64,000 nucleotides of DNA from Micromonospora matsumotoense (lineage in GTDB: Bacteria; Actinomycetota; Actinomycetes; Mycobacteriales; Micromonosporaceae), in NCBI RefSeq assembly GCF_900091525.1, contig NZ_FMCU01000012.1:124001-188000 (forward strand), read 5' to 3'. This document shows positions 1 through 64,000 of the stretch, in pieces. The position numbers and the translations under genes were made by a program. Within the stretch, counting starts at the first letter, position 1. Each line of letters starts with the position of its first letter. Under the pieces are notes generated by a model. The model saw only the letters and a list, made by a program, of their open reading frames with translations. It was not told the origin of the DNA and ran no database searches.

Positions 1-295
1 CCGGCAGCAGCGGATCGGCGGCCAGGTCTACCTCCAGCTCGGCGGTCACGTAGGTGACCAGCCGCAGGGTGCCCTGCCAGGCGTCGTGCCCGGCCGGGTC
101 GTGCAGCAGGATCAGCCGGCCGTCGGCCACCTCGTCGTCGTCGCGCAGCACGGTGGCGGAGAGGGCGAACGCGTACGGCGCGAGCCGCTGGGGCGCGCCG
201 ACCTCCTCCAGGACGATCTCCTCCCGGGGGGTGACCGACCGCAGGCCGGCGACCGCGCGGGCGAACGTCTCCGGGAGCGCGATCGGGGGGGCCAT
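1..295 (-). CDS. DUF3000 family protein, 3' end missing
   Basis: The frame stays open from an ATG at 295 to the left window edge, giving about 98 N-terminal residues beginning MAPPIALPETFARAVAGL. The text matches my memory of the DUF3000 family, a conserved actinobacterial protein of unknown function that commonly sits beside hemE and is transcribed away from it, as here. Nothing catalytic is visible. The stop codon lies outside the window. The divergent intergenic space to hemE (296-477) should hold both promoters. Confidence 0.75.
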   Translation of the reverse strand, partial: MAPPIALPETFARAVAGLRSVTPREEIVLEEVGAPQRLAPYAFALSATVLRDDDEVADGRLILLHDPAGHDAWQGTLRLVTYVTAELEVDLAADPLLP

Positions 296-477
296 GACCG
301 GCAGCCTATGCCGACGCGCCGTCGCCCGCCCGGATGGCGCGCCGAAGCGTCAGCGCGTCCGTGCCCCGCCGACGTCCGGCCGGGTGCGGGACGTACGGAC
401 CACCGGGCCCGGGGTGCCGGTCACACCTGGCGGCGCTGCCCGTCGGTCCCGACCGGGTGCGTGGCACGATGGTCGCG

Positions 478-1575
478 ATGACCACCGACACCACGGGCAC
501 TGCCGCCCGAGACGGAGAATCCCGCCGCAGCGGGCCGGCCGACTCGCCCTTCGTCCGGGCCTGCCGCCGGGAGTCCGTCCCGCACACCCCGGTCTGGTTC
601 ATGCGCCAGGCCGGCCGGTCCCTCCCGGAATACCGGGAGATCCGGGCCAACGTGGGGATGCTCGACTCCTGCCGCCGGCCGGACCTGGTCGCCGAGATCA
701 CCCTCCAGCCGGTCCGCCGGCACGGCGTCGACGCGGCGATCCTGTTCAGCGACATCGTCGTCCCGGTCGCCGCGGCCGGCATCGACCTGGACATCGTGGC
801 CGGTACCGGGCCGGTGGTCGCCGAGCCGGTGCGCACCGCCGGGGACGTGGAGCGGATCCGCCGGATCGACCGGGCCGACGTCTCCTACGTGGACGAAGCG
901 GTGCGGCTGCTCGTCGCCGAACTGGGCGACACCCCGCTGATCGGCTTCGCCGGCGCGCCGTTCACGCTGGCCAGCTACCTGGTCGAGGGCGGGCCGTCGC
1001 GCACCCACGCCAAGACCAAGGCGATGATGTACGGCCAGCCGGAGCTGTGGCACGCGCTCTGCGCCCGGCTCGCCGAGGTGACCCTGTCGTTCCTGCGGGT
1101 GCAGATCGACGCCGGCGTCTCCGCCGTGCAGCTCTTCGACTCCTGGGCCGGCGCGTTGTCGGAGGCGGACTACCGCCGGTTCGTGCTGCCGCACTCGACC
1201 GCCGTGCTGTCCGGGCTCGCCGACACGGGGGTGCCCCGGATCCACTTCGGGGTGGGCACCGCCGAGTTGCTCGGCGCGATGGGGGAGGCCGGCGCCGACG
1301 TGGTCGGGGTGGACTGGCGTACCCCGCTGGACGTGGCGACCCGCCGGATCGGCCCGGACCGGGCGGTCCAGGGCAACCTCGACCCGACCGTGCTGTTCGC
1401 CCCCTGGCCGGTGATCGAGGCCGAGGTGCGGCGGATCGTCGCGCAGGGCCGCGACACCCCCGGACACGTGTTCAACCTCGGTCACGGCGTCCTGCCGGAG
1501 ACCGACCCCGAGGTGCTGACCCGGGTGGTCGCGCTGGTGCACGAGGTGTCCGCGCGCCGGGCCGAGCAGGGCTGA
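478..1575 (+). CDS. hemE: Uroporphyrinogen decarboxylase
   Basis: HemE removes four acetate carboxyls from uroporphyrinogen III to give coproporphyrinogen III in cytoplasmic heme synthesis. The 365-residue product has the family's usual length and both signatures: [16 protein letters not shown] near residues 39-54 and [17 protein letters not shown] near 159-175. ILFSDIVVP places the substrate-binding Asp near residue 92. The ATG at 478 (MTTDTT) is preferred; an in-frame ATG at 469 is a close alternative, and an upstream extension to 334 lacks family similarity. It heads a tight operon: the next gene starts 3 bases after its stop. Confidence 0.95.
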
Positions 1576-1578
1576 CCC

Positions 1579-2991
1579 GTGGGCGCGCGGCCATGGCGGG
1601 TGGCGGTGGTCGGTGGCGGGATCACCGGCCTGGCCGCCGCGGTCCGGCTGCGCGACCGCGCCCCCGCCGACATCGAGATCACCGTGTACGAGCAGTCCGG
1701 CGCGCTCGGTGGCAAGCTGCGCACCGGTGAGCTGGCCGGCCGACCGGTGGAGTTCGGCGCGGAGTCCTTCCTGATGCGGGACCCGGCCGGGGGTGAGTCC
1801 GCCGCGGTGGCCCTGGCCCGCCGGCTCGGCCTGACCGGGCAGATCGTGCACCCCACCGTCGGGCAGGCCGCGCTCGTCGTCGACGGTGGGCTGCGCCCGA
1901 TCCCCGGCGGCACGCTGGTCGGCGTACCCGGGGATCTGGCGGCGGCGGCGACGGTCGCCACGCCGACGGCGGACGCCGACCGCGACGGCGGCCGGCCGTT
2001 GCTCGGCGCGGACCGGGACGTCTCGGTCGGGGCCCTGGTCCGGGCCCGGTTCGGCGACCAGGTGGTGCAGCGACTGGTCGACCCGATGCTCGGCGGGGTC
2101 TACGCCGGCCGGGCCGACGACCTGTCCCTGGTCACCACCATGCCGGCGCTGGCCCGTGCGGCCCGGGTCGAACACACCCTGGTCGGTGCGGTCCGGGCCG
2201 CCCAGGCCGCCGCACCCCGCGCCCCCGGCGCACCGGTCTTCGGCACCCTGGCCGGCGGGCTGAGCACCCTGGTCGAGGCGGCGGCCACCGCCAGCGGGGC
2301 GACGATCCGTCGGCAGGCGGCGGTCCGCGAGCTGACCCCGGCCGGGAACGGCTGGCGGCTCACCGTCGGCCCGACCCGGGACCCGGAGCTGGTCGAGGCG
2401 GACGCGGTGCTGCTCACCGTGCCGGCCCGGCCCACCGCCCGGCTGCTCGCCGGGTTCGCCGCCGAGGCGGCGACGACCGTCGGCAGGCTGGACTACGCCA
2501 GCGTCGCGCTGGTCACCCTGGCCCTGCCCGCCCCGGCGTTGCCCCGGCTCTCCGGCTTCCTGGTGCCCGCCACCGAGGGGCTGCTGATCAAGGCGTCCAC
2601 CTTCTTCACCACCAAGTGGGGGCACCTGGCCGCGCCGGACGGGCTGGCCCTGGTCCGCGCCTCCGTCGGCCGGTACGGCGAGGAGACCTCGCTCCAGCTC
2701 ACCGACGACGACCTGCGCGCCACCGTGCACCGGGAGCTGACCCGGGTGCTCGGGGTGGCGTTGCCCGAGCCCGTCGCCGGTCACGTGCAGCGCTGGGGCG
2801 GCGCGCTGCCCCAGTACCCGCCCGGCCACACCGACCGGGTGACCGCCGTCCGGGCGGCGCTGCGCGCGTCGCACCCCACGCTGGCGCTGGCCGGCGCGGG
2901 TTTCGACGGGGTCGGCATCCCGGTCTGCGTCCGCTCCGGCGAGCGCGCGGCCGGGGAGATCATCGAAGCACTGGGAGGATCGGGGTCATGA
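1579..2991 (+). CDS. cgoX: Coproporphyrinogen III oxidase (HemY/CgoX type)
   Basis: A 470-residue FAD-dependent oxidase of the HemY family. The N-terminus carries a Rossmann dinucleotide motif ([17 protein letters not shown], residues 8-24), and the C-terminus has the FAD-closing segment [20 protein letters not shown]. The family was named protoporphyrinogen oxidase. In actinobacteria that also encode ChdC, as here, the physiological substrate is coproporphyrinogen III, oxidised to coproporphyrin III (established for the coproporphyrin-dependent pathway). The GTG start lies 3 bases after hemE, and its TGA overlaps the ATG of the next gene as ATGA, so translation is probably coupled. Confidence 0.92.
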
Positions 2992-3701
2992 CCGAGCAGA
3001 CGACCGAGCAGACCAACGCGGCCCGGCTCAAGGAGCTCAACGCCACCGTCCGGTACACCATGTGGTCGGTCTACCGGGCCACCGGCGGGCTGCCGGCGCT
3101 GCGGGAGAACGTCACCGGTGAGGTGGAGTCGCTCTTCGAGGAGCTGGCCGGCAAGGACGTCGTGGTCCGGGGCATGTACGACGTGGCCGGGCTGCGCGCC
3201 GACGCGGACGTGATGATCTGGTGGCACTCGTCGTCCAGCGACGCCCTCCAGGACGCCTACCTGCGGCTGCGTCGGACCACCCTGGGCCGGGCGCTGAGCC
3301 CGGTGTGGTCCCAGCTGGCGCTGCACCGGCCGGCGGAGTTCAACAAGAGCCACATCCCGGCGTTCCTCGCCGACGAGGCGCCCCGCCCCTACCTGTGCGT
3401 CTACCCGTTCGTCCGGTCCTACGAGTGGTACCTGCTGCCGGACGCGGAGCGGCGGGAGCTGCTGGCCGAACACGGCAAGATGGCGCGCGGCTACCCCGAC
3501 GTACGGGCCAACACGGTCGCCTCGTTCGCCCTCGGCGACTACGAGTGGATGCTCGCGTTCGAGGCCGACGAGCTGCACCGGATCGTCGACCTGATGCGGG
3601 ATCTGCGCGCCTCCGGCGCGCGCCGGCACGTCCGCGAGGAGGTCCCGTTCTACACCGGCCGGCGTCGCTCGGTCGCCGACATCGTCAACTGCCTGGTCTG
3701 A
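2988..3701 (+). CDS. chdC: Coproheme decarboxylase (HemQ)
   Basis: ChdC decarboxylates two propionates of coproheme III to give heme b, the last step of the coproporphyrin-dependent pathway. The 237-residue length fits the actinobacterial chlorite-dismutase-like family. Visible landmarks are [13 protein letters not shown] (Tyr near residue 139 is the likely radical Tyr) and [12 protein letters not shown], with His near residue 162 as the expected proximal heme ligand. [17 protein letters not shown] is typical of the family's C-terminal half. The ATG overlaps the cgoX stop. Ferrochelatase (cpfC) is not in the window. Confidence 0.95.
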
Positions 3702-3710
3702 CACCCGCCC

Positions 3711-3760
3711 CGCCGCCCGGGTCGCGCCGCCCGGGTCGCGCCGCCCGGGTCGCGCCGCCC
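3711..3760. repeat. 14-bp tandem repeat
   Basis: Three exact copies of CGCCGCCCGGGTCG with an 8-base partial fourth copy lie directly after chdC, before the terminator. This looks like simple replication slippage; no function is evident. Confidence 0.85.
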
Positions 3761-3783
3761 CGACGGGCAAGATCGTGCTCGAT

Positions 3784-3829
3784 CAAGGATGGAGTGGCCT
3801 CCGTGCAACGGGAGGCCACTCCATCCTTG
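3784..3829. terminator. Bidirectional hairpin terminator
   Basis: Two perfectly complementary 19-base arms (3784-3802 and 3811-3829) are separated by an 8-base loop (GTGCAACG). It sits between the convergent heme operon and LPMO gene. The plus-strand 3' side continues with TTGTTG, a weak U-rich tail. Likely terminates both transcripts. Confidence 0.85.
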
Positions 3830-3861
3830 TTGTTGCGTCTTCCTTACGGTGTCCCGACCGG

Positions 3862-4980
3862 TCAGAGGGTCGCGGTGCAGACCGGGGTCGGGCTGGTGCC
3901 GCTGCCCGACGCGAGGAAGCCGAAGGTGGTCTTCCCCCCGGCGGCCAACGCGCCGTTGTAGTTGACGTTGCGGGCGGTCACCGTCGATCCGCTGCTGGCC
4001 AGCGTGGCGTTCCACGCCTGGCTGACCTGCTGACCCCCGGAGTACGTCCAGTTCACCGTCCAGCCCTTGATCGCCGAGGCGCCGGCGGTCACGTCCACCT
4101 CACCCTGGAACCCGCCGTTCCACGTGGTGGTCACCCGGTAGGTGGCGGTGCAGGCACCGGCCGGCGGCGGCGTGGTCGGCGGTGCGGTGGTCGGCGGTGC
4201 GGTGGTGGGCGGTGCGGTGGTCGGCGGCGGAGTCGTCGGCGGTGCGGTGGTCGGCGGTGCGGTGGTCGGCGGGGTGGTCGGGCCGCCGCCGAAGTCGACG
4301 TCACTGCACAGGTAGTACGACTGGTCCAGGTGGCTGGCCTGCCACACGGTGTAGACGATGTGTCGACCGGTACGGCCCGGCGCGTTCACCGGGATCTGGA
4401 TCGACACGCCACCGGTGTCCTTGTCCCACTGGGAGGCCGGGGTGTTGCCGATCTGCCCGGCCAGTTCCAGGTCGTTCCAGCCCAGCGGCGTCGTCAGCGC
4501 GTTGAAGCCCTGCTTGGTCACGTACACCCGCATGTAGTCGGCCCCGTGGCTGGCCTGGTCGAAGAACTTCAGTCGGAAGCTGTTCGCGACCGACGCGGTC
4601 TTCCAGGCGCCGACGGTGTCCAGGGCCTTGTAGCGGCCGTTCTGGGTGCGCCCGCCGCTGCACAGCTGACCGTCCGGGATGGCACCCTGGTGGTTGCCGG
4701 CGACACCCTCCCGGAACAGACCGTTCCAGTTCCACATGGCCTGCGGGTCGGCCTGCCAGGCCTGCCAGCACATCGGGTCCTCGGTGGCCATTCTCGGGTT
4801 CTGGAACTCGGCGCCCCAGCGCTCCCAGCAGCTGTGGGCGCGGTACCCCGGGTTCACCACCGCGCCGTGCGCGGAAGCCGAGTTGGCCAGGGCGGTGGTG
4901 AGCAGCAGCGCGATGATCGCGCCGATGGTGAGCAGCGACCCCGCGAGAGCGGTGGGTCGTCTGCGTAGGACGGTGGACAT
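3862..4980 (-). CDS. Secreted AA10 lytic polysaccharide monooxygenase with CBM2
   Basis: A 372-residue secreted copper enzyme expected to cleave crystalline polysaccharide oxidatively. A signal peptide (RRR, then a hydrophobic core) ends at SASA, leaving His38 as mature residue 1, half of the copper histidine brace. The second brace His is near residue 145 (ASHGADYMR), and SDVDFGG supplies the axial aromatic near the domain end. A Thr/Pro linker of PPTTAPPTT type (about 233-272) leads to a CBM2 (about 273-372). Segments such as MWNWN and GWNDLEL recall the cellulose-active AA10 clade of CelS2 rather than chitin-active forms, but that is inferred. A clear GGAGG precedes the ATG. Confidence 0.93.
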   Translation of the reverse strand: MSTVLRRRPTALAGSLLTIGAIIALLLTTALANSASAHGAVVNPGYRAHSCWERWGAEFQNPRMATEDPMCWQAWQADPQAMWNWNGLFREGVAGNHQGAIPDGQLCSGGRTQNGRYKALDTVGAWKTASVANSFRLKFFDQASHGADYMRVYVTKQGFNALTTPLGWNDLELAGQIGNTPASQWDKDTGGVSIQIPVNAPGRTGRHIVYTVWQASHLDQSYYLCSDVDFGGGPTTPPTTAPPTTAPPTTPPPTTAPPTTAPPTTAPPTTPPPAGACTATYRVTTTWNGGFQGEVDVTAGASAIKGWTVNWTYSGGQQVSQAWNATLASSGSTVTARNVNYNGALAAGGKTTFGFLASGSGTSPTPVCTATL

Positions 4981-5207
4981 GGAGCCTCCGAGGTGAAGGG
5001 GTCGGTCGAACGACGCCCGGACGGCCGGGAGTTGCCCCTCCCGTGCCTGCTGTGCGGCTCCCACGACGGCTCTACCCGCAGGCTTGCATAGGAAAGCGGT
5101 ATCCGTCAATGTTTCGGTGGGTTGGTGGGTCGTGTCCCCGCACGTGCTCGTGCCGGGTCCGGCCCCGCTCTCCCGGGCGGTCGGGCCCGGGGCCCCGGGT
5201 GGGCCGG

Positions 5208-5708
5208 TCAGTGCTCCCGGCGCATCGGCAGGTGCGGGATGCCGTCCTCGACGTACTGCGGCCCGGTCGCCGTGAAGCCGTGCCCGGCATAGAAACCCGC
5301 CAGGTGGGCCTGCGCCTCCAGCACGCACGGCCGGTCGCCGACCAGCCGCAGCGCCTCGGTCATCAGTCGGCCGGCGAGCCCGCCGCCGCGGGCCGCCGGT
5401 GCCACCACCACCCGACCGATCCGCGTCACGCCGCCCGGGTCGGCCAGCAGCCGCAGGTACGCCAGCACGTCGCCGTCGCGGGGCGGAGCACCGTCGTAGG
5501 GCAGGGCGTCGTCGTGGGGCAGAGCGCCGCGGGGGGTCAGCCAGAGGTGCCGGGTGCCGGGTTCGACGTCCCGGCCGTCCAGTTCCGGGTACGGGCAGCG
5601 CTGCTCCACCACGAACACGTCGATGCGCAACCGCAGCAGGTCGTGGAAGGTGTGCGCGCCCAACTCGGTGAACGTGGCGACGTGGACGTCGATGGTCTGA
5701 GGTGCCAT
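5208..5708 (-). CDS. GNAT acetyltransferase, ElaA-like
   Basis: A 166-residue single-domain protein. The start FHDLLRLRIDVFVVEQRCPYPELDGRD is typical of ElaA-family proteins, and VVVAPAARGGGLAGRLMTEAL is the acetyl-CoA pyrophosphate-binding motif (R/Q-x-x-G-x-A type). The C-terminal GFYAGHGFTATGPQYVEDGIPH fits the same family. The acceptor substrate is unknown. It is monocistronic by appearance, with a long tandem repeat directly upstream of its start codon at 5708. Confidence 0.88.
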   Translation of the reverse strand: MAPQTIDVHVATFTELGAHTFHDLLRLRIDVFVVEQRCPYPELDGRDVEPGTRHLWLTPRGALPHDDALPYDGAPPRDGDVLAYLRLLADPGGVTRIGRVVVAPAARGGGLAGRLMTEALRLVGDRPCVLEAQAHLAGFYAGHGFTATGPQYVEDGIPHLPMRREH

Positions 5709-5740
5709 CCTGCGATGTTAGGCGGACCCGTCACCGCCTG

Positions 5741-5862
5741 CTCTGCTGCCTGCCTGCCCGCTCTGCTGCCTGCCTGCCTGCCCGCCTGCTCTGCTGCCTG
5801 CCTGCCCGCTCTGCTGCCTGCCTGCCTGCCCGCCTGCTCTGCTGCCTGCCTGCTCTGCTGCC
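5741..5862. repeat. Nested 20/28-bp tandem repeat
   Basis: Alternating units start with CTCTGCTGCCTGCCTG. A 20-base unit (5741-5760) and a 28-base unit (5761-5788) form a 48-base block that repeats exactly (5789-5836). A 16-base and a 10-base truncation follow (5837-5862). It lies between the start of the ElaA-like gene (5708) and the stop of the Cys-rich gene (5925), so it overlaps the likely promoter region of the former. Confidence 0.9.
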
Positions 5863-5924
5863 TTTTCTCGCCGCCCGGCGCTGTCGCGGCGTCGTCCTCC
5901 GTCGCGATGTCGGGCTGCGGTGGG

Positions 5925-6182
5925 TCAGGCCGGGCGGGCGCCGACCGCGTCGCGGATCTCGGCTCCCAGGGCCTCCACCGCGCGGGCGCAGTGCGCGCAG
6001 CAGAAGAACCGGCCGCCGACCTCCACGCCGTGCCCAATGATCTTCACCTGGCAGTGCTCGCAGATCGGCGCGAGCTTGTGTGCCGCGCACTCGAAGCTGT
6101 CGAAGGTGTGCACGTCACCGCTGACCGTGCGCACCTCGAACGCCATCCAGTAGTCGTTGCCGCAGACCTCGCAGGTAGCCAC
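5925..6182 (-). CDS. Small Cys/His-rich conserved protein (zinc-ribbon type)
   Basis: An 85-residue protein with CEVC at residues 4-7, FECAAHK, CEHC at 41-44, and FFCCAHC near 60-66. The paired Cys/His arrangement strongly suggests one or two structural zinc (or other metal) sites. It resembles conserved hypothetical proteins I know from Micromonosporaceae. There is no enzyme motif and no signal peptide. Possible roles are metal sensing or a zinc-ribbon adaptor; neither is demonstrated. Confidence 0.8.
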   Translation of the reverse strand: MATCEVCGNDYWMAFEVRTVSGDVHTFDSFECAAHKLAPICEHCQVKIIGHGVEVGGRFFCCAHCARAVEALGAEIRDAVGARPA

Positions 6183-6298
6183 CTGTCATACCTCCCGAAT
6201 CGGACATCTGCCCCCCAGCCTGCCGCCTAGGGGCGCAAGGGGTGGTAAATGCCCTGAAATAGGTCGGTTCAGACGGCGTTTCCTGCGGCGTGTCGGGT

Positions 6299-6709
6299 TC
6301 AGCCCGGGTTCGGCTCCAGCCGGATCGAGACCGAGTTCACGCAGTGTCGGGTGTCCTTCGGGGTGAAACCCTCGCCGTGAAACACGTGGCCCAGGTGGCT
6401 GTCGCAGCGGGCGCAGCGGATCTCGGTACGGGCCATGCCGAGGCTGTGGTCCTGGATCTCCTTGACCCGGCCCGGGATGGCGTCGTCGAAGCTCGGCCAG
6501 CCGCAGTGCGAGTCGAACTTGGTGTCGCTGGAGAACAGCTCCAGCCCGCAGGCCCGGCAGTGGTAGACACCTGCGGTCTTGGTGTCGACGTACTCGCCCG
6601 TGAAGGGGCGCTCGGTGCCGGCCTCGCGCAGCACCCGGAACTCCTCCGGGGTCAGCCGGACCCGCCACTCGTCCTCGGTGCGGGGCAATGCGTTCTCGTC
6701 AGGACTCAC
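6299..6709 (-). CDS. msrB: Peptide-methionine (R)-S-oxide reductase
   Basis: MsrB reduces methionine-R-sulfoxide in proteins. The 136-residue protein has the complete fold signature: two zinc CxxC pairs (CRAC and CARC), CGWPSF, GHVFHGEGF, and the catalytic Cys in RHCVNSVSI near residue 123. The GTG at 6709 (VSPDENALP) is chosen because longer starts run into the divergent polymerase gene's promoter and add non-family sequence. It appears monocistronic. Confidence 0.95.
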   Translation of the reverse strand: MSPDENALPRTEDEWRVRLTPEEFRVLREAGTERPFTGEYVDTKTAGVYHCRACGLELFSSDTKFDSHCGWPSFDDAIPGRVKEIQDHSLGMARTEIRCARCDSHLGHVFHGEGFTPKDTRHCVNSVSIRLEPNPG

Positions 6710-6756
6710 CGGCCCACCGTACGCCGGATGTCGGGGGCGTCGCATATGGTCGCGCC

Positions 6757-7797
6757 ATGGCGGGCAGCGCGAAGGCGACGGCGACCGAGGTCGAGGTGGC
6801 CGGGCGTACCGTCCGGCTGAGCAGTCCGGATCGGGTGATCTTCCCGGGGCGCGGCTTCACCAAGGCCGACGTCTTCCACTACTACCTCTCGGTGCGCGAC
6901 GGCATCATGCGCGCCCTGCGGGACCGGCCGACCACCCTGCAACGCTTCCCCGACGGGGTCGAGGGGGAGGCGTTCTATTCCAAGCGGGTGCCCACCCGGG
7001 GGGTGCCACCGTGGGTGCAGACCGTCGGGATCACCTTTCCCAGCGGGCGCGGTGCCGACGAGTTGCGCCCGACCGACCTCGCCCACGTCGCCTGGGCCGC
7101 GCAGATGGGCACGGTGGTGTTCCACCCCTGGCCGGTCCGGGCCGCCGCCGTCGACCACCCGGACGAGCTGCGGGTGGATCTCGACCCGCAGCCCGGCACC
7201 GACTTCGCCGACGCGGCCACCGCCGCCGCCGAGCTGCGCGGCATCCTCGCCGAGCTGGGTGTCACCGGCTGGCCGAAGACCTCCGGCGGCCGGGGGCTGC
7301 ACGTCTATCTGCGGATCGCTCCGCGCTGGACGTTCACCGAGGTGCGCCGGGCCACCATCGCGCTGGCCCGGGAGCTGGAACGGCGTCGTCCCGAGCTGGT
7401 CACCACCGCCTGGTGGAAGGAGGAGCGCGGGCAGCGGGTCTTCGTCGACTACAACCAGATGGCCCGGGACCGCACCATCGCCTGCGCGTACTCGCTGCGC
7501 GCCAACGCCCGGGCCACCGTCTCCACCCCGGTGACCTGGGACGAGTTGCCCGACGTCGACCCGGACGACTTCGACCTGCAGACCGTGCCGCTCCGGCTGG
7601 CCGAGCGGGGTGATCCGCACGCGGGCATCGACGACGAATCCGCCGACATCACGCCTCTGCTCGACTGGGCGGAGCGGGACGCGGCGCAGGGCCTGGGCGA
7701 CCTGCCCTATCCGCCGGACCATCCGAAGATGCCCGGGGAGCCGAAACGGGTGCAGCCCAGCCGGGCGAAGCGCCCGGCCGACGAAATCGCCGGCTGA
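6757..7797 (+). CDS. Stand-alone LigD-type polymerase/primase domain protein
   Basis: A 346-residue archaeo-eukaryotic-primase-fold polymerase of the LigD PolDom family, used in non-homologous end joining and gap filling (family knowledge). The metal Asp pair is in VDLDPQPG (D141, D143), the phosphate-contacting His is in GGRGLHVY (H182), and the third Asp is in VFVDYNQMARDRTIA (D231). There is no ligase or nuclease domain: the C-terminus ends in a basic, Pro-rich tail after YPPDHPKMPGEPKR. A separate ATP-dependent ligase lies at 20.3-21.4 kb. No Ku gene is nearby. The ATG at 6757 removes 23 unlikely residues from the open frame. Confidence 0.92.
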   Translation: MAGSAKATATEVEVAGRTVRLSSPDRVIFPGRGFTKADVFHYYLSVRDGIMRALRDRPTTLQRFPDGVEGEAFYSKRVPTRGVPPWVQTVGITFPSGRGADELRPTDLAHVAWAAQMGTVVFHPWPVRAAAVDHPDELRVDLDPQPGTDFADAATAAAELRGILAELGVTGWPKTSGGRGLHVYLRIAPRWTFTEVRRATIALARELERRRPELVTTAWWKEERGQRVFVDYNQMARDRTIACAYSLRANARATVSTPVTWDELPDVDPDDFDLQTVPLRLAERGDPHAGIDDESADITPLLDWAERDAAQGLGDLPYPPDHPKMPGEPKRVQPSRAKRPADEIAG

Positions 7798-8084
7798 AAA
7801 ACGGAAATCCCGCCGGCTGTCGTTAGGCCGGCTGCCGCTGTTTGTGCGAATCACTTGCCCGAGGTGCCACTCCCACGCGTGAAAATGGCTTTCCGCCCGA
7901 CTCTTTCCGGTGCTGATGATTGCGCTCGTGCGGTCGCCACGCCTACGGTCGAATATGAAAGGTGGGATGCGCGGAAGTCGGCTGCACTCGTGTGACCAGG
8001 GCCTATGCCCTCGCTGAGGGGTGCGTGCCGGTGGGCGGCTCCGATTCATCCGGCCGGACGCGGGCACCGGACAGGGGATTCACC

Positions 8085-8240
8085 ATGGCGGCCACGACGA
8101 GGAAAGCGCAGCGGGTCGGCGGAACGCCGCGCCGGCATTCCGTGATCCTGGAATACCTCAAGATTCTGCCGGCCGTACTCACCGGGGTGGCGGCGGTCCT
8201 CGTCGCCCTCACCGGACTGCTGACCCTGCTCGTCAGATAG
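8085..8240 (+). CDS. Putative 51-residue membrane protein
   Basis: Starts MAATTRKAQRVGG with a basic N-terminus and ends with one long hydrophobic helix (KILPAVLTGVAAVLVALTGLLTLL) close to the C-terminus. An AGGGGA sits 8 bases before the ATG, a plausible ribosome site. I do not recognise a family. Codon third positions are high-GC in the hydrophobic part. It could be a small tail-anchored peptide; a chance ORF is not excluded. Confidence 0.45.
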   Translation: MAATTRKAQRVGGTPRRHSVILEYLKILPAVLTGVAAVLVALTGLLTLLVR

Positions 8241-8329
8241 CTTCCCGCACGTGCTCGTCCGGGCGATCCCCATTCGGGTTCGGCGGGGGCATCCGGGTGA
8301 TGCGGGCTCCGGCCTCGGTCGGGCTCCCG

Positions 8330-8692
8330 CTACGAGGTGGGGGTCAGGTCCGGGCCGGCTTGCGGTTCGTATTCCGGCTCCGGCTCCGGGTCCGGGTCCG
8401 GGTCCGGGTCCGGGCTCGGGCTCGGGCTGGTGTACGTCGCCGGCACGGGTGCGATCCCGGCTCGGGTGGGTGGTCGGGCCGTCCAGGCCAGGAAGCGGTC
8501 GAACAACTCCGCCGGGGACGGGGCCGGGTGTGGATTGAGTCGCACCAGGTCGGCGGTGGCCTCGAACAGTTGGCTGGCCAGGTAGATCGAGAGCGCCACC
8601 CGGTCGCGCCGGTACTCCATGGTCAGCAGTAGCCGGGCGGGTTGACACGGCCACGGCGCGGCGCACGTCCGGCACCGCCGCAGCGGACGCAT
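8330..8692 (-). CDS. Conserved hypothetical protein with acidic Pro-Asp/Glu tail
   Basis: A 120-residue protein. The N-terminus RPLRRCRTCAAPWPCQPARLLL has CxxC plus a WPC motif that I associate with a family of small actinobacterial proteins often lying next to small HTH genes. Next comes a helical part (YRRDRVALSIYLASQLFEATADLV, then ELFDRFLAWT). The tail is a low-complexity run of Pro-Asp then Pro-Glu dipeptides, encoded by a GGGTCC/GGCTCC hexamer array near 8380-8430. Function unknown. It is divergent from the AlpA-like HTH gene. Confidence 0.65.
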   Translation of the reverse strand: MRPLRRCRTCAAPWPCQPARLLLTMEYRRDRVALSIYLASQLFEATADLVRLNPHPAPSPAELFDRFLAWTARPPTRAGIAPVPATYTSPSPSPDPDPDPDPEPEPEYEPQAGPDLTPTS

Positions 8693-8848
8693 CAGCGGGT
8701 GCGCGCCGGCCGGCCGCCGCTGCCGATCAAGAGTAGGCGAGACGTTCGGGTATGGGACATCCCACCACGGTTGCCATCGCTGTTGCTTCTGTCAACAGCC
8801 TGCGCAGTTGTTGGAGTCGAGGCAGCTTCATGCTGTCATCGTCAACTC

Positions 8849-9037
8849 GTGGACCTCGTCGGCGTCTCGGAGATCAGGGCGATGCTCGGTGACGTCTCCC
8901 GGCAGCGCGCCTCCGTGATCGCCAATCAGCGGAACTTCCCGGAACCCGTGGCGGTGCTGGCGATGGGCAAGGTGTGGCGGAAGTCCGACGTGGAGGCGTG
9001 GATCCGCGAGCACCGGCCGGAGCTGACGAAGGACTGA
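8849..9037 (+). CDS. AlpA/excisionase-like helix-turn-helix protein
   Basis: A 62-residue DNA-binding protein. VGVSEIRAMLGDVSRQRAS is the helix-turn-helix, FPEPVAVLAMGKVWRKSDVEAW is the following wing with the FP-P turn, and it ends EHRPEL. This is the MerR/AlpA-like architecture used by excisionases and small regulators. The GTG at 8849 is chosen because it keeps the DLVGVSEI lead typical of relatives; ATG 8882 would cut into the HTH. No integrase or phage gene is nearby, so it may be an orphan regulator or a relic. Confidence 0.7.
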   Translation: MDLVGVSEIRAMLGDVSRQRASVIANQRNFPEPVAVLAMGKVWRKSDVEAWIREHRPELTKD

Positions 9038-9044
9038 TCCCGTT

Positions 9045-9104
9045 CGGCGGGCAGTGGTCGGCGCGGCTGGTCGGCGAGTGGCTGTTGGCCTGGGTGATCA
9101 ACTC
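9045..9104 (+). repeat. 60-bp direct repeat, copy 1
   Basis: CGGCGGGCAGTGGTCGGCGC begins a 60-base stretch repeated at 9211-9270 with a single mismatch. Its right end forms the left arm of the hairpin element at 9089-9178. Confidence 0.9.
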
Positions 9105-9178
9105 AAGTGGGCCGATGTTGCGGTATGGGAGCCACTGTGACGCCGCAATATCGGCCCACCTGAGTTGATCACCCCAGG
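9089..9178. repeat. Long imperfect palindrome (REP-like element)
   Basis: A 35-base left arm (9089-9123) and a 36-base right arm (9143-9178) are complementary except for two substitutions and one extra G, around a 19-base loop. Both arms contain GTGATCAACTC and GGGCCGAT-TTGCGG. The arrangement resembles REP/MITE-like palindromes. No transposase or RAYT gene is present in the window. Confidence 0.85.
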
Positions 9179-9216
9179 CGGCGGTGCGGCGGGTGGTGCG
9201 GCGGGTGGTGCGGCGG
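9178..9216. repeat. 12-bp tandem repeat GCGGCGGGTGGT
   Basis: About three imperfect copies join the two 60-bp direct repeats. It is probably part of the same expanding repeat zone. Confidence 0.7.
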
Positions 9217-9270
9217 GCAGTGGTCGGCGCGGCTGGTCGGCGAGTGGCTGTCGGCCTGGGTGATCAACTC
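9211..9270 (+). repeat. 60-bp direct repeat, copy 2
   Basis: Differs from 9045-9104 by one base. The downstream palindrome partner is degenerate here: GTGATCAACTC at 9260-9270 faces GAGGGGATCAC near 9328-9338, with only scattered complementarity. Confidence 0.9.
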
Positions 9271-9342
9271 GACGTCGGTGACGTTGCGGTGTGCGGGCTG
9301 CGGGGACCGCACAACATCGGCCCCCTTGAGGGGATCACGGCG

Positions 9343-9636
9343 TCAGCGTCCGGCGGCGATCGCCTCGACGGCCTCCTTGGCGGTGCGCAGGTCGACGCCG
9401 GTCGCCTCCCGGTACGCCTTGATCGCCTTGATCTTGTCGCCCCGGGCCAGGTGGTCCCGTACCCCGGGCAGGGTCGGCCCCCGGTCGACGATGCCGAGGT
9501 GATCCATGATCAGCCGCTGTCGACGCTCGATCTCCACCAGCCGGAAGGAGCCGTCTCCCCGGCCGTCGCGGCGGGGGAGCTGCAACAGCAGCGCCAGCAC
9601 GAGGGCGGTGCTCGACAGGATGAGGGCGATTTCCAT
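9343..9636 (-). CDS. Membrane-anchored protein with L7/L12 C-terminal-like domain
   Basis: A 97-residue protein. One N-terminal transmembrane helix (MEIALILSSTALVLALLLQL) is followed by a basic linker, a helical stretch (VEIERRQRLIMDHLGI) and the C-terminal DKIKAIKAYREATGVDLRTAKEAVEAI. That last part is the alpha-helical signature of the ribosomal L7/L12 C-terminal (ClpS-like) fold. Such proteins are known as conserved hypotheticals; their role is unknown. The ATG at 9636 is favoured because the upstream open frame is Pro/Arg-rich shadow sequence. Confidence 0.75.
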   Translation of the reverse strand: MEIALILSSTALVLALLLQLPRRDGRGDGSFRLVEIERRQRLIMDHLGIVDRGPTLPGVRDHLARGDKIKAIKAYREATGVDLRTAKEAVEAIAAGR

Positions 9637-9820
9637 GCCGCCGATCCAACCAGATCGACAGCGACCCGGACGACCTCGGCTCCGGCCGGGCGCGGAGTCC
9701 GGGCGGCCCCGGTCAGTCGGGCGGCCCGGAGTAACGATCATGTAACGGGTGCGAACCTTTCCTGCCGGGTCACCGCTCTTGGTCTCCGTCGGCCCGACCC
9801 CGGGCCCCGGGAGGCAACGG

Positions 9821-12800
9821 ATGAAGTTGGTGTGGAGGCGGGCCCACGAGGCACGCGGGCTGCTGCTCGCGGCGGTGGCTGCCGCGCTGGTGGCGATCGC
9901 GCTGGTCACCGGGCTGGCCGACTACAACCGGCGGGCCGTCGACGCCGGACAGCGCGCCCTGATCGCCGCCGCGCCCGTCGAGGAACGCAGCCTGCTGGTC
10001 AGCGGCTCCGGCGGACGTGACCACGCCGAGTTCACCAGCCGGGACCGCGCCGTCCGGGACGGCTTCCGCGCCGCCCTCGGGGACACCCCCGTCCGGGTCG
10101 CCGGCGCCCGTTACGGCACCGGGCGGGAACTCACCGGCGACCTCGGCCCGGGCATCCGCACCGGGAAGGAACCGGTCTTCGCCACCCTGGCCACCCTGGA
10201 CGACCTGCCCGGGCACGCCGACCTCGTCGACGGCGCCTGGCCCACCGCCGGGGCCGGCCCGCTCCAGGCCACCCTGCCGGAGAAGGTCGCCGCTGCGCTC
10301 GGTCTGCGGACCGGTGACCGGGTCCCGATGCGTGACCGCAGCGCCGACCGGCGTACCGAGGTGCTGCTCTCCGGCACCTGGCGGCCCCGTGACCCGGCCG
10401 ACCCGTACTGGCGGCTCGCCCCCGGGCTCGGCGTCGACCCGGACACCGACGCCTCGCACGGGCCGTTCGTGCTCGACCCGGCCGACTTCGCGACCACCTT
10501 CCCCGGCTCGGTCTCCGCCTCCTGGGTGGTCGCGCCCGACCTGGCCGCCGTCGGGGCCGACCGGCTGCCCGCGCTGCGCCGGGCCGTCGCCACCGCCGCA
10601 ACCGAGGTGCCCGAGACGGCCGGGCTCGGCTCGTCGGCACAGGCGGTCACCACCCTCGACCGGCTGATCGACCGGATCAGCCGGGCCGACCTGGCCGGTC
10701 GCTCCGCGCTGGCCACCCCGCTGCTGCTGATCGTCGTGCTCGGCGGATACGCGTTGGTGCTGATCGCCGCCCTGCTGCACGAGGACCGCCGCGCCCAGAC
10801 CGCCCTGCTGCGGGCCCGGGGCGCGGCCCGCCGGCAGCTCGCCGGCCTGGCCGCCCGGGAGGCGACCCTGGTGGTCGTCCCGGCCGCCCTGCTCGGCCCG
10901 TTGCTCGCGGGTGAAGCGCTGCGCCGGCTCGCCGCCGACGGCCCGGTCGACCTGGGCCGCGCCGTCGGTGGCGGCAGCTGGGTCTGGGCGGCGGCCCTCG
11001 CCACCGCCGTCGGCTGCCTCGTCGCCATGGTCGCCCCCACCCTGCGGGGCGCGGGCACCTATGTGGCCGACCTGGCCGCCCGGTCCCGCCCCGATCGGGT
11101 CGCCACGGTCAGCCGGGCCGGACTCGACCTGGCCCTGGTCGCCTTCGCCGTGCTGGCCTGGGTGCAGCTGCGCAGCTACTCCTCACCCCTGGCCGGTGCC
11201 GGCAACGACCTCGGAATCGACCCGCTGCTGGTGGCCGCGCCGACGCTGGGGGTGCTGGCCGGGGCCGTGGTGGCGTTGCGGCTGCTCCCGCCGGCCACCC
11301 GGTTCGCCGAGCGGTTCGTCGACCGACGGCTGTGGACCGCGACCATCTTCGGGATGTGGCAGGCCGGCCGGCGTCCGCACGCCGGGCCGGTGCTGCTGCT
11401 CGCCCTCGCCGTCGGCGGCAGCACCCTGGCCTGGTCCCTGGTCGCCACCGGGGAACGGTCCCAGGTCGACCAGGCCGACCACACCGTCGGCGCGGACCTG
11501 CGGCTGGTCGAGCGGAGCGGGGTCGCCCCCGTCGACCGGGCCGCCGCGCTCGCCGCCCTGCCCGGGGTCGACCGGGCGCTGCCGGCCTGGCGGGACGACA
11601 TCCGGGTCGGCCGGGAGGACCGGCAGGCCACCGTGCTGGGCCTGGACACCGCGCACGCCGCCGAGGTGGTCAAGTTCAGCGACCGGCTCGCCGACCGGCC
11701 CGCGCGGGAACTGTTCGCGCCGCTGGCCGCCGCCCGGGAACCAGCCGGCGGTGTGCCGCTGCCGGCGGACGCCCGCAGCCTCACCGGCACCATCCGCACC
11801 CCCGTCGACCAGGCCGTCGTCCCGCACCGGATCGCCGTGTCGGTGCTGCTCACCCGGGCCGACGGGGTGGCGTACCGGCTGCCGGTGACGGGCACCGGCA
11901 GCGACGGGCGGGCCACCGGGTTCCGGGTCACCCTGCCGGCCGTCGACGGGCTGCGACTGGCCGGCTTCGAGGCCGACGGCGGGGACGTGGCCGGCACCAC
12001 GTACGCGCTGCAGGTACGCGACCTGCGCACCGTCGGCCCGGACGCCCGGTCGACCGCCGTCGCGCTCACCGGCCGGTGGCAGGTGGCCGCCGCCGAGTCC
12101 GCCGGGCAGAGCAGCGTCACGGTGGCCGGGGCCGGGTTGACCGCCACCCACCCGGTCGGGTTCCTCGCCGGCGGCCGGTACGCGTACCAGCCGTCGTCCC
12201 GCTTCGCGGTGGTGCCGGACGGCCCGGACACCGCCGTGCCGGCGCTGATGACCCCCGCCGTGCGGGCCGCGCTCAACGTCCGGCCCGGGGAGACCGTGGT
12301 GCTGGCGCTGTCCGGGGTCTCCCTGCCGGTCCGGCTGGTCGGGGAGGTGACCGCGCTGCCCGCCACCGCCGGCGACGGCGTGCTGTTCGACCTGCCCGCT
12401 GCCACCGACTGGCTGATCCGCCACTCCGGCACCGTCCGGCCGGTGCCCGAGTGGTGGTTGCGGGTCGACCCCGCAGCGCACGCCGAGGCGACCCGGGCCG
12501 TCGCCGCGCTGCCCGGGACGACCCTGCTGGACCGCCGGCAGGCCGCCGCCGTGGCCGCCGACGACCCGTACTGGCAGGGTGCCCGGACGGGGTTGCTGGC
12601 CGCCGCCCTCGGCTCGGTGCTGCTCGCCCTGGTCGGCCTGGTGGTGGACGTCTGGGCCACCGCCCGGCACCGGATCGGTGAGTTCTCGGTGCTGCACACC
12701 CTCGGCGCGTCGCCCCGGCTGCTGGCCCGGGCGCTGCTCGCCGAGCAGACCTTCCTGGCCGGGATCGGCGTCGGCGTCGGTCTGCTGCTCGGCGCGGCGG

Positions 12801-13006
12801 TCGGGGCCACCATGGCACCACTGGTCGTGCTCACCCCGGCCGCCGGGCGACCCGTGCCGGCCCCGGCGTTCGCCCTGGCCTGGACCCCGATCGGATGGAC
12901 CGTGGCGGGGCTGCTGCTGGCCGCGTTGGCCGGCAGCGCGGCGATGGCCACCGGCCTGCGGCGGCGGGTCGCCGTCGCCCGGCTGCGCAACGGGGGAGAC
13001 CGGTGA
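9821..13006 (+). CDS. FtsX/MacB-type ABC transporter permease 1
   Basis: A 1061-residue integral membrane subunit. An N-terminal helix (residues about 9-30) is followed by a large extracytoplasmic part, then a helix cluster near 290-460 containing ALLRARGAARRQL, the FtsX coupling segment. A second large extracytoplasmic part precedes C-terminal helices with EFSVLHTLGASPRLLARALLAEQ. The duplicated FtsX layout suits type VII exporters that act on periplasmic or envelope substrates rather than pumping through a channel. GGGAGG lies 6 bases before the ATG. The gene heads a four-gene operon. Substrate unknown. Confidence 0.85.
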   Translation: MKLVWRRAHEARGLLLAAVAAALVAIALVTGLADYNRRAVDAGQRALIAAAPVEERSLLVSGSGGRDHAEFTSRDRAVRDGFRAALGDTPVRVAGARYGTGRELTGDLGPGIRTGKEPVFATLATLDDLPGHADLVDGAWPTAGAGPLQATLPEKVAAALGLRTGDRVPMRDRSADRRTEVLLSGTWRPRDPADPYWRLAPGLGVDPDTDASHGPFVLDPADFATTFPGSVSASWVVAPDLAAVGADRLPALRRAVATAATEVPETAGLGSSAQAVTTLDRLIDRISRADLAGRSALATPLLLIVVLGGYALVLIAALLHEDRRAQTALLRARGAARRQLAGLAAREATLVVVPAALLGPLLAGEALRRLAADGPVDLGRAVGGGSWVWAAALATAVGCLVAMVAPTLRGAGTYVADLAARSRPDRVATVSRAGLDLALVAFAVLAWVQLRSYSSPLAGAGNDLGIDPLLVAAPTLGVLAGAVVALRLLPPATRFAERFVDRRLWTATIFGMWQAGRRPHAGPVLLLALAVGGSTLAWSLVATGERSQVDQADHTVGADLRLVERSGVAPVDRAAALAALPGVDRALPAWRDDIRVGREDRQATVLGLDTAHAAEVVKFSDRLADRPARELFAPLAAAREPAGGVPLPADARSLTGTIRTPVDQAVVPHRIAVSVLLTRADGVAYRLPVTGTGSDGRATGFRVTLPAVDGLRLAGFEADGGDVAGTTYALQVRDLRTVGPDARSTAVALTGRWQVAAAESAGQSSVTVAGAGLTATHPVGFLAGGRYAYQPSSRFAVVPDGPDTAVPALMTPAVRAALNVRPGETVVLALSGVSLPVRLVGEVTALPATAGDGVLFDLPAATDWLIRHSGTVRPVPEWWLRVDPAAHAEATRAVAALPGTTLLDRRQAAAVAADDPYWQGARTGLLAAALGSVLLALVGLVVDVWATARHRIGEFSVLHTLGASPRLLARALLAEQTFLAGIGVGVGLLLGAAVGATMAPLVVLTPAAGRPVPAPAFALAWTPIGWTVAGLLLAALAGSAAMATGLRRRVAVARLRNGGDR

Positions 13007-13049
13007 GGACCTCGACGATCGGACCGCTGCACCAGGGGGAGGACCAGCG

Positions 13050-15740
13050 ATGAGCATCGGTGCCGTGATCCGTCGGGTACGGGCCCACAGCGGGCAGTTC
13101 CTACTGCTGGCCGCGTTGACGCTGGTGATCGCCCTGCTGGTCGGCGGGGTGCCGAGGGTGGTCAACCGGTTGGCCGACCAGGGGCTGCGGGAACACCTCG
13201 CCGCCGAGCCCGCCGCCCGCCGCGACCTGACGTACGCCACCCGTCCCGGCGTCGGCGCCCCGCCGGTGAGCAGCCAGGCGGCCGAGTTGGACGCGCTCCA
13301 GCAGCGGATGCCCGCCGACGTGCGGGCCGCCGTGGCGCAACGTTGGTATGCCGCGCAGACCCCCGAGGACCGGGTCACCGGCCCCGACCTGGCCCGGGGC
13401 AACTACCTGGTGCACCTCGGCCTGCGCGCCATGCCCGGGGTCGAGGCGGCGGGCACCCTGGTCGAGGGACGCTGGCCGGACGAGGCGGCCGCCGCCGACG
13501 CCCCGGTGCAGGTGGCCTTGGCCGCCGACATCGCCGGCCGGTTCGGGCTGCGGGTCGGCAGCCGGCTCCTGCTCGCCCCACCCGACGAGGAACATCCGCC
13601 GACCCCGCTGACCGTGGTCGGGTTGTTCCGGCCCGTCGACCCCACCGACGGCAGTTGGGACACCCTGCCCTCGGTGCTGGAGGTGGCCGAGCCGGAGGGG
13701 GACGGCCAACCGTTCATCCTGGTCGGGCTGGTCTCCGTCGCCGCGCTGGACCGGCAGGCCGTCGAGGACCGGCCGGTGTCGTTCACCTGGCGGTACCGGC
13801 TCGGCGCGGACGGCATCGACGTCCGGCGCATCGACCAGCTCGTCGACGGGGTGCAGCGGCTGGCGCGGGCCAGCACCGGCACCGGCACGGAGCTGACCCA
13901 GGGGGTCGACGTCCCGCTGCGCGAGTTCGGTCGGGCGGTCACCTCGGCCCGTACCCTGCTCGCCGTCATCGGGGCCGGGGTGTTGGCGACACTCGCCGGG
14001 CTGGTGGTGCTGGCCGCCGCGTTGACCGTGCGCCGACGCCGCACCGAGTTCGTGCTGATCCGCGCCCGGGGCGGCGGGGTCACCACCGGCGTACGGCGCA
14101 GCCTCGCCGAGTCGCTGCTGGTCGTCCCGCCCGCCGCCGGGCTGGGCTGGCTGCTCGGCGGCCTGCTGCCCGGTGCGCCCGGCGGCACCGGGCCGCTCGC
14201 CGTCGGCGCGACCGCCCTGGTCACCCTGGCCCTGCCGGTGGCGACGCTGGTCGTACCGTCCGGGGTGGTCGGGCGGCGGGACCTGGGCCGGCTGCGGCCG
14301 TCCGCGCGGCGGGCCACCACGGAGGCCGCCCTGGTGCTGCTGGCCGGGCTGGCGGTGGTGCTGCTGCGGCGGCGGGGCCTCACCCCCGGGTCGGTGGACC
14401 CGCTGCTGGTCTCGGTGCCGGCGCTGGTCGCGGTCGCCGCCTCGGTGCTGGCGCTGCGGCTGTACCCCTGGCCGGTGCGGCTGGCCGGGCGGCTCGCCGC
14501 GCGTACCCGGGGAAGTGTGGCCTTTCTGGGCACGGCCCGCGCCGGTCGGGCGGCGGCGGCCACCCCGCTGGTCGTGGTGGTGCTCGCGGTCGCCACCGCC
14601 GCGTTCTGCGCCGTGATCGCCACCGGCATCGAGGCCACCCGCGACGACGTCGCGACCCGGGCGGTGCCGGCGGACGCGCTGATCCGGGGCGACCGGCTCG
14701 CCCCGGACACCGGCCCGGCGCTGGAGCGGCTGCCCGGGGTGCGGGCGGCCACCGGGCTGGCCGACGAGTCGGCGCAACGCCTGGCGACCGACGCCGACGG
14801 CACCGACGCCCGGCTGCGCGACACCAGTGTGCTGCTGGTCGACGGGCCCGGGCTGGCCCGCACTGCGCGGGCCGCCGGCCGGGACGTCCCGGTGCCCGGC
14901 CCGCTGCGCGACGCCCGGCCCGGTGCCGGGCCGCTGCCGGCGGTGGTCTCCCCGGCGGTCGCCGCCGACCTGGCCGACGCCGGCCTGCGGTCCGCCTTCA
15001 TCACCGTGCAGGGCCAGCGGTACGAGTTCACCCCGGTCGACACCGTCGTCGACTTCCCGCTGGCCCGACCGAACACCACCCGGTACGTGGTGCTGCCCTG
15101 GCAGGCGCTGCCCCGGCGGGACAGTCCGCCGGTGCCCACCGGATTCCTGGTCGCCGGCGACCGGCTCGACGCCGGGGCACTGCGTCAGGCCGGCGACGAG
15201 GGACAGCACCGCTACCAGACCGGGGGAGCGGTGACCGGCCGGGAACGGCCCCGGGGGGTGGCGGTGGAGACCTGGTCGCAGACCCGGCTGCGGCTGGGCG
15301 GCGGTGGTGCGAACGGGTTGCTGGCGTTCGGGTTCACCGCCGGTGCGGTGGCCGGCGGGGTGTTGGCCCTGCTCGCGATCGCGTTCACCGTGCTGGCCGG
15401 GGCCCGCGCCCGGGGCGAGGTGCTGTCCCGACTGCGCACCCTCGGTCTGTCCCGTCGGCAGTGGCGGGGTTTGCTGCTGGTGGAGCTGGCCCCGCTGGTG
15501 GGGGTGTCGGTGTTGACCGGCGCACTGGTCGGGGTGCTGCTGCCGGTGCTGCTCACCCCGCTGCTCGGGCTCGCCGCGTTCACCAGCGGCACGCCCGTGC
15601 GGGTGGGCTTCGCACCCGGTCTGGTCGCCGCCACGGTCGGGCTCGGCGCGGTCGCGTTGGGCTTCGCCATGGCGGTGGAGGCCCTGAACAATCGTCGGAT
15701 GCGCCTCGGCGAGGTGCTCCGGCTCGGAGAGGAGAGCTGA
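13050..15740 (+). CDS. FtsX/MacB-type ABC transporter permease 2
   Basis: An 896-residue permease with the same plan as its upstream neighbour: an N-terminal helix (FLLLAALTLVIALLVGGVPRVV), an outer domain, a core helix block with FVLIRARGGGVTTGVRRSL, a second outer domain, and final helices preceded by GEVLSRLRTLGLSRRQWRGLLLVEL. It is diverged enough from permease 1 to suggest a heterodimeric transporter. A strong GGGGGAGG precedes the ATG at 13050, and its stop is one base from the next start. Confidence 0.85.
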   Translation: MSIGAVIRRVRAHSGQFLLLAALTLVIALLVGGVPRVVNRLADQGLREHLAAEPAARRDLTYATRPGVGAPPVSSQAAELDALQQRMPADVRAAVAQRWYAAQTPEDRVTGPDLARGNYLVHLGLRAMPGVEAAGTLVEGRWPDEAAAADAPVQVALAADIAGRFGLRVGSRLLLAPPDEEHPPTPLTVVGLFRPVDPTDGSWDTLPSVLEVAEPEGDGQPFILVGLVSVAALDRQAVEDRPVSFTWRYRLGADGIDVRRIDQLVDGVQRLARASTGTGTELTQGVDVPLREFGRAVTSARTLLAVIGAGVLATLAGLVVLAAALTVRRRRTEFVLIRARGGGVTTGVRRSLAESLLVVPPAAGLGWLLGGLLPGAPGGTGPLAVGATALVTLALPVATLVVPSGVVGRRDLGRLRPSARRATTEAALVLLAGLAVVLLRRRGLTPGSVDPLLVSVPALVAVAASVLALRLYPWPVRLAGRLAARTRGSVAFLGTARAGRAAAATPLVVVVLAVATAAFCAVIATGIEATRDDVATRAVPADALIRGDRLAPDTGPALERLPGVRAATGLADESAQRLATDADGTDARLRDTSVLLVDGPGLARTARAAGRDVPVPGPLRDARPGAGPLPAVVSPAVAADLADAGLRSAFITVQGQRYEFTPVDTVVDFPLARPNTTRYVVLPWQALPRRDSPPVPTGFLVAGDRLDAGALRQAGDEGQHRYQTGGAVTGRERPRGVAVETWSQTRLRLGGGGANGLLAFGFTAGAVAGGVLALLAIAFTVLAGARARGEVLSRLRTLGLSRRQWRGLLLVELAPLVGVSVLTGALVGVLLPVLLTPLLGLAAFTSGTPVRVGFAPGLVAATVGLGAVALGFAMAVEALNNRRMRLGEVLRLGEES

Positions 15741-15741
15741 G

Positions 15742-16740
15742 ATGACCACGACCGCGGAGAATCCCGTCGTCCCCGATCTGGCGGACCTGCAACGCCGGGC
15801 GGCGCAGCGGGCGGCCGAACGGGCCGGTGGGCAGGACCGGCTGCGGGGGCACATCGTCTGCGACGGCCTGGTCCGGATCTTCAAGACCGAGGGCGTCGAG
15901 GTGGTCGCCCTCCAGGGGCTGGACCTGGTGATCGACCGGGGTGAGCTGGTGGCGATCGTCGGGGCGTCCGGCTCGGGCAAGTCGACCCTGCTCAACATTC
16001 TCTCCGGATTGGACACGCCGACGGCGGGGATCGCCCGGGTGGCCGACTACGACCTGCTGGCGCTCTCCGCCCGCCGTCGGTTGCGCTACCGGCGGCACAC
16101 CGTCGGATTCGTCTGGCAACAGACCGGCCGCAACCTGCTGCCCTACCTGACCGCGCGGGAGAACGTGGAACTGCCGATGCGGCTGGCCCGCCGCAGCGGT
16201 GGCGGCCGGGCCCGGCGGCGGCGGGCCGACGAGCTGCTGGAGCTGGTCGGGGTGGGCTACTGCGCGGACCGGCGTCCCGGGCAGCTCAGCGGCGGTGAGC
16301 AGCAGCGCTGCGCGGTCGCGGTGGCGGTGGCCAACGACCCGGAGGTGCTCTTCGCCGACGAGCCTACCGGTGAGCTGGACGAGGCGACCGGCGCGGAGGT
16401 CTTCGCGGCGCTGCGCACCATCAACGCCGAGCTGGGAGTGACCGTGGTGGTGGTCACCCACGACCACGCCGTCGCCGACCAGGTCCGCCGGACGGTCGCG
16501 ATCCGCGACGGCCGGACCGCCTCCGAGGTACGCCGGACCGCGCGGATCGGCGCCGACGGCAGCACCGAACTGGTCAGCGAGGAGTACGCGGTGCTGGACC
16601 GGACCGGCCGGATGCAGCTCCCGGCGCCCTTCGTGGCGGCCCTGGCGCTGCGGGACCGGGTCCGCCTCGATCTCGCACCCGATCACGTGCAGGTCCGCCC
16701 CGGCGACCGGACGCCGGACCAGAACGGGAGTGACGCATGA
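15742..16740 (+). CDS. ABC transporter ATP-binding protein with C-terminal extension
   Basis: A 332-residue ATPase of the LolD/MacB-like group that pairs with FtsX permeases. Walker A is GASGSGKST (residues 74-82), the Q-loop is in VGFVWQQTGRNLLPYLTARENV, the signature is LSGGEQQRC (about 182), and Walker B is VLFADEPTGELD (about 202). The N-terminus has an extra 35 residues, and about 80 residues follow the usual end (GADGSTELVSEEYAVLDRTGR onward), so it is longer than the common 230-residue form. The stop overlaps the next ATG by four bases. Confidence 0.93.
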   Translation: MTTTAENPVVPDLADLQRRAAQRAAERAGGQDRLRGHIVCDGLVRIFKTEGVEVVALQGLDLVIDRGELVAIVGASGSGKSTLLNILSGLDTPTAGIARVADYDLLALSARRRLRYRRHTVGFVWQQTGRNLLPYLTARENVELPMRLARRSGGGRARRRRADELLELVGVGYCADRRPGQLSGGEQQRCAVAVAVANDPEVLFADEPTGELDEATGAEVFAALRTINAELGVTVVVVTHDHAVADQVRRTVAIRDGRTASEVRRTARIGADGSTELVSEEYAVLDRTGRMQLPAPFVAALALRDRVRLDLAPDHVQVRPGDRTPDQNGSDA

Positions 16741-17456
16741 GCGAGCAGGTTTCCGCCGTCCAGGCCGCCGAGGCGGTCACCGACGAGGTGGTGCGGGTCG
16801 AGGGGGTGAGCCGGACGTTCGGCCGGGGACGGCACGCCGTGTACGCCGTCCGCGAGGTCTCCTTCACCGCCGGCCGGGGCGAGCTGGTGGCGGTGCGGGG
16901 CCGCTCGGGTGCCGGCAAGACCACCCTGCTGAACCTGGTCGGCGGGCTGGACCGGCCGGACGCCGGCCGGGTCCGGGTGGCCGGGCACGACGTCACCGGT
17001 GCCGGCGAGGCCGAGCTGCTGCGGCTGCGCCGGGGGACGGTCGGGTTCGTGTTCCAGACCTTCGGGCTGGTGCCGATCCTGTCGGCGGCGGAGAACGTCG
17101 GGGTGCCGCTGCGGCTGGCCCGGGTGGCGGCGGCGGAACGTGAGGAGCGGGTGTCGGTGCTGCTGGAGCTGGTCGGTCTGGGCGGCCACGCCGGGCAGCG
17201 CCCGTACGAGCTGTCCGGTGGGCAGCAGCAGCGGGTCGCCGTGGCCCGGGCCCTGGCCAACGAACCCGACCTGCTGATCGCCGACGAGCCGACCGGTCAG
17301 CTCGACTCCGAGACCGGCCGGGCGATCATGGACCTGCTCCGCGCGGTGGTGCACGCCCGGGGGATGACCGCCCTGGTCGCCACCCACGACCCGGCCCTGA
17401 TCGAGGTGGCCGACCGGACGCTGACCCTGCGCGACGGCCGACTCGTCGACGACTGA
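16737..17456 (+). CDS. ABC transporter ATP-binding protein
   Basis: A 239-residue LolD/MacB-like ATPase: Walker A GRSGAGKTT (residues 55-63), VGFVFQTFGLVPILSAAENV, signature LSGGQQQRVAVARAL, Walker B LLIADEPTGQLD, and ATHDP as the H-loop. The start overlaps the upstream ATPase stop (ATGA). With two permeases and two different ATPases, the operon could build one hetero-tetrameric exporter or two related exporters. Confidence 0.94.
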   Translation: MSEQVSAVQAAEAVTDEVVRVEGVSRTFGRGRHAVYAVREVSFTAGRGELVAVRGRSGAGKTTLLNLVGGLDRPDAGRVRVAGHDVTGAGEAELLRLRRGTVGFVFQTFGLVPILSAAENVGVPLRLARVAAAEREERVSVLLELVGLGGHAGQRPYELSGGQQQRVAVARALANEPDLLIADEPTGQLDSETGRAIMDLLRAVVHARGMTALVATHDPALIEVADRTLTLRDGRLVDD

Positions 17457-17468
17457 CGCCGCGCCACC

Positions 17469-17511
17469 GGCCCTGGGCGGCCTGGCCCTGGGCGGCCTGG
17501 CCCTGGGCGGG
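17469..17511. repeat. 15-bp tandem repeat GGCCCTGGGCGGCCT
   Basis: Two exact copies and a truncated third lie between the convergent ABC operon and acetyltransferase gene. The unit is partly self-complementary, so it may also act in termination, but no clean hairpin with a U-tract is seen. Confidence 0.75.
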
Positions 17512-17521
17512 CCGGGCCGGT

Positions 17522-17974
17522 TCAGAGGGTGAGCTTCATGCCCTCGTGGCTGGCCACGAAGCCGAGGCGCTGATAGAAGCGGTGCGCCTCGGTCCGGGAC
17601 TTGTCGGTGGTGAGCTGCACCAACCCGCAGCCCCGCCGACGGGCCTGGTCGATCGCCCAGCTCATCATCGTCATGCCCAGCCCCTGACCACGCAGGTCGG
17701 ACCGGATCCGGACCGCCTCGACGAGCGCCCGCTCCGCCCCGTGCCGACCCAGCCCCGGGATGTAGGTGAGCTGGAAACAGCCGACGACCTCCCCGGCGCG
17801 TTCGGCCACCACCTGCTGGTTGCGCGGGTCGGCGGTGATGTCGGCGAAGGCCCGCTCGTACGCCTCGTCGACCTCGGCGTGCTCGCGTGCCCGGCCGAGC
17901 ACGTCGTCGGCGAGCAGGGCGAGGACGGCGGGCAGGTCGGCCCGGACCGCCTCGCGGAGGATCACGTCGGTCAT
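17522..17974 (-). CDS. GNAT family N-acetyltransferase
   Basis: A 150-residue protein beginning MTDVILREAVRADLPAVLALL. The acetyl-CoA binding region is VRIRSDLRGQGLGMTMMSWAI, and the C-terminal motif is AHRFYQRLGFVASHEGMKL. This is the standard single-domain GNAT layout. The acceptor is unknown. The longer frame to 18040 adds an unlikely Arg-rich lead, so ATG 17974 is used. Confidence 0.9.
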   Translation of the reverse strand: MTDVILREAVRADLPAVLALLADDVLGRAREHAEVDEAYERAFADITADPRNQQVVAERAGEVVGCFQLTYIPGLGRHGAERALVEAVRIRSDLRGQGLGMTMMSWAIDQARRRGCGLVQLTTDKSRTEAHRFYQRLGFVASHEGMKLTL

Positions 17975-18048
17975 GGCCGGCAGCCTGTCACAGCGACCCC
18001 GGTCGATCGGCGGGCGGAGGTGGCGGCCGGGAGGCAGCATGGTGCGGC

Positions 18049-18546
18049 ATGGAGCCGTTGTTGTTGCCGTTCCGGTGGGTCTACCGGGGCCTGGTGTACT
18101 TCGCCAACTCGCCCCGGACGCTGATCGCGTCGTACCTGTTGATGATCGTGGTGGCCGGGGTGATCTACGGCCAGGTGGAGCACCGCAGCGCCGCCGACGC
18201 CGTGTGGTGGGCGGTGGTCACCGCCTCCACCGTCGGCTACGGCGACATCTCGCCGACCAGTTGGCAGGGGCGTGTCCTGGCCGCGCTGTTGATCTCCACC
18301 ATGGTGCTGCTGGTCATTCCGCTGATCACCGCGCACTTCGCCAGCCGGCTCATCGTCGACGACGACGCCTTCGAGCACGTCGAGCAGGAGGAGTTGAAGA
18401 ACGACATGCGCCGGATGCGGGCCCTGCTGGAGGAGTTGGCCGCCCGGCAGGGCATCGTGCTGCCGGAGCTGCCGCCCGCCCCGGCCCCACCGGACCACGC
18501 GGCCCTCGTCCGGCAACGACTGCGGGGACGCCGCAACCGCCGTTGA
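18049..18546 (+). CDS. Two-helix potassium channel subunit
   Basis: A 165-residue membrane protein: a first helix near TLIASYLLMIVVAGVIYG, a pore loop with the K+ selectivity filter TVGYGD (residues 61-66), and a second helix VLAALLISTMVLLVIPLI. A cytoplasmic helical, charged tail (EHVEQEELKNDMRRMRALLEELAARQ) likely forms a tetramer coiled coil, followed by a Pro-rich and then basic end. No RCK/TrkA domain is attached, so gating by a nucleotide ligand is not suggested. The ATG at 18049 overlaps no neighbour and has GGGAGG upstream at 18029-18034. Confidence 0.87.
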   Translation: MEPLLLPFRWVYRGLVYFANSPRTLIASYLLMIVVAGVIYGQVEHRSAADAVWWAVVTASTVGYGDISPTSWQGRVLAALLISTMVLLVIPLITAHFASRLIVDDDAFEHVEQEELKNDMRRMRALLEELAARQGIVLPELPPAPAPPDHAALVRQRLRGRRNRR

Positions 18547-18639
18547 CCGCCCGGCGGTGGTCACCGCTCGGCGGTGGTCACCGGCCAGTGGTGGTCACCG
18601 GTCGGCGGCGGGCGGGCGGGCGGCCGGTCGTCCTTCCGG

Positions 18640-20220
18640 TCATCGGGCGGGGCAGCGCAGTCCCTCCCGGGGGACGGTCAGCGAGATCAGGTAGGCGTCC
18701 ACCGCCTCGGTGATGCAGCTGGTCTGCGGATAGGCGGTGTGCCCCTCGCCCTCCCAGGTGAGCACCCGGCCGACGCCCAGCATCGCGGCCAGCCGGGCGG
18801 TCTGCTCGTACGGGGTGGCCGGGTCGCCGGTGGTGCCCACCACCACGATCGGTGGCGCCCCGTCGGCCCGACCGGTCGGGTACGGGTCCCGCCCGCCCGG
18901 CCACTCGACGCAGCCGAACATCCCCACCGCCAGGGCCGGCCCGAACAGCGGGTACTTCTGCCGCCACTGGGACTGCAACTGGCGGATCTGGTCGACGCTG
19001 GGCTTCTCGGTCTCGTCGGCGCAGTTGACCGCCAGGTTGGCGTCGAACAGGTTGGTGTAGCGCCCGTCCTCGCCCCGCCCGGCGTACGAGTCGGCGAGCT
19101 TGAACACGTCGGTCGGGTCGCCGTCGTCGAGCCGGTCGATCGCCCGGGCCAACTCCTCCCAGCCCGACTCGGTGTAGAGCGAGGAGATCACCGCGTAGAA
19201 GACCCAACCGGAGGTCGCCTCCCGCCCGCCGGCACCGCGCACCGGGGAGACCTTCGCCTTGTCGATCGCCGAGGTCACCGCGCCCCGGGCGTCCGGTGCG
19301 ATCGGGCAGCGGCCGGCGTTGGCCGCGCACCAGCGGTCGAAGTTGCCGAACGCCCGCTCGAAGCCCCGGGCCTGGCTCTCCGAACCGGCGATCAGTTGCT
19401 GCTGCGGGTCCACCGCGCCGTCGAGCACCAGCGCCCGGACCCGCTGCGGATAGAGCTGGGCGTAGGTCGCGCCGAGCAGGGTGCCGTAGGAGTAGCCGAG
19501 GTAGGTGAGCTTGTCGTCGCCGACGGCGGCCCGGACCGCATCCATGTCCCGGGCGGCCTGCTCGGTGCCGTAGAGCGGGAGCTGGTCGCCGTACCGGTCG
19601 CCGCACCCCTGGCCGATCCGCCGGTTGAGCGCCTGGTAGCCGTCGAACGACTGCTGGCTGCGCGGGTCGGGGTCGTAGCCGAAGCTGGCATCCAGGTCGG
19701 CGTCGGAGATGCACTTGACCGGGCTGGACCGGGACACTCCGCGCGGGTCGAACCCGACGATGTCGAACCGGTCGGTGACCGCCGTGGGCAGCCCCCCGAA
19801 CGACGGCCCGAACGACAGGTAGACGGCGGTGTCCACGCCGGACCCGCCCGGCCCGCCCGGATTGATCACCAGGGAACCGATCCGGTCCCGTTGCTTCGAC
19901 GACCGGGCCCGCAGCAGGGCGATCTCGAAGGTCTCGCCGCTGCCCGGCCCGGTCGTGGCCCCCGTCCCGGTGCCCCAGTTGCGGGGCACCGCGATCCGGG
20001 CGCACTCGTAGCGCATGCCCGGGGCGCCCCGACCCACCAGCTCGTCGGCCACCTCGGGGCAGGCCCGCCAGGCGGGGGCGTTGCCGGGTGCCGCCGCCGA
20101 CGAGTCCTCGGTACGCGGGGCGAACGCCGGCATCGTGCACCCGGTGACGAGCAGCGCGCCCGCGACGAGCCCGGCCAGGGTGAGCCGGACCTGGCGGATC
20201 CGGTGGGCAGTGCGGATCAC
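18640..20220 (-). CDS. Secreted lipoprotein alpha/beta-hydrolase, tripeptidyl-aminopeptidase type
   Basis: A 526-residue protein of the SlpD/SlpE/TAP family, which removes tripeptides from protein N-termini outside the cell. A lipobox (LVTGC, Cys28) predicts lipid anchoring. VINPGGPGGSG is the oxyanion-hole segment, GYSYGT carries the nucleophile Ser (about 244), and the C-terminal TAP-like domain includes VVVGTTGDPATPYEQ (Asp) and GEGHTAY (His). The GTG start has a GGAGG 7 bases upstream. The exact peptide specificity is inferred. Confidence 0.9.
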   Translation of the reverse strand: MIRTAHRIRQVRLTLAGLVAGALLVTGCTMPAFAPRTEDSSAAAPGNAPAWRACPEVADELVGRGAPGMRYECARIAVPRNWGTGTGATTGPGSGETFEIALLRARSSKQRDRIGSLVINPGGPGGSGVDTAVYLSFGPSFGGLPTAVTDRFDIVGFDPRGVSRSSPVKCISDADLDASFGYDPDPRSQQSFDGYQALNRRIGQGCGDRYGDQLPLYGTEQAARDMDAVRAAVGDDKLTYLGYSYGTLLGATYAQLYPQRVRALVLDGAVDPQQQLIAGSESQARGFERAFGNFDRWCAANAGRCPIAPDARGAVTSAIDKAKVSPVRGAGGREATSGWVFYAVISSLYTESGWEELARAIDRLDDGDPTDVFKLADSYAGRGEDGRYTNLFDANLAVNCADETEKPSVDQIRQLQSQWRQKYPLFGPALAVGMFGCVEWPGGRDPYPTGRADGAPPIVVVGTTGDPATPYEQTARLAAMLGVGRVLTWEGEGHTAYPQTSCITEAVDAYLISLTVPREGLRCPAR

Positions 20221-20252
20221 CAGCGGGCCTCCATGATCGTGTGCCAGTCAGG

Positions 20253-21368
20253 CTACGCCGGGGTGCCGGCGTCCGGGGGCAGGGTCACCGCCGGATCACC
20301 CCGGAGCACCTGGTCGACGTCGAACCGCACCGGGCGGTCCAGTTGGTCGTAGCGGCAGGAGCGGGGATCACGGTCGGGCCGCCAACGGACGAACCGGGCG
20401 GTATGCCGGAACCGGTCGCCCTCCATCGCGTCGTAGCCGACCTCCATCACCAGCGCGGGCCGCAGCGGCACCCAGTCGAGGTTCTTGGTGCCCGTCCAGC
20501 GGCTGACCCCGCCGGGAATGCGCTGGCCGCGCTCGTGGTCGCCGTGCACCCACGGGTGCTCCTCCTCGCCCTCCCGGTAGGGGGCCAACTCGTCGAGCAG
20601 CCCCTGCCGGCGGGCCATGGTGAACGAGGCGCTCACCCCGATGTGGTGCAGCACCCCGGCCTCGTCATAGAGGCCGAGCAGCAACGAGCCGACCACCGGC
20701 CCGGACTTGTGCCAACGGAACCCGGCCACCACCACGTCGGCGGTACGGGCGTGCTTGACCTTGGCCATCAGCCGCTTGCCCGGCTGGTAGGTCAGGTCGG
20801 CCGGCTTGACGATCAGCCCGTCCAGCCCGGCGCCCTCGAACACCTCGAACCAGCGCCGGGCGGTCTCCGGGTCGGTGGTGACCTGGGTGACGTGCACCGG
20901 TGGCCGGACCCCGGCCAGCGCCCGCACCAGGCGTTCCCGCCGGGTCGGGTAGGGCTGGTCGACCAGCAGCTCGTCGTCGAGGGCAAGTAGGTCGAAGGCG
21001 ACGAAGTCGGCCGGGGTCGTCTCGGCGAGCAACGCGACCCGGGAGGCGGCCGGATGGATCCGTTGGGCGAGCTGCTCGAAGTCGAGCCGGGGCTGACCGT
21101 CCGGACCGTCGCGCCGGATCACGATCAGCTCGCCGTCGACCGCGCACCGCTCGGGCAGCTGCGCCCGGACCTGCGCCACCACCTCGGGGAAGTAGCGGGT
21201 CATCGACTTGCCGCCCCGGCTGGCCAGCTCGACCTCGTCGCCGTCGCGGAACACGATGCAGCGGAAACCGTCCCACTTGGGCTCGTAGGTCAGGCCGGGA
21301 TCGGTGGGTAGGCGGGCCACGCTCTTGGCCAGCATCGGCTCGACCGGGGGGTTGATCGGCAGGTCCAC
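20253..21368 (-). CDS. ligC: ATP-dependent DNA ligase, LigC-like
   Basis: A 371-residue ligase. The adenylated Lys is in YEPKWDGFR (K31), with motif III DFVAFDLLALDD, motif IV LDGLIVKP, and motif V KVKHARTADVVV. The OB-fold follows from about residue 220 (VGSLLLGLYD) to RHTARFVRWRPDRDP. Size and absence of polymerase or nuclease parts match actinobacterial LigC, implicated in alternative end joining and base-excision repair. It stands 12 kb from the stand-alone LigD-type polymerase. The GTG start fits the family N-terminus (LPINPPVEPMLAK). Confidence 0.92.
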   Translation of the reverse strand: MDLPINPPVEPMLAKSVARLPTDPGLTYEPKWDGFRCIVFRDGDEVELASRGGKSMTRYFPEVVAQVRAQLPERCAVDGELIVIRRDGPDGQPRLDFEQLAQRIHPAASRVALLAETTPADFVAFDLLALDDELLVDQPYPTRRERLVRALAGVRPPVHVTQVTTDPETARRWFEVFEGAGLDGLIVKPADLTYQPGKRLMAKVKHARTADVVVAGFRWHKSGPVVGSLLLGLYDEAGVLHHIGVSASFTMARRQGLLDELAPYREGEEEHPWVHGDHERGQRIPGGVSRWTGTKNLDWVPLRPALVMEVGYDAMEGDRFRHTARFVRWRPDRDPRSCRYDQLDRPVRFDVDQVLRGDPAVTLPPDAGTPA

Positions 21369-21502
21369 GGCGACCAGTCAACCAGACACCACCGACAGTG
21401 GTGAGGCAGATCACCGTCGGTTCCGGTCCGGCGTGTCCCCGTCCGTACCTCCTGTCCTGCGGATGCGGATGCGTTTCCGCAGCTCAGAGCTACCGTCGCG
21501 GG

Positions 21503-21712
21503 GTGGAGTGGCGGTGTGGTTGCTGCGGGCGCTGGCGGGTCAGCGTCGAGCTGGTCCGGGGTCGGCACCGCTACCGCCTGGTGCACCGCTATCCGGCCCG
21601 CTTCGGCGGCGGCAAGAACGTGCTCGGCGAGGCGGGCACTGTCGCCGAGCTGGCGGAACTGCTCCACCGGCACACCCCGCTCGACCTGGCCGACCTGCGC
21701 GAGGCCGGCTGA
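21503..21712 (+). CDS. Small conserved hypothetical protein
   Basis: A 69-residue protein starting VEWRCGCCGRWRVSVELVRG and ending TVAELAELLHRHTPLDLADLREA. The CGCC near the N-terminus could be half of a metal site. The helix TVAELAELL followed by a substrate-binding-like end resembles small hypotheticals I know from Micromonospora; function unknown. GTG 21503 is chosen because the upstream open frame is not family-like. Confidence 0.65.
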   Translation: MEWRCGCCGRWRVSVELVRGRHRYRLVHRYPARFGGGKNVLGEAGTVAELAELLHRHTPLDLADLREAG

Positions 21713-21845
21713 GTCCGGCGGCCGGACCGGTGCCGCCGACACCGTCGGGAGGGCGACCGGAGGGTGGCCCGGTCACGATTGCTGCGGCACCCTCGTCTGG
21801 ATCCGGGCGGCACGCGGGTGCCGCCGGTGGAGCCACGGAGGCGGC

Positions 21846-22268
21846 ATGCGGTTCGAGACGGCGACCGAGATCGACGCGGACATCGACACGGTCTGGGCGG
21901 TACAGACCGACATCGATCGGTGGCCCGAGTGGACCGACTCGGTCCGGACCGCCCGCCGGGGTGAGGCCGGGCCGTTGGTCCTCGGCGCCACCGCCTGGCT
22001 GGAGCAGCCCCGGCTCCGTCCGACGTACTGGCGGGTCACCGAGATCGACCCGCCCCGCTGCTTCGTCTGGGAGTCCACCACCCCGGGGGTGCGCAGCCGG
22101 GGCGAACACCGGATCGTGCCGCTGCCCGACGGTCGGGTCCGGGTGGAGCTGGCCCTGGTGTTCACCGGCCCACTCGCCGGGCCGACCGGCTGGCTCGGCG
22201 GCCGGCTGGTGCGCCGCTACCTGCGGCTGGAGGCCGACGGGCTCCGACGGCGCTGCGAGGCCGGCTGA
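21846..22268 (+). CDS. SRPBCC (START-like) fold protein
   Basis: A 140-residue polyketide-cyclase/dehydrase-like protein: MRFETATEIDADIDTVWAVQTDIDRWPEW is the classic opening beta-strand and helix of the SRPBCC cavity fold. It continues with TYWRVTEIDPPRCFVWES and a C-terminal long helix (GGRLVRRYLRLEADGLRRRCE). It binds an unknown hydrophobic ligand; no catalytic residues can be assigned. It lies just upstream of the DUF1990 gene on the same strand. Confidence 0.87.
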   Translation: MRFETATEIDADIDTVWAVQTDIDRWPEWTDSVRTARRGEAGPLVLGATAWLEQPRLRPTYWRVTEIDPPRCFVWESTTPGVRSRGEHRIVPLPDGRVRVELALVFTGPLAGPTGWLGGRLVRRYLRLEADGLRRRCEAG

Positions 22269-22358
22269 GCGGTGGGGTCCGTCCGTCGGTCCGGGCGGGC
22301 GGCCGGGTCGCCGGTCGACGTCATCGGTCCTAGGCTGGGCGGGACCCAGGGAGGCGCG

Positions 22359-22856
22359 GTGTCCGAGTTGACGTACCCCGAGGTGGGCGCAACCCGACGG
22401 GGGCCGCTACCGGCGGGCTACCACCACCTGCGGCACACGTTCCGGATGCCGCCCGGCAGTTTCCTGGTCGCCGCCGAGGCCGTGCTGAGCTGGCGGCTGC
22501 ACCGGGCGGCCGGGGTGCGGATGCGCACCGACGCGCTGCGGGCCGCGCCCGGCGTGCGGGTCACCCCGGGGCTCGGGCTGGGTCCGCTGCGGGTGTGGGG
22601 GCCGTGCGAGGTGGTCTGGGTGGCCGAGGGCGACCGGGAGGCCGGCTTCGGCTACGGCACCCTGCCCGGCCATCCGGAACGCGGGGAGGAGGCGTTCCTG
22701 GTCCGCTGCGACGACGACGGCAGGGTCAGCTTCGAGCTCACCGCGTTCAGCCGGCCGGACCGCTGGTTCATGACCGCCGCCGGGCCCGCCGGCCGCGCCG
22801 TCCAGCACGGGTACGCGCGCTGGCTGGCCCACACCCTGCGCCGCCTCTGCCGGTAG
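22359..22856 (+). CDS. DUF1990 family protein
   Basis: A 165-residue protein starting VSELTYPEVGATRRGPLPAGYHH, with LRVWGPCEVVWVAEGDREAGFGYGTLPGHPERGEEAF and a conserved FSRPDRWFMTAAGPAGR near the end. These are hallmarks of the DUF1990 (YndJ/UPF0548-like) family. No function is established. GGAGG is 4 bases before the GTG. It may share a transcript with the SRPBCC gene 90 bases upstream. Confidence 0.88.
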   Translation: MSELTYPEVGATRRGPLPAGYHHLRHTFRMPPGSFLVAAEAVLSWRLHRAAGVRMRTDALRAAPGVRVTPGLGLGPLRVWGPCEVVWVAEGDREAGFGYGTLPGHPERGEEAFLVRCDDDGRVSFELTAFSRPDRWFMTAAGPAGRAVQHGYARWLAHTLRRLCR

Positions 22857-22859
22857 GGA

Positions 22860-22884
22860 TCGACCTACCAGGGAGGTAGGTCGA
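22860..22884 (+). terminator. Hairpin terminator after the DUF1990 gene
   Basis: A perfect 10-base stem (TCGACCTACC with GGTAGGTCGA) around the loop AGGGA begins 4 bases after the stop codon. No U-tract is seen, as is common in high-GC actinobacteria. Confidence 0.7.
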
Positions 22885-22999
22885 CCAGGTGCAGCACGAC
22901 AGCGCCCCACCAGGTGTCGTGGAGCGGGGTACCCAGTCCTGATCCAATGATCGCTCGGAGGAGATCCGGGGTGCCGGCAGCTCGACGAAGGATGAGGAC

Positions 23000-23947
23000 A
23001 TGAAGAGCTTCATGACTGCGGAGCAGATCGCCCACCGGACCCGGCGCGCGGTCGACGCGGCCGTCCACGCCGGGCGCGCACAGGGGCTCGTCGTGACCGA
23101 CGCCCGGGTGCTCTACGACGCCTTCTCCGTGGTCGTGCACCTCGCACCGGCTCCGGTCGTGGCCCGGGTGCCCACGGTCCTGCCGCACTATGCGGACCTC
23201 GACAGCGTGTCGGGTCGGCAGCGGGCGGAGCTGGCGGTGACGGGGTGGCTCGCGGACCGGGGCATGCCGGTCATCGCGCCCAGTTCCCTCGTGCGCCGGG
23301 AACCGGTGCGGCACGACGGCTTCTCGATGACGTTCTGGCAGTTGATCGAGCTGGCCCCGGCCGCAGCACCCGACTACGTGGCGAACTGCGGCCTCATCCC
23401 CGCGCTGCACGCCGCCCTGCGCGACTATCCGGGTGAGTTGTCCTTCCTGTCTGCGGCCGAACCGCAGTTCATCGAGGACGGCCTCAGGATGCTCGACGGC
23501 CGGCCCGAGCTCATCGACCGGACGGACCTGGACCGTGCCCGCCGGGAATGGCAGGTGCTGGAACCTCCCGTGCGCTCCCGCGAGCTGTTCGAGCGGACGT
23601 TTCCGGGGGTCGACCTGCAACCCGTCCACGGAGACTCCCCGGCCGTGAACATCGTCGCCGGGGTGGACGGGCATCGCTACGCCGACTTCGAGATGGTGAC
23701 GCTGGGGCCCGTCGAGTGGGACGTCGTCGGCGTCGGTCCGGACGGCGAGGCCGCCTACCGGCATGCGGCGCAGCGCCGGAACATGCGGCAGCTCGACGAG
23801 GACGTGTTGCGCTTCGTGACGGCGGTGGGGCTGCTGCGCGGCATCGCCTGTCTCGCCCTGGCCCCCCAGTTGCCGATGCTGGCGGACGCCCTCGGCGGCA
23901 TGCTCGACCAGTGGCGGTCGACGCCGTTCGCCGGTGGGCTCGGCTAG
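23000..23947 (+). CDS. APH-fold phosphotransferase family protein
   Basis: A 315-residue protein kinase-like-fold enzyme of the aminoglycoside phosphotransferase group. The catalytic loop is PVHGDSPAVNIV (H-x-D-x4-N pattern), and the metal-binding DFG equivalent is YADFEMVTLGPVEWDVV. The N-terminal lobe includes SVVVHLAPAPVVARVPT. This broad family phosphorylates antibiotics, sugars or other small molecules; the substrate cannot be read from the sequence and resistance should not be assumed. The ATG at 23000 has GAGGA 5 bases upstream. Confidence 0.85.
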   Translation: MKSFMTAEQIAHRTRRAVDAAVHAGRAQGLVVTDARVLYDAFSVVVHLAPAPVVARVPTVLPHYADLDSVSGRQRAELAVTGWLADRGMPVIAPSSLVRREPVRHDGFSMTFWQLIELAPAAAPDYVANCGLIPALHAALRDYPGELSFLSAAEPQFIEDGLRMLDGRPELIDRTDLDRARREWQVLEPPVRSRELFERTFPGVDLQPVHGDSPAVNIVAGVDGHRYADFEMVTLGPVEWDVVGVGPDGEAAYRHAAQRRNMRQLDEDVLRFVTAVGLLRGIACLALAPQLPMLADALGGMLDQWRSTPFAGGLG

Positions 23948-24025
23948 CAGCCGGTTGCGGGGTCCGCCACCCGCGCATGCCCGAGGAGCGGCCGGCGGGC
24001 GGGCCGGGGGCCGGTGGGCGGCCGC

Positions 24026-24946
24026 TCAGAAGCGGGCGAAGGAGCGGACCGGCATCCGAGGGCCGAACCGGGGCGCCTGGATGCCGGCGACGGCCAGCAG
24101 CAGGCAGACCCGCCCCCGGTGGCCCCGGAACGGGGCGAGCAGGCCGAGCATCCGGGCGTCGTCACCGCGTGGCTCACCGGCGAGCGCCCAGGCCACCGTG
24201 TTCGGCACGTGGTAGTCGCCGACGCTGACCGCGTCCGGGTCGCCGTACCCGATCCGGACCACCTCGGCGGCGGTCCACGGGCCGATGCCGGGGATCGCGG
24301 TGAGCCGCCGGGTCGCCTCCGCGCTGTCGACGCAGCGTTCCAGCCGGTCGGCCAGGGCGGCGGCCCGGCGCAGCGTGTCGGCCCGGCGCTGCTCCACCCC
24401 GAACGGGTGGAACACCCAGTACGGCGTCGCCGCCACGGTGGCCGCGTCGGGAGGCAGCAGCAGTGGCGGGAACGGCCCGGGCGCGGGCTCGGCGAAGTGT
24501 CGGACGGTCGCCGCGTACGCCCGGTACGCCTCCGTGCCGGTGACCTTCTGTTCGAAGACGGCGCGCAGCACCCGGGGGAAGAGTTGACCGGTGGCGGGCA
24601 TCCGCAGCCCCCGGTGCCGGGCGGCGAGCTCGGCCACCAGCGGATGGGCGGCGGCCAGCTCGGCGAAGCCGGTCAGGTCGTCGCGCAGGCCGGCGATCGC
24701 GTCGGCCCGTTCGACCACCCAGTCGGCGCCCGGCCCGTGACCCTCGGCGATCAGCGTGCCGCCCTCGGGGCGCAGGGCCAGGGTGGCGGGACCGGCCGGG
24801 GTGCGGGTGGCCCACCAGAAGGTGCCGGCGGCGATCCGTGCGCACGGGTCGTACGGGCTGAAGGTGAGGGCCCGGACGGAGGCGGTGAACCGGTAGTCGG
24901 CCGGCGGTCGCAGCACCCGGCGCGCTGCCGGCTCGTCCCAGGTCAC
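24026..24946 (-). CDS. DNA-3-methyladenine glycosylase, AlkA-like
   Basis: A 306-residue HhH-GPD superfamily base-excision glycosylase. The helix-hairpin-helix is LTAIPGIGPWTAAEVV, followed by the catalytic Asp in DAVSVGDYHVPN (D244). The N-terminal part (YRFTASVRALTFSPYDPCAR) fits AlkA-type N-domains. It has no iron-sulfur Cys cluster. The GTG at 24946 is chosen; the upstream open frame to 25096 is Pro/Gly shadow sequence over an intergenic hairpin. Confidence 0.9.
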   Translation of the reverse strand: MTWDEPAARRVLRPPADYRFTASVRALTFSPYDPCARIAAGTFWWATRTPAGPATLALRPEGGTLIAEGHGPGADWVVERADAIAGLRDDLTGFAELAAAHPLVAELAARHRGLRMPATGQLFPRVLRAVFEQKVTGTEAYRAYAATVRHFAEPAPGPFPPLLLPPDAATVAATPYWVFHPFGVEQRRADTLRRAAALADRLERCVDSAEATRRLTAIPGIGPWTAAEVVRIGYGDPDAVSVGDYHVPNTVAWALAGEPRGDDARMLGLLAPFRGHRGRVCLLLAVAGIQAPRFGPRMPVRSFARF

Positions 24947-25075
24947 CCCGCCACTGTGCCATGCTCCCCGCCGGGAATCAGCCCGGTCCCCGGCCGGCAT
25001 CCGGGCCACCCGCGGCGGCCCCGGCGGTGGAACCCGGGGGCGGAACCCGGCGGCGGAACCGGGGTGGAAATGGAC

Positions 25076-25108
25076 GACACCGCCGACGTCCTGCACGTCG
25101 GCGGTGTC
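25076..25108. terminator. Perfect 14-bp stem hairpin
   Basis: GACACCGCCGACGT pairs with ACGTCGGCGGTGTC around CCTGC. It is the leftmost of three hairpins filling the gene-free stretch 24947-25394, about 290 bases past the lipoprotein stop. It may act as a backup terminator for that minus-strand gene. Confidence 0.6.
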
Positions 25109-25251
25109 TCCATCCCGAAGCGGACCGGCCGCCCGAGCGGCCGTGGGTGCGGGGTTGGGGGGACCTTCGATGGCGCACGCCCGCTGGCGTGTGGCGCGTC
25201 CATCGCCCTCGTCCGCTCCGGGGGTTCGTGGGGAGGGTCCGGCGGGTGATA

Positions 25252-25287
25252 CCGCGACGCCGGCCCGGTTGGGGGCCGGCGTCGCGG
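25252..25287. terminator. Perfect 15-bp stem hairpin
   Basis: CCGCGACGCCGGCCC (25252-25266) pairs exactly with 25273-25287 around GGTTGG. It is the middle of three hairpins downstream of the minus-strand lipoprotein gene. Confidence 0.65.
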
Positions 25288-25333
25288 CCGGGACCGTACG
25301 ACGCTGCCGGTACGTCGACGGTCCTCATCCGTG

Positions 25334-25376
25334 ACGGTGGCCGGCCGCGCCCTCCCCGGCTGCGACCGGCCACCGT
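25334..25376 (-). terminator. Hairpin adjacent to the lipoprotein stop
   Basis: ACGGTGGCCGG near 25334 pairs with CCGGCCACCGT near 25376, with a further partly paired CGC/GCG inside the 20-base loop. It lies 20 bases past the stop at 25395, so it is the likeliest primary terminator of that gene. Confidence 0.7.
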
Positions 25377-25394
25377 GTCTCGGCTGAGGCGGGA

Positions 25395-26072
25395 TCAGTA
25401 GGTGTAGTCCCCGCCGCTGTTCGAGCCGCCCGAGTCGCCGGCCGCCGGCGGGGCGACCGCCTTCGGGGTGCCGGTCGGCAGGCAGGTCAGGTTCTTCTTG
25501 CCGTTCGGGTCGACCACGAACCAGGTGCCGCCGACGCCCTGGCCCTTCCACTGGCCGGCCTTCTTGTCACCGATGTAGCGGTAGACCGGCCAACCACCGA
25601 TGGTGATCTGGCGGGTGCCGTCCTGGCGGGTGACGGTGCCGACCTTGTCGTCGGAGACGCCCTGGAGCTGCGGGTTGCCGTCGGTCAGCGCGGGCGGCCA
25701 GACCTGCGCGCACTTGTCGACGCAGTTCGACGACGGCGGATCGTCGGAGTCCTTGTCGAAGCGGTAGAGGATGAAGCCCTCCTGGTCCACCACCACCTTG
25801 CCCATCCGGGCGATCTTCTTGCCGACGAGCTGGTCGGTCAACTGGACGTTGGCCGGGGGCGGCGCCTGGTCGGCGGCGGGGGCGCCAGAGGCACCGGGCG
25901 CTCCGGGGGAAGCCGAGGAATCCGGCTCGACCGACGCGGTGGGCTCGGCCGCGGCGACGGCGACCGGCTCGGCGGCGCTGGAGTTCGCTCCGTTGTAACC
26001 TGCGGGTGCGCAGGCCGTGAGTGCGACCACCGCGCTCGCGACGATGACGGTCGTCCGCTTGATCTTTGCCAC
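25395..26072 (-). CDS. Secreted lipoprotein with COG4315-type repeats
   Basis: A 225-residue lipoprotein (lipobox LTAC, Cys21) with an Ala/Pro/Ser-rich spacer (about 35-75). Two repeats of the predicted-lipoprotein family with Yx(FWY)xxD motifs follow: GFILYRFDKDSDDPPSSNC and WPVYRYIGDKKAGQWKGQG. CVDKCAQVWPP provides the conserved Cys pair typical of the family. The function is unresolved; an extracytoplasmic redox or binding role is only a guess. The GTG has GAGGAGG upstream. An inverted repeat overlapping a TTGACA lies in its promoter, and the ECF sigma operon is directly upstream. Confidence 0.88.
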   Translation of the reverse strand: MAKIKRTTVIVASAVVALTACAPAGYNGANSSAAEPVAVAAAEPTASVEPDSSASPGAPGASGAPAADQAPPPANVQLTDQLVGKKIARMGKVVVDQEGFILYRFDKDSDDPPSSNCVDKCAQVWPPALTDGNPQLQGVSDDKVGTVTRQDGTRQITIGGWPVYRYIGDKKAGQWKGQGVGGTWFVVDPNGKKNLTCLPTGTPKAVAPPAAGDSGGSNSGGDYTY

Positions 26073-26116
26073 GTGCCCTCCTCATTCTTGGCGGTTCACC
26101 GAGTAGTACGGAGCGT

Positions 26117-26146
26117 CCACTGTCAAGGTTGAACGATCGACAGTGG
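26117..26146 (-). promoter_or_regulatory. Inverted repeat overlapping a -35-like TTGACA
   Basis: CCACTGTC and GACAGTGG (8-base arms, 14-base spacer) flank the minus-strand TTGACA at 26126-26121, 49 bases upstream of the lipoprotein start. It may be an operator for that gene; no matching copy was noticed elsewhere. Confidence 0.5.
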
Positions 26147-26226
26147 GCCATTTCACATCCGATTCGTTGAACCGTTCCGGCCGGCCGTACGTGTGCGCCA
26201 GCAGAGGCATCCTCCGGGCCGGAAAA

Positions 26227-26269
26227 GCCGAAACGGCGTCGACCCGGACCGGGTCGACGCCGTTTCGGC
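26227..26269 (-). terminator. Rho-independent terminator of the sigma/anti-sigma operon
   Basis: A perfect 19-base stem (26227-26245 with 26251-26269, loop GGACC) starts 8 bases past the anti-sigma stop. On the minus strand it is followed by TTTTCC, an unusually good U-tract for such GC-rich DNA. Confidence 0.9.
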
Positions 26270-26276
26270 GGTTGTC

Positions 26277-27059
26277 TCAGGGAACGAGGGTCACCAGCGG
26301 ACTCGCCACCCCGTTGGCGTCCACCGACTGCACCTGCAACTTCGCGATCTCACCGCGCGGCGCCGAGGTGGACGCCTCCAACTGGAGATTCTGCGGGTTG
26401 GCGGTGGTGCCGTAACCCGTCCCCGGCACCGCCCAGGTCGAGATCACCTCGGTGGTGTCGTTCTTGCGGATCACCACCAGCCGGCAGGTGCGCGGGCCGG
26501 GCAGCCGGGTCAGGTTGAACCCGATCCAGGTGCCGTACTCCTTGCTGGCCAGCCACATGGTGGCCTTCACCCCGGTGCTGCCGTCGGTGGCGTCGAACTG
26601 GTCGCCCTCGATCTCGGTGCCACCCACCGACGGCCCCGACCGGGTCGGCTGCGGGCTCGCCGGCCCGTCCACCGGCGTCGAGCGGCTCGGCTCGGCGATC
26701 ACCGGACCGTCACCGCCGACCGTACCGCCGAAGGTGGCCACCCCGACGCCGCTGAGCGCGCCGACCGCCACCACCGCGGCGGCCATCGAGAGCACCTGCC
26801 GGAACCGGGCCTTGCGCCGGTGGGTACGGACCGCGACCAGGGTACGGTCCAGCAGCCGCGGGTCCGTCGCGGTCTGCTCCATCGCCATCATCGTCTCGCC
26901 GTCGATGTCGGAGAGCAGCCCCACCACCGGGACCATGGTCTCCAACTCGGCGGCGCAGGCCCAGCAGGTCGCGAGGTGCTCCTCGAACCGTTCGGTGTCC
27001 TGCACGTCCAGGACGCCGAGCGCGTAGGCGGCGACATCCATATGGTCTGCCCGGCTCAT
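26277..27059 (-). CDS. Anti-sigma factor with zinc-finger domain
   Basis: A 260-residue membrane protein that should hold its sigma factor inactive. The N-terminus has the ZAS motif HLATCWAC (H28-x3-C32-x2-C35), then a helix-rich region, one transmembrane helix near 88-110 (VLSMAAAVVAVGALSGVGVA), and an extracytoplasmic domain (MWLASKEYGTWIGFNLTRLPGPRTCRLVV). Its ATG overlaps the sigma stop (ATGA), the usual coupled arrangement. The external domain would sense an unknown signal, with release probably by proteolysis or redox change (family knowledge). Confidence 0.92.
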   Translation of the reverse strand: MSRADHMDVAAYALGVLDVQDTERFEEHLATCWACAAELETMVPVVGLLSDIDGETMMAMEQTATDPRLLDRTLVAVRTHRRKARFRQVLSMAAAVVAVGALSGVGVATFGGTVGGDGPVIAEPSRSTPVDGPASPQPTRSGPSVGGTEIEGDQFDATDGSTGVKATMWLASKEYGTWIGFNLTRLPGPRTCRLVVIRKNDTTEVISTWAVPGTGYGTTANPQNLQLEASTSAPRGEIAKLQVQSVDANGVASPLVTLVP

Positions 27060-27622
27060 TCCGTCACCCCCCTCTCCTGTAGGGCTGTGCGCAGGGCGCG
27101 CAGCGCGTAGTAGACCCGCGACTTGGCGGTGCCCAGCGGCAGGCCCAACTCCTCGGCCGCCTCCGGCACCGTCCGGCCGCGGAAGTACGTCGCCACCAGG
27201 ATCTCCCGGTGTGACTGGCTCAACGTGCGCAGCGCGTCCGCCACCGTCATGGTGCGCAGCACCCGGTCGGTGCTGTCCGCCTCGGCGAACGCCGTCAGAT
27301 CCCGGTCGTACGTCTCGGGCGGGCGGGCCTGCTCACTGCGGTGCTCGTCGATGGCGATCCGCCGGGCCACCGTGACCAGCCAGGGACGCAGCGAACCCTG
27401 CCCCTGCACGCCCAGCCGGTGCGCGTTGCGCCAGGCCCGCAGCAGCGTCTCCTGGACGATGTCCTCGGCGCGCTGCCGGTCACCACCGGTCAACCGCATC
27501 ACGAACATCAACAGCGGGCCGGCGTGCTCGGCATAGAGCAGCCGGACCAACTGGTCGGAGTGGCTCGCCTCCGGGGTCGTCGCCGGGGCCTGGTGCCGCC
27601 CAGGTGCCGATCGCGGAGTCAC
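27056..27622 (-). CDS. ECF-type RNA polymerase sigma factor
   Basis: A 188-residue sigma-70 family member with region 2 (AEHAGPLLMFVMRLTGGDRQRAEDIVQETLLRAWRN) and region 4 (LSQSHREILVATYFRGRTVPEAAEELGLPLGTAKSRVYYALRAL), and no region 1 or 3: an extracytoplasmic-function factor. The SigK/SigL-like class is suggested by the partner anti-sigma. The GTG at 27622 is preferred over the longer open frame to 27760. Targets are unknown; the lipoprotein gene downstream is a candidate. Confidence 0.92.
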   Translation of the reverse strand: MTPRSAPGRHQAPATTPEASHSDQLVRLLYAEHAGPLLMFVMRLTGGDRQRAEDIVQETLLRAWRNAHRLGVQGQGSLRPWLVTVARRIAIDEHRSEQARPPETYDRDLTAFAEADSTDRVLRTMTVADALRTLSQSHREILVATYFRGRTVPEAAEELGLPLGTAKSRVYYALRALRTALQERGVTE

Positions 27623-27842
27623 CGGGCCATTCTGGCGATCGGTGGGGCCGGCGTCGACCCCCCGGCTTGACCTCGACGCACGCGACTGCGGCTGGGCCCG
27701 GGCGAACATCCACCCTGGCATGGCCAATTCGCCGTGCAAGCCGGCCGCGACCGCACTCATCCAGACCTCCTGCTGTCCACCGACATCAGCGGGCCCACGG
27801 GGAGGGCGCCGATCGTTGATACGGAACGGTCTTCCCCGCGGA

Positions 27843-28700
27843 TCAACGGCGGACCGAAAAAATTCCTGGCGGCGGTGGGACGGAGCCCGTGGCGTCGGCG
27901 TCGGTGACCACCGCGGCGCCGGCCGCGAACCGGTCCAGCTGGTCGCCGGCCAGCACCCGACCGGGGAACCAGTCCCCGGCCGCGCGTCGGGTCAGCTCCG
28001 GCACCGGCGGCTCGACCCGGCCCGCCACCAGCACCAGATTGCCGTGCCGCCGCCCGCGCAGCACGGCCGCGTCGCCGATCAGGGCGGCCCGGGGCAGCAC
28101 CGAGCGGACCGTGGCCACCTGGGCACGGGCGTGCCGCAACGGGGGACCGTCGGCCAGGTTGGCCAGGTACCAGCCGCCCGGCGTGAGCACCCGGGCCACC
28201 TGCCCGGCGTACTCCGCGCTGGTCAGATGGGCGGGGGTACGCGCACCGGCGAAGACGTCGGCGACCACCACGTCGTACCCGGCGTCGCGGCTGGACTCCA
28301 GGGTGGCCCGGGCATCGGCGACCCGCACCTTGAGCCGGGGATCGGCCGGCCAGGGCAGTTCCCGCCGGACCAGCTCCACCAGCGCGCCGTCCACCTCGGC
28401 GACCCGCTGCGTCGACCCGGGCCGGGTGGCCTGCACGTAGCGGGGCAGGGTCAACGCGCCACCGCCGAGGTGCAGCACCCGCAGCGGCGTGCCGGGCGGG
28501 GCGAGCAGGTCCAGCGCCGCACCGAACCGACGGACGTACTCGAACTCCAGGTGCGTCGGGTCGGCCAGGTCGACGTGCGACTGCGGGGCGTCGTCGAGCA
28601 GCAGCGTCCACGAGCGGGGCCGGTCCGGGTCCGGCACCAGCTCGGCCCGGCCGGTGTCGACCGGCACGACGATCCGGTCGTCGCCACGGCGGCGGCCCAT
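27843..28700 (-). CDS. Spermidine-synthase-fold SAM-dependent protein
   Basis: A 285-residue protein with the Rossmann core of spermine/spermidine synthases: LRVLHLGGGALTLPRYV (SAM-type glycine loop), then VAEVDGALVELVRRELPWP (acidic residue), RVADARATLESSRDAGYDVVVADVF and YAGQVARVLTPGGWYLANL. It lacks a transporter-like N-terminal fusion. True aminopropyltransferase activity is uncertain; many actinobacterial relatives are uncharacterised. It lies 28 bases past the nurA-like gene and may belong to that operon. Confidence 0.88.
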   Translation of the reverse strand: MGRRRGDDRIVVPVDTGRAELVPDPDRPRSWTLLLDDAPQSHVDLADPTHLEFEYVRRFGAALDLLAPPGTPLRVLHLGGGALTLPRYVQATRPGSTQRVAEVDGALVELVRRELPWPADPRLKVRVADARATLESSRDAGYDVVVADVFAGARTPAHLTSAEYAGQVARVLTPGGWYLANLADGPPLRHARAQVATVRSVLPRAALIGDAAVLRGRRHGNLVLVAGRVEPPVPELTRRAAGDWFPGRVLAGDQLDRFAAGAAVVTDADATGSVPPPPGIFSVRR

Positions 28701-28728
28701 CAGCGGCACCTCCCACGATCGCGGCCCA

Positions 28729-29694
28729 TCAGCGACGCACCCCACCGCGGGTGGCCATGGTCAGGGCCCGGTGCAGCAACCGCGCGTCGCCCAGCAGCCC
28801 GCGCAGCCGCCGCTCCAACCCGGCGATCGGCACCAGGTTCTGCGGGGCCCGGGGGTCCTTGTACGGCGAGGAGGCGAACCGGGGCAGGGTGACCAGCGAC
28901 AGGTCGGCCAGCGCGATCGCGTCCTGCGGTGCGAGGTCGGGCGAGCACTCCAGCCGGACGATCCCGGCCCAGGGCGCACCCACCGTCACCGGCAGCCGCA
29001 GATACCACGACCAGCCGCCCCAGGCGGTGCCGAGCCGGAACACCGGGGACCGCTGGCCGGAGCCCAGCCCGGTGACCACGGCGGTGAGCCGGGCGTCGAG
29101 ATACTGGCTGTGCTGGGTCTTGATGTAGCCCAGGGTGCGCGGCAGCTGCCGGCGGGCCCGCAGCGGACCGTCCACCACCAGCAGGTCCCCGTCGGCGCGG
29201 GCGGCGTCGGAGACGGCCACCTCCAACGCGGTCAGCGGGGCCTGCACCGCCGCCGGCAGCTTGCTCAGCTCACCCGTGCCGCCGACCCGGTGCACCGGGT
29301 AGCGCACCTGCCCGCAGGTCACCTCCTGCGCCGACGGGCTGGCCGTGAACAGGCCCCGGCCCACCCGTGCCCCGGCCAACTCCGCCATGCCGCGCTCCAG
29401 GTCGCAGCGGACCACCCCGGCCGCGTAGGAGGCGGCGATCCCCGGGTACGACGCACCGTCCTCCTCGGCCGTCCACACGCTGGCGTCGATCCGGCGTACC
29501 CCGTCGACGAGCAGCACCACGGCGGGGGCGGCCACCCCCGGGCGTGGCCCGATCGCCCGCCAGTCCACCGCCGGCAGTTCCACGTCGGCGTCGACCTGGG
29601 TGCTGCTCGGCGTCACCGGCCCGCCCGGGGTCGCCTCGAACGACGCCCCGTAGGACGGGTCCCAGGCGTCCACGAAGAGCTGCGGCCCGGTCAC
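28729..29694 (-). CDS. NurA-like nuclease domain protein
   Basis: A 321-residue protein with features of the NurA RNase-H-like fold: VVLLVDGVRRIDASVW (first metal Asp, near 64), LLVVDGPLRARR (second Asp), LGYIKTQHSQYLD (the conserved G-x-x-K helix), and WAGIVRLECS (late acidic residue after the strand). NurA works with the HerA motor and Mre11-Rad50 to resect DNA ends in archaea (established there). The gene order here, herA-sbcD-sbcC-this gene, supports the call. The GTG start is overlapped by the stop of a repeat-borne mini-ORF. Confidence 0.75.
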   Translation of the reverse strand: MTGPQLFVDAWDPSYGASFEATPGGPVTPSSTQVDADVELPAVDWRAIGPRPGVAAPAVVLLVDGVRRIDASVWTAEEDGASYPGIAASYAAGVVRCDLERGMAELAGARVGRGLFTASPSAQEVTCGQVRYPVHRVGGTGELSKLPAAVQAPLTALEVAVSDAARADGDLLVVDGPLRARRQLPRTLGYIKTQHSQYLDARLTAVVTGLGSGQRSPVFRLGTAWGGWSWYLRLPVTVGAPWAGIVRLECSPDLAPQDAIALADLSLVTLPRFASSPYKDPRAPQNLVPIAGLERRLRGLLGDARLLHRALTMATRGGVRR

Positions 29695-29853
29695 GTCACC
29701 CTCCGCCGCTGCGCTGCGCTCCTCGCGCTCACCGGGCCTGCCTTTCGTTCGCGACTGCGGGGCTCCGCTGCGCTGCGCTCCTCGCGCTCACCGGGCCTGC
29801 CTTTCGTTCGCGACTGCGGGGCTCCGCTGCGCTGCGCTCCTCGCGCTCACCGG
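29691..29853 (-). repeat. 59-bp repeat array of GTGA-coupled mini-ORFs between sbcC and nurA-like gene
   Basis: The unit repeats with period 59 (starts at 29850, 29791 and 29732 on the minus strand). Each unit opens with GTGAGCGCGAGGAG, whose GTG overlaps the preceding TGA. Mini-ORFs 1 and 2 encode the same 20 residues (VSARSAAQRSPAVANERQAR). The third encodes 13 residues and its TGA overlaps the nurA-like GTG. The sbcC TGA (29849-29847) likewise overlaps the first GTG. So sbcC, three mini-ORFs and nurA form an unbroken chain of GTGA overlaps. A related array lies at 59367-59518. Confidence 0.9.
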
Positions 29854-32321
29854 CCGGTCCGTTCGACGTGGGCGGTGCGGGCGTCCTTGCGGACCTCGAA
29901 GCGCACCGGGATGCGCTCGGCCAGCGCCGGCACGTGGGTCACCACGCCGACCATCCGGTCACCCCGGGCGGCGAGACTCTCCAGCGTGGCGGCGACGATG
30001 TCCAGGGTGGCCGCGTCGAGGGTGCCGAACCCCTCGTCCAACACGATCGACTCCAGGCTGGCGGCCGTGGTGGACATCCCGGCGAGCTGTTCGGACAGCG
30101 CCAGTGCCAGGGCCAGCGACGCCTGGAACGTCTCCCCGCCGGACAGTGTCCGCACCCCCCGGCGCAGCCCCGCGTCGTGATGGTCGACCACAAAGAACTC
30201 ACCCTTGTCGTGGACCAGGTCGTACTGCCCCTGGGACAGCTCCCGCAGGATCCCGGAGGCCCCGTCGACCAGCAGGTCCAACGCCTCGGCCAGCAGCCAA
30301 CGCTCGAAGTTGTTGGCCCGCAGGTGCCCGGCCAACGCCCGCGCCGTCCGCGCCTGCCGCTCGTGCTCGGCGCGTTGTTCCCGCAGCTGGAGGGCCTGCG
30401 CGCGACGCTCGGTGACCCGCCGCAGGTCGGCCTCGGCCCGCTCGGCGGCCACCGCGACCGCCTGCGCCGGGTCGTCGGCGGGACGCAACCCGGCGGCGTC
30501 GAGCAGGCCGCCGATCCGTTCCTCGACCGCCTCGGCGGCCGACTGCGCCGCACCCACCGCGCCGACCAGCCCGTCCCGGTCGGCGCGTCGTCGCCCGGCC
30601 TGTGCGCCGGCCCACCCGACCAGGGTCGTCCAGGCGGCGGCCACGTCGTCCCGGTCGGCGGCCGGCGGACCGAACCGGGCCAGGCCGTCCCGGGTGGTGT
30701 CGAAGTCCCGCCAGGCGGCCCGCAGCCGTTCCTCGGCGGTGTCGGCCGCCCCCCGGGCCCGCCGGGCGGCGTCCCGGCCGGTCCGCACCGCCGCTGCCGC
30801 CTCGTCCAGCGCCTGCCGCAGCCGGGCGTGCTCGGCGAGCTGGTCGCGCAGCGCCGCCGGGGTGGCCGCGCCGGCGAGTTGCCCGGCCAGCTCGGTCAGC
30901 CGGCCGCGCAGCTGGTCGTGCTGGGCGCGGAGCCGGACCAGCGCCCGGTCCTGCTCCCGCGCCGCCTTGTCCCGCTCGTCGACCAGCGCCTGGGCGGCTT
31001 TGCTGGCCGCCCGGGCCGTCTTGCCGGCGGCGGTCGCCGCGGCGACCGCGGAGCCGGCCGGCATCGCCGGCACCCGGGGCACCGACTGCGCGCAGACCGG
31101 GCAGGTCGCACCGTCGACCAGGTGCGCCCGCAAGGCGACCGCCTGGTCGGTGGCCTTGGCCTCCTCGTGGGCCCGGAACGCCGCCTCCAGCTCGGCCTCG
31201 GCCCGCGCGGCCGCCTCCCGGGCCGCGCCGAGGGCCGCCACCGCCGTGTCGTGGGTGGCCCGCGCCGCGTCCAGCGCCACCCGGACCGTGTCGGCCTCGG
31301 CGGTCAACCGCTCCGCGTCCGCGTGCGCCCGCAGCAGCAGCCGCAGGGCGCTCTCGTCGCCCGCGCCGGCCAACTCGCCGCGCAGCTTCTCCTCCCGCTC
31401 CTCGGCCAGCGCCACGGTGCGGGCCGCCCCGTCGACCGCCGCCCGCGCGGTGCTCACCGCGCGGGCCACCTCGGCCACCCCGGCCGGGGCGCGTACCCCC
31501 GCCAGTCCGGCGAGATCGGCGTCGAGCGCGGCCAGCGCCGCCGTGGCCTCACGCGCCGCCGCCCACGCCCGCTCCCGCTCCGGTACGGCCGCCGCGACCG
31601 CCCCGGACAGCTCACGGACCCGCTCGACCTGCGCGGTCGCGATGGCCAGCGTCTCGTCGTCGACGTCGGTCAACCCGCCGAGCACCCGGGCGACCGCCTC
31701 CAGCTTCGCCTCGGCCTGCCCGGCGCGTTCGGTGGCCCGCTTCTGCACGTTCTCGTAGACGCCGAGGCCGAGCAGGTTGACCAGGATCTGCTGCCGGGTG
31801 GCCGGCTTGGCGTGCAGGAAGTCGGCGAACTGCCCCTGCGGCAGCACCACGCAGGAGGTGAACTGCTCGTACGGCAGCCCGACCGCGTCCAGCACGGCCT
31901 GTTCCATCTCGGCCGGGGTGCCGGCCAACACCTCGCCCAGATCCTCCGGGCTGAGCCCGGTGTCCAGCTTGGTGATGTTGAACCCCGGCGGCATCAGCTG
32001 CAACCCGGCGTTGGCGGTCTTGACGGTGCCCCGGCCGTCCCGGCGGACCACCCGGGTCGCCACGTACCGGTCGCCGGCCGACTCGAAGACCAACCGGACC
32101 CGGGCCTCCACCGCCGACGGGGCGAGCGCGTTGGCCAACCCCCGGGTGCCACCCCAGCGGGGGACCGCGCCGTAGAGGACGAAGCAGATCGCGTCCAGCA
32201 CCGTCGACTTGCCCGAGCCGGTCGGCCCGACCAGGGCGAAGAAGTCGGCGTCGGTGAAGTCGACGGTGGTCTCGTCACGGAAGACGGTGAAGCCGGCCAG
32301 ATCCAGCCGCATCGGTCGCAT
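29847..32321 (-). CDS. sbcC: SbcC/Rad50-type SMC-like ATPase
   Basis: An 824-residue coiled-coil ATPase that with SbcD opens and trims DNA hairpins and breaks. Walker A is GPTGSGKSTVLDAI (residues about 31-44), with FEQFTSCVVLPQGQFADFL-like Q-loop sequence. The zinc hook CPVC is at residues 407-410 at the coiled-coil apex. C-terminal RTLSGGETFQASLALALALSEQ is the signature, with IVLDEGFGTLD as Walker B. It is shorter than E. coli SbcC (about 1050), with shorter arms. Its ATG overlaps the sbcD stop (TGATG). Confidence 0.95.
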   Translation of the reverse strand: MRPMRLDLAGFTVFRDETTVDFTDADFFALVGPTGSGKSTVLDAICFVLYGAVPRWGGTRGLANALAPSAVEARVRLVFESAGDRYVATRVVRRDGRGTVKTANAGLQLMPPGFNITKLDTGLSPEDLGEVLAGTPAEMEQAVLDAVGLPYEQFTSCVVLPQGQFADFLHAKPATRQQILVNLLGLGVYENVQKRATERAGQAEAKLEAVARVLGGLTDVDDETLAIATAQVERVRELSGAVAAAVPERERAWAAAREATAALAALDADLAGLAGVRAPAGVAEVARAVSTARAAVDGAARTVALAEEREEKLRGELAGAGDESALRLLLRAHADAERLTAEADTVRVALDAARATHDTAVAALGAAREAAARAEAELEAAFRAHEEAKATDQAVALRAHLVDGATCPVCAQSVPRVPAMPAGSAVAAATAAGKTARAASKAAQALVDERDKAAREQDRALVRLRAQHDQLRGRLTELAGQLAGAATPAALRDQLAEHARLRQALDEAAAAVRTGRDAARRARGAADTAEERLRAAWRDFDTTRDGLARFGPPAADRDDVAAAWTTLVGWAGAQAGRRRADRDGLVGAVGAAQSAAEAVEERIGGLLDAAGLRPADDPAQAVAVAAERAEADLRRVTERRAQALQLREQRAEHERQARTARALAGHLRANNFERWLLAEALDLLVDGASGILRELSQGQYDLVHDKGEFFVVDHHDAGLRRGVRTLSGGETFQASLALALALSEQLAGMSTTAASLESIVLDEGFGTLDAATLDIVAATLESLAARGDRMVGVVTHVPALAERIPVRFEVRKDARTAHVERTGR

Positions 32322-33469
32322 CAGCGCTCCACCTCCTCCAGCAACTCGTCGAACAGGTCCCGTACCCCGTCGTCGTCGTGTCCCCGGCTGCCCAGGTAGT
32401 CGGCGAACAGCTCGCGGGGGGAGCGGCCGGCCCGCTGGGCGACCCGGGTGCCACTGCCCGGGGTGGGCAGCAGCTCCGGGTCGATCCGGATCTCCAACGC
32501 GCGGGGGAACAGCTCCTGCACCTCCTCCCGCAGGCCGGCCCGGGGCTGCTCCCGGACGAACACCCGCAGCCAGCCCTCGGGTGGGGTCGCCTCGGTCAAC
32601 TGGGCGAGGGTGCCGCGCACCGTGCGCAGCGGCACCGCGGCCGCGACCGGGACCTCCCGGATCCGGGCGGCGGAGTGCGCACCCACCTCGACCAGCGTCA
32701 CCGAGCAGACGTTCTCCTGCTCGCCGAAGTCGACCGCGAGCGGGCTGCCGCTGTAGCGGACCGGGCACGGCCCGATCACCCGCTGCGACCGGTGCAGGTG
32801 ACCCAGGGCCACGTAGTGCGCGGTGCCGGGGAAGACCGATGCCGGCACCGCGTAGCCGAGCACCGTGTGCGCGTCCCGCTCGCCACCGCCGGTGGTCGCC
32901 CCGACCACGGTGAGGTGGGCGGTGACCAGGTGCACCCGGTCCGGCTCGGTGAAGCCCTCGGTCAGCTTGGCCAGCACCCGGCCGAGGTGGTCGGCGTACG
33001 TCTGGGTGGCCTCGGCGGCGGTCAGGTCGTACATCTCCACCGCGCGGACCGCGTACCGCTGGGAGAGGAAGGGCAGGGCGGCGAGCTGCCAACGCTCACC
33101 GTCGGCGGTGACGCCGTCGATGACGTGCTCGGCCGGGTTCTCGCGTACCCCGCCGCGCAGGGTGATGCCGGCCGCCTCGGCCCAGGGGCGCAGCGCGTCC
33201 AGGGCGTGGCCGTTGTCGTGGTTGCCGCCGATCGCCACCACGTCGGCCCCGGTGCGCCGCAGCGCGGTCAACGCCCGGGTGACCAGCCGGGTCGCCTCCG
33301 GGCTGGGCGCGGCCGTGTCGTACAGGTCACCGGCGACGATCACCAGGTCGGGGCGTTCGGCGTGGGCGATCTCGATCACCCCGGCCAGCACCTGCTTGTG
33401 CTCCTCGGCCCGGGACTGCCCCTTGAGCACCTTGCCGACGTGCCAGTCGGAGGTGTGCAGGATCTTCAT
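32321..33469 (-). CDS. sbcD: SbcD/Mre11-type nuclease subunit
   Basis: A 382-residue calcineurin-like phosphoesterase. Metal motifs in order: DWHVG (D8, H10), GDLYD (D48), GNHD (N83, H84), TAHLTV, and GHLH near residue 218. The C-terminal capping domain runs past residue 270. It forms the exo/endonuclease with SbcC. The ATG lies 13 bases after herA. Confidence 0.96.
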   Translation of the reverse strand: MKILHTSDWHVGKVLKGQSRAEEHKQVLAGVIEIAHAERPDLVIVAGDLYDTAAPSPEATRLVTRALTALRRTGADVVAIGGNHDNGHALDALRPWAEAAGITLRGGVRENPAEHVIDGVTADGERWQLAALPFLSQRYAVRAVEMYDLTAAEATQTYADHLGRVLAKLTEGFTEPDRVHLVTAHLTVVGATTGGGERDAHTVLGYAVPASVFPGTAHYVALGHLHRSQRVIGPCPVRYSGSPLAVDFGEQENVCSVTLVEVGAHSAARIREVPVAAAVPLRTVRGTLAQLTEATPPEGWLRVFVREQPRAGLREEVQELFPRALEIRIDPELLPTPGSGTRVAQRAGRSPRELFADYLGSRGHDDDGVRDLFDELLEEVER

Positions 33470-33482
33470 GGCTGCCAGCCCC

Positions 33483-35243
33483 CTAGAACGGGATGTCGTC
33501 GTCGGCGCCGCCCGAGCCGACCACGGCGAACGGGTCGATCGAGCCGGTGATCGAGCGCAGCGTCTCCGACGGGGCCCGGCCGGCCTCGGAGACCCGGGTC
33601 GCCCAGGCCGGGAAGGGGAACTCCAGGCAGAGCGGGACCGGGATGTCCGGCTGGTTGACGAACATGGTGCCCGGCTTGGCCAGCAGGGCGCGTTGCCGTT
33701 GGGCGGGTGGCAGGAAGCCGTACTCCGGGCGGGACGCCTCGGCCGGGTCGAGCCGGCCGACCACCCGGATCGCCGAGTTGGTGACGATCCGGCGCTCCAC
33801 CTCGCTCGCCGTCTGCTGCGCGCCGACCAGGATCACCCCGAGCGAACGGCCCCGCTCGGCGATGTCGAGCAGCACCTCCTTGATCGGGGAGGAGCCCTCG
33901 CGGGGGGCGTACTTGTTCAGCTCGTCGAGGACGACGAAGAGCAGCGGCTTGGCGGTGCCGGCCTTCTCCTTGCGCTCGAACTCGCCGCGCAGCGTCACGC
34001 CGACCACGAAGCGCTGCGCGCGGTCCGGCAGGTTGTGCAGGTCGACCACGGTGACCTGGGCGCTCTCGGCGGTGTTGATCGAGTGCGGGCGGCGGGTGGC
34101 CAGGTCGCCCCGGATCAGCCGGCCCAGGTCCTTCTTGCTGCCGATCAGCCGGCGGGCGAAGGCGTTGACGGTGCCCAGGCCGACCGCGCTGCCCGCCCAG
34201 TCGCCCCGGGTCTCGTCGTCGTTGAGTTGCTCGACGACGTGGTCGACCAGGTCGGCGTAGGAGCCGAGGCGCACCCCGTCGACGCTGACCCCACCGTCGG
34301 CGGGCTGGGCGTAGCGGGCCAGGTGGGCGGTGACCGAGTGGACCACCATCGTGTACTGCTGGCGCTCGTCGTCGGCGTCGGCGAAGACGTACGGCAGGAG
34401 GCGGTCGGCGCAGAACTCGCTGAGCGTCCAGTAGAAGGCGTCGACGCCGGTGAGCCGGCTGCTCACGTCGGGGGTGCCGGAGGCGTCGCCGACCCGGGGC
34501 GGGGCGTACACCCGCACGTCGGGGAAGGCCCCGGCGGCCAGCCCCAGCTTGGCGTACGCGGCCCGGGTGGGATCGTCGAGCCGGGCGTTGGGGTGGTCGA
34601 GGAAGAGCAGGTCCTCGCCCTTGACGTTGAAGATCAGCGCCTTGGCGTTGACGGCGTCCCCGCCGAGCACCCCGGAGCGGAAGACCGAGTAGAGCAGGAA
34701 GGTGGCGAAGCTGGTCTTGGTGGCCACCCCGGAGATGCCGGAGATCGACACGTGCGCACCCCGACTGCCGTCGAGGAAGTCGGCGTTGAGATAGACGGGG
34801 ACGCCGTCACGGCCCATCCCCATCGGGATCCGCCGCTCCATCCGGTCGAAGTGCAGCGCGCGGGCCCGGGCGTCGCCCTCGGCCCGGTAGACCGTGGCGC
34901 CCGGCGCGGGGGGCACGTACAGCTCGGGGTCGACCCGGGTGGTGGTGATCTCGGCGGCCTCCTGCACCTGGGCGGGGAGGGTGCCGTCGGCGATGGCGAA
35001 GACGTCCGACTCGAACTGGGCGCCCTCGTGCCGGGCCCGGACCTGGGTGACCACCCCGGCGATGGTGACCGGCTCCCGGTCGGGCAGGTCGCGGCGGGTG
35101 ACCACCACGTCGTCGAGCTGCAGGTAGCTGCCCGGCGAGACGGCCGTCCAGAACTGCAACGGGGTGGCGTCGGCGGTGCCGAGCACCCGGCCGACGGGCT
35201 CGCCGGGGCTGTCGATCCGGCCGTCGGTCCGGTCGTCGGTCAT
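33483..35243 (-). CDS. herA: HerA-like DNA translocase (DUF87 ATPase)
   Basis: A 586-residue RecA/FtsK-superfamily ATPase. The N-terminus (VGRVLGTADATPLQFWTAV, LQLDDVVV) fits the HAS barrel. The P-loop region ISGISGVATKTS (K near 176) is a variant of the canonical GxxGxGK[ST]. Walker B is LLFVVLDELNKY (D440, E441), the sensor is LVGAQQTASEVERRIVTNSAIRVVGRLD, and a C-terminal brace follows. HerA motors pair with NurA nucleases; a NurA-like gene lies in the same operon. It heads the operon, with a 443-base divergent gap before the M4 protease gene. Confidence 0.88.
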   Translation of the reverse strand: MTDDRTDGRIDSPGEPVGRVLGTADATPLQFWTAVSPGSYLQLDDVVVTRRDLPDREPVTIAGVVTQVRARHEGAQFESDVFAIADGTLPAQVQEAAEITTTRVDPELYVPPAPGATVYRAEGDARARALHFDRMERRIPMGMGRDGVPVYLNADFLDGSRGAHVSISGISGVATKTSFATFLLYSVFRSGVLGGDAVNAKALIFNVKGEDLLFLDHPNARLDDPTRAAYAKLGLAAGAFPDVRVYAPPRVGDASGTPDVSSRLTGVDAFYWTLSEFCADRLLPYVFADADDERQQYTMVVHSVTAHLARYAQPADGGVSVDGVRLGSYADLVDHVVEQLNDDETRGDWAGSAVGLGTVNAFARRLIGSKKDLGRLIRGDLATRRPHSINTAESAQVTVVDLHNLPDRAQRFVVGVTLRGEFERKEKAGTAKPLLFVVLDELNKYAPREGSSPIKEVLLDIAERGRSLGVILVGAQQTASEVERRIVTNSAIRVVGRLDPAEASRPEYGFLPPAQRQRALLAKPGTMFVNQPDIPVPLCLEFPFPAWATRVSEAGRAPSETLRSITGSIDPFAVVGSGGADDDIPF

Positions 35244-35686
35244 CCGCGGGCTCCGGTCAGCTGGTCGTCTCGGTCAGGGCGCACGACCTGCATCCTGCCC
35301 GAGGAGTGCGACAGGTTGCCACGCGACGCGGCGGAGGCCACCGGCGGGCGGCCGGTCCGGGCCCCGCCCGGGGCGCACCGGCCCCCGATTCGGTGACCCA
35401 CAGGGATCGGGGCGTCACCGTCGGTCGAGAAGTTGGCCGCAGGTGACGTCGTTTCGGCAGGTGGCGGGGGGTGACGGAAATACCCCGAAAAAAACTCGGG
35501 CCAAGGCGTGACAGAAGAGGTCCGGTTGGGCTGAGAATAGCCACAGCCGATATCGAGGATCTTCTGTCCTTCGATGCCGGTCGCCACGTCCGTAACCTGC
35601 GGACACCTGGCCGGCCCGCGGTCCCTCACCGTCGGGTCACCGTCAGTCGGCACCCCCCCGACTGTCCCTGTGGAGGCAGAACCCCC
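35244..35686. other. Divergent intergenic region without a gene
   Basis: This separates herA (minus) from the M4 peptidase (plus). It is less GC-rich around 35460-35560 and contains a short hairpin (CCCGA, a 7-base A-rich loop, TCGGG at 35484-35500). I found no convincing -35/-10 pair or riboswitch. Promoters of both flanking genes should lie here. Confidence 0.6.
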
Positions 35687-37228
35687 ATGCGCCGAACCCC
35701 CCTGATGAGCGGCCTCGCCACGGCCGCTCTCCTGGCCACCGTCGTCACGGTGCCCACCGCGGCCACCGCCGCGCCCACCGGCTCCGCCGACCCGTTCACC
35801 CGCGCGGTCGCCCAGCTCCAGGCCCACTCCGGTGCCGGCCTCGCCGCCGACGGCCAGACGTTCACCCCGCGTACCGTGGTGACCGACGCCGACGGCACCG
35901 AGCACGTCCGGCTCAACCGCTACTCCGACGGCCTGCCCGTCCTCGGCGGCGACCTGGTCGTCCACCTCGGCAAGGGCGACTCCTGGCGCGGCGCGACCCA
36001 CCGCCTCGCCAACGCTCCGCAGCGCGCCCCGAAGGCCAAGCTCAGCGAGGCCGCCGCCGGCAAGATCGCCTACGCCGCGTCGACCGCCACCGGCCGTGCG
36101 GTCGCCGGCGCGCAGCTCGTCTTCGACGCCGGCGACACCGCGACCACCCTCGCCTACGAGGTGGTGGTGGGCGGCACGCACGCCGACGGCACCCCGAGCG
36201 AGCTGCACGTGCTGGTGGACGCCACCACCGGCGCGGTCCGCGACTCGTGGGAGGGGGTGCAGCGTGAGGGCACCGGCAACACCTACCACTCGGGCACGGT
36301 CTCGGTGGGCAGCAACCTCTCCGGCAGCACCTACCAGCTCGCCGACCCGGCCCGGGGCAACCACCGCACCTACGACCTCAACGGCGGCACCAGCGGCACC
36401 GGCACCCTGGTCACCAGCACCAACAACGTGTTCGGCAACGGCACCCTGACCAACCGGCAGACCGCCGCCGCCGACGCCGCCTTCGGCGCGCAGAAGACCT
36501 GGGACTACTACAAGAGCGTGCACGGCCGCAACGGCATCCGCAACGACGGCGTCGGCGCGTACAGCCGGGTGCACTACAGCAGCAACTACGCCAACGCGTT
36601 CTGGCAGGACGCCTGCTTCTGCATGACCTACGGTGACGGCGGCTCCGGGCTGTACCCGCTGACCTCGCTCGACGTTGCCGGGCACGAGATGACCCACGGG
36701 GTCACCAGCAACACCGCCGGGCTGCGCTACAGCGGCGAGTCGGGCGGACTCAACGAGGCCACCAGCGACATCTTCGGCACCCTGGTCGAGTTCTACGCGG
36801 CCAACGCCAAGGACCCGGGCGACTACCTGATCGGTGAGAAGCTGCGCAGCACCGGCGTGCCGCTGCGCTACATGGACAAGCCCTCCAAGGACGGCAGGTC
36901 GGCGGACTGCTGGAGCAGCGCCGTCGCCCGGCTGGACGTGCACTACTCCTCGGGCGTGGCGAACCACTTCTTCTACCTGCTCGCCGTGGGCAGCGGCACC
37001 TCGTCGTACGGCACCAGCACGACCTGCAACGGCACCACCGTCGCCGGCATCGGCAACACCAAGGCCGGGGCGATCTGGTACCGGGCGCTGACCCGCTACA
37101 TGACCACCACCACCAACTACAAGGGCGCCCGCACCGCGACCCTGTCGGCCGCCACCGACCTGTACGGCGCCACCAGCACCGAGTACAAGACGGTCGCCGC
37201 CGCCTGGGCGGCCGTGAGCGTCAGCTGA
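35687..37228 (+). CDS. Secreted M4 (thermolysin-like) metallopeptidase
   Basis: A 513-residue preproenzyme. A signal peptide (residues 1 to about 29, ending TAATAA) is followed by an FTP/PepSY propeptide (about 30-205), then the catalytic domain. The zinc motif is GHEMTHGVTSNTAGL (HEMTH, H333 and H337, catalytic E334), and the third zinc ligand is GLNEATSD (E357). The C-terminal domain contains the active-site His segment SGVANHFFYLL. There is no extra C-terminal domain. GGAGG is 11 bases before the ATG. It probably digests extracellular protein. Confidence 0.95.
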   Translation: MRRTPLMSGLATAALLATVVTVPTAATAAPTGSADPFTRAVAQLQAHSGAGLAADGQTFTPRTVVTDADGTEHVRLNRYSDGLPVLGGDLVVHLGKGDSWRGATHRLANAPQRAPKAKLSEAAAGKIAYAASTATGRAVAGAQLVFDAGDTATTLAYEVVVGGTHADGTPSELHVLVDATTGAVRDSWEGVQREGTGNTYHSGTVSVGSNLSGSTYQLADPARGNHRTYDLNGGTSGTGTLVTSTNNVFGNGTLTNRQTAAADAAFGAQKTWDYYKSVHGRNGIRNDGVGAYSRVHYSSNYANAFWQDACFCMTYGDGGSGLYPLTSLDVAGHEMTHGVTSNTAGLRYSGESGGLNEATSDIFGTLVEFYAANAKDPGDYLIGEKLRSTGVPLRYMDKPSKDGRSADCWSSAVARLDVHYSSGVANHFFYLLAVGSGTSSYGTSTTCNGTTVAGIGNTKAGAIWYRALTRYMTTTTNYKGARTATLSAATDLYGATSTEYKTVAAAWAAVSVS

Positions 37229-37232
37229 TCCC

Positions 37233-37272
37233 GGTCCGGCGGCGACGGCTCCTTCTCCGTCGCCGCCGGACC
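37233..37272 (+). terminator. Terminator of the M4 peptidase gene
   Basis: A perfect 16-base stem (GGTCCGGCGGCGACGG with its complement at 37257-37272) has an 8-base loop, CTCCTTCT, starting 4 bases after the stop codon. Confidence 0.85.
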
Positions 37273-37336
37273 GTCGCGTTCGTCGCGGGGGCGTGGGCAC
37301 ACCGACCGGGTGGGTCCACGCCCTTCGCCGTGACCG

Positions 37337-37362
37337 GACCCCCGCCCGCGCGGGCGGGGGTC
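37337..37362 (-). terminator. Perfect GC palindrome abutting the RibD-like stop
   Basis: A 26-base perfect palindrome (GACCCCCGCC and complement around CGCG) begins immediately after the stop codon of the minus-strand reductase gene. It is a likely terminator. Confidence 0.75.
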
Positions 37363-38148
37363 TCAGCCGGTGGGCGCGGTCCCGGCGGGCGGCGGATCGG
37401 GCGCGTCGCGGGCGTAGCGCAGCATGAGTACGCCGTCCCCGGCGGCCAGCGCGTGCCGTAGCGGCAGCGCCCGGGGCGGGCTGGCCGGGCCGGCCGTGAT
37501 CCGCCCCGGTGCGGCCCCGGCCAACAGCGGGGCGACGGTCAGGCAGAGTTCGTCGACGAGGTCGGCCGAGGTGAGCGCGCCGAACAGGTGCGGACCGCCC
37601 TCGCAGAGCAGCTGACCCAGCCCCCGTCGGCGCAGCGCGGCCAGGCCGGCGACGAGGTCGACGGTGTTCCGGCCCACCCGGACCAGGTCGACGGCGTCGG
37701 TGAGGCCGGGCGGCGCGACGGCCGTCTCGGTGGTCAGCACCACCGGGCGCACCGGCGCGTCGGCGAAGGCGGCCTGCGCCGGGTCGAGCCGCAGCGACCC
37801 GGAGACGACCGCCAGCGTCGGGTACTCGGCCAGCCCGTGCGCGCGTCGCCAGGCCCGCCGCGGCGCGTTCAGCCGGATCGCCCGGTAGCCCTCGTGCCGC
37901 AGCGTGCCGGCGGCCACCAGCAGCCCGTCGCAGAGCATCCGGAGCAGCCCGAACACCCGCTTGTCCGGTGCCCCGGAGAGCCCGGCGGAGTAACCGTCCA
38001 GGCTGACCGCGCCGTCGGCGCTGGTGACGAAGTTGACCCGCAACCGGGGGGTGTCGGCGCGGGCGTAGAGCGCGGTCAGTGCGGCGTCGTCCAGCGGACC
38101 GGCGGCCGGCGTGGGCCAGATCCGGGAGATCGGAATTCCGACGCTCAT
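37363..38148 (-). CDS. RibD C-terminal-domain (pyrimidine/dihydrofolate reductase fold) protein
   Basis: A 261-residue reductase-fold protein without the deaminase half of RibD. The motifs are RVNFVTSADGAVSLDG (NADPH/substrate strand), GYSAGLSGAPDKRVFGLLRMLCDGLLVAAGTLRHEGY, and LLCEGGPHLFGALTSADLVDELCLTVAPLLAG. These belong to the family that includes mycobacterial Rv2671. Riboflavin-pathway activity is possible, but relatives also act as alternative dihydrofolate reductases. Its ATG overlaps the stop of the 39-residue Cys-rich ORF. Confidence 0.88.
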   Translation of the reverse strand: MSVGIPISRIWPTPAAGPLDDAALTALYARADTPRLRVNFVTSADGAVSLDGYSAGLSGAPDKRVFGLLRMLCDGLLVAAGTLRHEGYRAIRLNAPRRAWRRAHGLAEYPTLAVVSGSLRLDPAQAAFADAPVRPVVLTTETAVAPPGLTDAVDLVRVGRNTVDLVAGLAALRRRGLGQLLCEGGPHLFGALTSADLVDELCLTVAPLLAGAAPGRITAGPASPPRALPLRHALAAGDGVLMLRYARDAPDPPPAGTAPTG

Positions 38149-38264
38149 TCGCCGGCCGGACCGGTGACCGGCGGGGTGGGTGCGGGGGTACGGTGCTGAC
38201 AGTCGCACCACTTCCGGCCGGGGCAGTCGTCGTGCCGCCGCTGTCGGCACGCTCGGCAGATCAT
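38145..38264 (-). CDS. 39-residue Cys-rich mini-protein coupled to the RibD-like gene
   Basis: Reading the minus strand from an ATG at 38264 gives 39 residues: MICRACRQRRHDDCPGRKWC, continuing with DCQH and a Pro/Thr tail. The pattern CxxC-x7-C-x5-C-D-C-x-H could chelate one zinc; I recall similar C-x(n)-H-x-x-C-x-G-x-x-W-C-D-C-Q-H modules in actinobacteria. Its TGA overlaps the downstream ATG (ATGA), which suggests translational coupling. The start is only 34 bases from the divergent pRiA4b-like gene. The length is below usual gene-calling limits. Confidence 0.7.
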   Translation of the reverse strand: MICRACRQRRHDDCPGRKWCDCQHRTPAPTPPVTGPAGE

Positions 38265-38298
38265 GCGGGCAGCCTATGCGGTGGGTGGAGGGGTCAGC

Positions 38299-38844
38299 AT
38301 GCCACGTCAGATCTTCCAGCTGAAGGTGTCCCTCACCGGCGTCCGGCCGTCGATCTGGCGGCGGGTGCTGGTCCCCGGCGGCTACACCCTCGACCGGCTG
38401 CACCGGGTGGTACAGCACGCCATCGGCTGGCGGGACTGTCACCTGCACTCGTTCGAGATCGACGGCGTGCCGTACGGCGAACCCGACCCGCACGCCGAGC
38501 CGGCGGTCCGCGACGAGCTGGACACCCGGCTGGACGCGGTGGCCGGCAAGGGCAGCCGGTTCGGTTACCTCTACGACTTCGGCGACTGGTGGGAGCACGA
38601 ACTGGTGGTGGAGGACGTTCTCGCCGCCGACCCGGACGAGCGTTATCCGTGCTGCCCGGAGGGGGCGCGGGCGGGCCCACCGGAGGGGGTCGGCGGCCCC
38701 GCCGGGCAGATGCTGCTGCTGGCCGCGCTGGCCGATCCGGCTCACCCGGAGCAGACCACGATGCGGGATTGGGTCGGCCCGTGGTATGACCCGTCGGTCT
38801 TCGACCCAGGTCGGACGACCACCCTGCTGCGCCGCTTCTGCTGA
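38299..38844 (+). CDS. Plasmid pRiA4b ORF-3 family protein
   Basis: A 181-residue protein starting MPRQIFQLKVSLTGVRPSIWRRVLVPGGYTLDRLH, the hallmark opening of the pRiA4b ORF-3-like family. It has HLHSFEIDGVPYG, the central FGYLYDFGDWWEHELVVE, and CCPEGARAGPPEGVGG near the C-terminus. The biochemical role is unknown. The start at 38299 is close to the divergent mini-ORF, so the two genes must share a very compact promoter region or the true start lies a little later. Confidence 0.9.
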   Translation: MPRQIFQLKVSLTGVRPSIWRRVLVPGGYTLDRLHRVVQHAIGWRDCHLHSFEIDGVPYGEPDPHAEPAVRDELDTRLDAVAGKGSRFGYLYDFGDWWEHELVVEDVLAADPDERYPCCPEGARAGPPEGVGGPAGQMLLLAALADPAHPEQTTMRDWVGPWYDPSVFDPGRTTTLLRRFC

Positions 38845-38914
38845 TCTCTGCCGGCCCGTCGGCGTGCGCCGGTCATCAGGTCGAGTGAGACAAACGCCAT
38901 AGCTGGTAACGATC

Positions 38915-38928
38915 TGGGAACGCTCCCA
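38915..38928. promoter_or_regulatory. CebR-type operator 1
   Basis: TGGGAACGCTCCCA is a 14-base near-palindrome matching the LacI-family CebR box (TGGGAGCGCTCCCA in Streptomyces). It lies just upstream of the TTGACA at 38937. Confidence 0.85.
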
Positions 38929-38936
38929 ACGGTCTA

Positions 38937-38965
38937 TTGACACCCCCGACACCTCCCGGCAATCT
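38937..38965 (+). promoter_or_regulatory. Candidate cebE promoter
   Basis: TTGACA (38937-38942), 17 bases, then CAATCT (38960-38965). The -35 is consensus and the -10 is weak. Two CebR-type boxes flank it, an arrangement suited to repression. Confidence 0.65.
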
Positions 38966-38967
38966 CA

Positions 38968-38981
38968 TGGGAGCGTTCCCA
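38968..38981. promoter_or_regulatory. CebR-type operator 2
   Basis: TGGGAGCGTTCCCA lies 39 bases after operator 1, at or just past the expected transcription start. It is the reverse complement of operator 1 (TGGGAACGCTCCCA). Confidence 0.85.
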
Positions 38982-39105
38982 AGGGCGTGGTGCGGATCAC
39001 CCGTGGCCACCTCCGACCGACCGGCGGCAGACGTCGGACCGGCCCGGGACATGCGGCAGCACCCCCACCACACCCACCCAGCCTCACCATCGAAAAGGGG
39101 TCAGG

Positions 39106-40398
39106 ATGAGCGTCACCACGCGGCGTACCCGCTTCGCGGTCGCCGCCCTGGCTGCGGTCACCGCCATCGGCGGTCTCGCGGCCTGCGGCAAGGACGACGA
39201 CGCCAAGGAGTCCGGCGGCAAGCCCAGCAAGCTGGTCGTCGACACCTTCGGCGAGTTCGGATACGACGAGATCATCAAGCAGTACGAGAAGGACACCGGC
39301 ATCAAGGTGGAGCTGCGCAAGACCGCGCAGCTCAACGAGTACCGGCCGAAGGTGGTCCGGGCGCTCGCCACCGGCAAGGGCGCGGCGGACGTGACCGCGC
39401 TCGAAGAGGGCATCCTCAACGAGTTCAAGACCAACCCGGCCAACTGGGCCGACCTGGCCCCGCTGGTGGCCGACCACAGCAAGGAATACCTGCCGTGGAA
39501 GTGGGAGCTGGGCAAGGCGGCCGACGGTCGGCTGATCGGCCTGCCCACCGACGTCGGCAGCCTTGGGGTCTGCTACCGCAAGGACCTGTTCGCCGCGGCC
39601 GGCCTGCCGACCGAGCGGGACCAGGTGGCGGCGCTCTGGCCGGACTGGAACGCCTTCATCGAGACCGGCAAGAAGTACCGGCAGGCCACCAACAAGGGCC
39701 TGATCGACTCGGCCACCACCGCGGCCAGCGCGGTCATGGTGCAGCAGGGCGGTGACCTGTTCTACGACAAGGAGGACAACGTCATCGCCGACAAGAGCGC
39801 CGCGGTGAAGACCGCGTGGGACACCGCGGTCGCGATGTCGGACGCGAAGATCTCCGCGAAGAGCGCCACCTGGTCGCCCGAGTGGTCGGCCGGCTTCAAG
39901 CAGGGCACCTTCGCGGCCACCTTCTGCCCGTCGTGGATGCTCGGTATCGTCGCCGACAACTCCGGCCCGGAGAACAAGGGCAAGTGGGACCTGGCGCCGG
40001 TTCCCGGCGGCGCGGGCAACTGGGGCGGCTCCTGGCTGGCCGTGCCGGCCCAGAGCAAGTTCCCCAAGGAGGCGGCGAAGCTCGCCGAGTACCTGACCAA
40101 CGCGAAGAGCCAGGTCGAGGCGTTCAAGCTCAAGGGCCCGCTGCCGACCAACCTCGAGGCGCTGAAGAACCCGGACTTCACCGGCTACACCAACGAGTAC
40201 TTCAGCGGTGCCCCGACCGGCAAGATCTTCGGTGAGAGCGTCGAGAAGATCCAGCCGCTGCACCTCGGCCCGAAGCACCAGGCGATCAAGGAGAACGCGT
40301 TCGAGCCGGCGCTGCGCTCGTACGAGAACGGGCAGTCCCCCAAGGACAAGGCCTGGGAGCAGTTCCTCAAGGACGCCAAGACCCAGGGCGCCTTCTGA
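39106..40398 (+). CDS. cebE: Cellobiose/cello-oligosaccharide ABC transporter binding lipoprotein
   Basis: A 430-residue family-1 extracellular solute-binding protein. A lipobox (GLAAC, Cys27) anchors it outside the membrane. It continues SKLVVDTFGEFGYDEIIKQYE and has the usual sugar-binding-protein hinge segments (WKWELGKAADGRLIGLPTDVGS, WGGSWLAVPAQSKFPKEAAKLAEYL). The cellobiose assignment rests on the adjoining CebF/G-like permeases, a GH1 gene, a CebR-type regulator and CebR-type boxes. No ATPase gene is present; such systems usually share MsiK. Confidence 0.85.
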   Translation: MSVTTRRTRFAVAALAAVTAIGGLAACGKDDDAKESGGKPSKLVVDTFGEFGYDEIIKQYEKDTGIKVELRKTAQLNEYRPKVVRALATGKGAADVTALEEGILNEFKTNPANWADLAPLVADHSKEYLPWKWELGKAADGRLIGLPTDVGSLGVCYRKDLFAAAGLPTERDQVAALWPDWNAFIETGKKYRQATNKGLIDSATTAASAVMVQQGGDLFYDKEDNVIADKSAAVKTAWDTAVAMSDAKISAKSATWSPEWSAGFKQGTFAATFCPSWMLGIVADNSGPENKGKWDLAPVPGGAGNWGGSWLAVPAQSKFPKEAAKLAEYLTNAKSQVEAFKLKGPLPTNLEALKNPDFTGYTNEYFSGAPTGKIFGESVEKIQPLHLGPKHQAIKENAFEPALRSYENGQSPKDKAWEQFLKDAKTQGAF

Positions 40399-40417
40399 TC
40401 ACTGCACCACCACCGGC

Positions 40418-40448
40418 GGTGGCGTCCGGGCATGTCCCGGGCGCCACC
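40418..40448 (+). terminator. Hairpin after cebE
   Basis: A 13-base stem with one G-U pair (GGTGGCGTCCGGG with CCCGGGCGCCACC, loop CATGT) lies between cebE and cebF. Such hairpins often protect the binding-protein mRNA or partly attenuate permease expression. Confidence 0.7.
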
Positions 40449-40513
40449 AATGGCGTCCCGTTCCACGTACCGCCCGCCTCACCGGCCCCGCCGGAGCCGG
40501 GAAAGGACCCCGC

Positions 40514-41482
40514 ATGAGCCTCTCGGCCACGACGGCGCCGCCGTCGCCCAGCGCACCACCCCCCACACCTCCCCGGCGACGCAGCCGGGCGATCACGTTG
40601 AACCGCCTCGACCTGAAGCTCTCGCCCTACCTCTACATCGCCCCGTTCTTCGTGATCTTCGGCATCTTCGGGTTCTACCCGATGCTGCGCACCGCGTGGA
40701 TGTCGCTGCACGACTGGAACCTCATCGGTGACCACAGCTTCATCGGGTTCGACAACTACACCCGGCTGTTCGGCGACGAGTACTTCTGGAACGCCACGAT
40801 CAACACGTTCGGCATCTTCATCCTGTCGACGATCCCGCAGCTGCTCCTGGCGCTCTTCCTGGCCACCATGCTCAACCGCACCTTCCTGCGGGCCCGGACG
40901 CTGTTCCGGATGGCCATCTTCATGCCCAACGTGGTCTCCGTCGCCGCCGTGGCGATCGTCTTCGGCATGCTCTTCCAGCGTGACTTCGGCCTGATCAACT
41001 GGGTCCTCAGCCTGGTCGGGATCGACGCTGTCGACTGGGACGCCCAGAAGTGGAGCTCCTGGACGGCCATCGCCTCCATGGTCAACTGGCGGTGGACCGG
41101 CTACAACACCCTGATCCTGCTGGCCGGCATGCAGGCCATCCCGAAGGACCTCTACGAGGCCGCCGCGATCGACGGCGCCAACCAGTGGAAGCAGTTCTGG
41201 CGGATCACCCTGCCGATGCTGACCCCGACCTTCGTCTTCGTGGTCACCCTCTCCACGATCGGTGGGCTCCAGCTCTTCACCGAGCCGCTGGTCTTCGGCA
41301 ACGGCAACATCATCGGTGGCGACCAGCGCGAGTTCCAGACCCTGGCGATGTACATGTACGAACTCGGTATCGAGAACCTCAGCACCGCCGGCTACGGCGC
41401 TGCGGTGGCCTGGGCCATGTTCGTCATGATCGCCCTGGTCTCGCTGGTGAACTTCCTGCTCGTCCGCCGTTCGGTGAAGTGA
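40514..41482 (+). CDS. cebF: Cellobiose ABC transporter permease
   Basis: A 322-residue binding-protein-dependent transport inner-membrane protein with six predicted helices. The EAA loop is EAAAIDGANQWKQFWRITLP, which docks the ATPase. The N-terminus is a Pro/Thr/Ser-rich cytoplasmic lead followed by LKLSPYLYIAPFFVIFGIFGF (first helix). It belongs to the cebEFG operon. Confidence 0.88.
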   Translation: MSLSATTAPPSPSAPPPTPPRRRSRAITLNRLDLKLSPYLYIAPFFVIFGIFGFYPMLRTAWMSLHDWNLIGDHSFIGFDNYTRLFGDEYFWNATINTFGIFILSTIPQLLLALFLATMLNRTFLRARTLFRMAIFMPNVVSVAAVAIVFGMLFQRDFGLINWVLSLVGIDAVDWDAQKWSSWTAIASMVNWRWTGYNTLILLAGMQAIPKDLYEAAAIDGANQWKQFWRITLPMLTPTFVFVVTLSTIGGLQLFTEPLVFGNGNIIGGDQREFQTLAMYMYELGIENLSTAGYGAAVAWAMFVMIALVSLVNFLLVRRSVK

Positions 41483-41492
41483 GGACCGCGCC

Positions 41493-42331
41493 GTGAACAA
41501 GGCATCCCAGCGCCTCTGGCGCACCAGTCCGCTGCTCTACATCGCGCTCGTCGTCGCGGTGCTCTTCTCGGTCTACCCCTTCTACTACATGGTGGTCATC
41601 GCCACCCGTAGCCTCGACCAGATCAACGACGTGCCGCCGCCGTTCACCCCGGCCGGCGAGTTCGGCGCGAACTTCGGCCGGGTGCTCGACAACGACGCGG
41701 CGAACTTCCTCACCGGCCTGCTCAACTCCGTGATCGTCTCCGCCGTGGTCACGGTCTCGGTGGTGATCACCGGCTCGCTGGCCGGGTTCGCCTTCGCCAA
41801 GCTGCGGTTCCGGGGCCGCAACGCCCTGCTGCTGACGATCATCGTGACCATGATGATCCCGACCCAGCTCGGCCTGATCCCGCTCTGGGGCATGATCCAG
41901 GACCTCGGTTGGTACGACACCCTCCTCGCGGTGACCGTGCCCTTCCTGGTCAGCGCCTTCGGCGTGTTCATGATGCGGCAGTACGCCATCCAGGCCATCT
42001 CCGACGAGCTGATCGAGGCCGGCCGGGTCGACGGCGCCAGCACCTTCCGGATCTTCTGGAACATCGTGCTGCCGGCGCTGCGCCCCGCCGCCGCCGTGCT
42101 CGGCCTGCTCACCTTCATGGAGACCTGGAACTCCTACCTGTGGCCGTACGCCGTACTCACCCCCGAGAACCCGACCCTGCAGGTGTCGCTGGCGTTCCTG
42201 TCCTACGCCTACTACACCGACTACTCGCAGGTGTTCGCCGCGACCGCCATCGGCACCGTGCCGTTGGTGATCGTGTTCATCGTGTTCGGCCGCCAGATCA
42301 TCGGCGGCATCATGGAAGGCGCCGTCAAGTC

Positions 42332-42335
<4 letters not shown>
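41493..42335 (+). CDS. cebG: Cellobiose ABC transporter permease
   Basis: A 280-residue partner permease: an N-terminal helix ([24 protein letters not shown]), a six-helix core, and the EAA loop [20 protein letters not shown]. The GTG start lies 10 bases after cebF, and its TGA overlaps the bglC GTG (GTGA), so the two are translationally coupled. Confidence 0.88.
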
Positions 42336-43765
<1,430 letters not shown>

Positions 43766-43785
43766 GCAGAGGCCAGCCAGCATTC

Positions 43786-43839
43786 CGGACGGCCCCGCCG
43801 CGCTGCCCGCCCCCGGGGGCGGACGGCGGGGACCGTCCG
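43786..43839 (+). terminator. Large hairpin between bglC and cebR
   Basis: CGGACGGCCCCGCCG (43786-43800) pairs with 43824-43839 apart from one bulged base, enclosing a GC-rich inner loop. It probably reduces read-through into cebR or protects the upstream mRNA. Confidence 0.65.
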
Positions 43840-43856
43840 ACGTCGGAGGAGAGACG

Positions 43857-44903
43857 ATGACAACGCAACGCACCCGGTCACTCGGGCGCCCGACCCTCGA
43901 CGCGGTCGCCGCCCGCGCGGGTGTCGGGCGGGGCACGGTCTCCCGGGTGGTCAACGGTTCGCCCCAGGTCAGTCCGGAGGCGCGGGCCGCCGTCCAGCAG
44001 GCCATCGCCGAACTGGGCTACGTCCCGAACCGGGCGGCGCGGGCACTGGTCACCCAGCGGACCGACTCGGTGGCCCTGGTGGTCTCCGAGTCGGGGGAGC
44101 GGGTCTTCACCGAGCCGTTCTTCGCCGGCATCGTCCGGGGCGTCAGCTCCGGCCTGCTGGAGACGCCACTGCAACTCTGGCTCGCCATGGTGCAGTCCCC
44201 GATCGAACGGGAACGGGTCGAGAACCACCTGACCAACCAGCACGTCGACGGGGTCCTGCTGCTGTCGCTGCACGACTCCGACCCGCTGCCCACCCTGCTG
44301 GAGGAGCGCGACCTGCCCACCGTGCTGGGCGGTCGGCCGGCCCGGATGCTGCGTCCCGGCGCCCGGCCGTCCTGGTTCGTCGACGCCGACAACGTCGGTG
44401 GTGCCCGCAAGGCCGTCGAGCATCTGGCCCGGCGGGGCCGGCGGCGGATCGCCACCATCGCCGGCACCCAGGACATGGGCGTCGGTCTGGCCCGGCTGGT
44501 GGGCTACCGGGAGGCGGTGGAGTCCACCGTCGGCATGCTCGACCCCCGCATGATCGCCTACGGTGACTTCAGCGAGGGCAGCGGCGCGGCCTGCATGCGG
44601 CGGCTGCTGGACGCCTGCCCCGACCTGGACGCGGTCTTCGTCGCCTCCGACCTGATGGCCTTCGGCGCGCTGCGCACGCTGCGCGAGGCAGGCCGTCGGG
44701 TGCCCGAGGACGTCGCGATCATCGGGTTCGACGACTCGCCGGTCGCCCAGCAGGCCGATCCGCCGCTGACCACGGTCTTCCAGCCGGTGGAGGAGATGGG
44801 CCGGCAGATGGCCCGACTGCTGGTGGCCCGGATCCGCGGCGACGAGATTCCCACCCCGCACGTCCTGCTGGACACCGAGCTCATTCAGCGTGCCTCCACC
44901 TGA
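43857..44903 (+). CDS. cebR: LacI-family transcriptional regulator, CebR-like
   Basis: A 348-residue repressor. The N-terminal HTH is TLDAVAARAGVGRGTVSRVV with hinge LGYVPNRAARAL, and a periplasmic-binding-protein-like effector domain follows (DSVALVVSESGERVFTEPFFAGIV through FDDSPVAQQADPPLTTVFQP). By position and by the boxes at 38915, 38968 and 50299 it should repress cebEFG-bglC and the GH9 cellulase until a cello-oligosaccharide binds. The effector identity is inferred from Streptomyces CebR. Confidence 0.9.
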   Translation: MTTQRTRSLGRPTLDAVAARAGVGRGTVSRVVNGSPQVSPEARAAVQQAIAELGYVPNRAARALVTQRTDSVALVVSESGERVFTEPFFAGIVRGVSSGLLETPLQLWLAMVQSPIERERVENHLTNQHVDGVLLLSLHDSDPLPTLLEERDLPTVLGGRPARMLRPGARPSWFVDADNVGGARKAVEHLARRGRRRIATIAGTQDMGVGLARLVGYREAVESTVGMLDPRMIAYGDFSEGSGAACMRRLLDACPDLDAVFVASDLMAFGALRTLREAGRRVPEDVAIIGFDDSPVAQQADPPLTTVFQPVEEMGRQMARLLVARIRGDEIPTPHVLLDTELIQRAST

Positions 44904-44930
44904 AGCGCTTCGACAGTTCGGGCCTCCACC

Positions 44931-44947
44931 GGAGGCCGTCGCCGCCC
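44931..44947 (+). terminator. Short hairpin after cebR
   Basis: GGCCTCC, loop ACC, GGAGGCC lies 27 bases past the cebR stop. It is weak and without a U-tract. Confidence 0.5.
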
Positions 44948-45075
44948 GGCCGGCGGCGCGTCCGGGTCGACAGTTGCGCAGTGCCGGCCCCGCCGCGGCG
45001 GACCGTCGCCCGGTCGGCGGTGCGTCCGGTCGGTGACTCCGCCCGTCACCGCCGGGTGGTGCGGCACGCGGCCCG

Positions 45076-45127
45076 GCGTCCCGCCTACACCCGGGCCGGT
45101 GCTGCGTCCCGCCCACACCCGGGCCGG
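45076..45127. repeat. 28-bp-period direct repeat pair
   Basis: GCGTCCCGCCYACACCCGGG-type sequence occurs twice (45076 and 45104). It sits in the gap between cebR and the convergent acyl-CoA dehydrogenase gene; no function is evident. Confidence 0.7.
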
Positions 45128-45145
45128 CGACCCGGCGGCCGGTGG

Positions 45146-46357
45146 TCAGGACCAGCGGCGCAGTTCCCGCTTGGCCAGGGACGACCGGTGCACCTCGTCG
45201 GGGCCGTCGGCGAGGCGCAGGGTGCGCGCCTGGGCCCAGAGCCCGGCCAGCGGGGTGTCCTGACTGACCCCGGCGCCGCCGTACCCCTGGATCGCCTTGT
45301 CGATCACCCACTCGGCCATCGCCGGCGTGGCGATCTTGATGGCCTGGATCTCGGTGTGCGCGCCCTTGTTGCCGACCGTGTCCATCAGCCAGGCGGTCTT
45401 GAGCACCAGGAGCCGGGCCTGCTCGATCCGCACCCGGGACTCGGCGATCCACTCCCGGACCACGCCCTGCTCGGCCAACGGCCGGCCGAACGCGATCCGC
45501 TGGTTGGCCCGCCGGCAGAGCAGCTCCAGGGCCCGTTCGGCCATCCCGACCAGGCGCATGCAGTGGTGGATCCGGCCCGGTCCGAGCCGGGCCTGGGCGA
45601 TGGCGAACCCGGCCCCCTCGACGCCGATCAGGTTCTCGGCCGGCACCCGTACGTCGGTGAAGTCGATCTCGGCGTGCCCGCCGTGCGGGGCGTCGGTGTA
45701 GCCGAAGACGGTCATGCCCCGCCGGACGTGCACCCCCGGGGTGTCCCGGGGCACCAGCACCATGCTCTGCTGGCGGTGCCTGTCGGCGCCCGGGTCGGTC
45801 TTGCCCATCACGATGAAGATCTCGCAGCGCGGGTCCATCGCCCCCGACGACCACCACTTGCGTCCGTTGATCACGTACTCGTCGCCGTCGCGGACGATCC
45901 GGGTGGCGATGTTGGTGGCGTCGGAGGAGGCCACCTCCGGCTCGGTCATGCAGAACGCCGAGCGGATCTCCCCGGCCAGCAGGGGGGTGAGCCACCGTTC
46001 GCGCTGCGCCTCGGCACCGAACTCGGCCAGCAGTTCCATGTTGCCGGTGTCCGGCGCGGCGCAGTTGACCGCCTCGGGGGCCAGGTGCGGGCTGCGGCCG
46101 GTCAGCTCGGCGAGCGGGGCGTACTGGAGGTTGGTCAGCCCGGCGCCGTAGCGCGGATCGGGCAGGAAGAGGTTCCACAGGCCGCGTCGGCGTGCCTCGA
46201 CCTTCAGCTCGTCGAGCACCGGGGACCGCGCCCACGGGTCACCCGCCGCCGCGACCTGCGCGGCGTGCACCGGCTCGGCCGGCAGGACGTACTCGTCCAG
46301 GAACGCGCCGAGCCGCTCGCGCAGCTCGACGGTGCGGTCGTCGTATCCGAAGTCCAT
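45146..46357 (-). CDS. Acyl-CoA dehydrogenase
   Basis: A 403-residue FAD flavoenzyme oxidising acyl-CoA. Signature segments are [18 protein letters not shown] and a C-terminal [31 protein letters not shown], and [35 protein letters not shown] closes the FAD domain. The length and [27 protein letters not shown] N-domain resemble the ACAD10/11 subgroup, which pairs with an APH-like domain, here supplied by the adjoining gene. The ATG overlaps the upstream stop (TGATG). Confidence 0.92.
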
Positions 46358-47454
46358 CAGTTCTCCCCGACCGCGCGCAGACCGTGCTCGACCAGCGGCG
46401 TCACCATCTCGCCGATCCGGTCGAACCCACCGCCGAGGGTCTGCCCCAGGGTGTGCCGGTAGTGGATGCCCTCGCAGATCACCGCGAGCTTGAAACAACC
46501 GAGGGCCAGGTGCCAGTGCAGCGGCCCCACGTCGACGTCGCTGCGCCCGGCGTACCGGTCGATCAGCTCGGTGCCGGTGGGGAAGCCCGCGCGCGGCCCG
46601 AGTCCGTCGGCGACCGGGTTGCCCTCGGCCAGGTCACTGTCACCGAGCACGTCCCAGTAGGTCAGCAGCAGCCCGAGGTCGGCCAGCGGGTCGCCCAGGG
46701 TGGCCATCTCCCAGTCCAGCACCGCCCGCACCGACACCGGGTCGACCGTGGTGAGCAGGTTGTCCAGCCGGTAGTCGCCGTGCACGATCCGGCCGGCGTT
46801 GACCCCCTCGGGCACCGAGTCGGCCAGCGCGTCCCGCAGCTCGTCCACCCCGGGCAGCTCCCGGCTGCGGGACCGGTCGAGCTGACCGGCCCAGCGCCGC
46901 ACCTGCCGGCCCAGGTAGCCCTCGGGGCGACCGAAGTCGGCCAGCCCCACCTCGCCGGGGTCGACGGTGTGCAGCGCGGCGAGGGTGTCCATCATCGCCC
47001 AGGCCAGGTCACGGCGCTGCCCGTCGGTGAGCGGATCGGTCTGTGCCCGGGTGCGCAGCACCTCGCCCGGCACCCGCTGCATCAGATAGAACGGTGCGCC
47101 GATCACCGCCGGATCGGCGCAGAGCAGCAGCGCCTCGGGCACCGGCACGGCGGTCGGTGCGAGCGCGGCGATCACCCGGTGCTCGCGGGCCATGTCGTGC
47201 GCGGTGGCCAGCACGTGCCCCAGCGGTGGGCGACGCAGTACCACCTCGCGCCCACCGCAGTGCAGCAGGTAGGTCAGGTTGGACTTGCCGCCGGTGATCA
47301 GGGTGGCCCGCAGCGGCCCGTCGGCCAGCTCCGGCCGGTGGGTGGCCAACCAACCGGCCAACCGGTCGAGATCCAGCCCGCGCGGAGCGTCGTGCGGCGT
47401 CCGGCCGGCGGGGGACCCGCCGCCCTGGGACGCGTCGACGGCCGGCTCGGTCAT
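46357..47454 (-). CDS. APH-fold phosphotransferase, ACAD10/11-partner type
   Basis: A 365-residue kinase-fold protein. [12 protein letters not shown] is the phosphate-binding region, VLRRPP the ATP-Lys strand analogue, [12 protein letters not shown] the catalytic loop, and [18 protein letters not shown] the metal Asp motif. This matches the APH domain fused to acyl-CoA dehydrogenase in eukaryotic ACAD10/11, where phosphorylation of 4-hydroxyacyl-CoA precedes dehydrogenation (literature knowledge). Here the two are separate genes translated in tandem, so a 4-hydroxy-acid catabolic pair is plausible. Confidence 0.87.
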
Positions 47455-47502
47455 CCGGATAGTTGATGGCAGGTCAGCCAGGTTGTCAAGGTCAGCAATT
47501 TT

Positions 47503-47529
47503 CCGCCGGGGACATGCCACGGCAACAGG
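47503..47529 (+). promoter_or_regulatory. Leader motif A shared by the two ACT genes
   Basis: CCGCCGGG, then the 14-mer GCCACGGCAACAGG at 47516-47529, 77 bases upstream of the ACT-only gene. The same pair with the same order and nearly the same spacing recurs at 48335-48360. Confidence 0.6.
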
Positions 47530-47543
47530 GACGAAATGGTCAA

Positions 47544-47569
47544 CCGGCAGGCTGGGAACAGCCTGCCGG
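47544..47569 (+). promoter_or_regulatory. Leader hairpin upstream of the ACT gene
   Basis: A perfect 10-base stem (CCGGCAGGCT with AGCCTGCCGG, loop GGGAAC) lies 36 bases before the start codon. It could be an attenuator or a terminator of the divergent side; it is absent from the second ACT leader. Confidence 0.55.
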
Positions 47570-47605
47570 CCGTGTGCGGTCGGCCCGCCGAGCGGAGGGA
47601 CTGAC

Positions 47606-48307
47606 ATGTTGCTGAGAGTTCGGGTGACCCTGCCGGACCGACCCGGGACACTCGGCCAGGTGGCCCGCACGCTCGGCGTCTCCGGTGCCGACATCGTCCA
47701 GGTCGTGGTGCTGGAACGGCTCGGCGGCCGGGCCGTCGACGACTTCACCGTGGTCTGGCCGGGCGCCGCCCGGGTCGAGGGGCTGCTCGCCGGTCTCGCC
47801 GCCATCCCCGGGGTACGCGTCGACGGGGTGTGGCGGGCGATCGGGGCACCGACCACCACGGGTCAGGACGCCGAACTGCTCGCCCAGGTGGCGGCGAACC
47901 CGACCGACGGGGTGGCCACCCTGGTCGACGCGGTACCCGGGCTGCTCGCCGCGGACTGGGCGGTGGCCGCCGTCGTGCCGGTCGACTGGGCCTCGCGGGC
48001 CGGTGGCGGTACGGCGACCATCGGTCACGCCAGCTGGCGGGCCCCGGAGCCGCCGCGGCTGCCCGAGGTGACCCCGCTGCGGGCCCGCACGCTGACCTTG
48101 GCCGACGGCACGCACTACGCGATCGCGCCGTTCGGCCGGGCCGGGCTGGTGCTGGTGGTGGCCCGGGACCACACCGAGCCGCTGACCGCCGCCGGGTTCC
48201 ACGCCACCGAGGTGGACCGGCTCGCCCAGTTGGTCCGGGCCAGCGCGGTGATCCTCGGCGACCGGCTCGACCTGGTCGGCCCCCGGGCGGTGACGACCGT
48301 CACCTGA
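47606..48307 (+). CDS. ACT-domain protein
   Basis: A 233-residue protein beginning MLLRVRVTLPDRPGTLGQVARTLGVSGADIVQVVVLE, a textbook ACT ligand-binding fold used to sense amino acids. The remainder (about residues 90-233) has no catalytic domain that I recognise; YAIAPFGRAGLVLVVARDH and DRLAQLVRASAVILGDRL recall a GAF-like or degenerate sensor. It shares its leader motif and N-terminal type with the ACT-GNAT gene downstream, so both may answer to one amino-acid signal. GGAGG precedes the ATG. Confidence 0.8.
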   Translation: MLLRVRVTLPDRPGTLGQVARTLGVSGADIVQVVVLERLGGRAVDDFTVVWPGAARVEGLLAGLAAIPGVRVDGVWRAIGAPTTTGQDAELLAQVAANPTDGVATLVDAVPGLLAADWAVAAVVPVDWASRAGGGTATIGHASWRAPEPPRLPEVTPLRARTLTLADGTHYAIAPFGRAGLVLVVARDHTEPLTAAGFHATEVDRLAQLVRASAVILGDRLDLVGPRAVTTVT

Positions 48308-48334
48308 CCTGGACGAACGGTTGCCGGTGCGACA

Positions 48335-48360
48335 CCGCCGGGCAACGCCACGGCAACAGG
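48335..48360 (+). promoter_or_regulatory. Leader motif B shared by the two ACT genes
   Basis: CCGCCGGG and the identical 14-mer GCCACGGCAACAGG (48347-48360) lie 37 bases upstream of the ACT-GNAT gene. Confidence 0.6.
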
Positions 48361-48396
48361 CCCCGGGCAGGCTTCGTGGTGGGGAAGGGAGTGGAC

Positions 48397-49521
48397 ATGG
48401 CGCTGTGGCGACTCAGGGCGACCGTGGACGACCGGCCGGGTTACCTGTCGGTCCTCACCGCGAGTCTCGCGCTGCGAGGGGTCAACATCCTCACCGTGCA
48501 GGTGCACACCACCGAGGTCGGCGCGGTCGACGACTTCCTCGTCGACGCGCCGGACGCGCTCGACGAGGCGGATCTGATCGCCGCCGTCGAGCGGGGACGG
48601 GGTCGGAACTGCTGGGTGGCGCGCAGCGAGGCGCGGGGCCTGGCCGACCAGCCGACCCGGGTGCTCGGGCTGGCCACCCGGTTGGTCGGTGACCCGGAAC
48701 AGGCGGGTGAGGTGCTCCGGGCCACCCTCGGTGCGGACGAGGTGACCTGGCGGCCGACGGTCGCCACCGGGCACGACGCGGTGGGCACCACGACCATGCT
48801 GCTGACCGACCCGGCCGGCGGCTCGTACGAGCTGCGCCGGCAGGCGCCCAGCTTCACCCCGGCGGAGTACGCGCGGGCGCAGGCGCTTGTCGAGTTGGCG
48901 GCGGCGGTGGCCCGGCGGGGGGCCGACCGGGTGACCCTGATGCTGCCCGACGGGGCGGAGCTGACCATCCGGCCGGCGACCGCCGACGATCTGGCGGGCG
49001 TGGTGGAGTTGCACGAGGGCTGCTCGGCGCGCAGCCGGCAGCGGCGCTATCTGAGCGGGGCGGCGCTGCCGTCACCGACCCGGCTGCGTCGACTGCTCGA
49101 ACCGGCCCGGGGGTTGACCCTGGTGGCGACGACGACCGGCTCCGGCGGGGCGGCGGAGTCGGTCGTCGCGCTGGCCAACCTGCTCGCCGAGGGCGACGAG
49201 GCGGAGGCGGCGCTGCTGGTCCGCGACGACTGGCAGCGGCGTGGCCTCGGCACCGCGCTGCTGCGCCGGCTGCTGACCCACGGCGAGCGGGTCGGATACG
49301 CGGCGCTGGTCCTGCACACCCAGGCGGAGAACACACCGATGGTCCGGACGCTGGCCCGGCTCGGCCGGCCTGCGGCGATCGAGCGGGACGGCACCCTGCT
49401 CACCATGACCGTCCCCCTGGTCGCCCCGGCGGGCGGCGGCCCGGTCACCGAGGGGACCGCTCGCCCCGGTGCGGCCGTGGGCGGCACCCGGTGGACGAGC
49501 CCGACCGGCGGGGCCTGCTGA
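48397..49521 (+). CDS. ACT-GNAT two-domain protein
   Basis: A 374-residue fusion. The N-terminal ACT domain (WRLRATVDDRPGYLSVLTASLALRGVNILTVQVH) is followed by a middle region, then a GNAT acetyltransferase from about residue 185 (LTIRPATADDLAGVVELHEGCS through LLVRDDWQRRGLGTALLRRLL). Amino-acid-gated protein acetylation is known for ACT-GNAT proteins of other actinobacteria. The ligand and substrate are unknown here. It lies 89 bases after the ACT-only gene in the same direction. Confidence 0.88.
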   Translation: MALWRLRATVDDRPGYLSVLTASLALRGVNILTVQVHTTEVGAVDDFLVDAPDALDEADLIAAVERGRGRNCWVARSEARGLADQPTRVLGLATRLVGDPEQAGEVLRATLGADEVTWRPTVATGHDAVGTTTMLLTDPAGGSYELRRQAPSFTPAEYARAQALVELAAAVARRGADRVTLMLPDGAELTIRPATADDLAGVVELHEGCSARSRQRRYLSGAALPSPTRLRRLLEPARGLTLVATTTGSGGAAESVVALANLLAEGDEAEAALLVRDDWQRRGLGTALLRRLLTHGERVGYAALVLHTQAENTPMVRTLARLGRPAAIERDGTLLTMTVPLVAPAGGGPVTEGTARPGAAVGGTRWTSPTGGAC

Positions 49522-49611
49522 CCCCGCCGGAAACCGATACGTACCCGTACGCACCGGGCGGGGCTTTCCTTCCGGTGCCTGGCCGAACTCCGATGCGGAG
49601 GACGGTGGAGA

Positions 49612-49640
49612 GGCAGGGCCCCCGGTGCGGGGGCCCTGCC
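49612..49640. terminator. Terminator between ACT-GNAT and VOC genes
   Basis: A perfect 12-base stem (GGCAGGGCCCCC with GGGGGCCCTGCC, loop GGTGC) stands between convergent genes. Confidence 0.85.
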
Positions 49641-49726
49641 CATTTCCGGGTGCCGGCCGGCTCCGGACGTCGCGGCAGCAGCCGGGCGCGTACCTCGGGC
49701 CGGGCCGCCCGGCCACCGGGTGGCGG

Positions 49727-50131
49727 TCAGCCGAAGAAGGTGCCCGCCCGGCGGTGCCCGGAGACGCAGAACCGGTTCCCCTCGGTGTCGGCGAGGACGA
49801 CGTACGGCAGTTGGCCGGGCTCCGGCGCGGTCGGGTAGTGCTGCCAGTCGACCCGTTCGGCACCCAGCTCGCGTAGCCGGTCGACCTCGTCGTCGAGGTC
49901 CCGGTCGCCCGCGTCCAGGTCGAGGTGGATGCGGGGGAACTCCGCCACCGGGCTCTTGCTGACGTCCATGGCCAGGGCCACTCCGGTGCTGCCGGGTGGC
50001 GGCTCCAGCACGATCCACTCGTCCTGCGGATAGCGGGGTGGGCGACGGACGTAACCGAGGGCCCCGGCCCAGAACCGGCCGGCGCGACGGTCGTCGGTCA
50101 CCCCCAACGACACCTGCTCGATCATCGACAT
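49727..50131 (-). CDS. VOC (glyoxalase/dioxygenase fold) family protein
   Basis: A 134-residue single-module vicinal-oxygen-chelate protein: MIEQVSLGVTDDRRAGRFWAGALGY is the opening strand, FPRIHLDLDAGDRDLDDEVDRLRELGAERV the central part, and YVVLADTEGNRFCV the closing D-x-E-G-N-x-F-C motif. The metal ligands are only partly conserved, and a substrate cannot be assigned. The second codon start at MSMIEQ is used. Confidence 0.85.
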   Translation of the reverse strand: MSMIEQVSLGVTDDRRAGRFWAGALGYVRRPPRYPQDEWIVLEPPPGSTGVALAMDVSKSPVAEFPRIHLDLDAGDRDLDDEVDRLRELGAERVDWQHYPTAPEPGQLPYVVLADTEGNRFCVSGHRRAGTFFG

Positions 50132-50271
50132 CGACCCAGGCTAGTCCGGTGGGTCGTCGCCGGCAGGCCCGCCGTGGCCGCCCCGACCGGGGTCGGTGCG
50201 GGCCGGCCGGGGCAGGTGCGCGGGAGGCTACTTCCGGTGTCGGCGGTGTTGGCCTCTTCACAAAACGATGA

Positions 50272-56086
<5,815 letters not shown>

Positions 56087-56110
56087 CGCACATCCGTTCA
56101 CGGACAACCA

Positions 56111-56145
56111 GGGCGTGTCCGGCACCGTGGGTGCCGGGCACGCCC
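56111..56145. terminator. Terminator between GH10/GH62 and the acetyltransferase
   Basis: A 16-base stem with one G-U pair (56111-56126 with 56130-56145, loop GTG) between convergent genes. Confidence 0.8.
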
Positions 56146-56152
56146 GCCCGGT

Positions 56153-56659
56153 TCAGTCGGCCAACTCCTCCGCGAGCAGGTCCATCAGCAGCGCGTCGTG
56201 CCAGCGCCCGTCCGCGCCCCGCTCGTAGCGGCGCATGATGCCCACCGGACGGAACCCCACCTTCGCGTACGCGCGGATGGCCGCCGTGTTCGCCGCCGCC
56301 GGGTCGATGGTGAACCGGTGGTGGCCGTACTCGTCGACCAGGTGCCGGACCAGGGTGCGGATCGCGTCCCCGCCCAGCCCGGTGCCGCGAACCGCCGGGT
56401 CGAGGAAGACGTCCAGACTGGCGTGGCGGTAGTCCGGTTCGGTCTCGGCGTACCACTGGATCGCCCCGACCAGCCGGTCGGAGTGCTCGATCGCGTAGAC
56501 CGTCAGCGCGTCGTCGGCCAGGTCGGCCCGCACCGACCCGGCCAGGTCGTCGCCGCCGCGCCACCAGCGGCGCACCTCCGGGGTGGCCCGGATCGCGGCC
56601 AGGGCGGGCACGTCCGCCTCCGTCACCGGCCGCAGCAGGACCGCCCGCCCCCGCAGCAC
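56153..56659 (-). CDS. GNAT acetyltransferase, AAC(6')-like
   Basis: A 168-residue protein: VLLRPVTEADVPALAAIRATPEVRRWW opening, LDVFLDPAVRGTGLGGDAIRTLV acetyl-CoA site, and PAAANTAAIRAYAKVGFRPVGIMRRYERGADGRWHDALLMDLL end. This is the layout of aminoglycoside 6'-N-acetyltransferase-like GNATs, but also of many non-resistance enzymes. The GTG start lies 3 bases past bsaP, so it may be co-transcribed with bioB-bsaP. The acceptor is unknown. Confidence 0.85.
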   Translation of the reverse strand: MLRGRAVLLRPVTEADVPALAAIRATPEVRRWWRGGDDLAGSVRADLADDALTVYAIEHSDRLVGAIQWYAETEPDYRHASLDVFLDPAVRGTGLGGDAIRTLVRHLVDEYGHHRFTIDPAAANTAAIRAYAKVGFRPVGIMRRYERGADGRWHDALLMDLLAEELAD

Positions 56660-56662
56660 GCC

Positions 56663-56911
56663 TCAGCCCCGCCGCTCGCCGTGCGCGACGCAGACCGCCG
56701 ACCAGCCGACCGGCAGCACCTGCACCTTCATCCGCCGTCGGCAGTGCGCGCAGTAGCGGGGCGGCTCCAGCACCCGGGCCGTCGCACAACCCGGGTGCGG
56801 GCCCGCCGTGGCGTCCGCACCACAGCGGTCGCACCAGGTCGCGGCCGGCGTCAGCACGGCGAGTTCCGCCGTACGGCCGTCGGTGGTCGGGTCACCCGCG
56901 TCGGTCATCAT
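56663..56911 (-). CDS. bsaP: Biotin synthase auxiliary protein
   Basis: An 82-residue Cys-rich protein: [17 protein letters not shown] then [26 protein letters not shown]. The C-terminal YCAxCxRRMxVQVxPxGWxAxCxxHG pattern matches the BsaP protein of mycobacteria, which supports BioB activity (literature knowledge). It sits 4 bases after bioB, the same position as in mycobacteria. The start could be at 56911 or 56908, two adjacent ATGs. Confidence 0.87.
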
Positions 56912-56915
56912 CGCC

Positions 56916-57911
56916 TCACAGGGTGGCGGAGAGTGCCTTGACGGGCATCTTCAGATCGTCGAGCAGCTTCAGGTCGTCGGTCGCCGGCCGACCCAGCGTG
57001 GTCAGGTAGTTGCCGACGATCACCGCGTTGATGCCGCCGAGCAGGCCGTCCCGGGTGCCCAGGTCGCCGAGGGTGATCTCCCGGCCGCCCGCGTACCGCA
57101 GGATGGTGCGCGGCATGGCCAGCCGGAACGCGGCGATGGCCCGCAGCGCGTCCTTGCCCTCCACCACCGGCCGGTCACCGAGGGGGGTGCCCGGACGCGG
57201 GTTGAGGAAGTTCAGCGGGACCTCGTGCGGGTCGAGTTGGGCCAGCTGCGCGGCGAACTCGGCGCGTTGCTGCACCGTCTCACCGAGGCCGAGGATGCCA
57301 CCGCAGCAGACCTCCATGCCGGATTCGCGGACCATCCGCAGCGTCTCCCAACGCTCCTCCCAGGAGTGCGTGGTGACCACGTTCGGGAAGTAGGAGCGGC
57401 AGGTCTCCAGGTTGTGGTTGTAGCGGTGCACGCCCATCTCGACCAGGTCGTCGACCTGCTCCTGGCTGAGCATGCCCAGCGACGCGGCGACCTGGATGTC
57501 GACCGCCGCCCGGATCGCGGCGACCCCCTCGCGCATCTGCTTCATGAGTCGGTCGTCCGGGCCGCGCACGGCGGCCACGATGCAGAACTCGGTCGCCCCG
57601 GTCGCCGCCGTCTGCTTCGCCGCCTCGACCAGCGACGGGATGTCCAGCCAGACCGAGCGGACCGGGGAGGTGAACAGGCCGGACTGCGAGCAGAAGTGGC
57701 AGTCCTCCGGGCAGCCCCCGGTCTTGAGCGAGACGATCCCCTCGACCTCGACCTCCGGGCCGCACCAGCGCATCCGCACCTCGTGGGCGAGCTGGAGGGC
57801 GGCGGGGACGTGCTCGTCGGGCAGGGTCAGCACGGCGAGGACGCCGGCCTCGTCGAGGCCGACGCCGTTGCCCAGCACCTGGGTCCGGGCCTGGTCGAGG
57901 ATCTCTGGCAT
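56916..57911 (-). CDS. bioB: Biotin synthase
   Basis: A 331-residue radical SAM enzyme inserting sulfur into dethiobiotin. The iron-sulfur Cys triad is in [15 protein letters not shown] (C67, C71, C74). [24 protein letters not shown] and GGILGLGE are core motifs, and the second cluster ligand Arg lies in [17 protein letters not shown]. The length is near standard. The ATG at 57911 is preferred. It is transcribed away from bioF-bioD. Confidence 0.96.
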
Positions 57912-58238
57912 GGCTCGTACCCTACAAGGCGGGCGCGGGCCGGGAAACGGCCGAGCTACCGGCCGCCGGCCGCCTCCGGCCTGGTGTCGGGGCGACCCGG
58001 GCCGCCCTTCGATCCCGCCTCGTCCACACCCGTCACGCGTCGGTGCGGCGGGCCCGCCGCCACGCCGGTGCCGGCCCGGCGGATGGTAATTTCGCCCGGC
58101 GGCGGCAGCGCCGCCACCCGTCCGGCGGATCGCGCCGGACGGGGTCGGTCGTCCGGCAGCAGGTGCCGGGCGGGACGGCGCCGGCCGGTGGCACGGGCCG
58201 GGCGGAGCGGGTCGAGTGGCGGACGGAGGCGATGACCG
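57912..58238. other. Divergent control region of the biotin genes
   Basis: This gene-free stretch separates bioB-bsaP from bioF-bioD. It is GC-rich with small palindromes such as TCCGGCG-GATCG-CGCCGGA. I saw no clear BioQ- or BirA-type operator. A plus-strand GGACGGAGG lies before the bioF GTG. Confidence 0.5.
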
Positions 58239-59399
58239 GTGGCGGACTGGCTGGCGGCCCTGGACCGCCGCGCCGCACTGCGGGCGAAGGCGGGGCTCAC
58301 CCGCACCCTGCGCCCCCGCGCCGCCGGTGACCCCATGATCGACCTGGCCGGCAACGACTACCTGGGCCTGGCCACCCACCCCGAGGTGGTCGCCGCCGCC
58401 GGCCGGGCCCTCGCCGGGTACGGGTTGGGCGCCACCGGCTCCCGGCTGGTGCGCGGGTCCACCGACGTCCACCACGCGCTGGAGGACGAGCTGGCCGACT
58501 GGCTCGGCGTCGAACGGGCGCTGGTCTTCTCCTCCGGCTACCTGGCCAACCTCGCCGCCGTCCGGGGCCTGGTCCAGCCACGTACCCTGCTCGTCTCCGA
58601 CGCCCACAACCACGCCTCGCTGATCGACGGTTGCCGGATCTCCGGCGCGGAGACCGTGGTCACCGCGCACGTCGACGTCGACGCCGTGGCCGCCGCGCTC
58701 GCCGCCGCGCCGGGCCGTCCGGCGGTGGTGGTCACCGAGTCCGTCTTCTCCGTCGACGGCGACCTCGCCCCGCTGGCCGCGCTGCACGCCGTGGCCCGGC
58801 GGCACGGCGCGTTGCTGCTGGTCGACGACGCGCACGCGCTCGGCGTCACCGGCCCGGCCGGGGCCGGCGCGGTGGCCGCCGCCGGGCTCGCCGGTGCGCC
58901 GGACGTGGTGGTCACCGCAACCCTGTCCAAGGCGCTCGGGGGCGCCGGTGGACTGGTCGCCGGTCCGGCCGAGTTCGTCCGCCACCTGGTGGAGACCGGG
59001 CGCACCTTCATCTTCGACACCGCGCCACCGCCTGCGGTCGCCGCCGGGGTACGCGCCGCCGTGGCGCTGGCCCGGACCGCCGACGACCTGCGTGCCGAGC
59101 TGGCCGACCGGGCCCGGCACGCGGTACGCCGCCTCGGCGCGGCCGGGCTGACCGTGTCCGCCCCCGACGGCGCGGTGGTCTCGGTGACCGCCCCCGGCCC
59201 GGAGGCCGCCACCGCCTGGGCGGCCGACTGCCGTGACCGGGGTGTCGCCGTCGGCTGCTTCCGTCCGCCGTCCACCCCGGACCACCGTTCCCGGCTGCGA
59301 CTGACCCTCTCGACCGGGGTGACAAGAGCGGACTTCGAACACGCCCTGGAGGCCATAGTGGAGTGCGCCCCGCAGTCGCGAACCGAGGTCCTGCCGTGA
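58239..59399 (+). CDS. bioF: 8-amino-7-oxononanoate synthase
   Basis: A 386-residue PLP enzyme condensing pimeloyl thioester and alanine. [13 protein letters not shown] opening, [45 protein letters not shown] and the PLP Lys in [11 protein letters not shown] (K231) are all present. The C-terminus differs from relatives: the last 10 residues ([10 protein letters not shown]) are encoded by the 59-60 bp repeat. The stop overlaps the GTG of a repeat-borne mini-ORF. Confidence 0.94.
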
Positions 59400-59518
59400 G
59401 CGCGAGGAGGGAGCCGGGTTTGCGAGCCCCGCAGTCGCGAGCTGAGGTGACGCCGGTGAGCGCGAGGAGGGAGCCGGGTTTGCGAGCCCCGCAGTCGCGA
59501 GCTGAGGTCCTGCCGTGA
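59367..59518 (+). repeat. 59-60 bp repeat array of GTGA-coupled mini-ORFs between bioF and bioD
   Basis: A partial unit (59367-59395, inside bioF) is followed by full units at 59396-59455 (60 bp) and 59456-59514 (59 bp). GTGAGCGCGAGGAG and AGCCCCGCAGTCGCGA are shared with the 29.7-kb array. Because the first unit is 60 bp, the two units read through as one 40-residue mini-ORF ([20 protein letters not shown], then a near copy). It starts at GTG 59396, overlapping the bioF TGA, and ends at TGA 59516-59518, overlapping the bioD GTG. Confidence 0.9.
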
Positions 59519-60240
59519 GCGGGTGGAAGGGTGCGGTGCTGGTCACCGGGACCGACACCGAGGTCGGCAAGACGGTGGTGACGGCGGCGATCACCGCTGC
59601 CGCGCAGGCCGCCGGCCTACGGGTCGCGGTGGTCAAGCCGGGCCAGACGGGTACGGCCACCGGCGAGCCCGGCGACATCGACTCGGTGACCCGGCTGGCC
59701 GCCCCGCTCACCGGTCGCACCCTGTCCAGCTACCCGGACCCGCTCGCCCCGCTGGCGGCGGCCCGGGTCGCCGGGTTGGAGCCGCTGGAGCTGTACACCG
59801 CCGTCGACGCGATCCGCGCGGAGGTCGACAAGCACGACCTGGTGCTCGTCGAGGGAGCCGGCGGGCTGCTGGTGCCGATGGGGCTGCGCCCGTCCGGCGA
59901 GGCGTGGACGGTCGCCGACCTGGCGGTGTCGCTGGGCGCTCCGGCGGTGGTGGTGGCCCGGGCCGGGCTCGGCACCCTCAACCACACCGCGCTCACCCTG
60001 GAGGCGTTGGAGCGGCGGGCCGTACCCGCCGGGGTGGTGATCGGTGCCTGGCCGGCGGAGCCGCAGCTGGTGCACTGGGCGAACCTGACCGAGCTGGTGC
60101 CGAACATGCTCGGTGCGCTGCCGACCGGTGCCGGGTCGATGGACCCGGGGGTGTTCCGCCGGTCCGCCCCGGGCTGGCTCACCCCCGACCTGTACGGGGT
60201 GCTCGACGACTGGCGCACCTGGGCCGAGGACGCCGGCTGA
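59515..60240 (+). CDS. bioD: Dethiobiotin synthetase
   Basis: A 241-residue ATP-dependent enzyme closing the ureido ring of dethiobiotin. P-loop [11 protein letters not shown] (residues 11-21), [19 protein letters not shown] and the C-terminal ATP-binding GAWPAEP are typical. The GTG start (GTGAGCGGG) is embedded at the end of the repeat array. BioA is not in the window, so the pathway is incomplete here. Confidence 0.95.
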
Positions 60241-60275
60241 ACCCGGACCGACACCGGGGGCACCTGACCGGCGGT

Positions 60276-60299
60276 GCCGGTGGGCGGCAGCCCACCGGC
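60276..60299. terminator. Terminator between bioD and SulP genes
   Basis: A perfect 10-base stem (GCCGGTGGGC with GCCCACCGGC, loop GGCA) between convergent genes. Confidence 0.8.
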
Positions 60300-60320
60300 C
60301 GTTCGTCGGGCCGGTCGGTC

Positions 60321-61826
60321 TCACTCGGCGGTCCGTACCGGGCCGAGCCGCTCGGCCGGCGCCGAGCGCGGGGCGACGACCTGCACGTGGCCGCCGACGG
60401 CGCGGTGGTGCGTTTCGATCCAGGTGTCCAGGGCCATCCGGCAGGCGTGGTCGACGTGCCGCAGGTCGCGCAGGTCCAGCCGGACACTGCGGTCGGTGGG
60501 CAGCGCGTGCAGCGCGCTGAGGATGGTGGGCAGCCGCAGGAAGGTGGCGTTGCCGACGAGGGCGACGTCGACCGGCCCGCCGTCGCCGTCGCCCACGATG
60601 ACCCGGAGGTGAGACGTCTCCCAGGCGGTCTTCACCACCGCCAGGCCGAGACCGACCAGCACGCCGGTGAACATGTCGGTGGTCAGGATCGCGGCGGCGG
60701 TCACCATCAGCACCACCGCCTCGCCCCGGTGCTCCCGCCACAGCGCGGGCATCGTCCGTAGCGGCAGCAGCTTGACGCCGGCGTGCACGAGGACGGCGGC
60801 CAGCGCGGGCAGCGGGATCAAGGCGACCAGGCCGGGTGCGGCGGCGACGAAGACCAGCAGCCACAGCCCGTGCAGCACCCGGGACGCCTTGCTCCGCGCG
60901 CCGGCCTGCACGTTGGCCGAGCTGCGCACGATGACGGCGGTCATCGGCAGCGCGCCGAGCAGGCCGCAGATCGTGTTGCCGGTGCCCTGGGCGACGAGTT
61001 CCCGGTCGAAGTCGGTGCGGGGCCCCTGGTGCAGCCGGTCGACCGCCGCCGCGCTGAACAGGCTCTCCGCCGAGGCGACCAGGGTGAACGTGGCGATGGT
61101 GGTGAGCACCCCGAGGTCGACCAGCAGGCTCGGGTGCCCGATCGACGGTTGGATCGCCGCGAGCAGCCCCGCCACGTCGATGGTGTCGACCGGCAGTCCC
61201 AGCACGGCGGTCGCGCCGGCCGCCGCGGCGACGGCGACCAACGCGCCGGGCACCGTGCGCTGCCTGCCGGGCAGGGCGTTCCAGAGCATCATCAGCGCGA
61301 GTGTGGCCACCCCCACGGCGAGCGACAACCGGGCCGCACCGGATTCGGTGAGGTCACCGACCAGCGCCGGCAGCCCGGCGAATGCGGCGAGCCCGATGGG
61401 CGGCGTGGTGGCGCCGGCCAGCACGTGCACCTGGCCGGCGATGAGCAGCAGGCCGATACCGGCGAGCATGCCGTGCACCACGGCCACCGAGATGGCCCGG
61501 AACCACCGGCCGAGTCGCAGGAGTCCCAACCCGATCTGGAGCAGCCCGGCGACCAGCACGATGGTGCCGAGCCCGGCCAGGCCGTAGCGGTCCACGGCCT
61601 CGGCGACCAGCACGGTCAGGCCGGCCGCCGGGCCGCTGACCTGCATGCTGCTGCCGGGCATCAGGCCCACGACCAGCCCACCGACCACGCCGGTGACCAG
61701 GCCGAGTTCGACGGGTACGCCGGAGGCGACGGCGATGCCGACACAGAGCGGCAAGGCGACGAGGAAGACGACGAGGGAGGCGGGCAGGTCGGCACGCAGG
61801 GTGCGCCAGTTCACAGTGGAGAGCAC
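60321..61826 (-). CDS. SulP-family anion transporter with STAS domain
   Basis: A 501-residue membrane protein. Many hydrophobic helices start with LRADLPASLVVFLVALPLCVGIAVASGV, with PGSSMQVSGPAAGLTVLVAE as the SulP signature. A C-terminal STAS-like cytoplasmic domain runs about residues 405-500 (VALVGNATFLRLPTILSAL, RLDLRDLRHVDHACRMALD). Substrates of relatives include sulfate, bicarbonate and other anions; I cannot tell which. No carbonic anhydrase gene adjoins it. Confidence 0.9.
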   Translation of the reverse strand: MLSTVNWRTLRADLPASLVVFLVALPLCVGIAVASGVPVELGLVTGVVGGLVVGLMPGSSMQVSGPAAGLTVLVAEAVDRYGLAGLGTIVLVAGLLQIGLGLLRLGRWFRAISVAVVHGMLAGIGLLLIAGQVHVLAGATTPPIGLAAFAGLPALVGDLTESGAARLSLAVGVATLALMMLWNALPGRQRTVPGALVAVAAAAGATAVLGLPVDTIDVAGLLAAIQPSIGHPSLLVDLGVLTTIATFTLVASAESLFSAAAVDRLHQGPRTDFDRELVAQGTGNTICGLLGALPMTAVIVRSSANVQAGARSKASRVLHGLWLLVFVAAAPGLVALIPLPALAAVLVHAGVKLLPLRTMPALWREHRGEAVVLMVTAAAILTTDMFTGVLVGLGLAVVKTAWETSHLRVIVGDGDGGPVDVALVGNATFLRLPTILSALHALPTDRSVRLDLRDLRHVDHACRMALDTWIETHHRAVGGHVQVVAPRSAPAERLGPVRTAE

Positions 61827-62248
61827 GATTCACATCCAGGAGGCTGCGCAGCGGTCAACGGGTCGTCACCCTCCGTCGTGGCGCACCGGGCGGCGGCACG
61901 ACAGGCAGGGGGCGGCGGTCTGTTGCGGGCTGGGGACGACGGGGTCGTCGCCGGCCGGCCGGAGGGTCGCGGAACGGTGACAGGCGGGGTGGAGCCGATC
62001 GCCGCTGCTCAGCAGCGCAGCACGCTGGATCGGAGCGGCGCGGTTCCGGGTTGGGGTTCGTCGGTGGTCGGCCGACCGGTCGCTTCCCGCTGTCGCCGGC
62101 TGAGCGTCCCCCGCACACTCCGGCATTCCGGCCCCGTCGGGTCGCGTCGTTCCGTCGATGGCTGTCCGCGGCCCGCCCGTCCGATTGCCGGACCGACCTC
62201 CCCCCCGGCCCGGTCCGCCCCGGCGTTGTCCGGTAGGGCAGGGCCGAC

Positions 62249-62280
62249 CATCAGACGTTTATGTACGTCAATGTCTGATG
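62249..62280. promoter_or_regulatory. 32-bp quasi-palindrome
   Basis: CATCAGAC and GTCTGATG (8-base perfect arms) surround a centre GTAC at 62263-62266, with partial symmetry between. It resembles a regulator-binding site. The controlled gene is unclear. Confidence 0.5.
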
Positions 62281-62300
62281 TTACCGGAAGCTCGCGATTA

Positions 62301-62312
62301 ATACGAGCGTAT
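62301..62312. promoter_or_regulatory. 12-bp palindrome ATACGAGCGTAT
   Basis: ATACG-AG-CGTAT lies 20 bases past the 32-bp palindrome in the same AT-rich patch. Confidence 0.4.
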
Positions 62313-62588
62313 GACTGGTGCGGGAGGCGGTGCGATGATGCGCCGAAAGGCGTGGCCGTTCGTGCCGGTGAGGTGGAGGCGACCGTGGGACCCCACCCGG
62401 CGGAGGCGGTTGCGGGAACGGACGGTTGCGGGTCGGGACGCAGGGTGACCGCCACGGGCAGCAGCAGGACGATGCTGAGCAGTGGGACGAGGATGGTCGG
62501 CCTGCGCTGCACCCTCACCCCCGGGCAGATAGGCGTGCTCACGAGACGCGCGTCGACAAGGGGTTCAACCCGCCGCCGCGACGGTGGG

Positions 62589-63794
62589 TTACGCCCCTTC
62601 GCCCGCCGGTGTGTCCGCCACCGTGTCCCGGCTGGTCCGGCGGACCACGAACGCGTCGGGCATCCGGAAGGTGAGGTTGTCCGGGCACCACGGCGGCCGG
62701 ACCACCGTCACCGCGTCGAGCAGCGGTGCCGCCTCGGCGACCACCACCGCCGCCTCCAGCCGGGCCAGTTGCGCGCCCACGCAGCGGTGCGCCCCCGCCC
62801 CGAAGGCCAGGTGCCGGCGGGAACCGCGCTGCCCGGGGCGGAATCCGGCCGGCTCGGCCACCACCTCCGGGTCGCGGCCGGCGCGGGCCAGCCACAGCAG
62901 CATCGAGCTGCCCGCCGGCACCGGCGTCCCGCCCAGCGTGGTGTCCGTCGCGGCCACCCGTCGCCAGGTGACGATCGGCGGTTCCAGCCGCAGGCCCTCC
63001 TCGACGACATCGGCGACGGCGACGGTGCCGGCCCGCAACCCGGCGCGCACCTCGGGTTCGCCGGTGAGCCGGTGCAGCAGCAGGGTCAGGAACTGACTGG
63101 TGGTCTCCTGACCGGCGACCAGCAGGAAGAACAGCGCCCCGACCACCACGTCGGGGGAGTGCCCGGCGCCGCGCAGCCGGGCGGCCAGCCCGCCACCGGC
63201 ACCGGCGAACTCCCGCAGTACGGCGTGGAACCGGCCCACCTCGGCGGCGAGGGCCTGCTGCCGGTCGGCGTCCAACGGCGCCCAGAACAGCTCCAGCGCC
63301 GCCCGCGCGAAGTTCTTCACCGCGCCCACCGGGGCGTCCGGCAGCTCGACCAGCCGGGCCAGCGCCAGCAGCGGCAGGTCGGCGGCGAGCCGGGCGTGCA
63401 GATCGACCGGTCGCCCGGCGGCCAGCTCGGCGGCGATCCCGGCCACCCGGGTCCGCACCAGCGCGGTCAGCCACGGCCGCTGGGCGGCCACCCGGTCCGG
63501 GTGCAGCGCCTCGGCGACGATCGCCCGGATCTCCGGGTGGCTGGGGCCGGCGTTGTTGGCAAGCGTCGGCGGCAACCGGAACCGGTGCCCGGTGAGCACC
63601 CGCAGCGCGGCCACCGGGATGGGGGTCACCGCGTCCAGGGCGTTGTCGGGTCGCCAGGTCACCGGGTCGGCGAGCACCTGCCGGACCAGCGCGTGCCGGG
63701 TCACCACCAGGTGGGTGCCGCCGACCCCGTCGACGACCGTGGCCACATCCGGCCAGGGCCCGTCGACGGCCGCCTCCCACCCCCGGAACAGCAC
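62589..63794 (-). CDS. Cytochrome P450
   Basis: A 401-residue heme monooxygenase. The oxygen-binding I helix is LLVAGQETTS, the ExxR-type segment is VVEEGLRLEPP, and the heme-ligating Cys is in AFGAGAHRCVGAQLARLE (Cys338). The length is typical of soluble bacterial P450s. Redox partner genes are not nearby. Substrate unknown; no secondary-metabolite cluster is visible around it. The GTG start lies 9 bases after the upstream methyltransferase stop, suggesting co-transcription. Confidence 0.93.
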   Translation of the reverse strand: MLFRGWEAAVDGPWPDVATVVDGVGGTHLVVTRHALVRQVLADPVTWRPDNALDAVTPIPVAALRVLTGHRFRLPPTLANNAGPSHPEIRAIVAEALHPDRVAAQRPWLTALVRTRVAGIAAELAAGRPVDLHARLAADLPLLALARLVELPDAPVGAVKNFARAALELFWAPLDADRQQALAAEVGRFHAVLREFAGAGGGLAARLRGAGHSPDVVVGALFFLLVAGQETTSQFLTLLLHRLTGEPEVRAGLRAGTVAVADVVEEGLRLEPPIVTWRRVAATDTTLGGTPVPAGSSMLLWLARAGRDPEVVAEPAGFRPGQRGSRRHLAFGAGAHRCVGAQLARLEAAVVVAEAAPLLDAVTVVRPPWCPDNLTFRMPDAFVVRRTSRDTVADTPAGEGA

Positions 63795-63803
63795 GCGGTC
63801 ACG

Positions 63804-64000
63804 CTAGCGGGCGGCCCCGGGCGGGGCGGGGTCCAGCTCCCACACCGTGGTGTGCTTCACCCGTACGCTCTCCAGCGCCTCCGGCACCGGCACGTCGTAG
63901 GCGGCCAGCTCGCGGAAGCGTTCCCGGGGCAGGAACGCCCGCCCCGGGTCGCCGACCAGCACCCGGGCACCGGACCGGGCGGCCCGCAGCAGGAAGCGCA
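63804..64000 (-). CDS. SAM methyltransferase C-terminus (fragment at window edge)
   Basis: A 64-residue C-terminal end read on the minus strand: RFLLRAARSGARVLVGDPGR, then RERFRELAAYDVPVPEALES and a TAG stop at 63804-63806. The GARVLVGDPGRAFLP and AAYDVPVP segments match the end of class I methyltransferases of the ETFB-lysine-methyltransferase-like group (COG3897). The start lies beyond the window. It is upstream of, and probably co-transcribed with, the P450 gene. Confidence 0.75.
   Translation of the reverse strand, partial: RFLLRAARSGARVLVGDPGRAFLPRERFRELAAYDVPVPEALESVRVKHTTVWELDPAPPGAAR

Follow-up and report, generated by a model that had tools for sequence, protein, structure and literature searches.

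MIRU-like interspersed units at stop/start overlaps in Micromonospora and their probable preservation of translational coupling

The short array that separates sbcC from nurA in Micromonospora matsumotoense is probably (we put the chance at roughly 80%) a copy of a small interspersed element, similar to the mycobacterial MIRUs, which inserts where co-directional genes overlap in an NTGA and re-creates an NTGA at each of its ends. The window, the whole stretch of 64,000 nucleotides that was analysed (contig NZ_FMCU01000012.1, positions 124,001 to 188,000), carries this array and a second one between bioF and bioD. Dispersal, placement, a frame rule, empty sites, copy-number variation and, in a second family of 80 bp, DTGA-type duplication can all be read from the DNA of this genome and its relatives. 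From such patterns we infer translation and reinitiation in the cell as well as active mobility. To our knowledge, Micromonospora is not a pathogenic genus.

The repeat lies between sbcC and nurA in a minus-strand operon, herA-sbcD-sbcC-nurA (Table 1). A 59-bp tandem repeat was detected at 29706-29853 (TRF score 296, 100% matches, 2.5 copies), and two of its copies are identical over 59 bp. The initial annotation had described three 59-bp units filling the gap; the repeat and its unit length hold, but only two units are full, accompanied by a 26-bp remnant of a third. Because the third unit gives way to other sequence after 26 bp, the steps along the array are 59, 59 and 38 bp, and 38 is likewise 3n-1. 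The sbcC stop codon (TGA, 29849-29847) is contained in a GTGA at 29850-29847, and GTGA overlaps occur at all four junctions from sbcC through mini-ORFs 1, 2 and 3 to nurA, so the unbroken series described at first is real. The two mini-ORFs said to encode the same 20 residues do so, the product of both being VSARSAAQRSPAVANERQAR, while mini-ORF 3 encodes a truncated product of 13 residues, VSARSAAQRRRVT, and its TGA overlaps the nurA GTG at 29694. Within the window the motif GTGAGCGCGAGGAG is matched nine times with at most two mismatches, whereas shuffled sequence would yield 2.1, and its repetition is therefore not attributable to chance; five of the nine are exact and are confined to two arrays. 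No Rfam match was obtained in the window at the gathering threshold, and a promoter and terminator consensus scan of 29550-30050, whose coverage excludes other promoter types, returned none. The nurA-like label of the downstream gene is confirmed by the NurA match in PDB 7f6d (E 5.5e-20), and HerA from the same entry matches the herA product (33483-35243) at E 2.5e-150. Neither protein has a Pfam or NCBIfam match, which points to a gap in the family libraries.

Table 1 Features of the two arrays in the window and of their neighbouring genes.
Feature	Position	Strand	Remarks
Full 59-bp unit 1	29791..29849	-	Its TGA is the sbcC stop codon; TRF and pairwise identity
Full 59-bp unit 2	29732..29790	-	Identical to unit 1; TRF
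26-bp remnant of third unit	29706..29731	-	Other sequence from there to the nurA start
Mini-ORF 1	29788..29850	-	20 codons, GTGA overlap at each end
Mini-ORF 2	29729..29791	-	Same 20 residues as mini-ORF 1
Mini-ORF 3	29691..29732	-	13 codons, stop overlaps nurA GTG
sbcC, upstream gene	29847..32324	-	Pfam SbcC_Walker_B and SMC_N; best NCBIfam model TIGR00618 SbcC, below cut-off
nurA, downstream gene	28729..29694	-	PDB 7f6d NurA, E 5.5e-20
Second array of the 59/60-bp family	59397..59515	+	At the bioF-bioD junction; one unit of 60 bp, one of 59 bp
Remnant of a further unit	59368..59396	+	Present end of the bioF coding sequence (QSRTEVLP)
bioF, upstream gene	58236..59399	+	TIGR00858, E 7.9e-114, somewhat below cut-off
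bioD, downstream gene	59515..60240	+	TIGR00347, above cut-off

Units of this kind are dispersed through the genome. There are 47 exact matches to TGAGCGCGAGGAG and 64 matches to CCCCGCAGTCGCGA with at most one mismatch; the 27 stretches around matches, taken together with the window, contain 27 arrays and 51 full units, mostly of 59 or 60 bp, beside genes as diverse as bioD, fadB and an ABC permease. The comparison set comprised 190 distinct arrays with 295 units and is not a random sample. Beyond this genome it draws on at least 120 named loci from GTDB contigs, titled Micromonospora, Verrucosispora, Salinispora or 'Micromonosporaceae bacterium', and on 30 loci of whole genomes. Most of the 190 arrays have one unit (118), followed by two (47), three (19), four (5) and six (1), and unit lengths in the family range from 56 to 60 bp. 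The exact unit pattern was present in 37/37 genomes of the genus and in 0/24 genomes from other families of the order, and a family-wide draw of 250 genomes found it in 61/63 of the genus and 27/187 of other genera (88/250 in total).

Placement was scored with upstream and downstream genes recognised by frame length and GC3. After 11 of the 190 arrays were set aside in a first count for lying at the edge of their locus, a long GC3-rich upstream ORF ended exactly in the first unit's TGA in 135 of 179 arrays, and a downstream start was recognised in 171. The upstream junction of 186 arrays was NTGA in 138 and TGATGA in 10, with a same-strand gene end 1-90 nt upstream in 27 and none within 90 nt in 11; these NTGA shares are raw shares of the arrays scored. 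With each orthology cluster represented by a single array, the upstream gene stops in the first unit's own TGA in 63 of 90 (NTGA), a TGATGA occurs in 3, a gene end 1-90 nt upstream in 14 and no such end in 10, so that 24/90 begin at neither exact NTGA nor TGATGA. In arrays scored as NTGA, the units point in the same direction as the genes on either side. Downstream, the junction between the last mini-ORF and the following gene is at -4, at -1 or in frame in 75 of 87 clusters (otherwise in 12), and of the 173 last units for which a gene start was recognised, 128 end at -4. Most copies, though not all, thus sit on the overlap itself, in agreement with the original proposal that the element may insert at gene junctions while keeping stop and start coupled.

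A second family shares this habit. An 80-bp repeat (TGAGCGAGCGNAGCGAGCGAA...), unrelated in sequence to the 59/60-bp family, was found in L330, L334 and L339 at an ABC-permease junction where the 59/60-bp family also occurs. It has no match in the window at up to three mismatches and no exact match in this genome, and it is present as an exact match in 48/61 genus genomes. Among 41 arrays of this repeat in the loci compared, 36 start where the upstream gene ends in an NTGA overlap; the other end lies at -4 in 28, in frame in eight and otherwise in two, with no start found for three. For the 33 arrays with both ends recognised, steps to the gene have a length of 3n-1 in 26 cases, 3n in 7 and 3n+1 in none, though the scoring rule may have picked an internal start in some of the 3n cases. 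Twenty of the 26 steps of 3n-1 are 80 bp long, and the rest are 74, 71, 50 or 47. In these 26, the base preceding TGA agrees between the two sides in 24/26 against 13.2 expected (0/1000 shuffles), and by cluster in 19/21 against 11.5, with no clear excess of matches further out. MIRU insertion at a DTGA site with duplication was reportedly described by Supply in 1997, and the 80-bp family appears to display duplication of this DTGA type.

Target duplication in the 59/60-bp family is more heterogeneous. The sequence GGAGGGCGTCAAGTGAGCGCG flanks the array on both sides in L350, a locus of this genome, and similar long duplications occur in L320, L326 and L343. Over 62 clusters, an exact match of at least two bases before TGA between the left flank and the last tail was found in 27 against 14.2 expected (0/2000 shuffles), the signal residing mainly at position -2 (38.1 vs 19.4 of 62, z 5.5). 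At sbcC-nurA and bioF-bioD, tails are no nearer to their own flanks than to the flanks of other genomes; permutations reaching the observed mean numbered 1864 of 2000 at sbcC-nurA, 1761 at bioF-bioD, 94 at the ABC permease and 694 at fadA-fadB, in a test that left out loci with a fuzzy left match to a unit remnant, including L326 and L337, which are clean by eye. As judged from these comparisons, duplication in the 59/60-bp family is clear at some loci and present on average, but not general.

These data bear on how the units move. Spread might proceed without a dedicated enzyme, by template switching or recombination between the short stretches GGAG and TGAGCG shared at stop/start junctions, and we consider this unlikely. 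It would account for L320, L326, L343 and L350, where a long stretch from Shine-Dalgarno sequence to start is duplicated and bounded by sequence common with the unit ends. Against it, the 80-bp family duplicates only the base before TGA, which resembles a cut at DTGA, and long duplications are rare in the 59/60-bp family (flank/tail runs of at least eight bases in 2/62 clusters). A trans-acting enzyme cutting at DTGA would best fit the 80-bp family, and template switching between short shared stretches would fit the few long duplications of the 59/60-bp family. The enzyme-free route concerns the movement step only and is otherwise compatible with a MIRU-like explanation.

Comparison of orthologous junctions points to both insertion and turnover. 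Four junctions were compared, each through the best 30 orthologous loci of 101 genomes searched, and full units were found in 9 of the 30 loci at sbcC-nurA, 14 at bioF-bioD, 16 at the ABC permease behind an ABC-type ATPase and 3 at fadA-fadB. At fadA-fadB, the 27 sites without units among the best 30 loci have a simple GTGA or ATGA overlap; at sbcC-nurA, sites without units vary more, and a spacer is present in some of them. Copy number at orthologous junctions of different genomes ranges from 0 to 4 within the best 30 loci per junction, and the earlier suggestion that the element may expand at a junction gains support from the 0-4 copies at one junction among relatives. That range, seen at sbcC-nurA itself, would also be expected of an ordinary local tandem duplication retained to tune nurA expression without any mobility, and repeat length is reported to be related to expression at the M. 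tuberculosis rnc-fpg tandem repeats (PMC2734929). We nevertheless think a purely local origin quite improbable, given that the 59/60-bp unit occurs at 27 places in this genome, beside bioD, fadB and an ABC permease among others, and that empty orthologous sites exist. Tuning of expression can still be a side effect.

Lengths within the arrays follow the reading frame. Scoring covered 278 of the 295 units, 15 having no recognised next start and 2 no NTG. Their ends fall at -4 in 182, run in frame into the next start in 58, fall at -1 (TGATG) in 14 and elsewhere in 24; with 254/278 ends at -4, -1 or in frame, and with the placement described above, the pattern that the initial annotation named as speaking against it is not seen, since most copies are neither remote from junctions nor of a length that disrupts the overlap. 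Unit spacings (n=105) are 3n-1 in 59, 3n in 44 and 3n+1 in 2. By cluster they are 27, 22 and 1, respectively, so 49/50 are 3n-1 or 3n. If the three classes were equally likely the cluster spacings would have P ~4e-8, a value weakened by shared ancestry of unit lengths. Arrays with only 3n steps end at -4 in 22/26, those with only 3n-1 steps in 25/38, and those with a 3n+1 step in 0/2. At a 60-bp step a ribosome would read on into the next unit.

Conservation applies to the overlap, not to the peptide. Core lengths are mostly 39, 42 and 44 nt, and the 44-nt core reads its second half in another frame, giving RAPQSRTE instead of the SPAVANE of 39- and 42-nt cores; the commonest tail of the 44-nt core is two bases shorter (15 vs 17), which restores the -4 overlap. 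It is because the frame changes and the shortened tail compensates that we favour conservation of the overlap. The suggestion that the mini-ORFs make functional repeated short peptides, and are retained for that reason, is hence poorly supported, and we judge it very improbable. The identical 20-residue peptides of two units at sbcC-nurA speak for it, as does the N-terminal VSAR shared by the most frequent peptides of every core class, but beside the altered second half, the 58 units that read on into the next start and the truncated third-unit peptide at sbcC-nurA weigh against it. Separately, two positions of the unit are linked, base 13 and the base that precedes CCCGCAGTCGCGA: in the first unit of 184/190 arrays they form a G..C or an A..T combination, and this holds for several core lengths even though no stable fold is predicted.

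REP and REPIN elements, too, occur as numerous short copies dispersed between genes. That the unit is a REP-like palindrome mobilised by a Y1 (RAYT) transposase, as size, copy number and intergenic location might suggest, can be rejected as scarcely credible: the predicted folds of five representative units are not more stable than those of shuffled sequences (z -0.48 to 1.20), PF01797, the Y1 transposase family, is absent from this genome and present in 17/61 genus genomes, and the units are co-directional with both neighbours in arrays counted as NTGA. The Micromonospora units thus differ from REPs in having no significant hairpin in the five tested and in their stop/start overlaps and frame rule. 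The enterobacterial RU-1 to RU-3 are likewise small mobile sequences, able to carry open reading frames, but they are MITE-like and 103-168 bp long, and the accessible part of their description holds no stop/start overlap rule (PMC2759123).

The nearest precedent is the MIRU. According to a 2025 review (PMC12548453), MIRUs are apparently mobile mycobacterial repeats that insert at start codons and contain an internal ORF coupled at -4; PMC2734929 gives them as 40-100 bp long, at 41 places and variable in copy number, and PMC4213456 gives 77 and 53 bp for the MIRUs at senX3-regX3, both of which are 3n-1 by our arithmetic. The initial annotation knew of no described element class with this property, and with such a precedent that statement was mistaken. 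Like MIRUs, the Micromonospora elements are small, interspersed, apparently mobile and located at gene junctions, with short units at many places, copy number varying at a site (0-4 units across different genomes) and, on sequence grounds, last units that end predominantly at -4. They differ in occurring in Micromonosporaceae as two mutually unrelated families of 56-60 bp and 80 bp, and in having in-frame (3n) chains alongside 3n-1. In behaviour, the Micromonospora elements appear to work like MIRUs. A literature search, with subscription journals mostly outside its reach, found no report of such elements in Micromonospora, no two unrelated families outside mycobacteria, no frame rule and no element-made tails of host proteins.

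On the MIRU-like reading we propose, each unit would act as a portable relay. The upstream gene's TGA would turn into an overlap with the unit's own NTG start, to be followed by a frame of ~20 codons, a tail resembling a Shine-Dalgarno sequence and, lastly, an NTGA that spans the start coming next. On terminating, a ribosome would pass along the chain to the downstream gene, and because it is handed down in this way, insertion would not uncouple the operon. Unit tails have a predicted anti-Shine-Dalgarno pairing energy of -10.0 kcal/mol where a gene follows and -9.9 where another unit follows; shuffled tails reach -7.1, and the host sequence that precedes the first TGA -9.4. Once inserted, units would gain or lose tandem copies and be eroded by deletions, and some of these deletions would fuse element sequence to host genes.

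The bioF-bioD array illustrates such a fusion. Its 60- and 59-bp units form one in-frame ORF of 40 residues ending in the bioD GTGA, and the C-terminus of bioF carries a fused unit remnant, where the element-free locus L303 encodes VECAP and then a stop. ORFs in L104 and L105 end in LRAPQSRTE plus three residues, also as in-frame fused remnants. Since unit remnants are fused in frame to the upstream ORF ends in all three cases, the element can apparently donate C-terminal protein tails. At the bioF-bioD junction of genome G115 (L308), a unit is seemingly broken by an insert with inverted ends, GCGCATTCCGG...CCGGAATGCGC, which is perhaps a second-level insertion. This matters for annotation, since a unit may be mistaken for extra sequence at the N-terminus of a protein or may, as in bioF, turn into a genuine C-terminal tail.

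More broadly, small mobile DNA of actinobacteria may generally live by inserting at sites of translational coupling, a habit that would have evolved more than once; we hold this proposition to be about evenly balanced. At least two unrelated Micromonospora families and the mycobacterial MIRUs would then have arrived by convergence at a ribosome-relay unit with an ideal length of 3n-1. Such a unit would reproduce the NTGA junction of its host, escape selection by lying within operons and now and then contribute new protein tails. A MIRU-like class of element known mainly from M. tuberculosis strain typing is here accompanied by a large comparative data set of filled and empty sites, copy-number variants, frame classes and two unrelated families, which opens two questions to testing, namely the way in which MIRU-like DNA moves and whether ribosomes are relayed along a chain of mini-ORFs.
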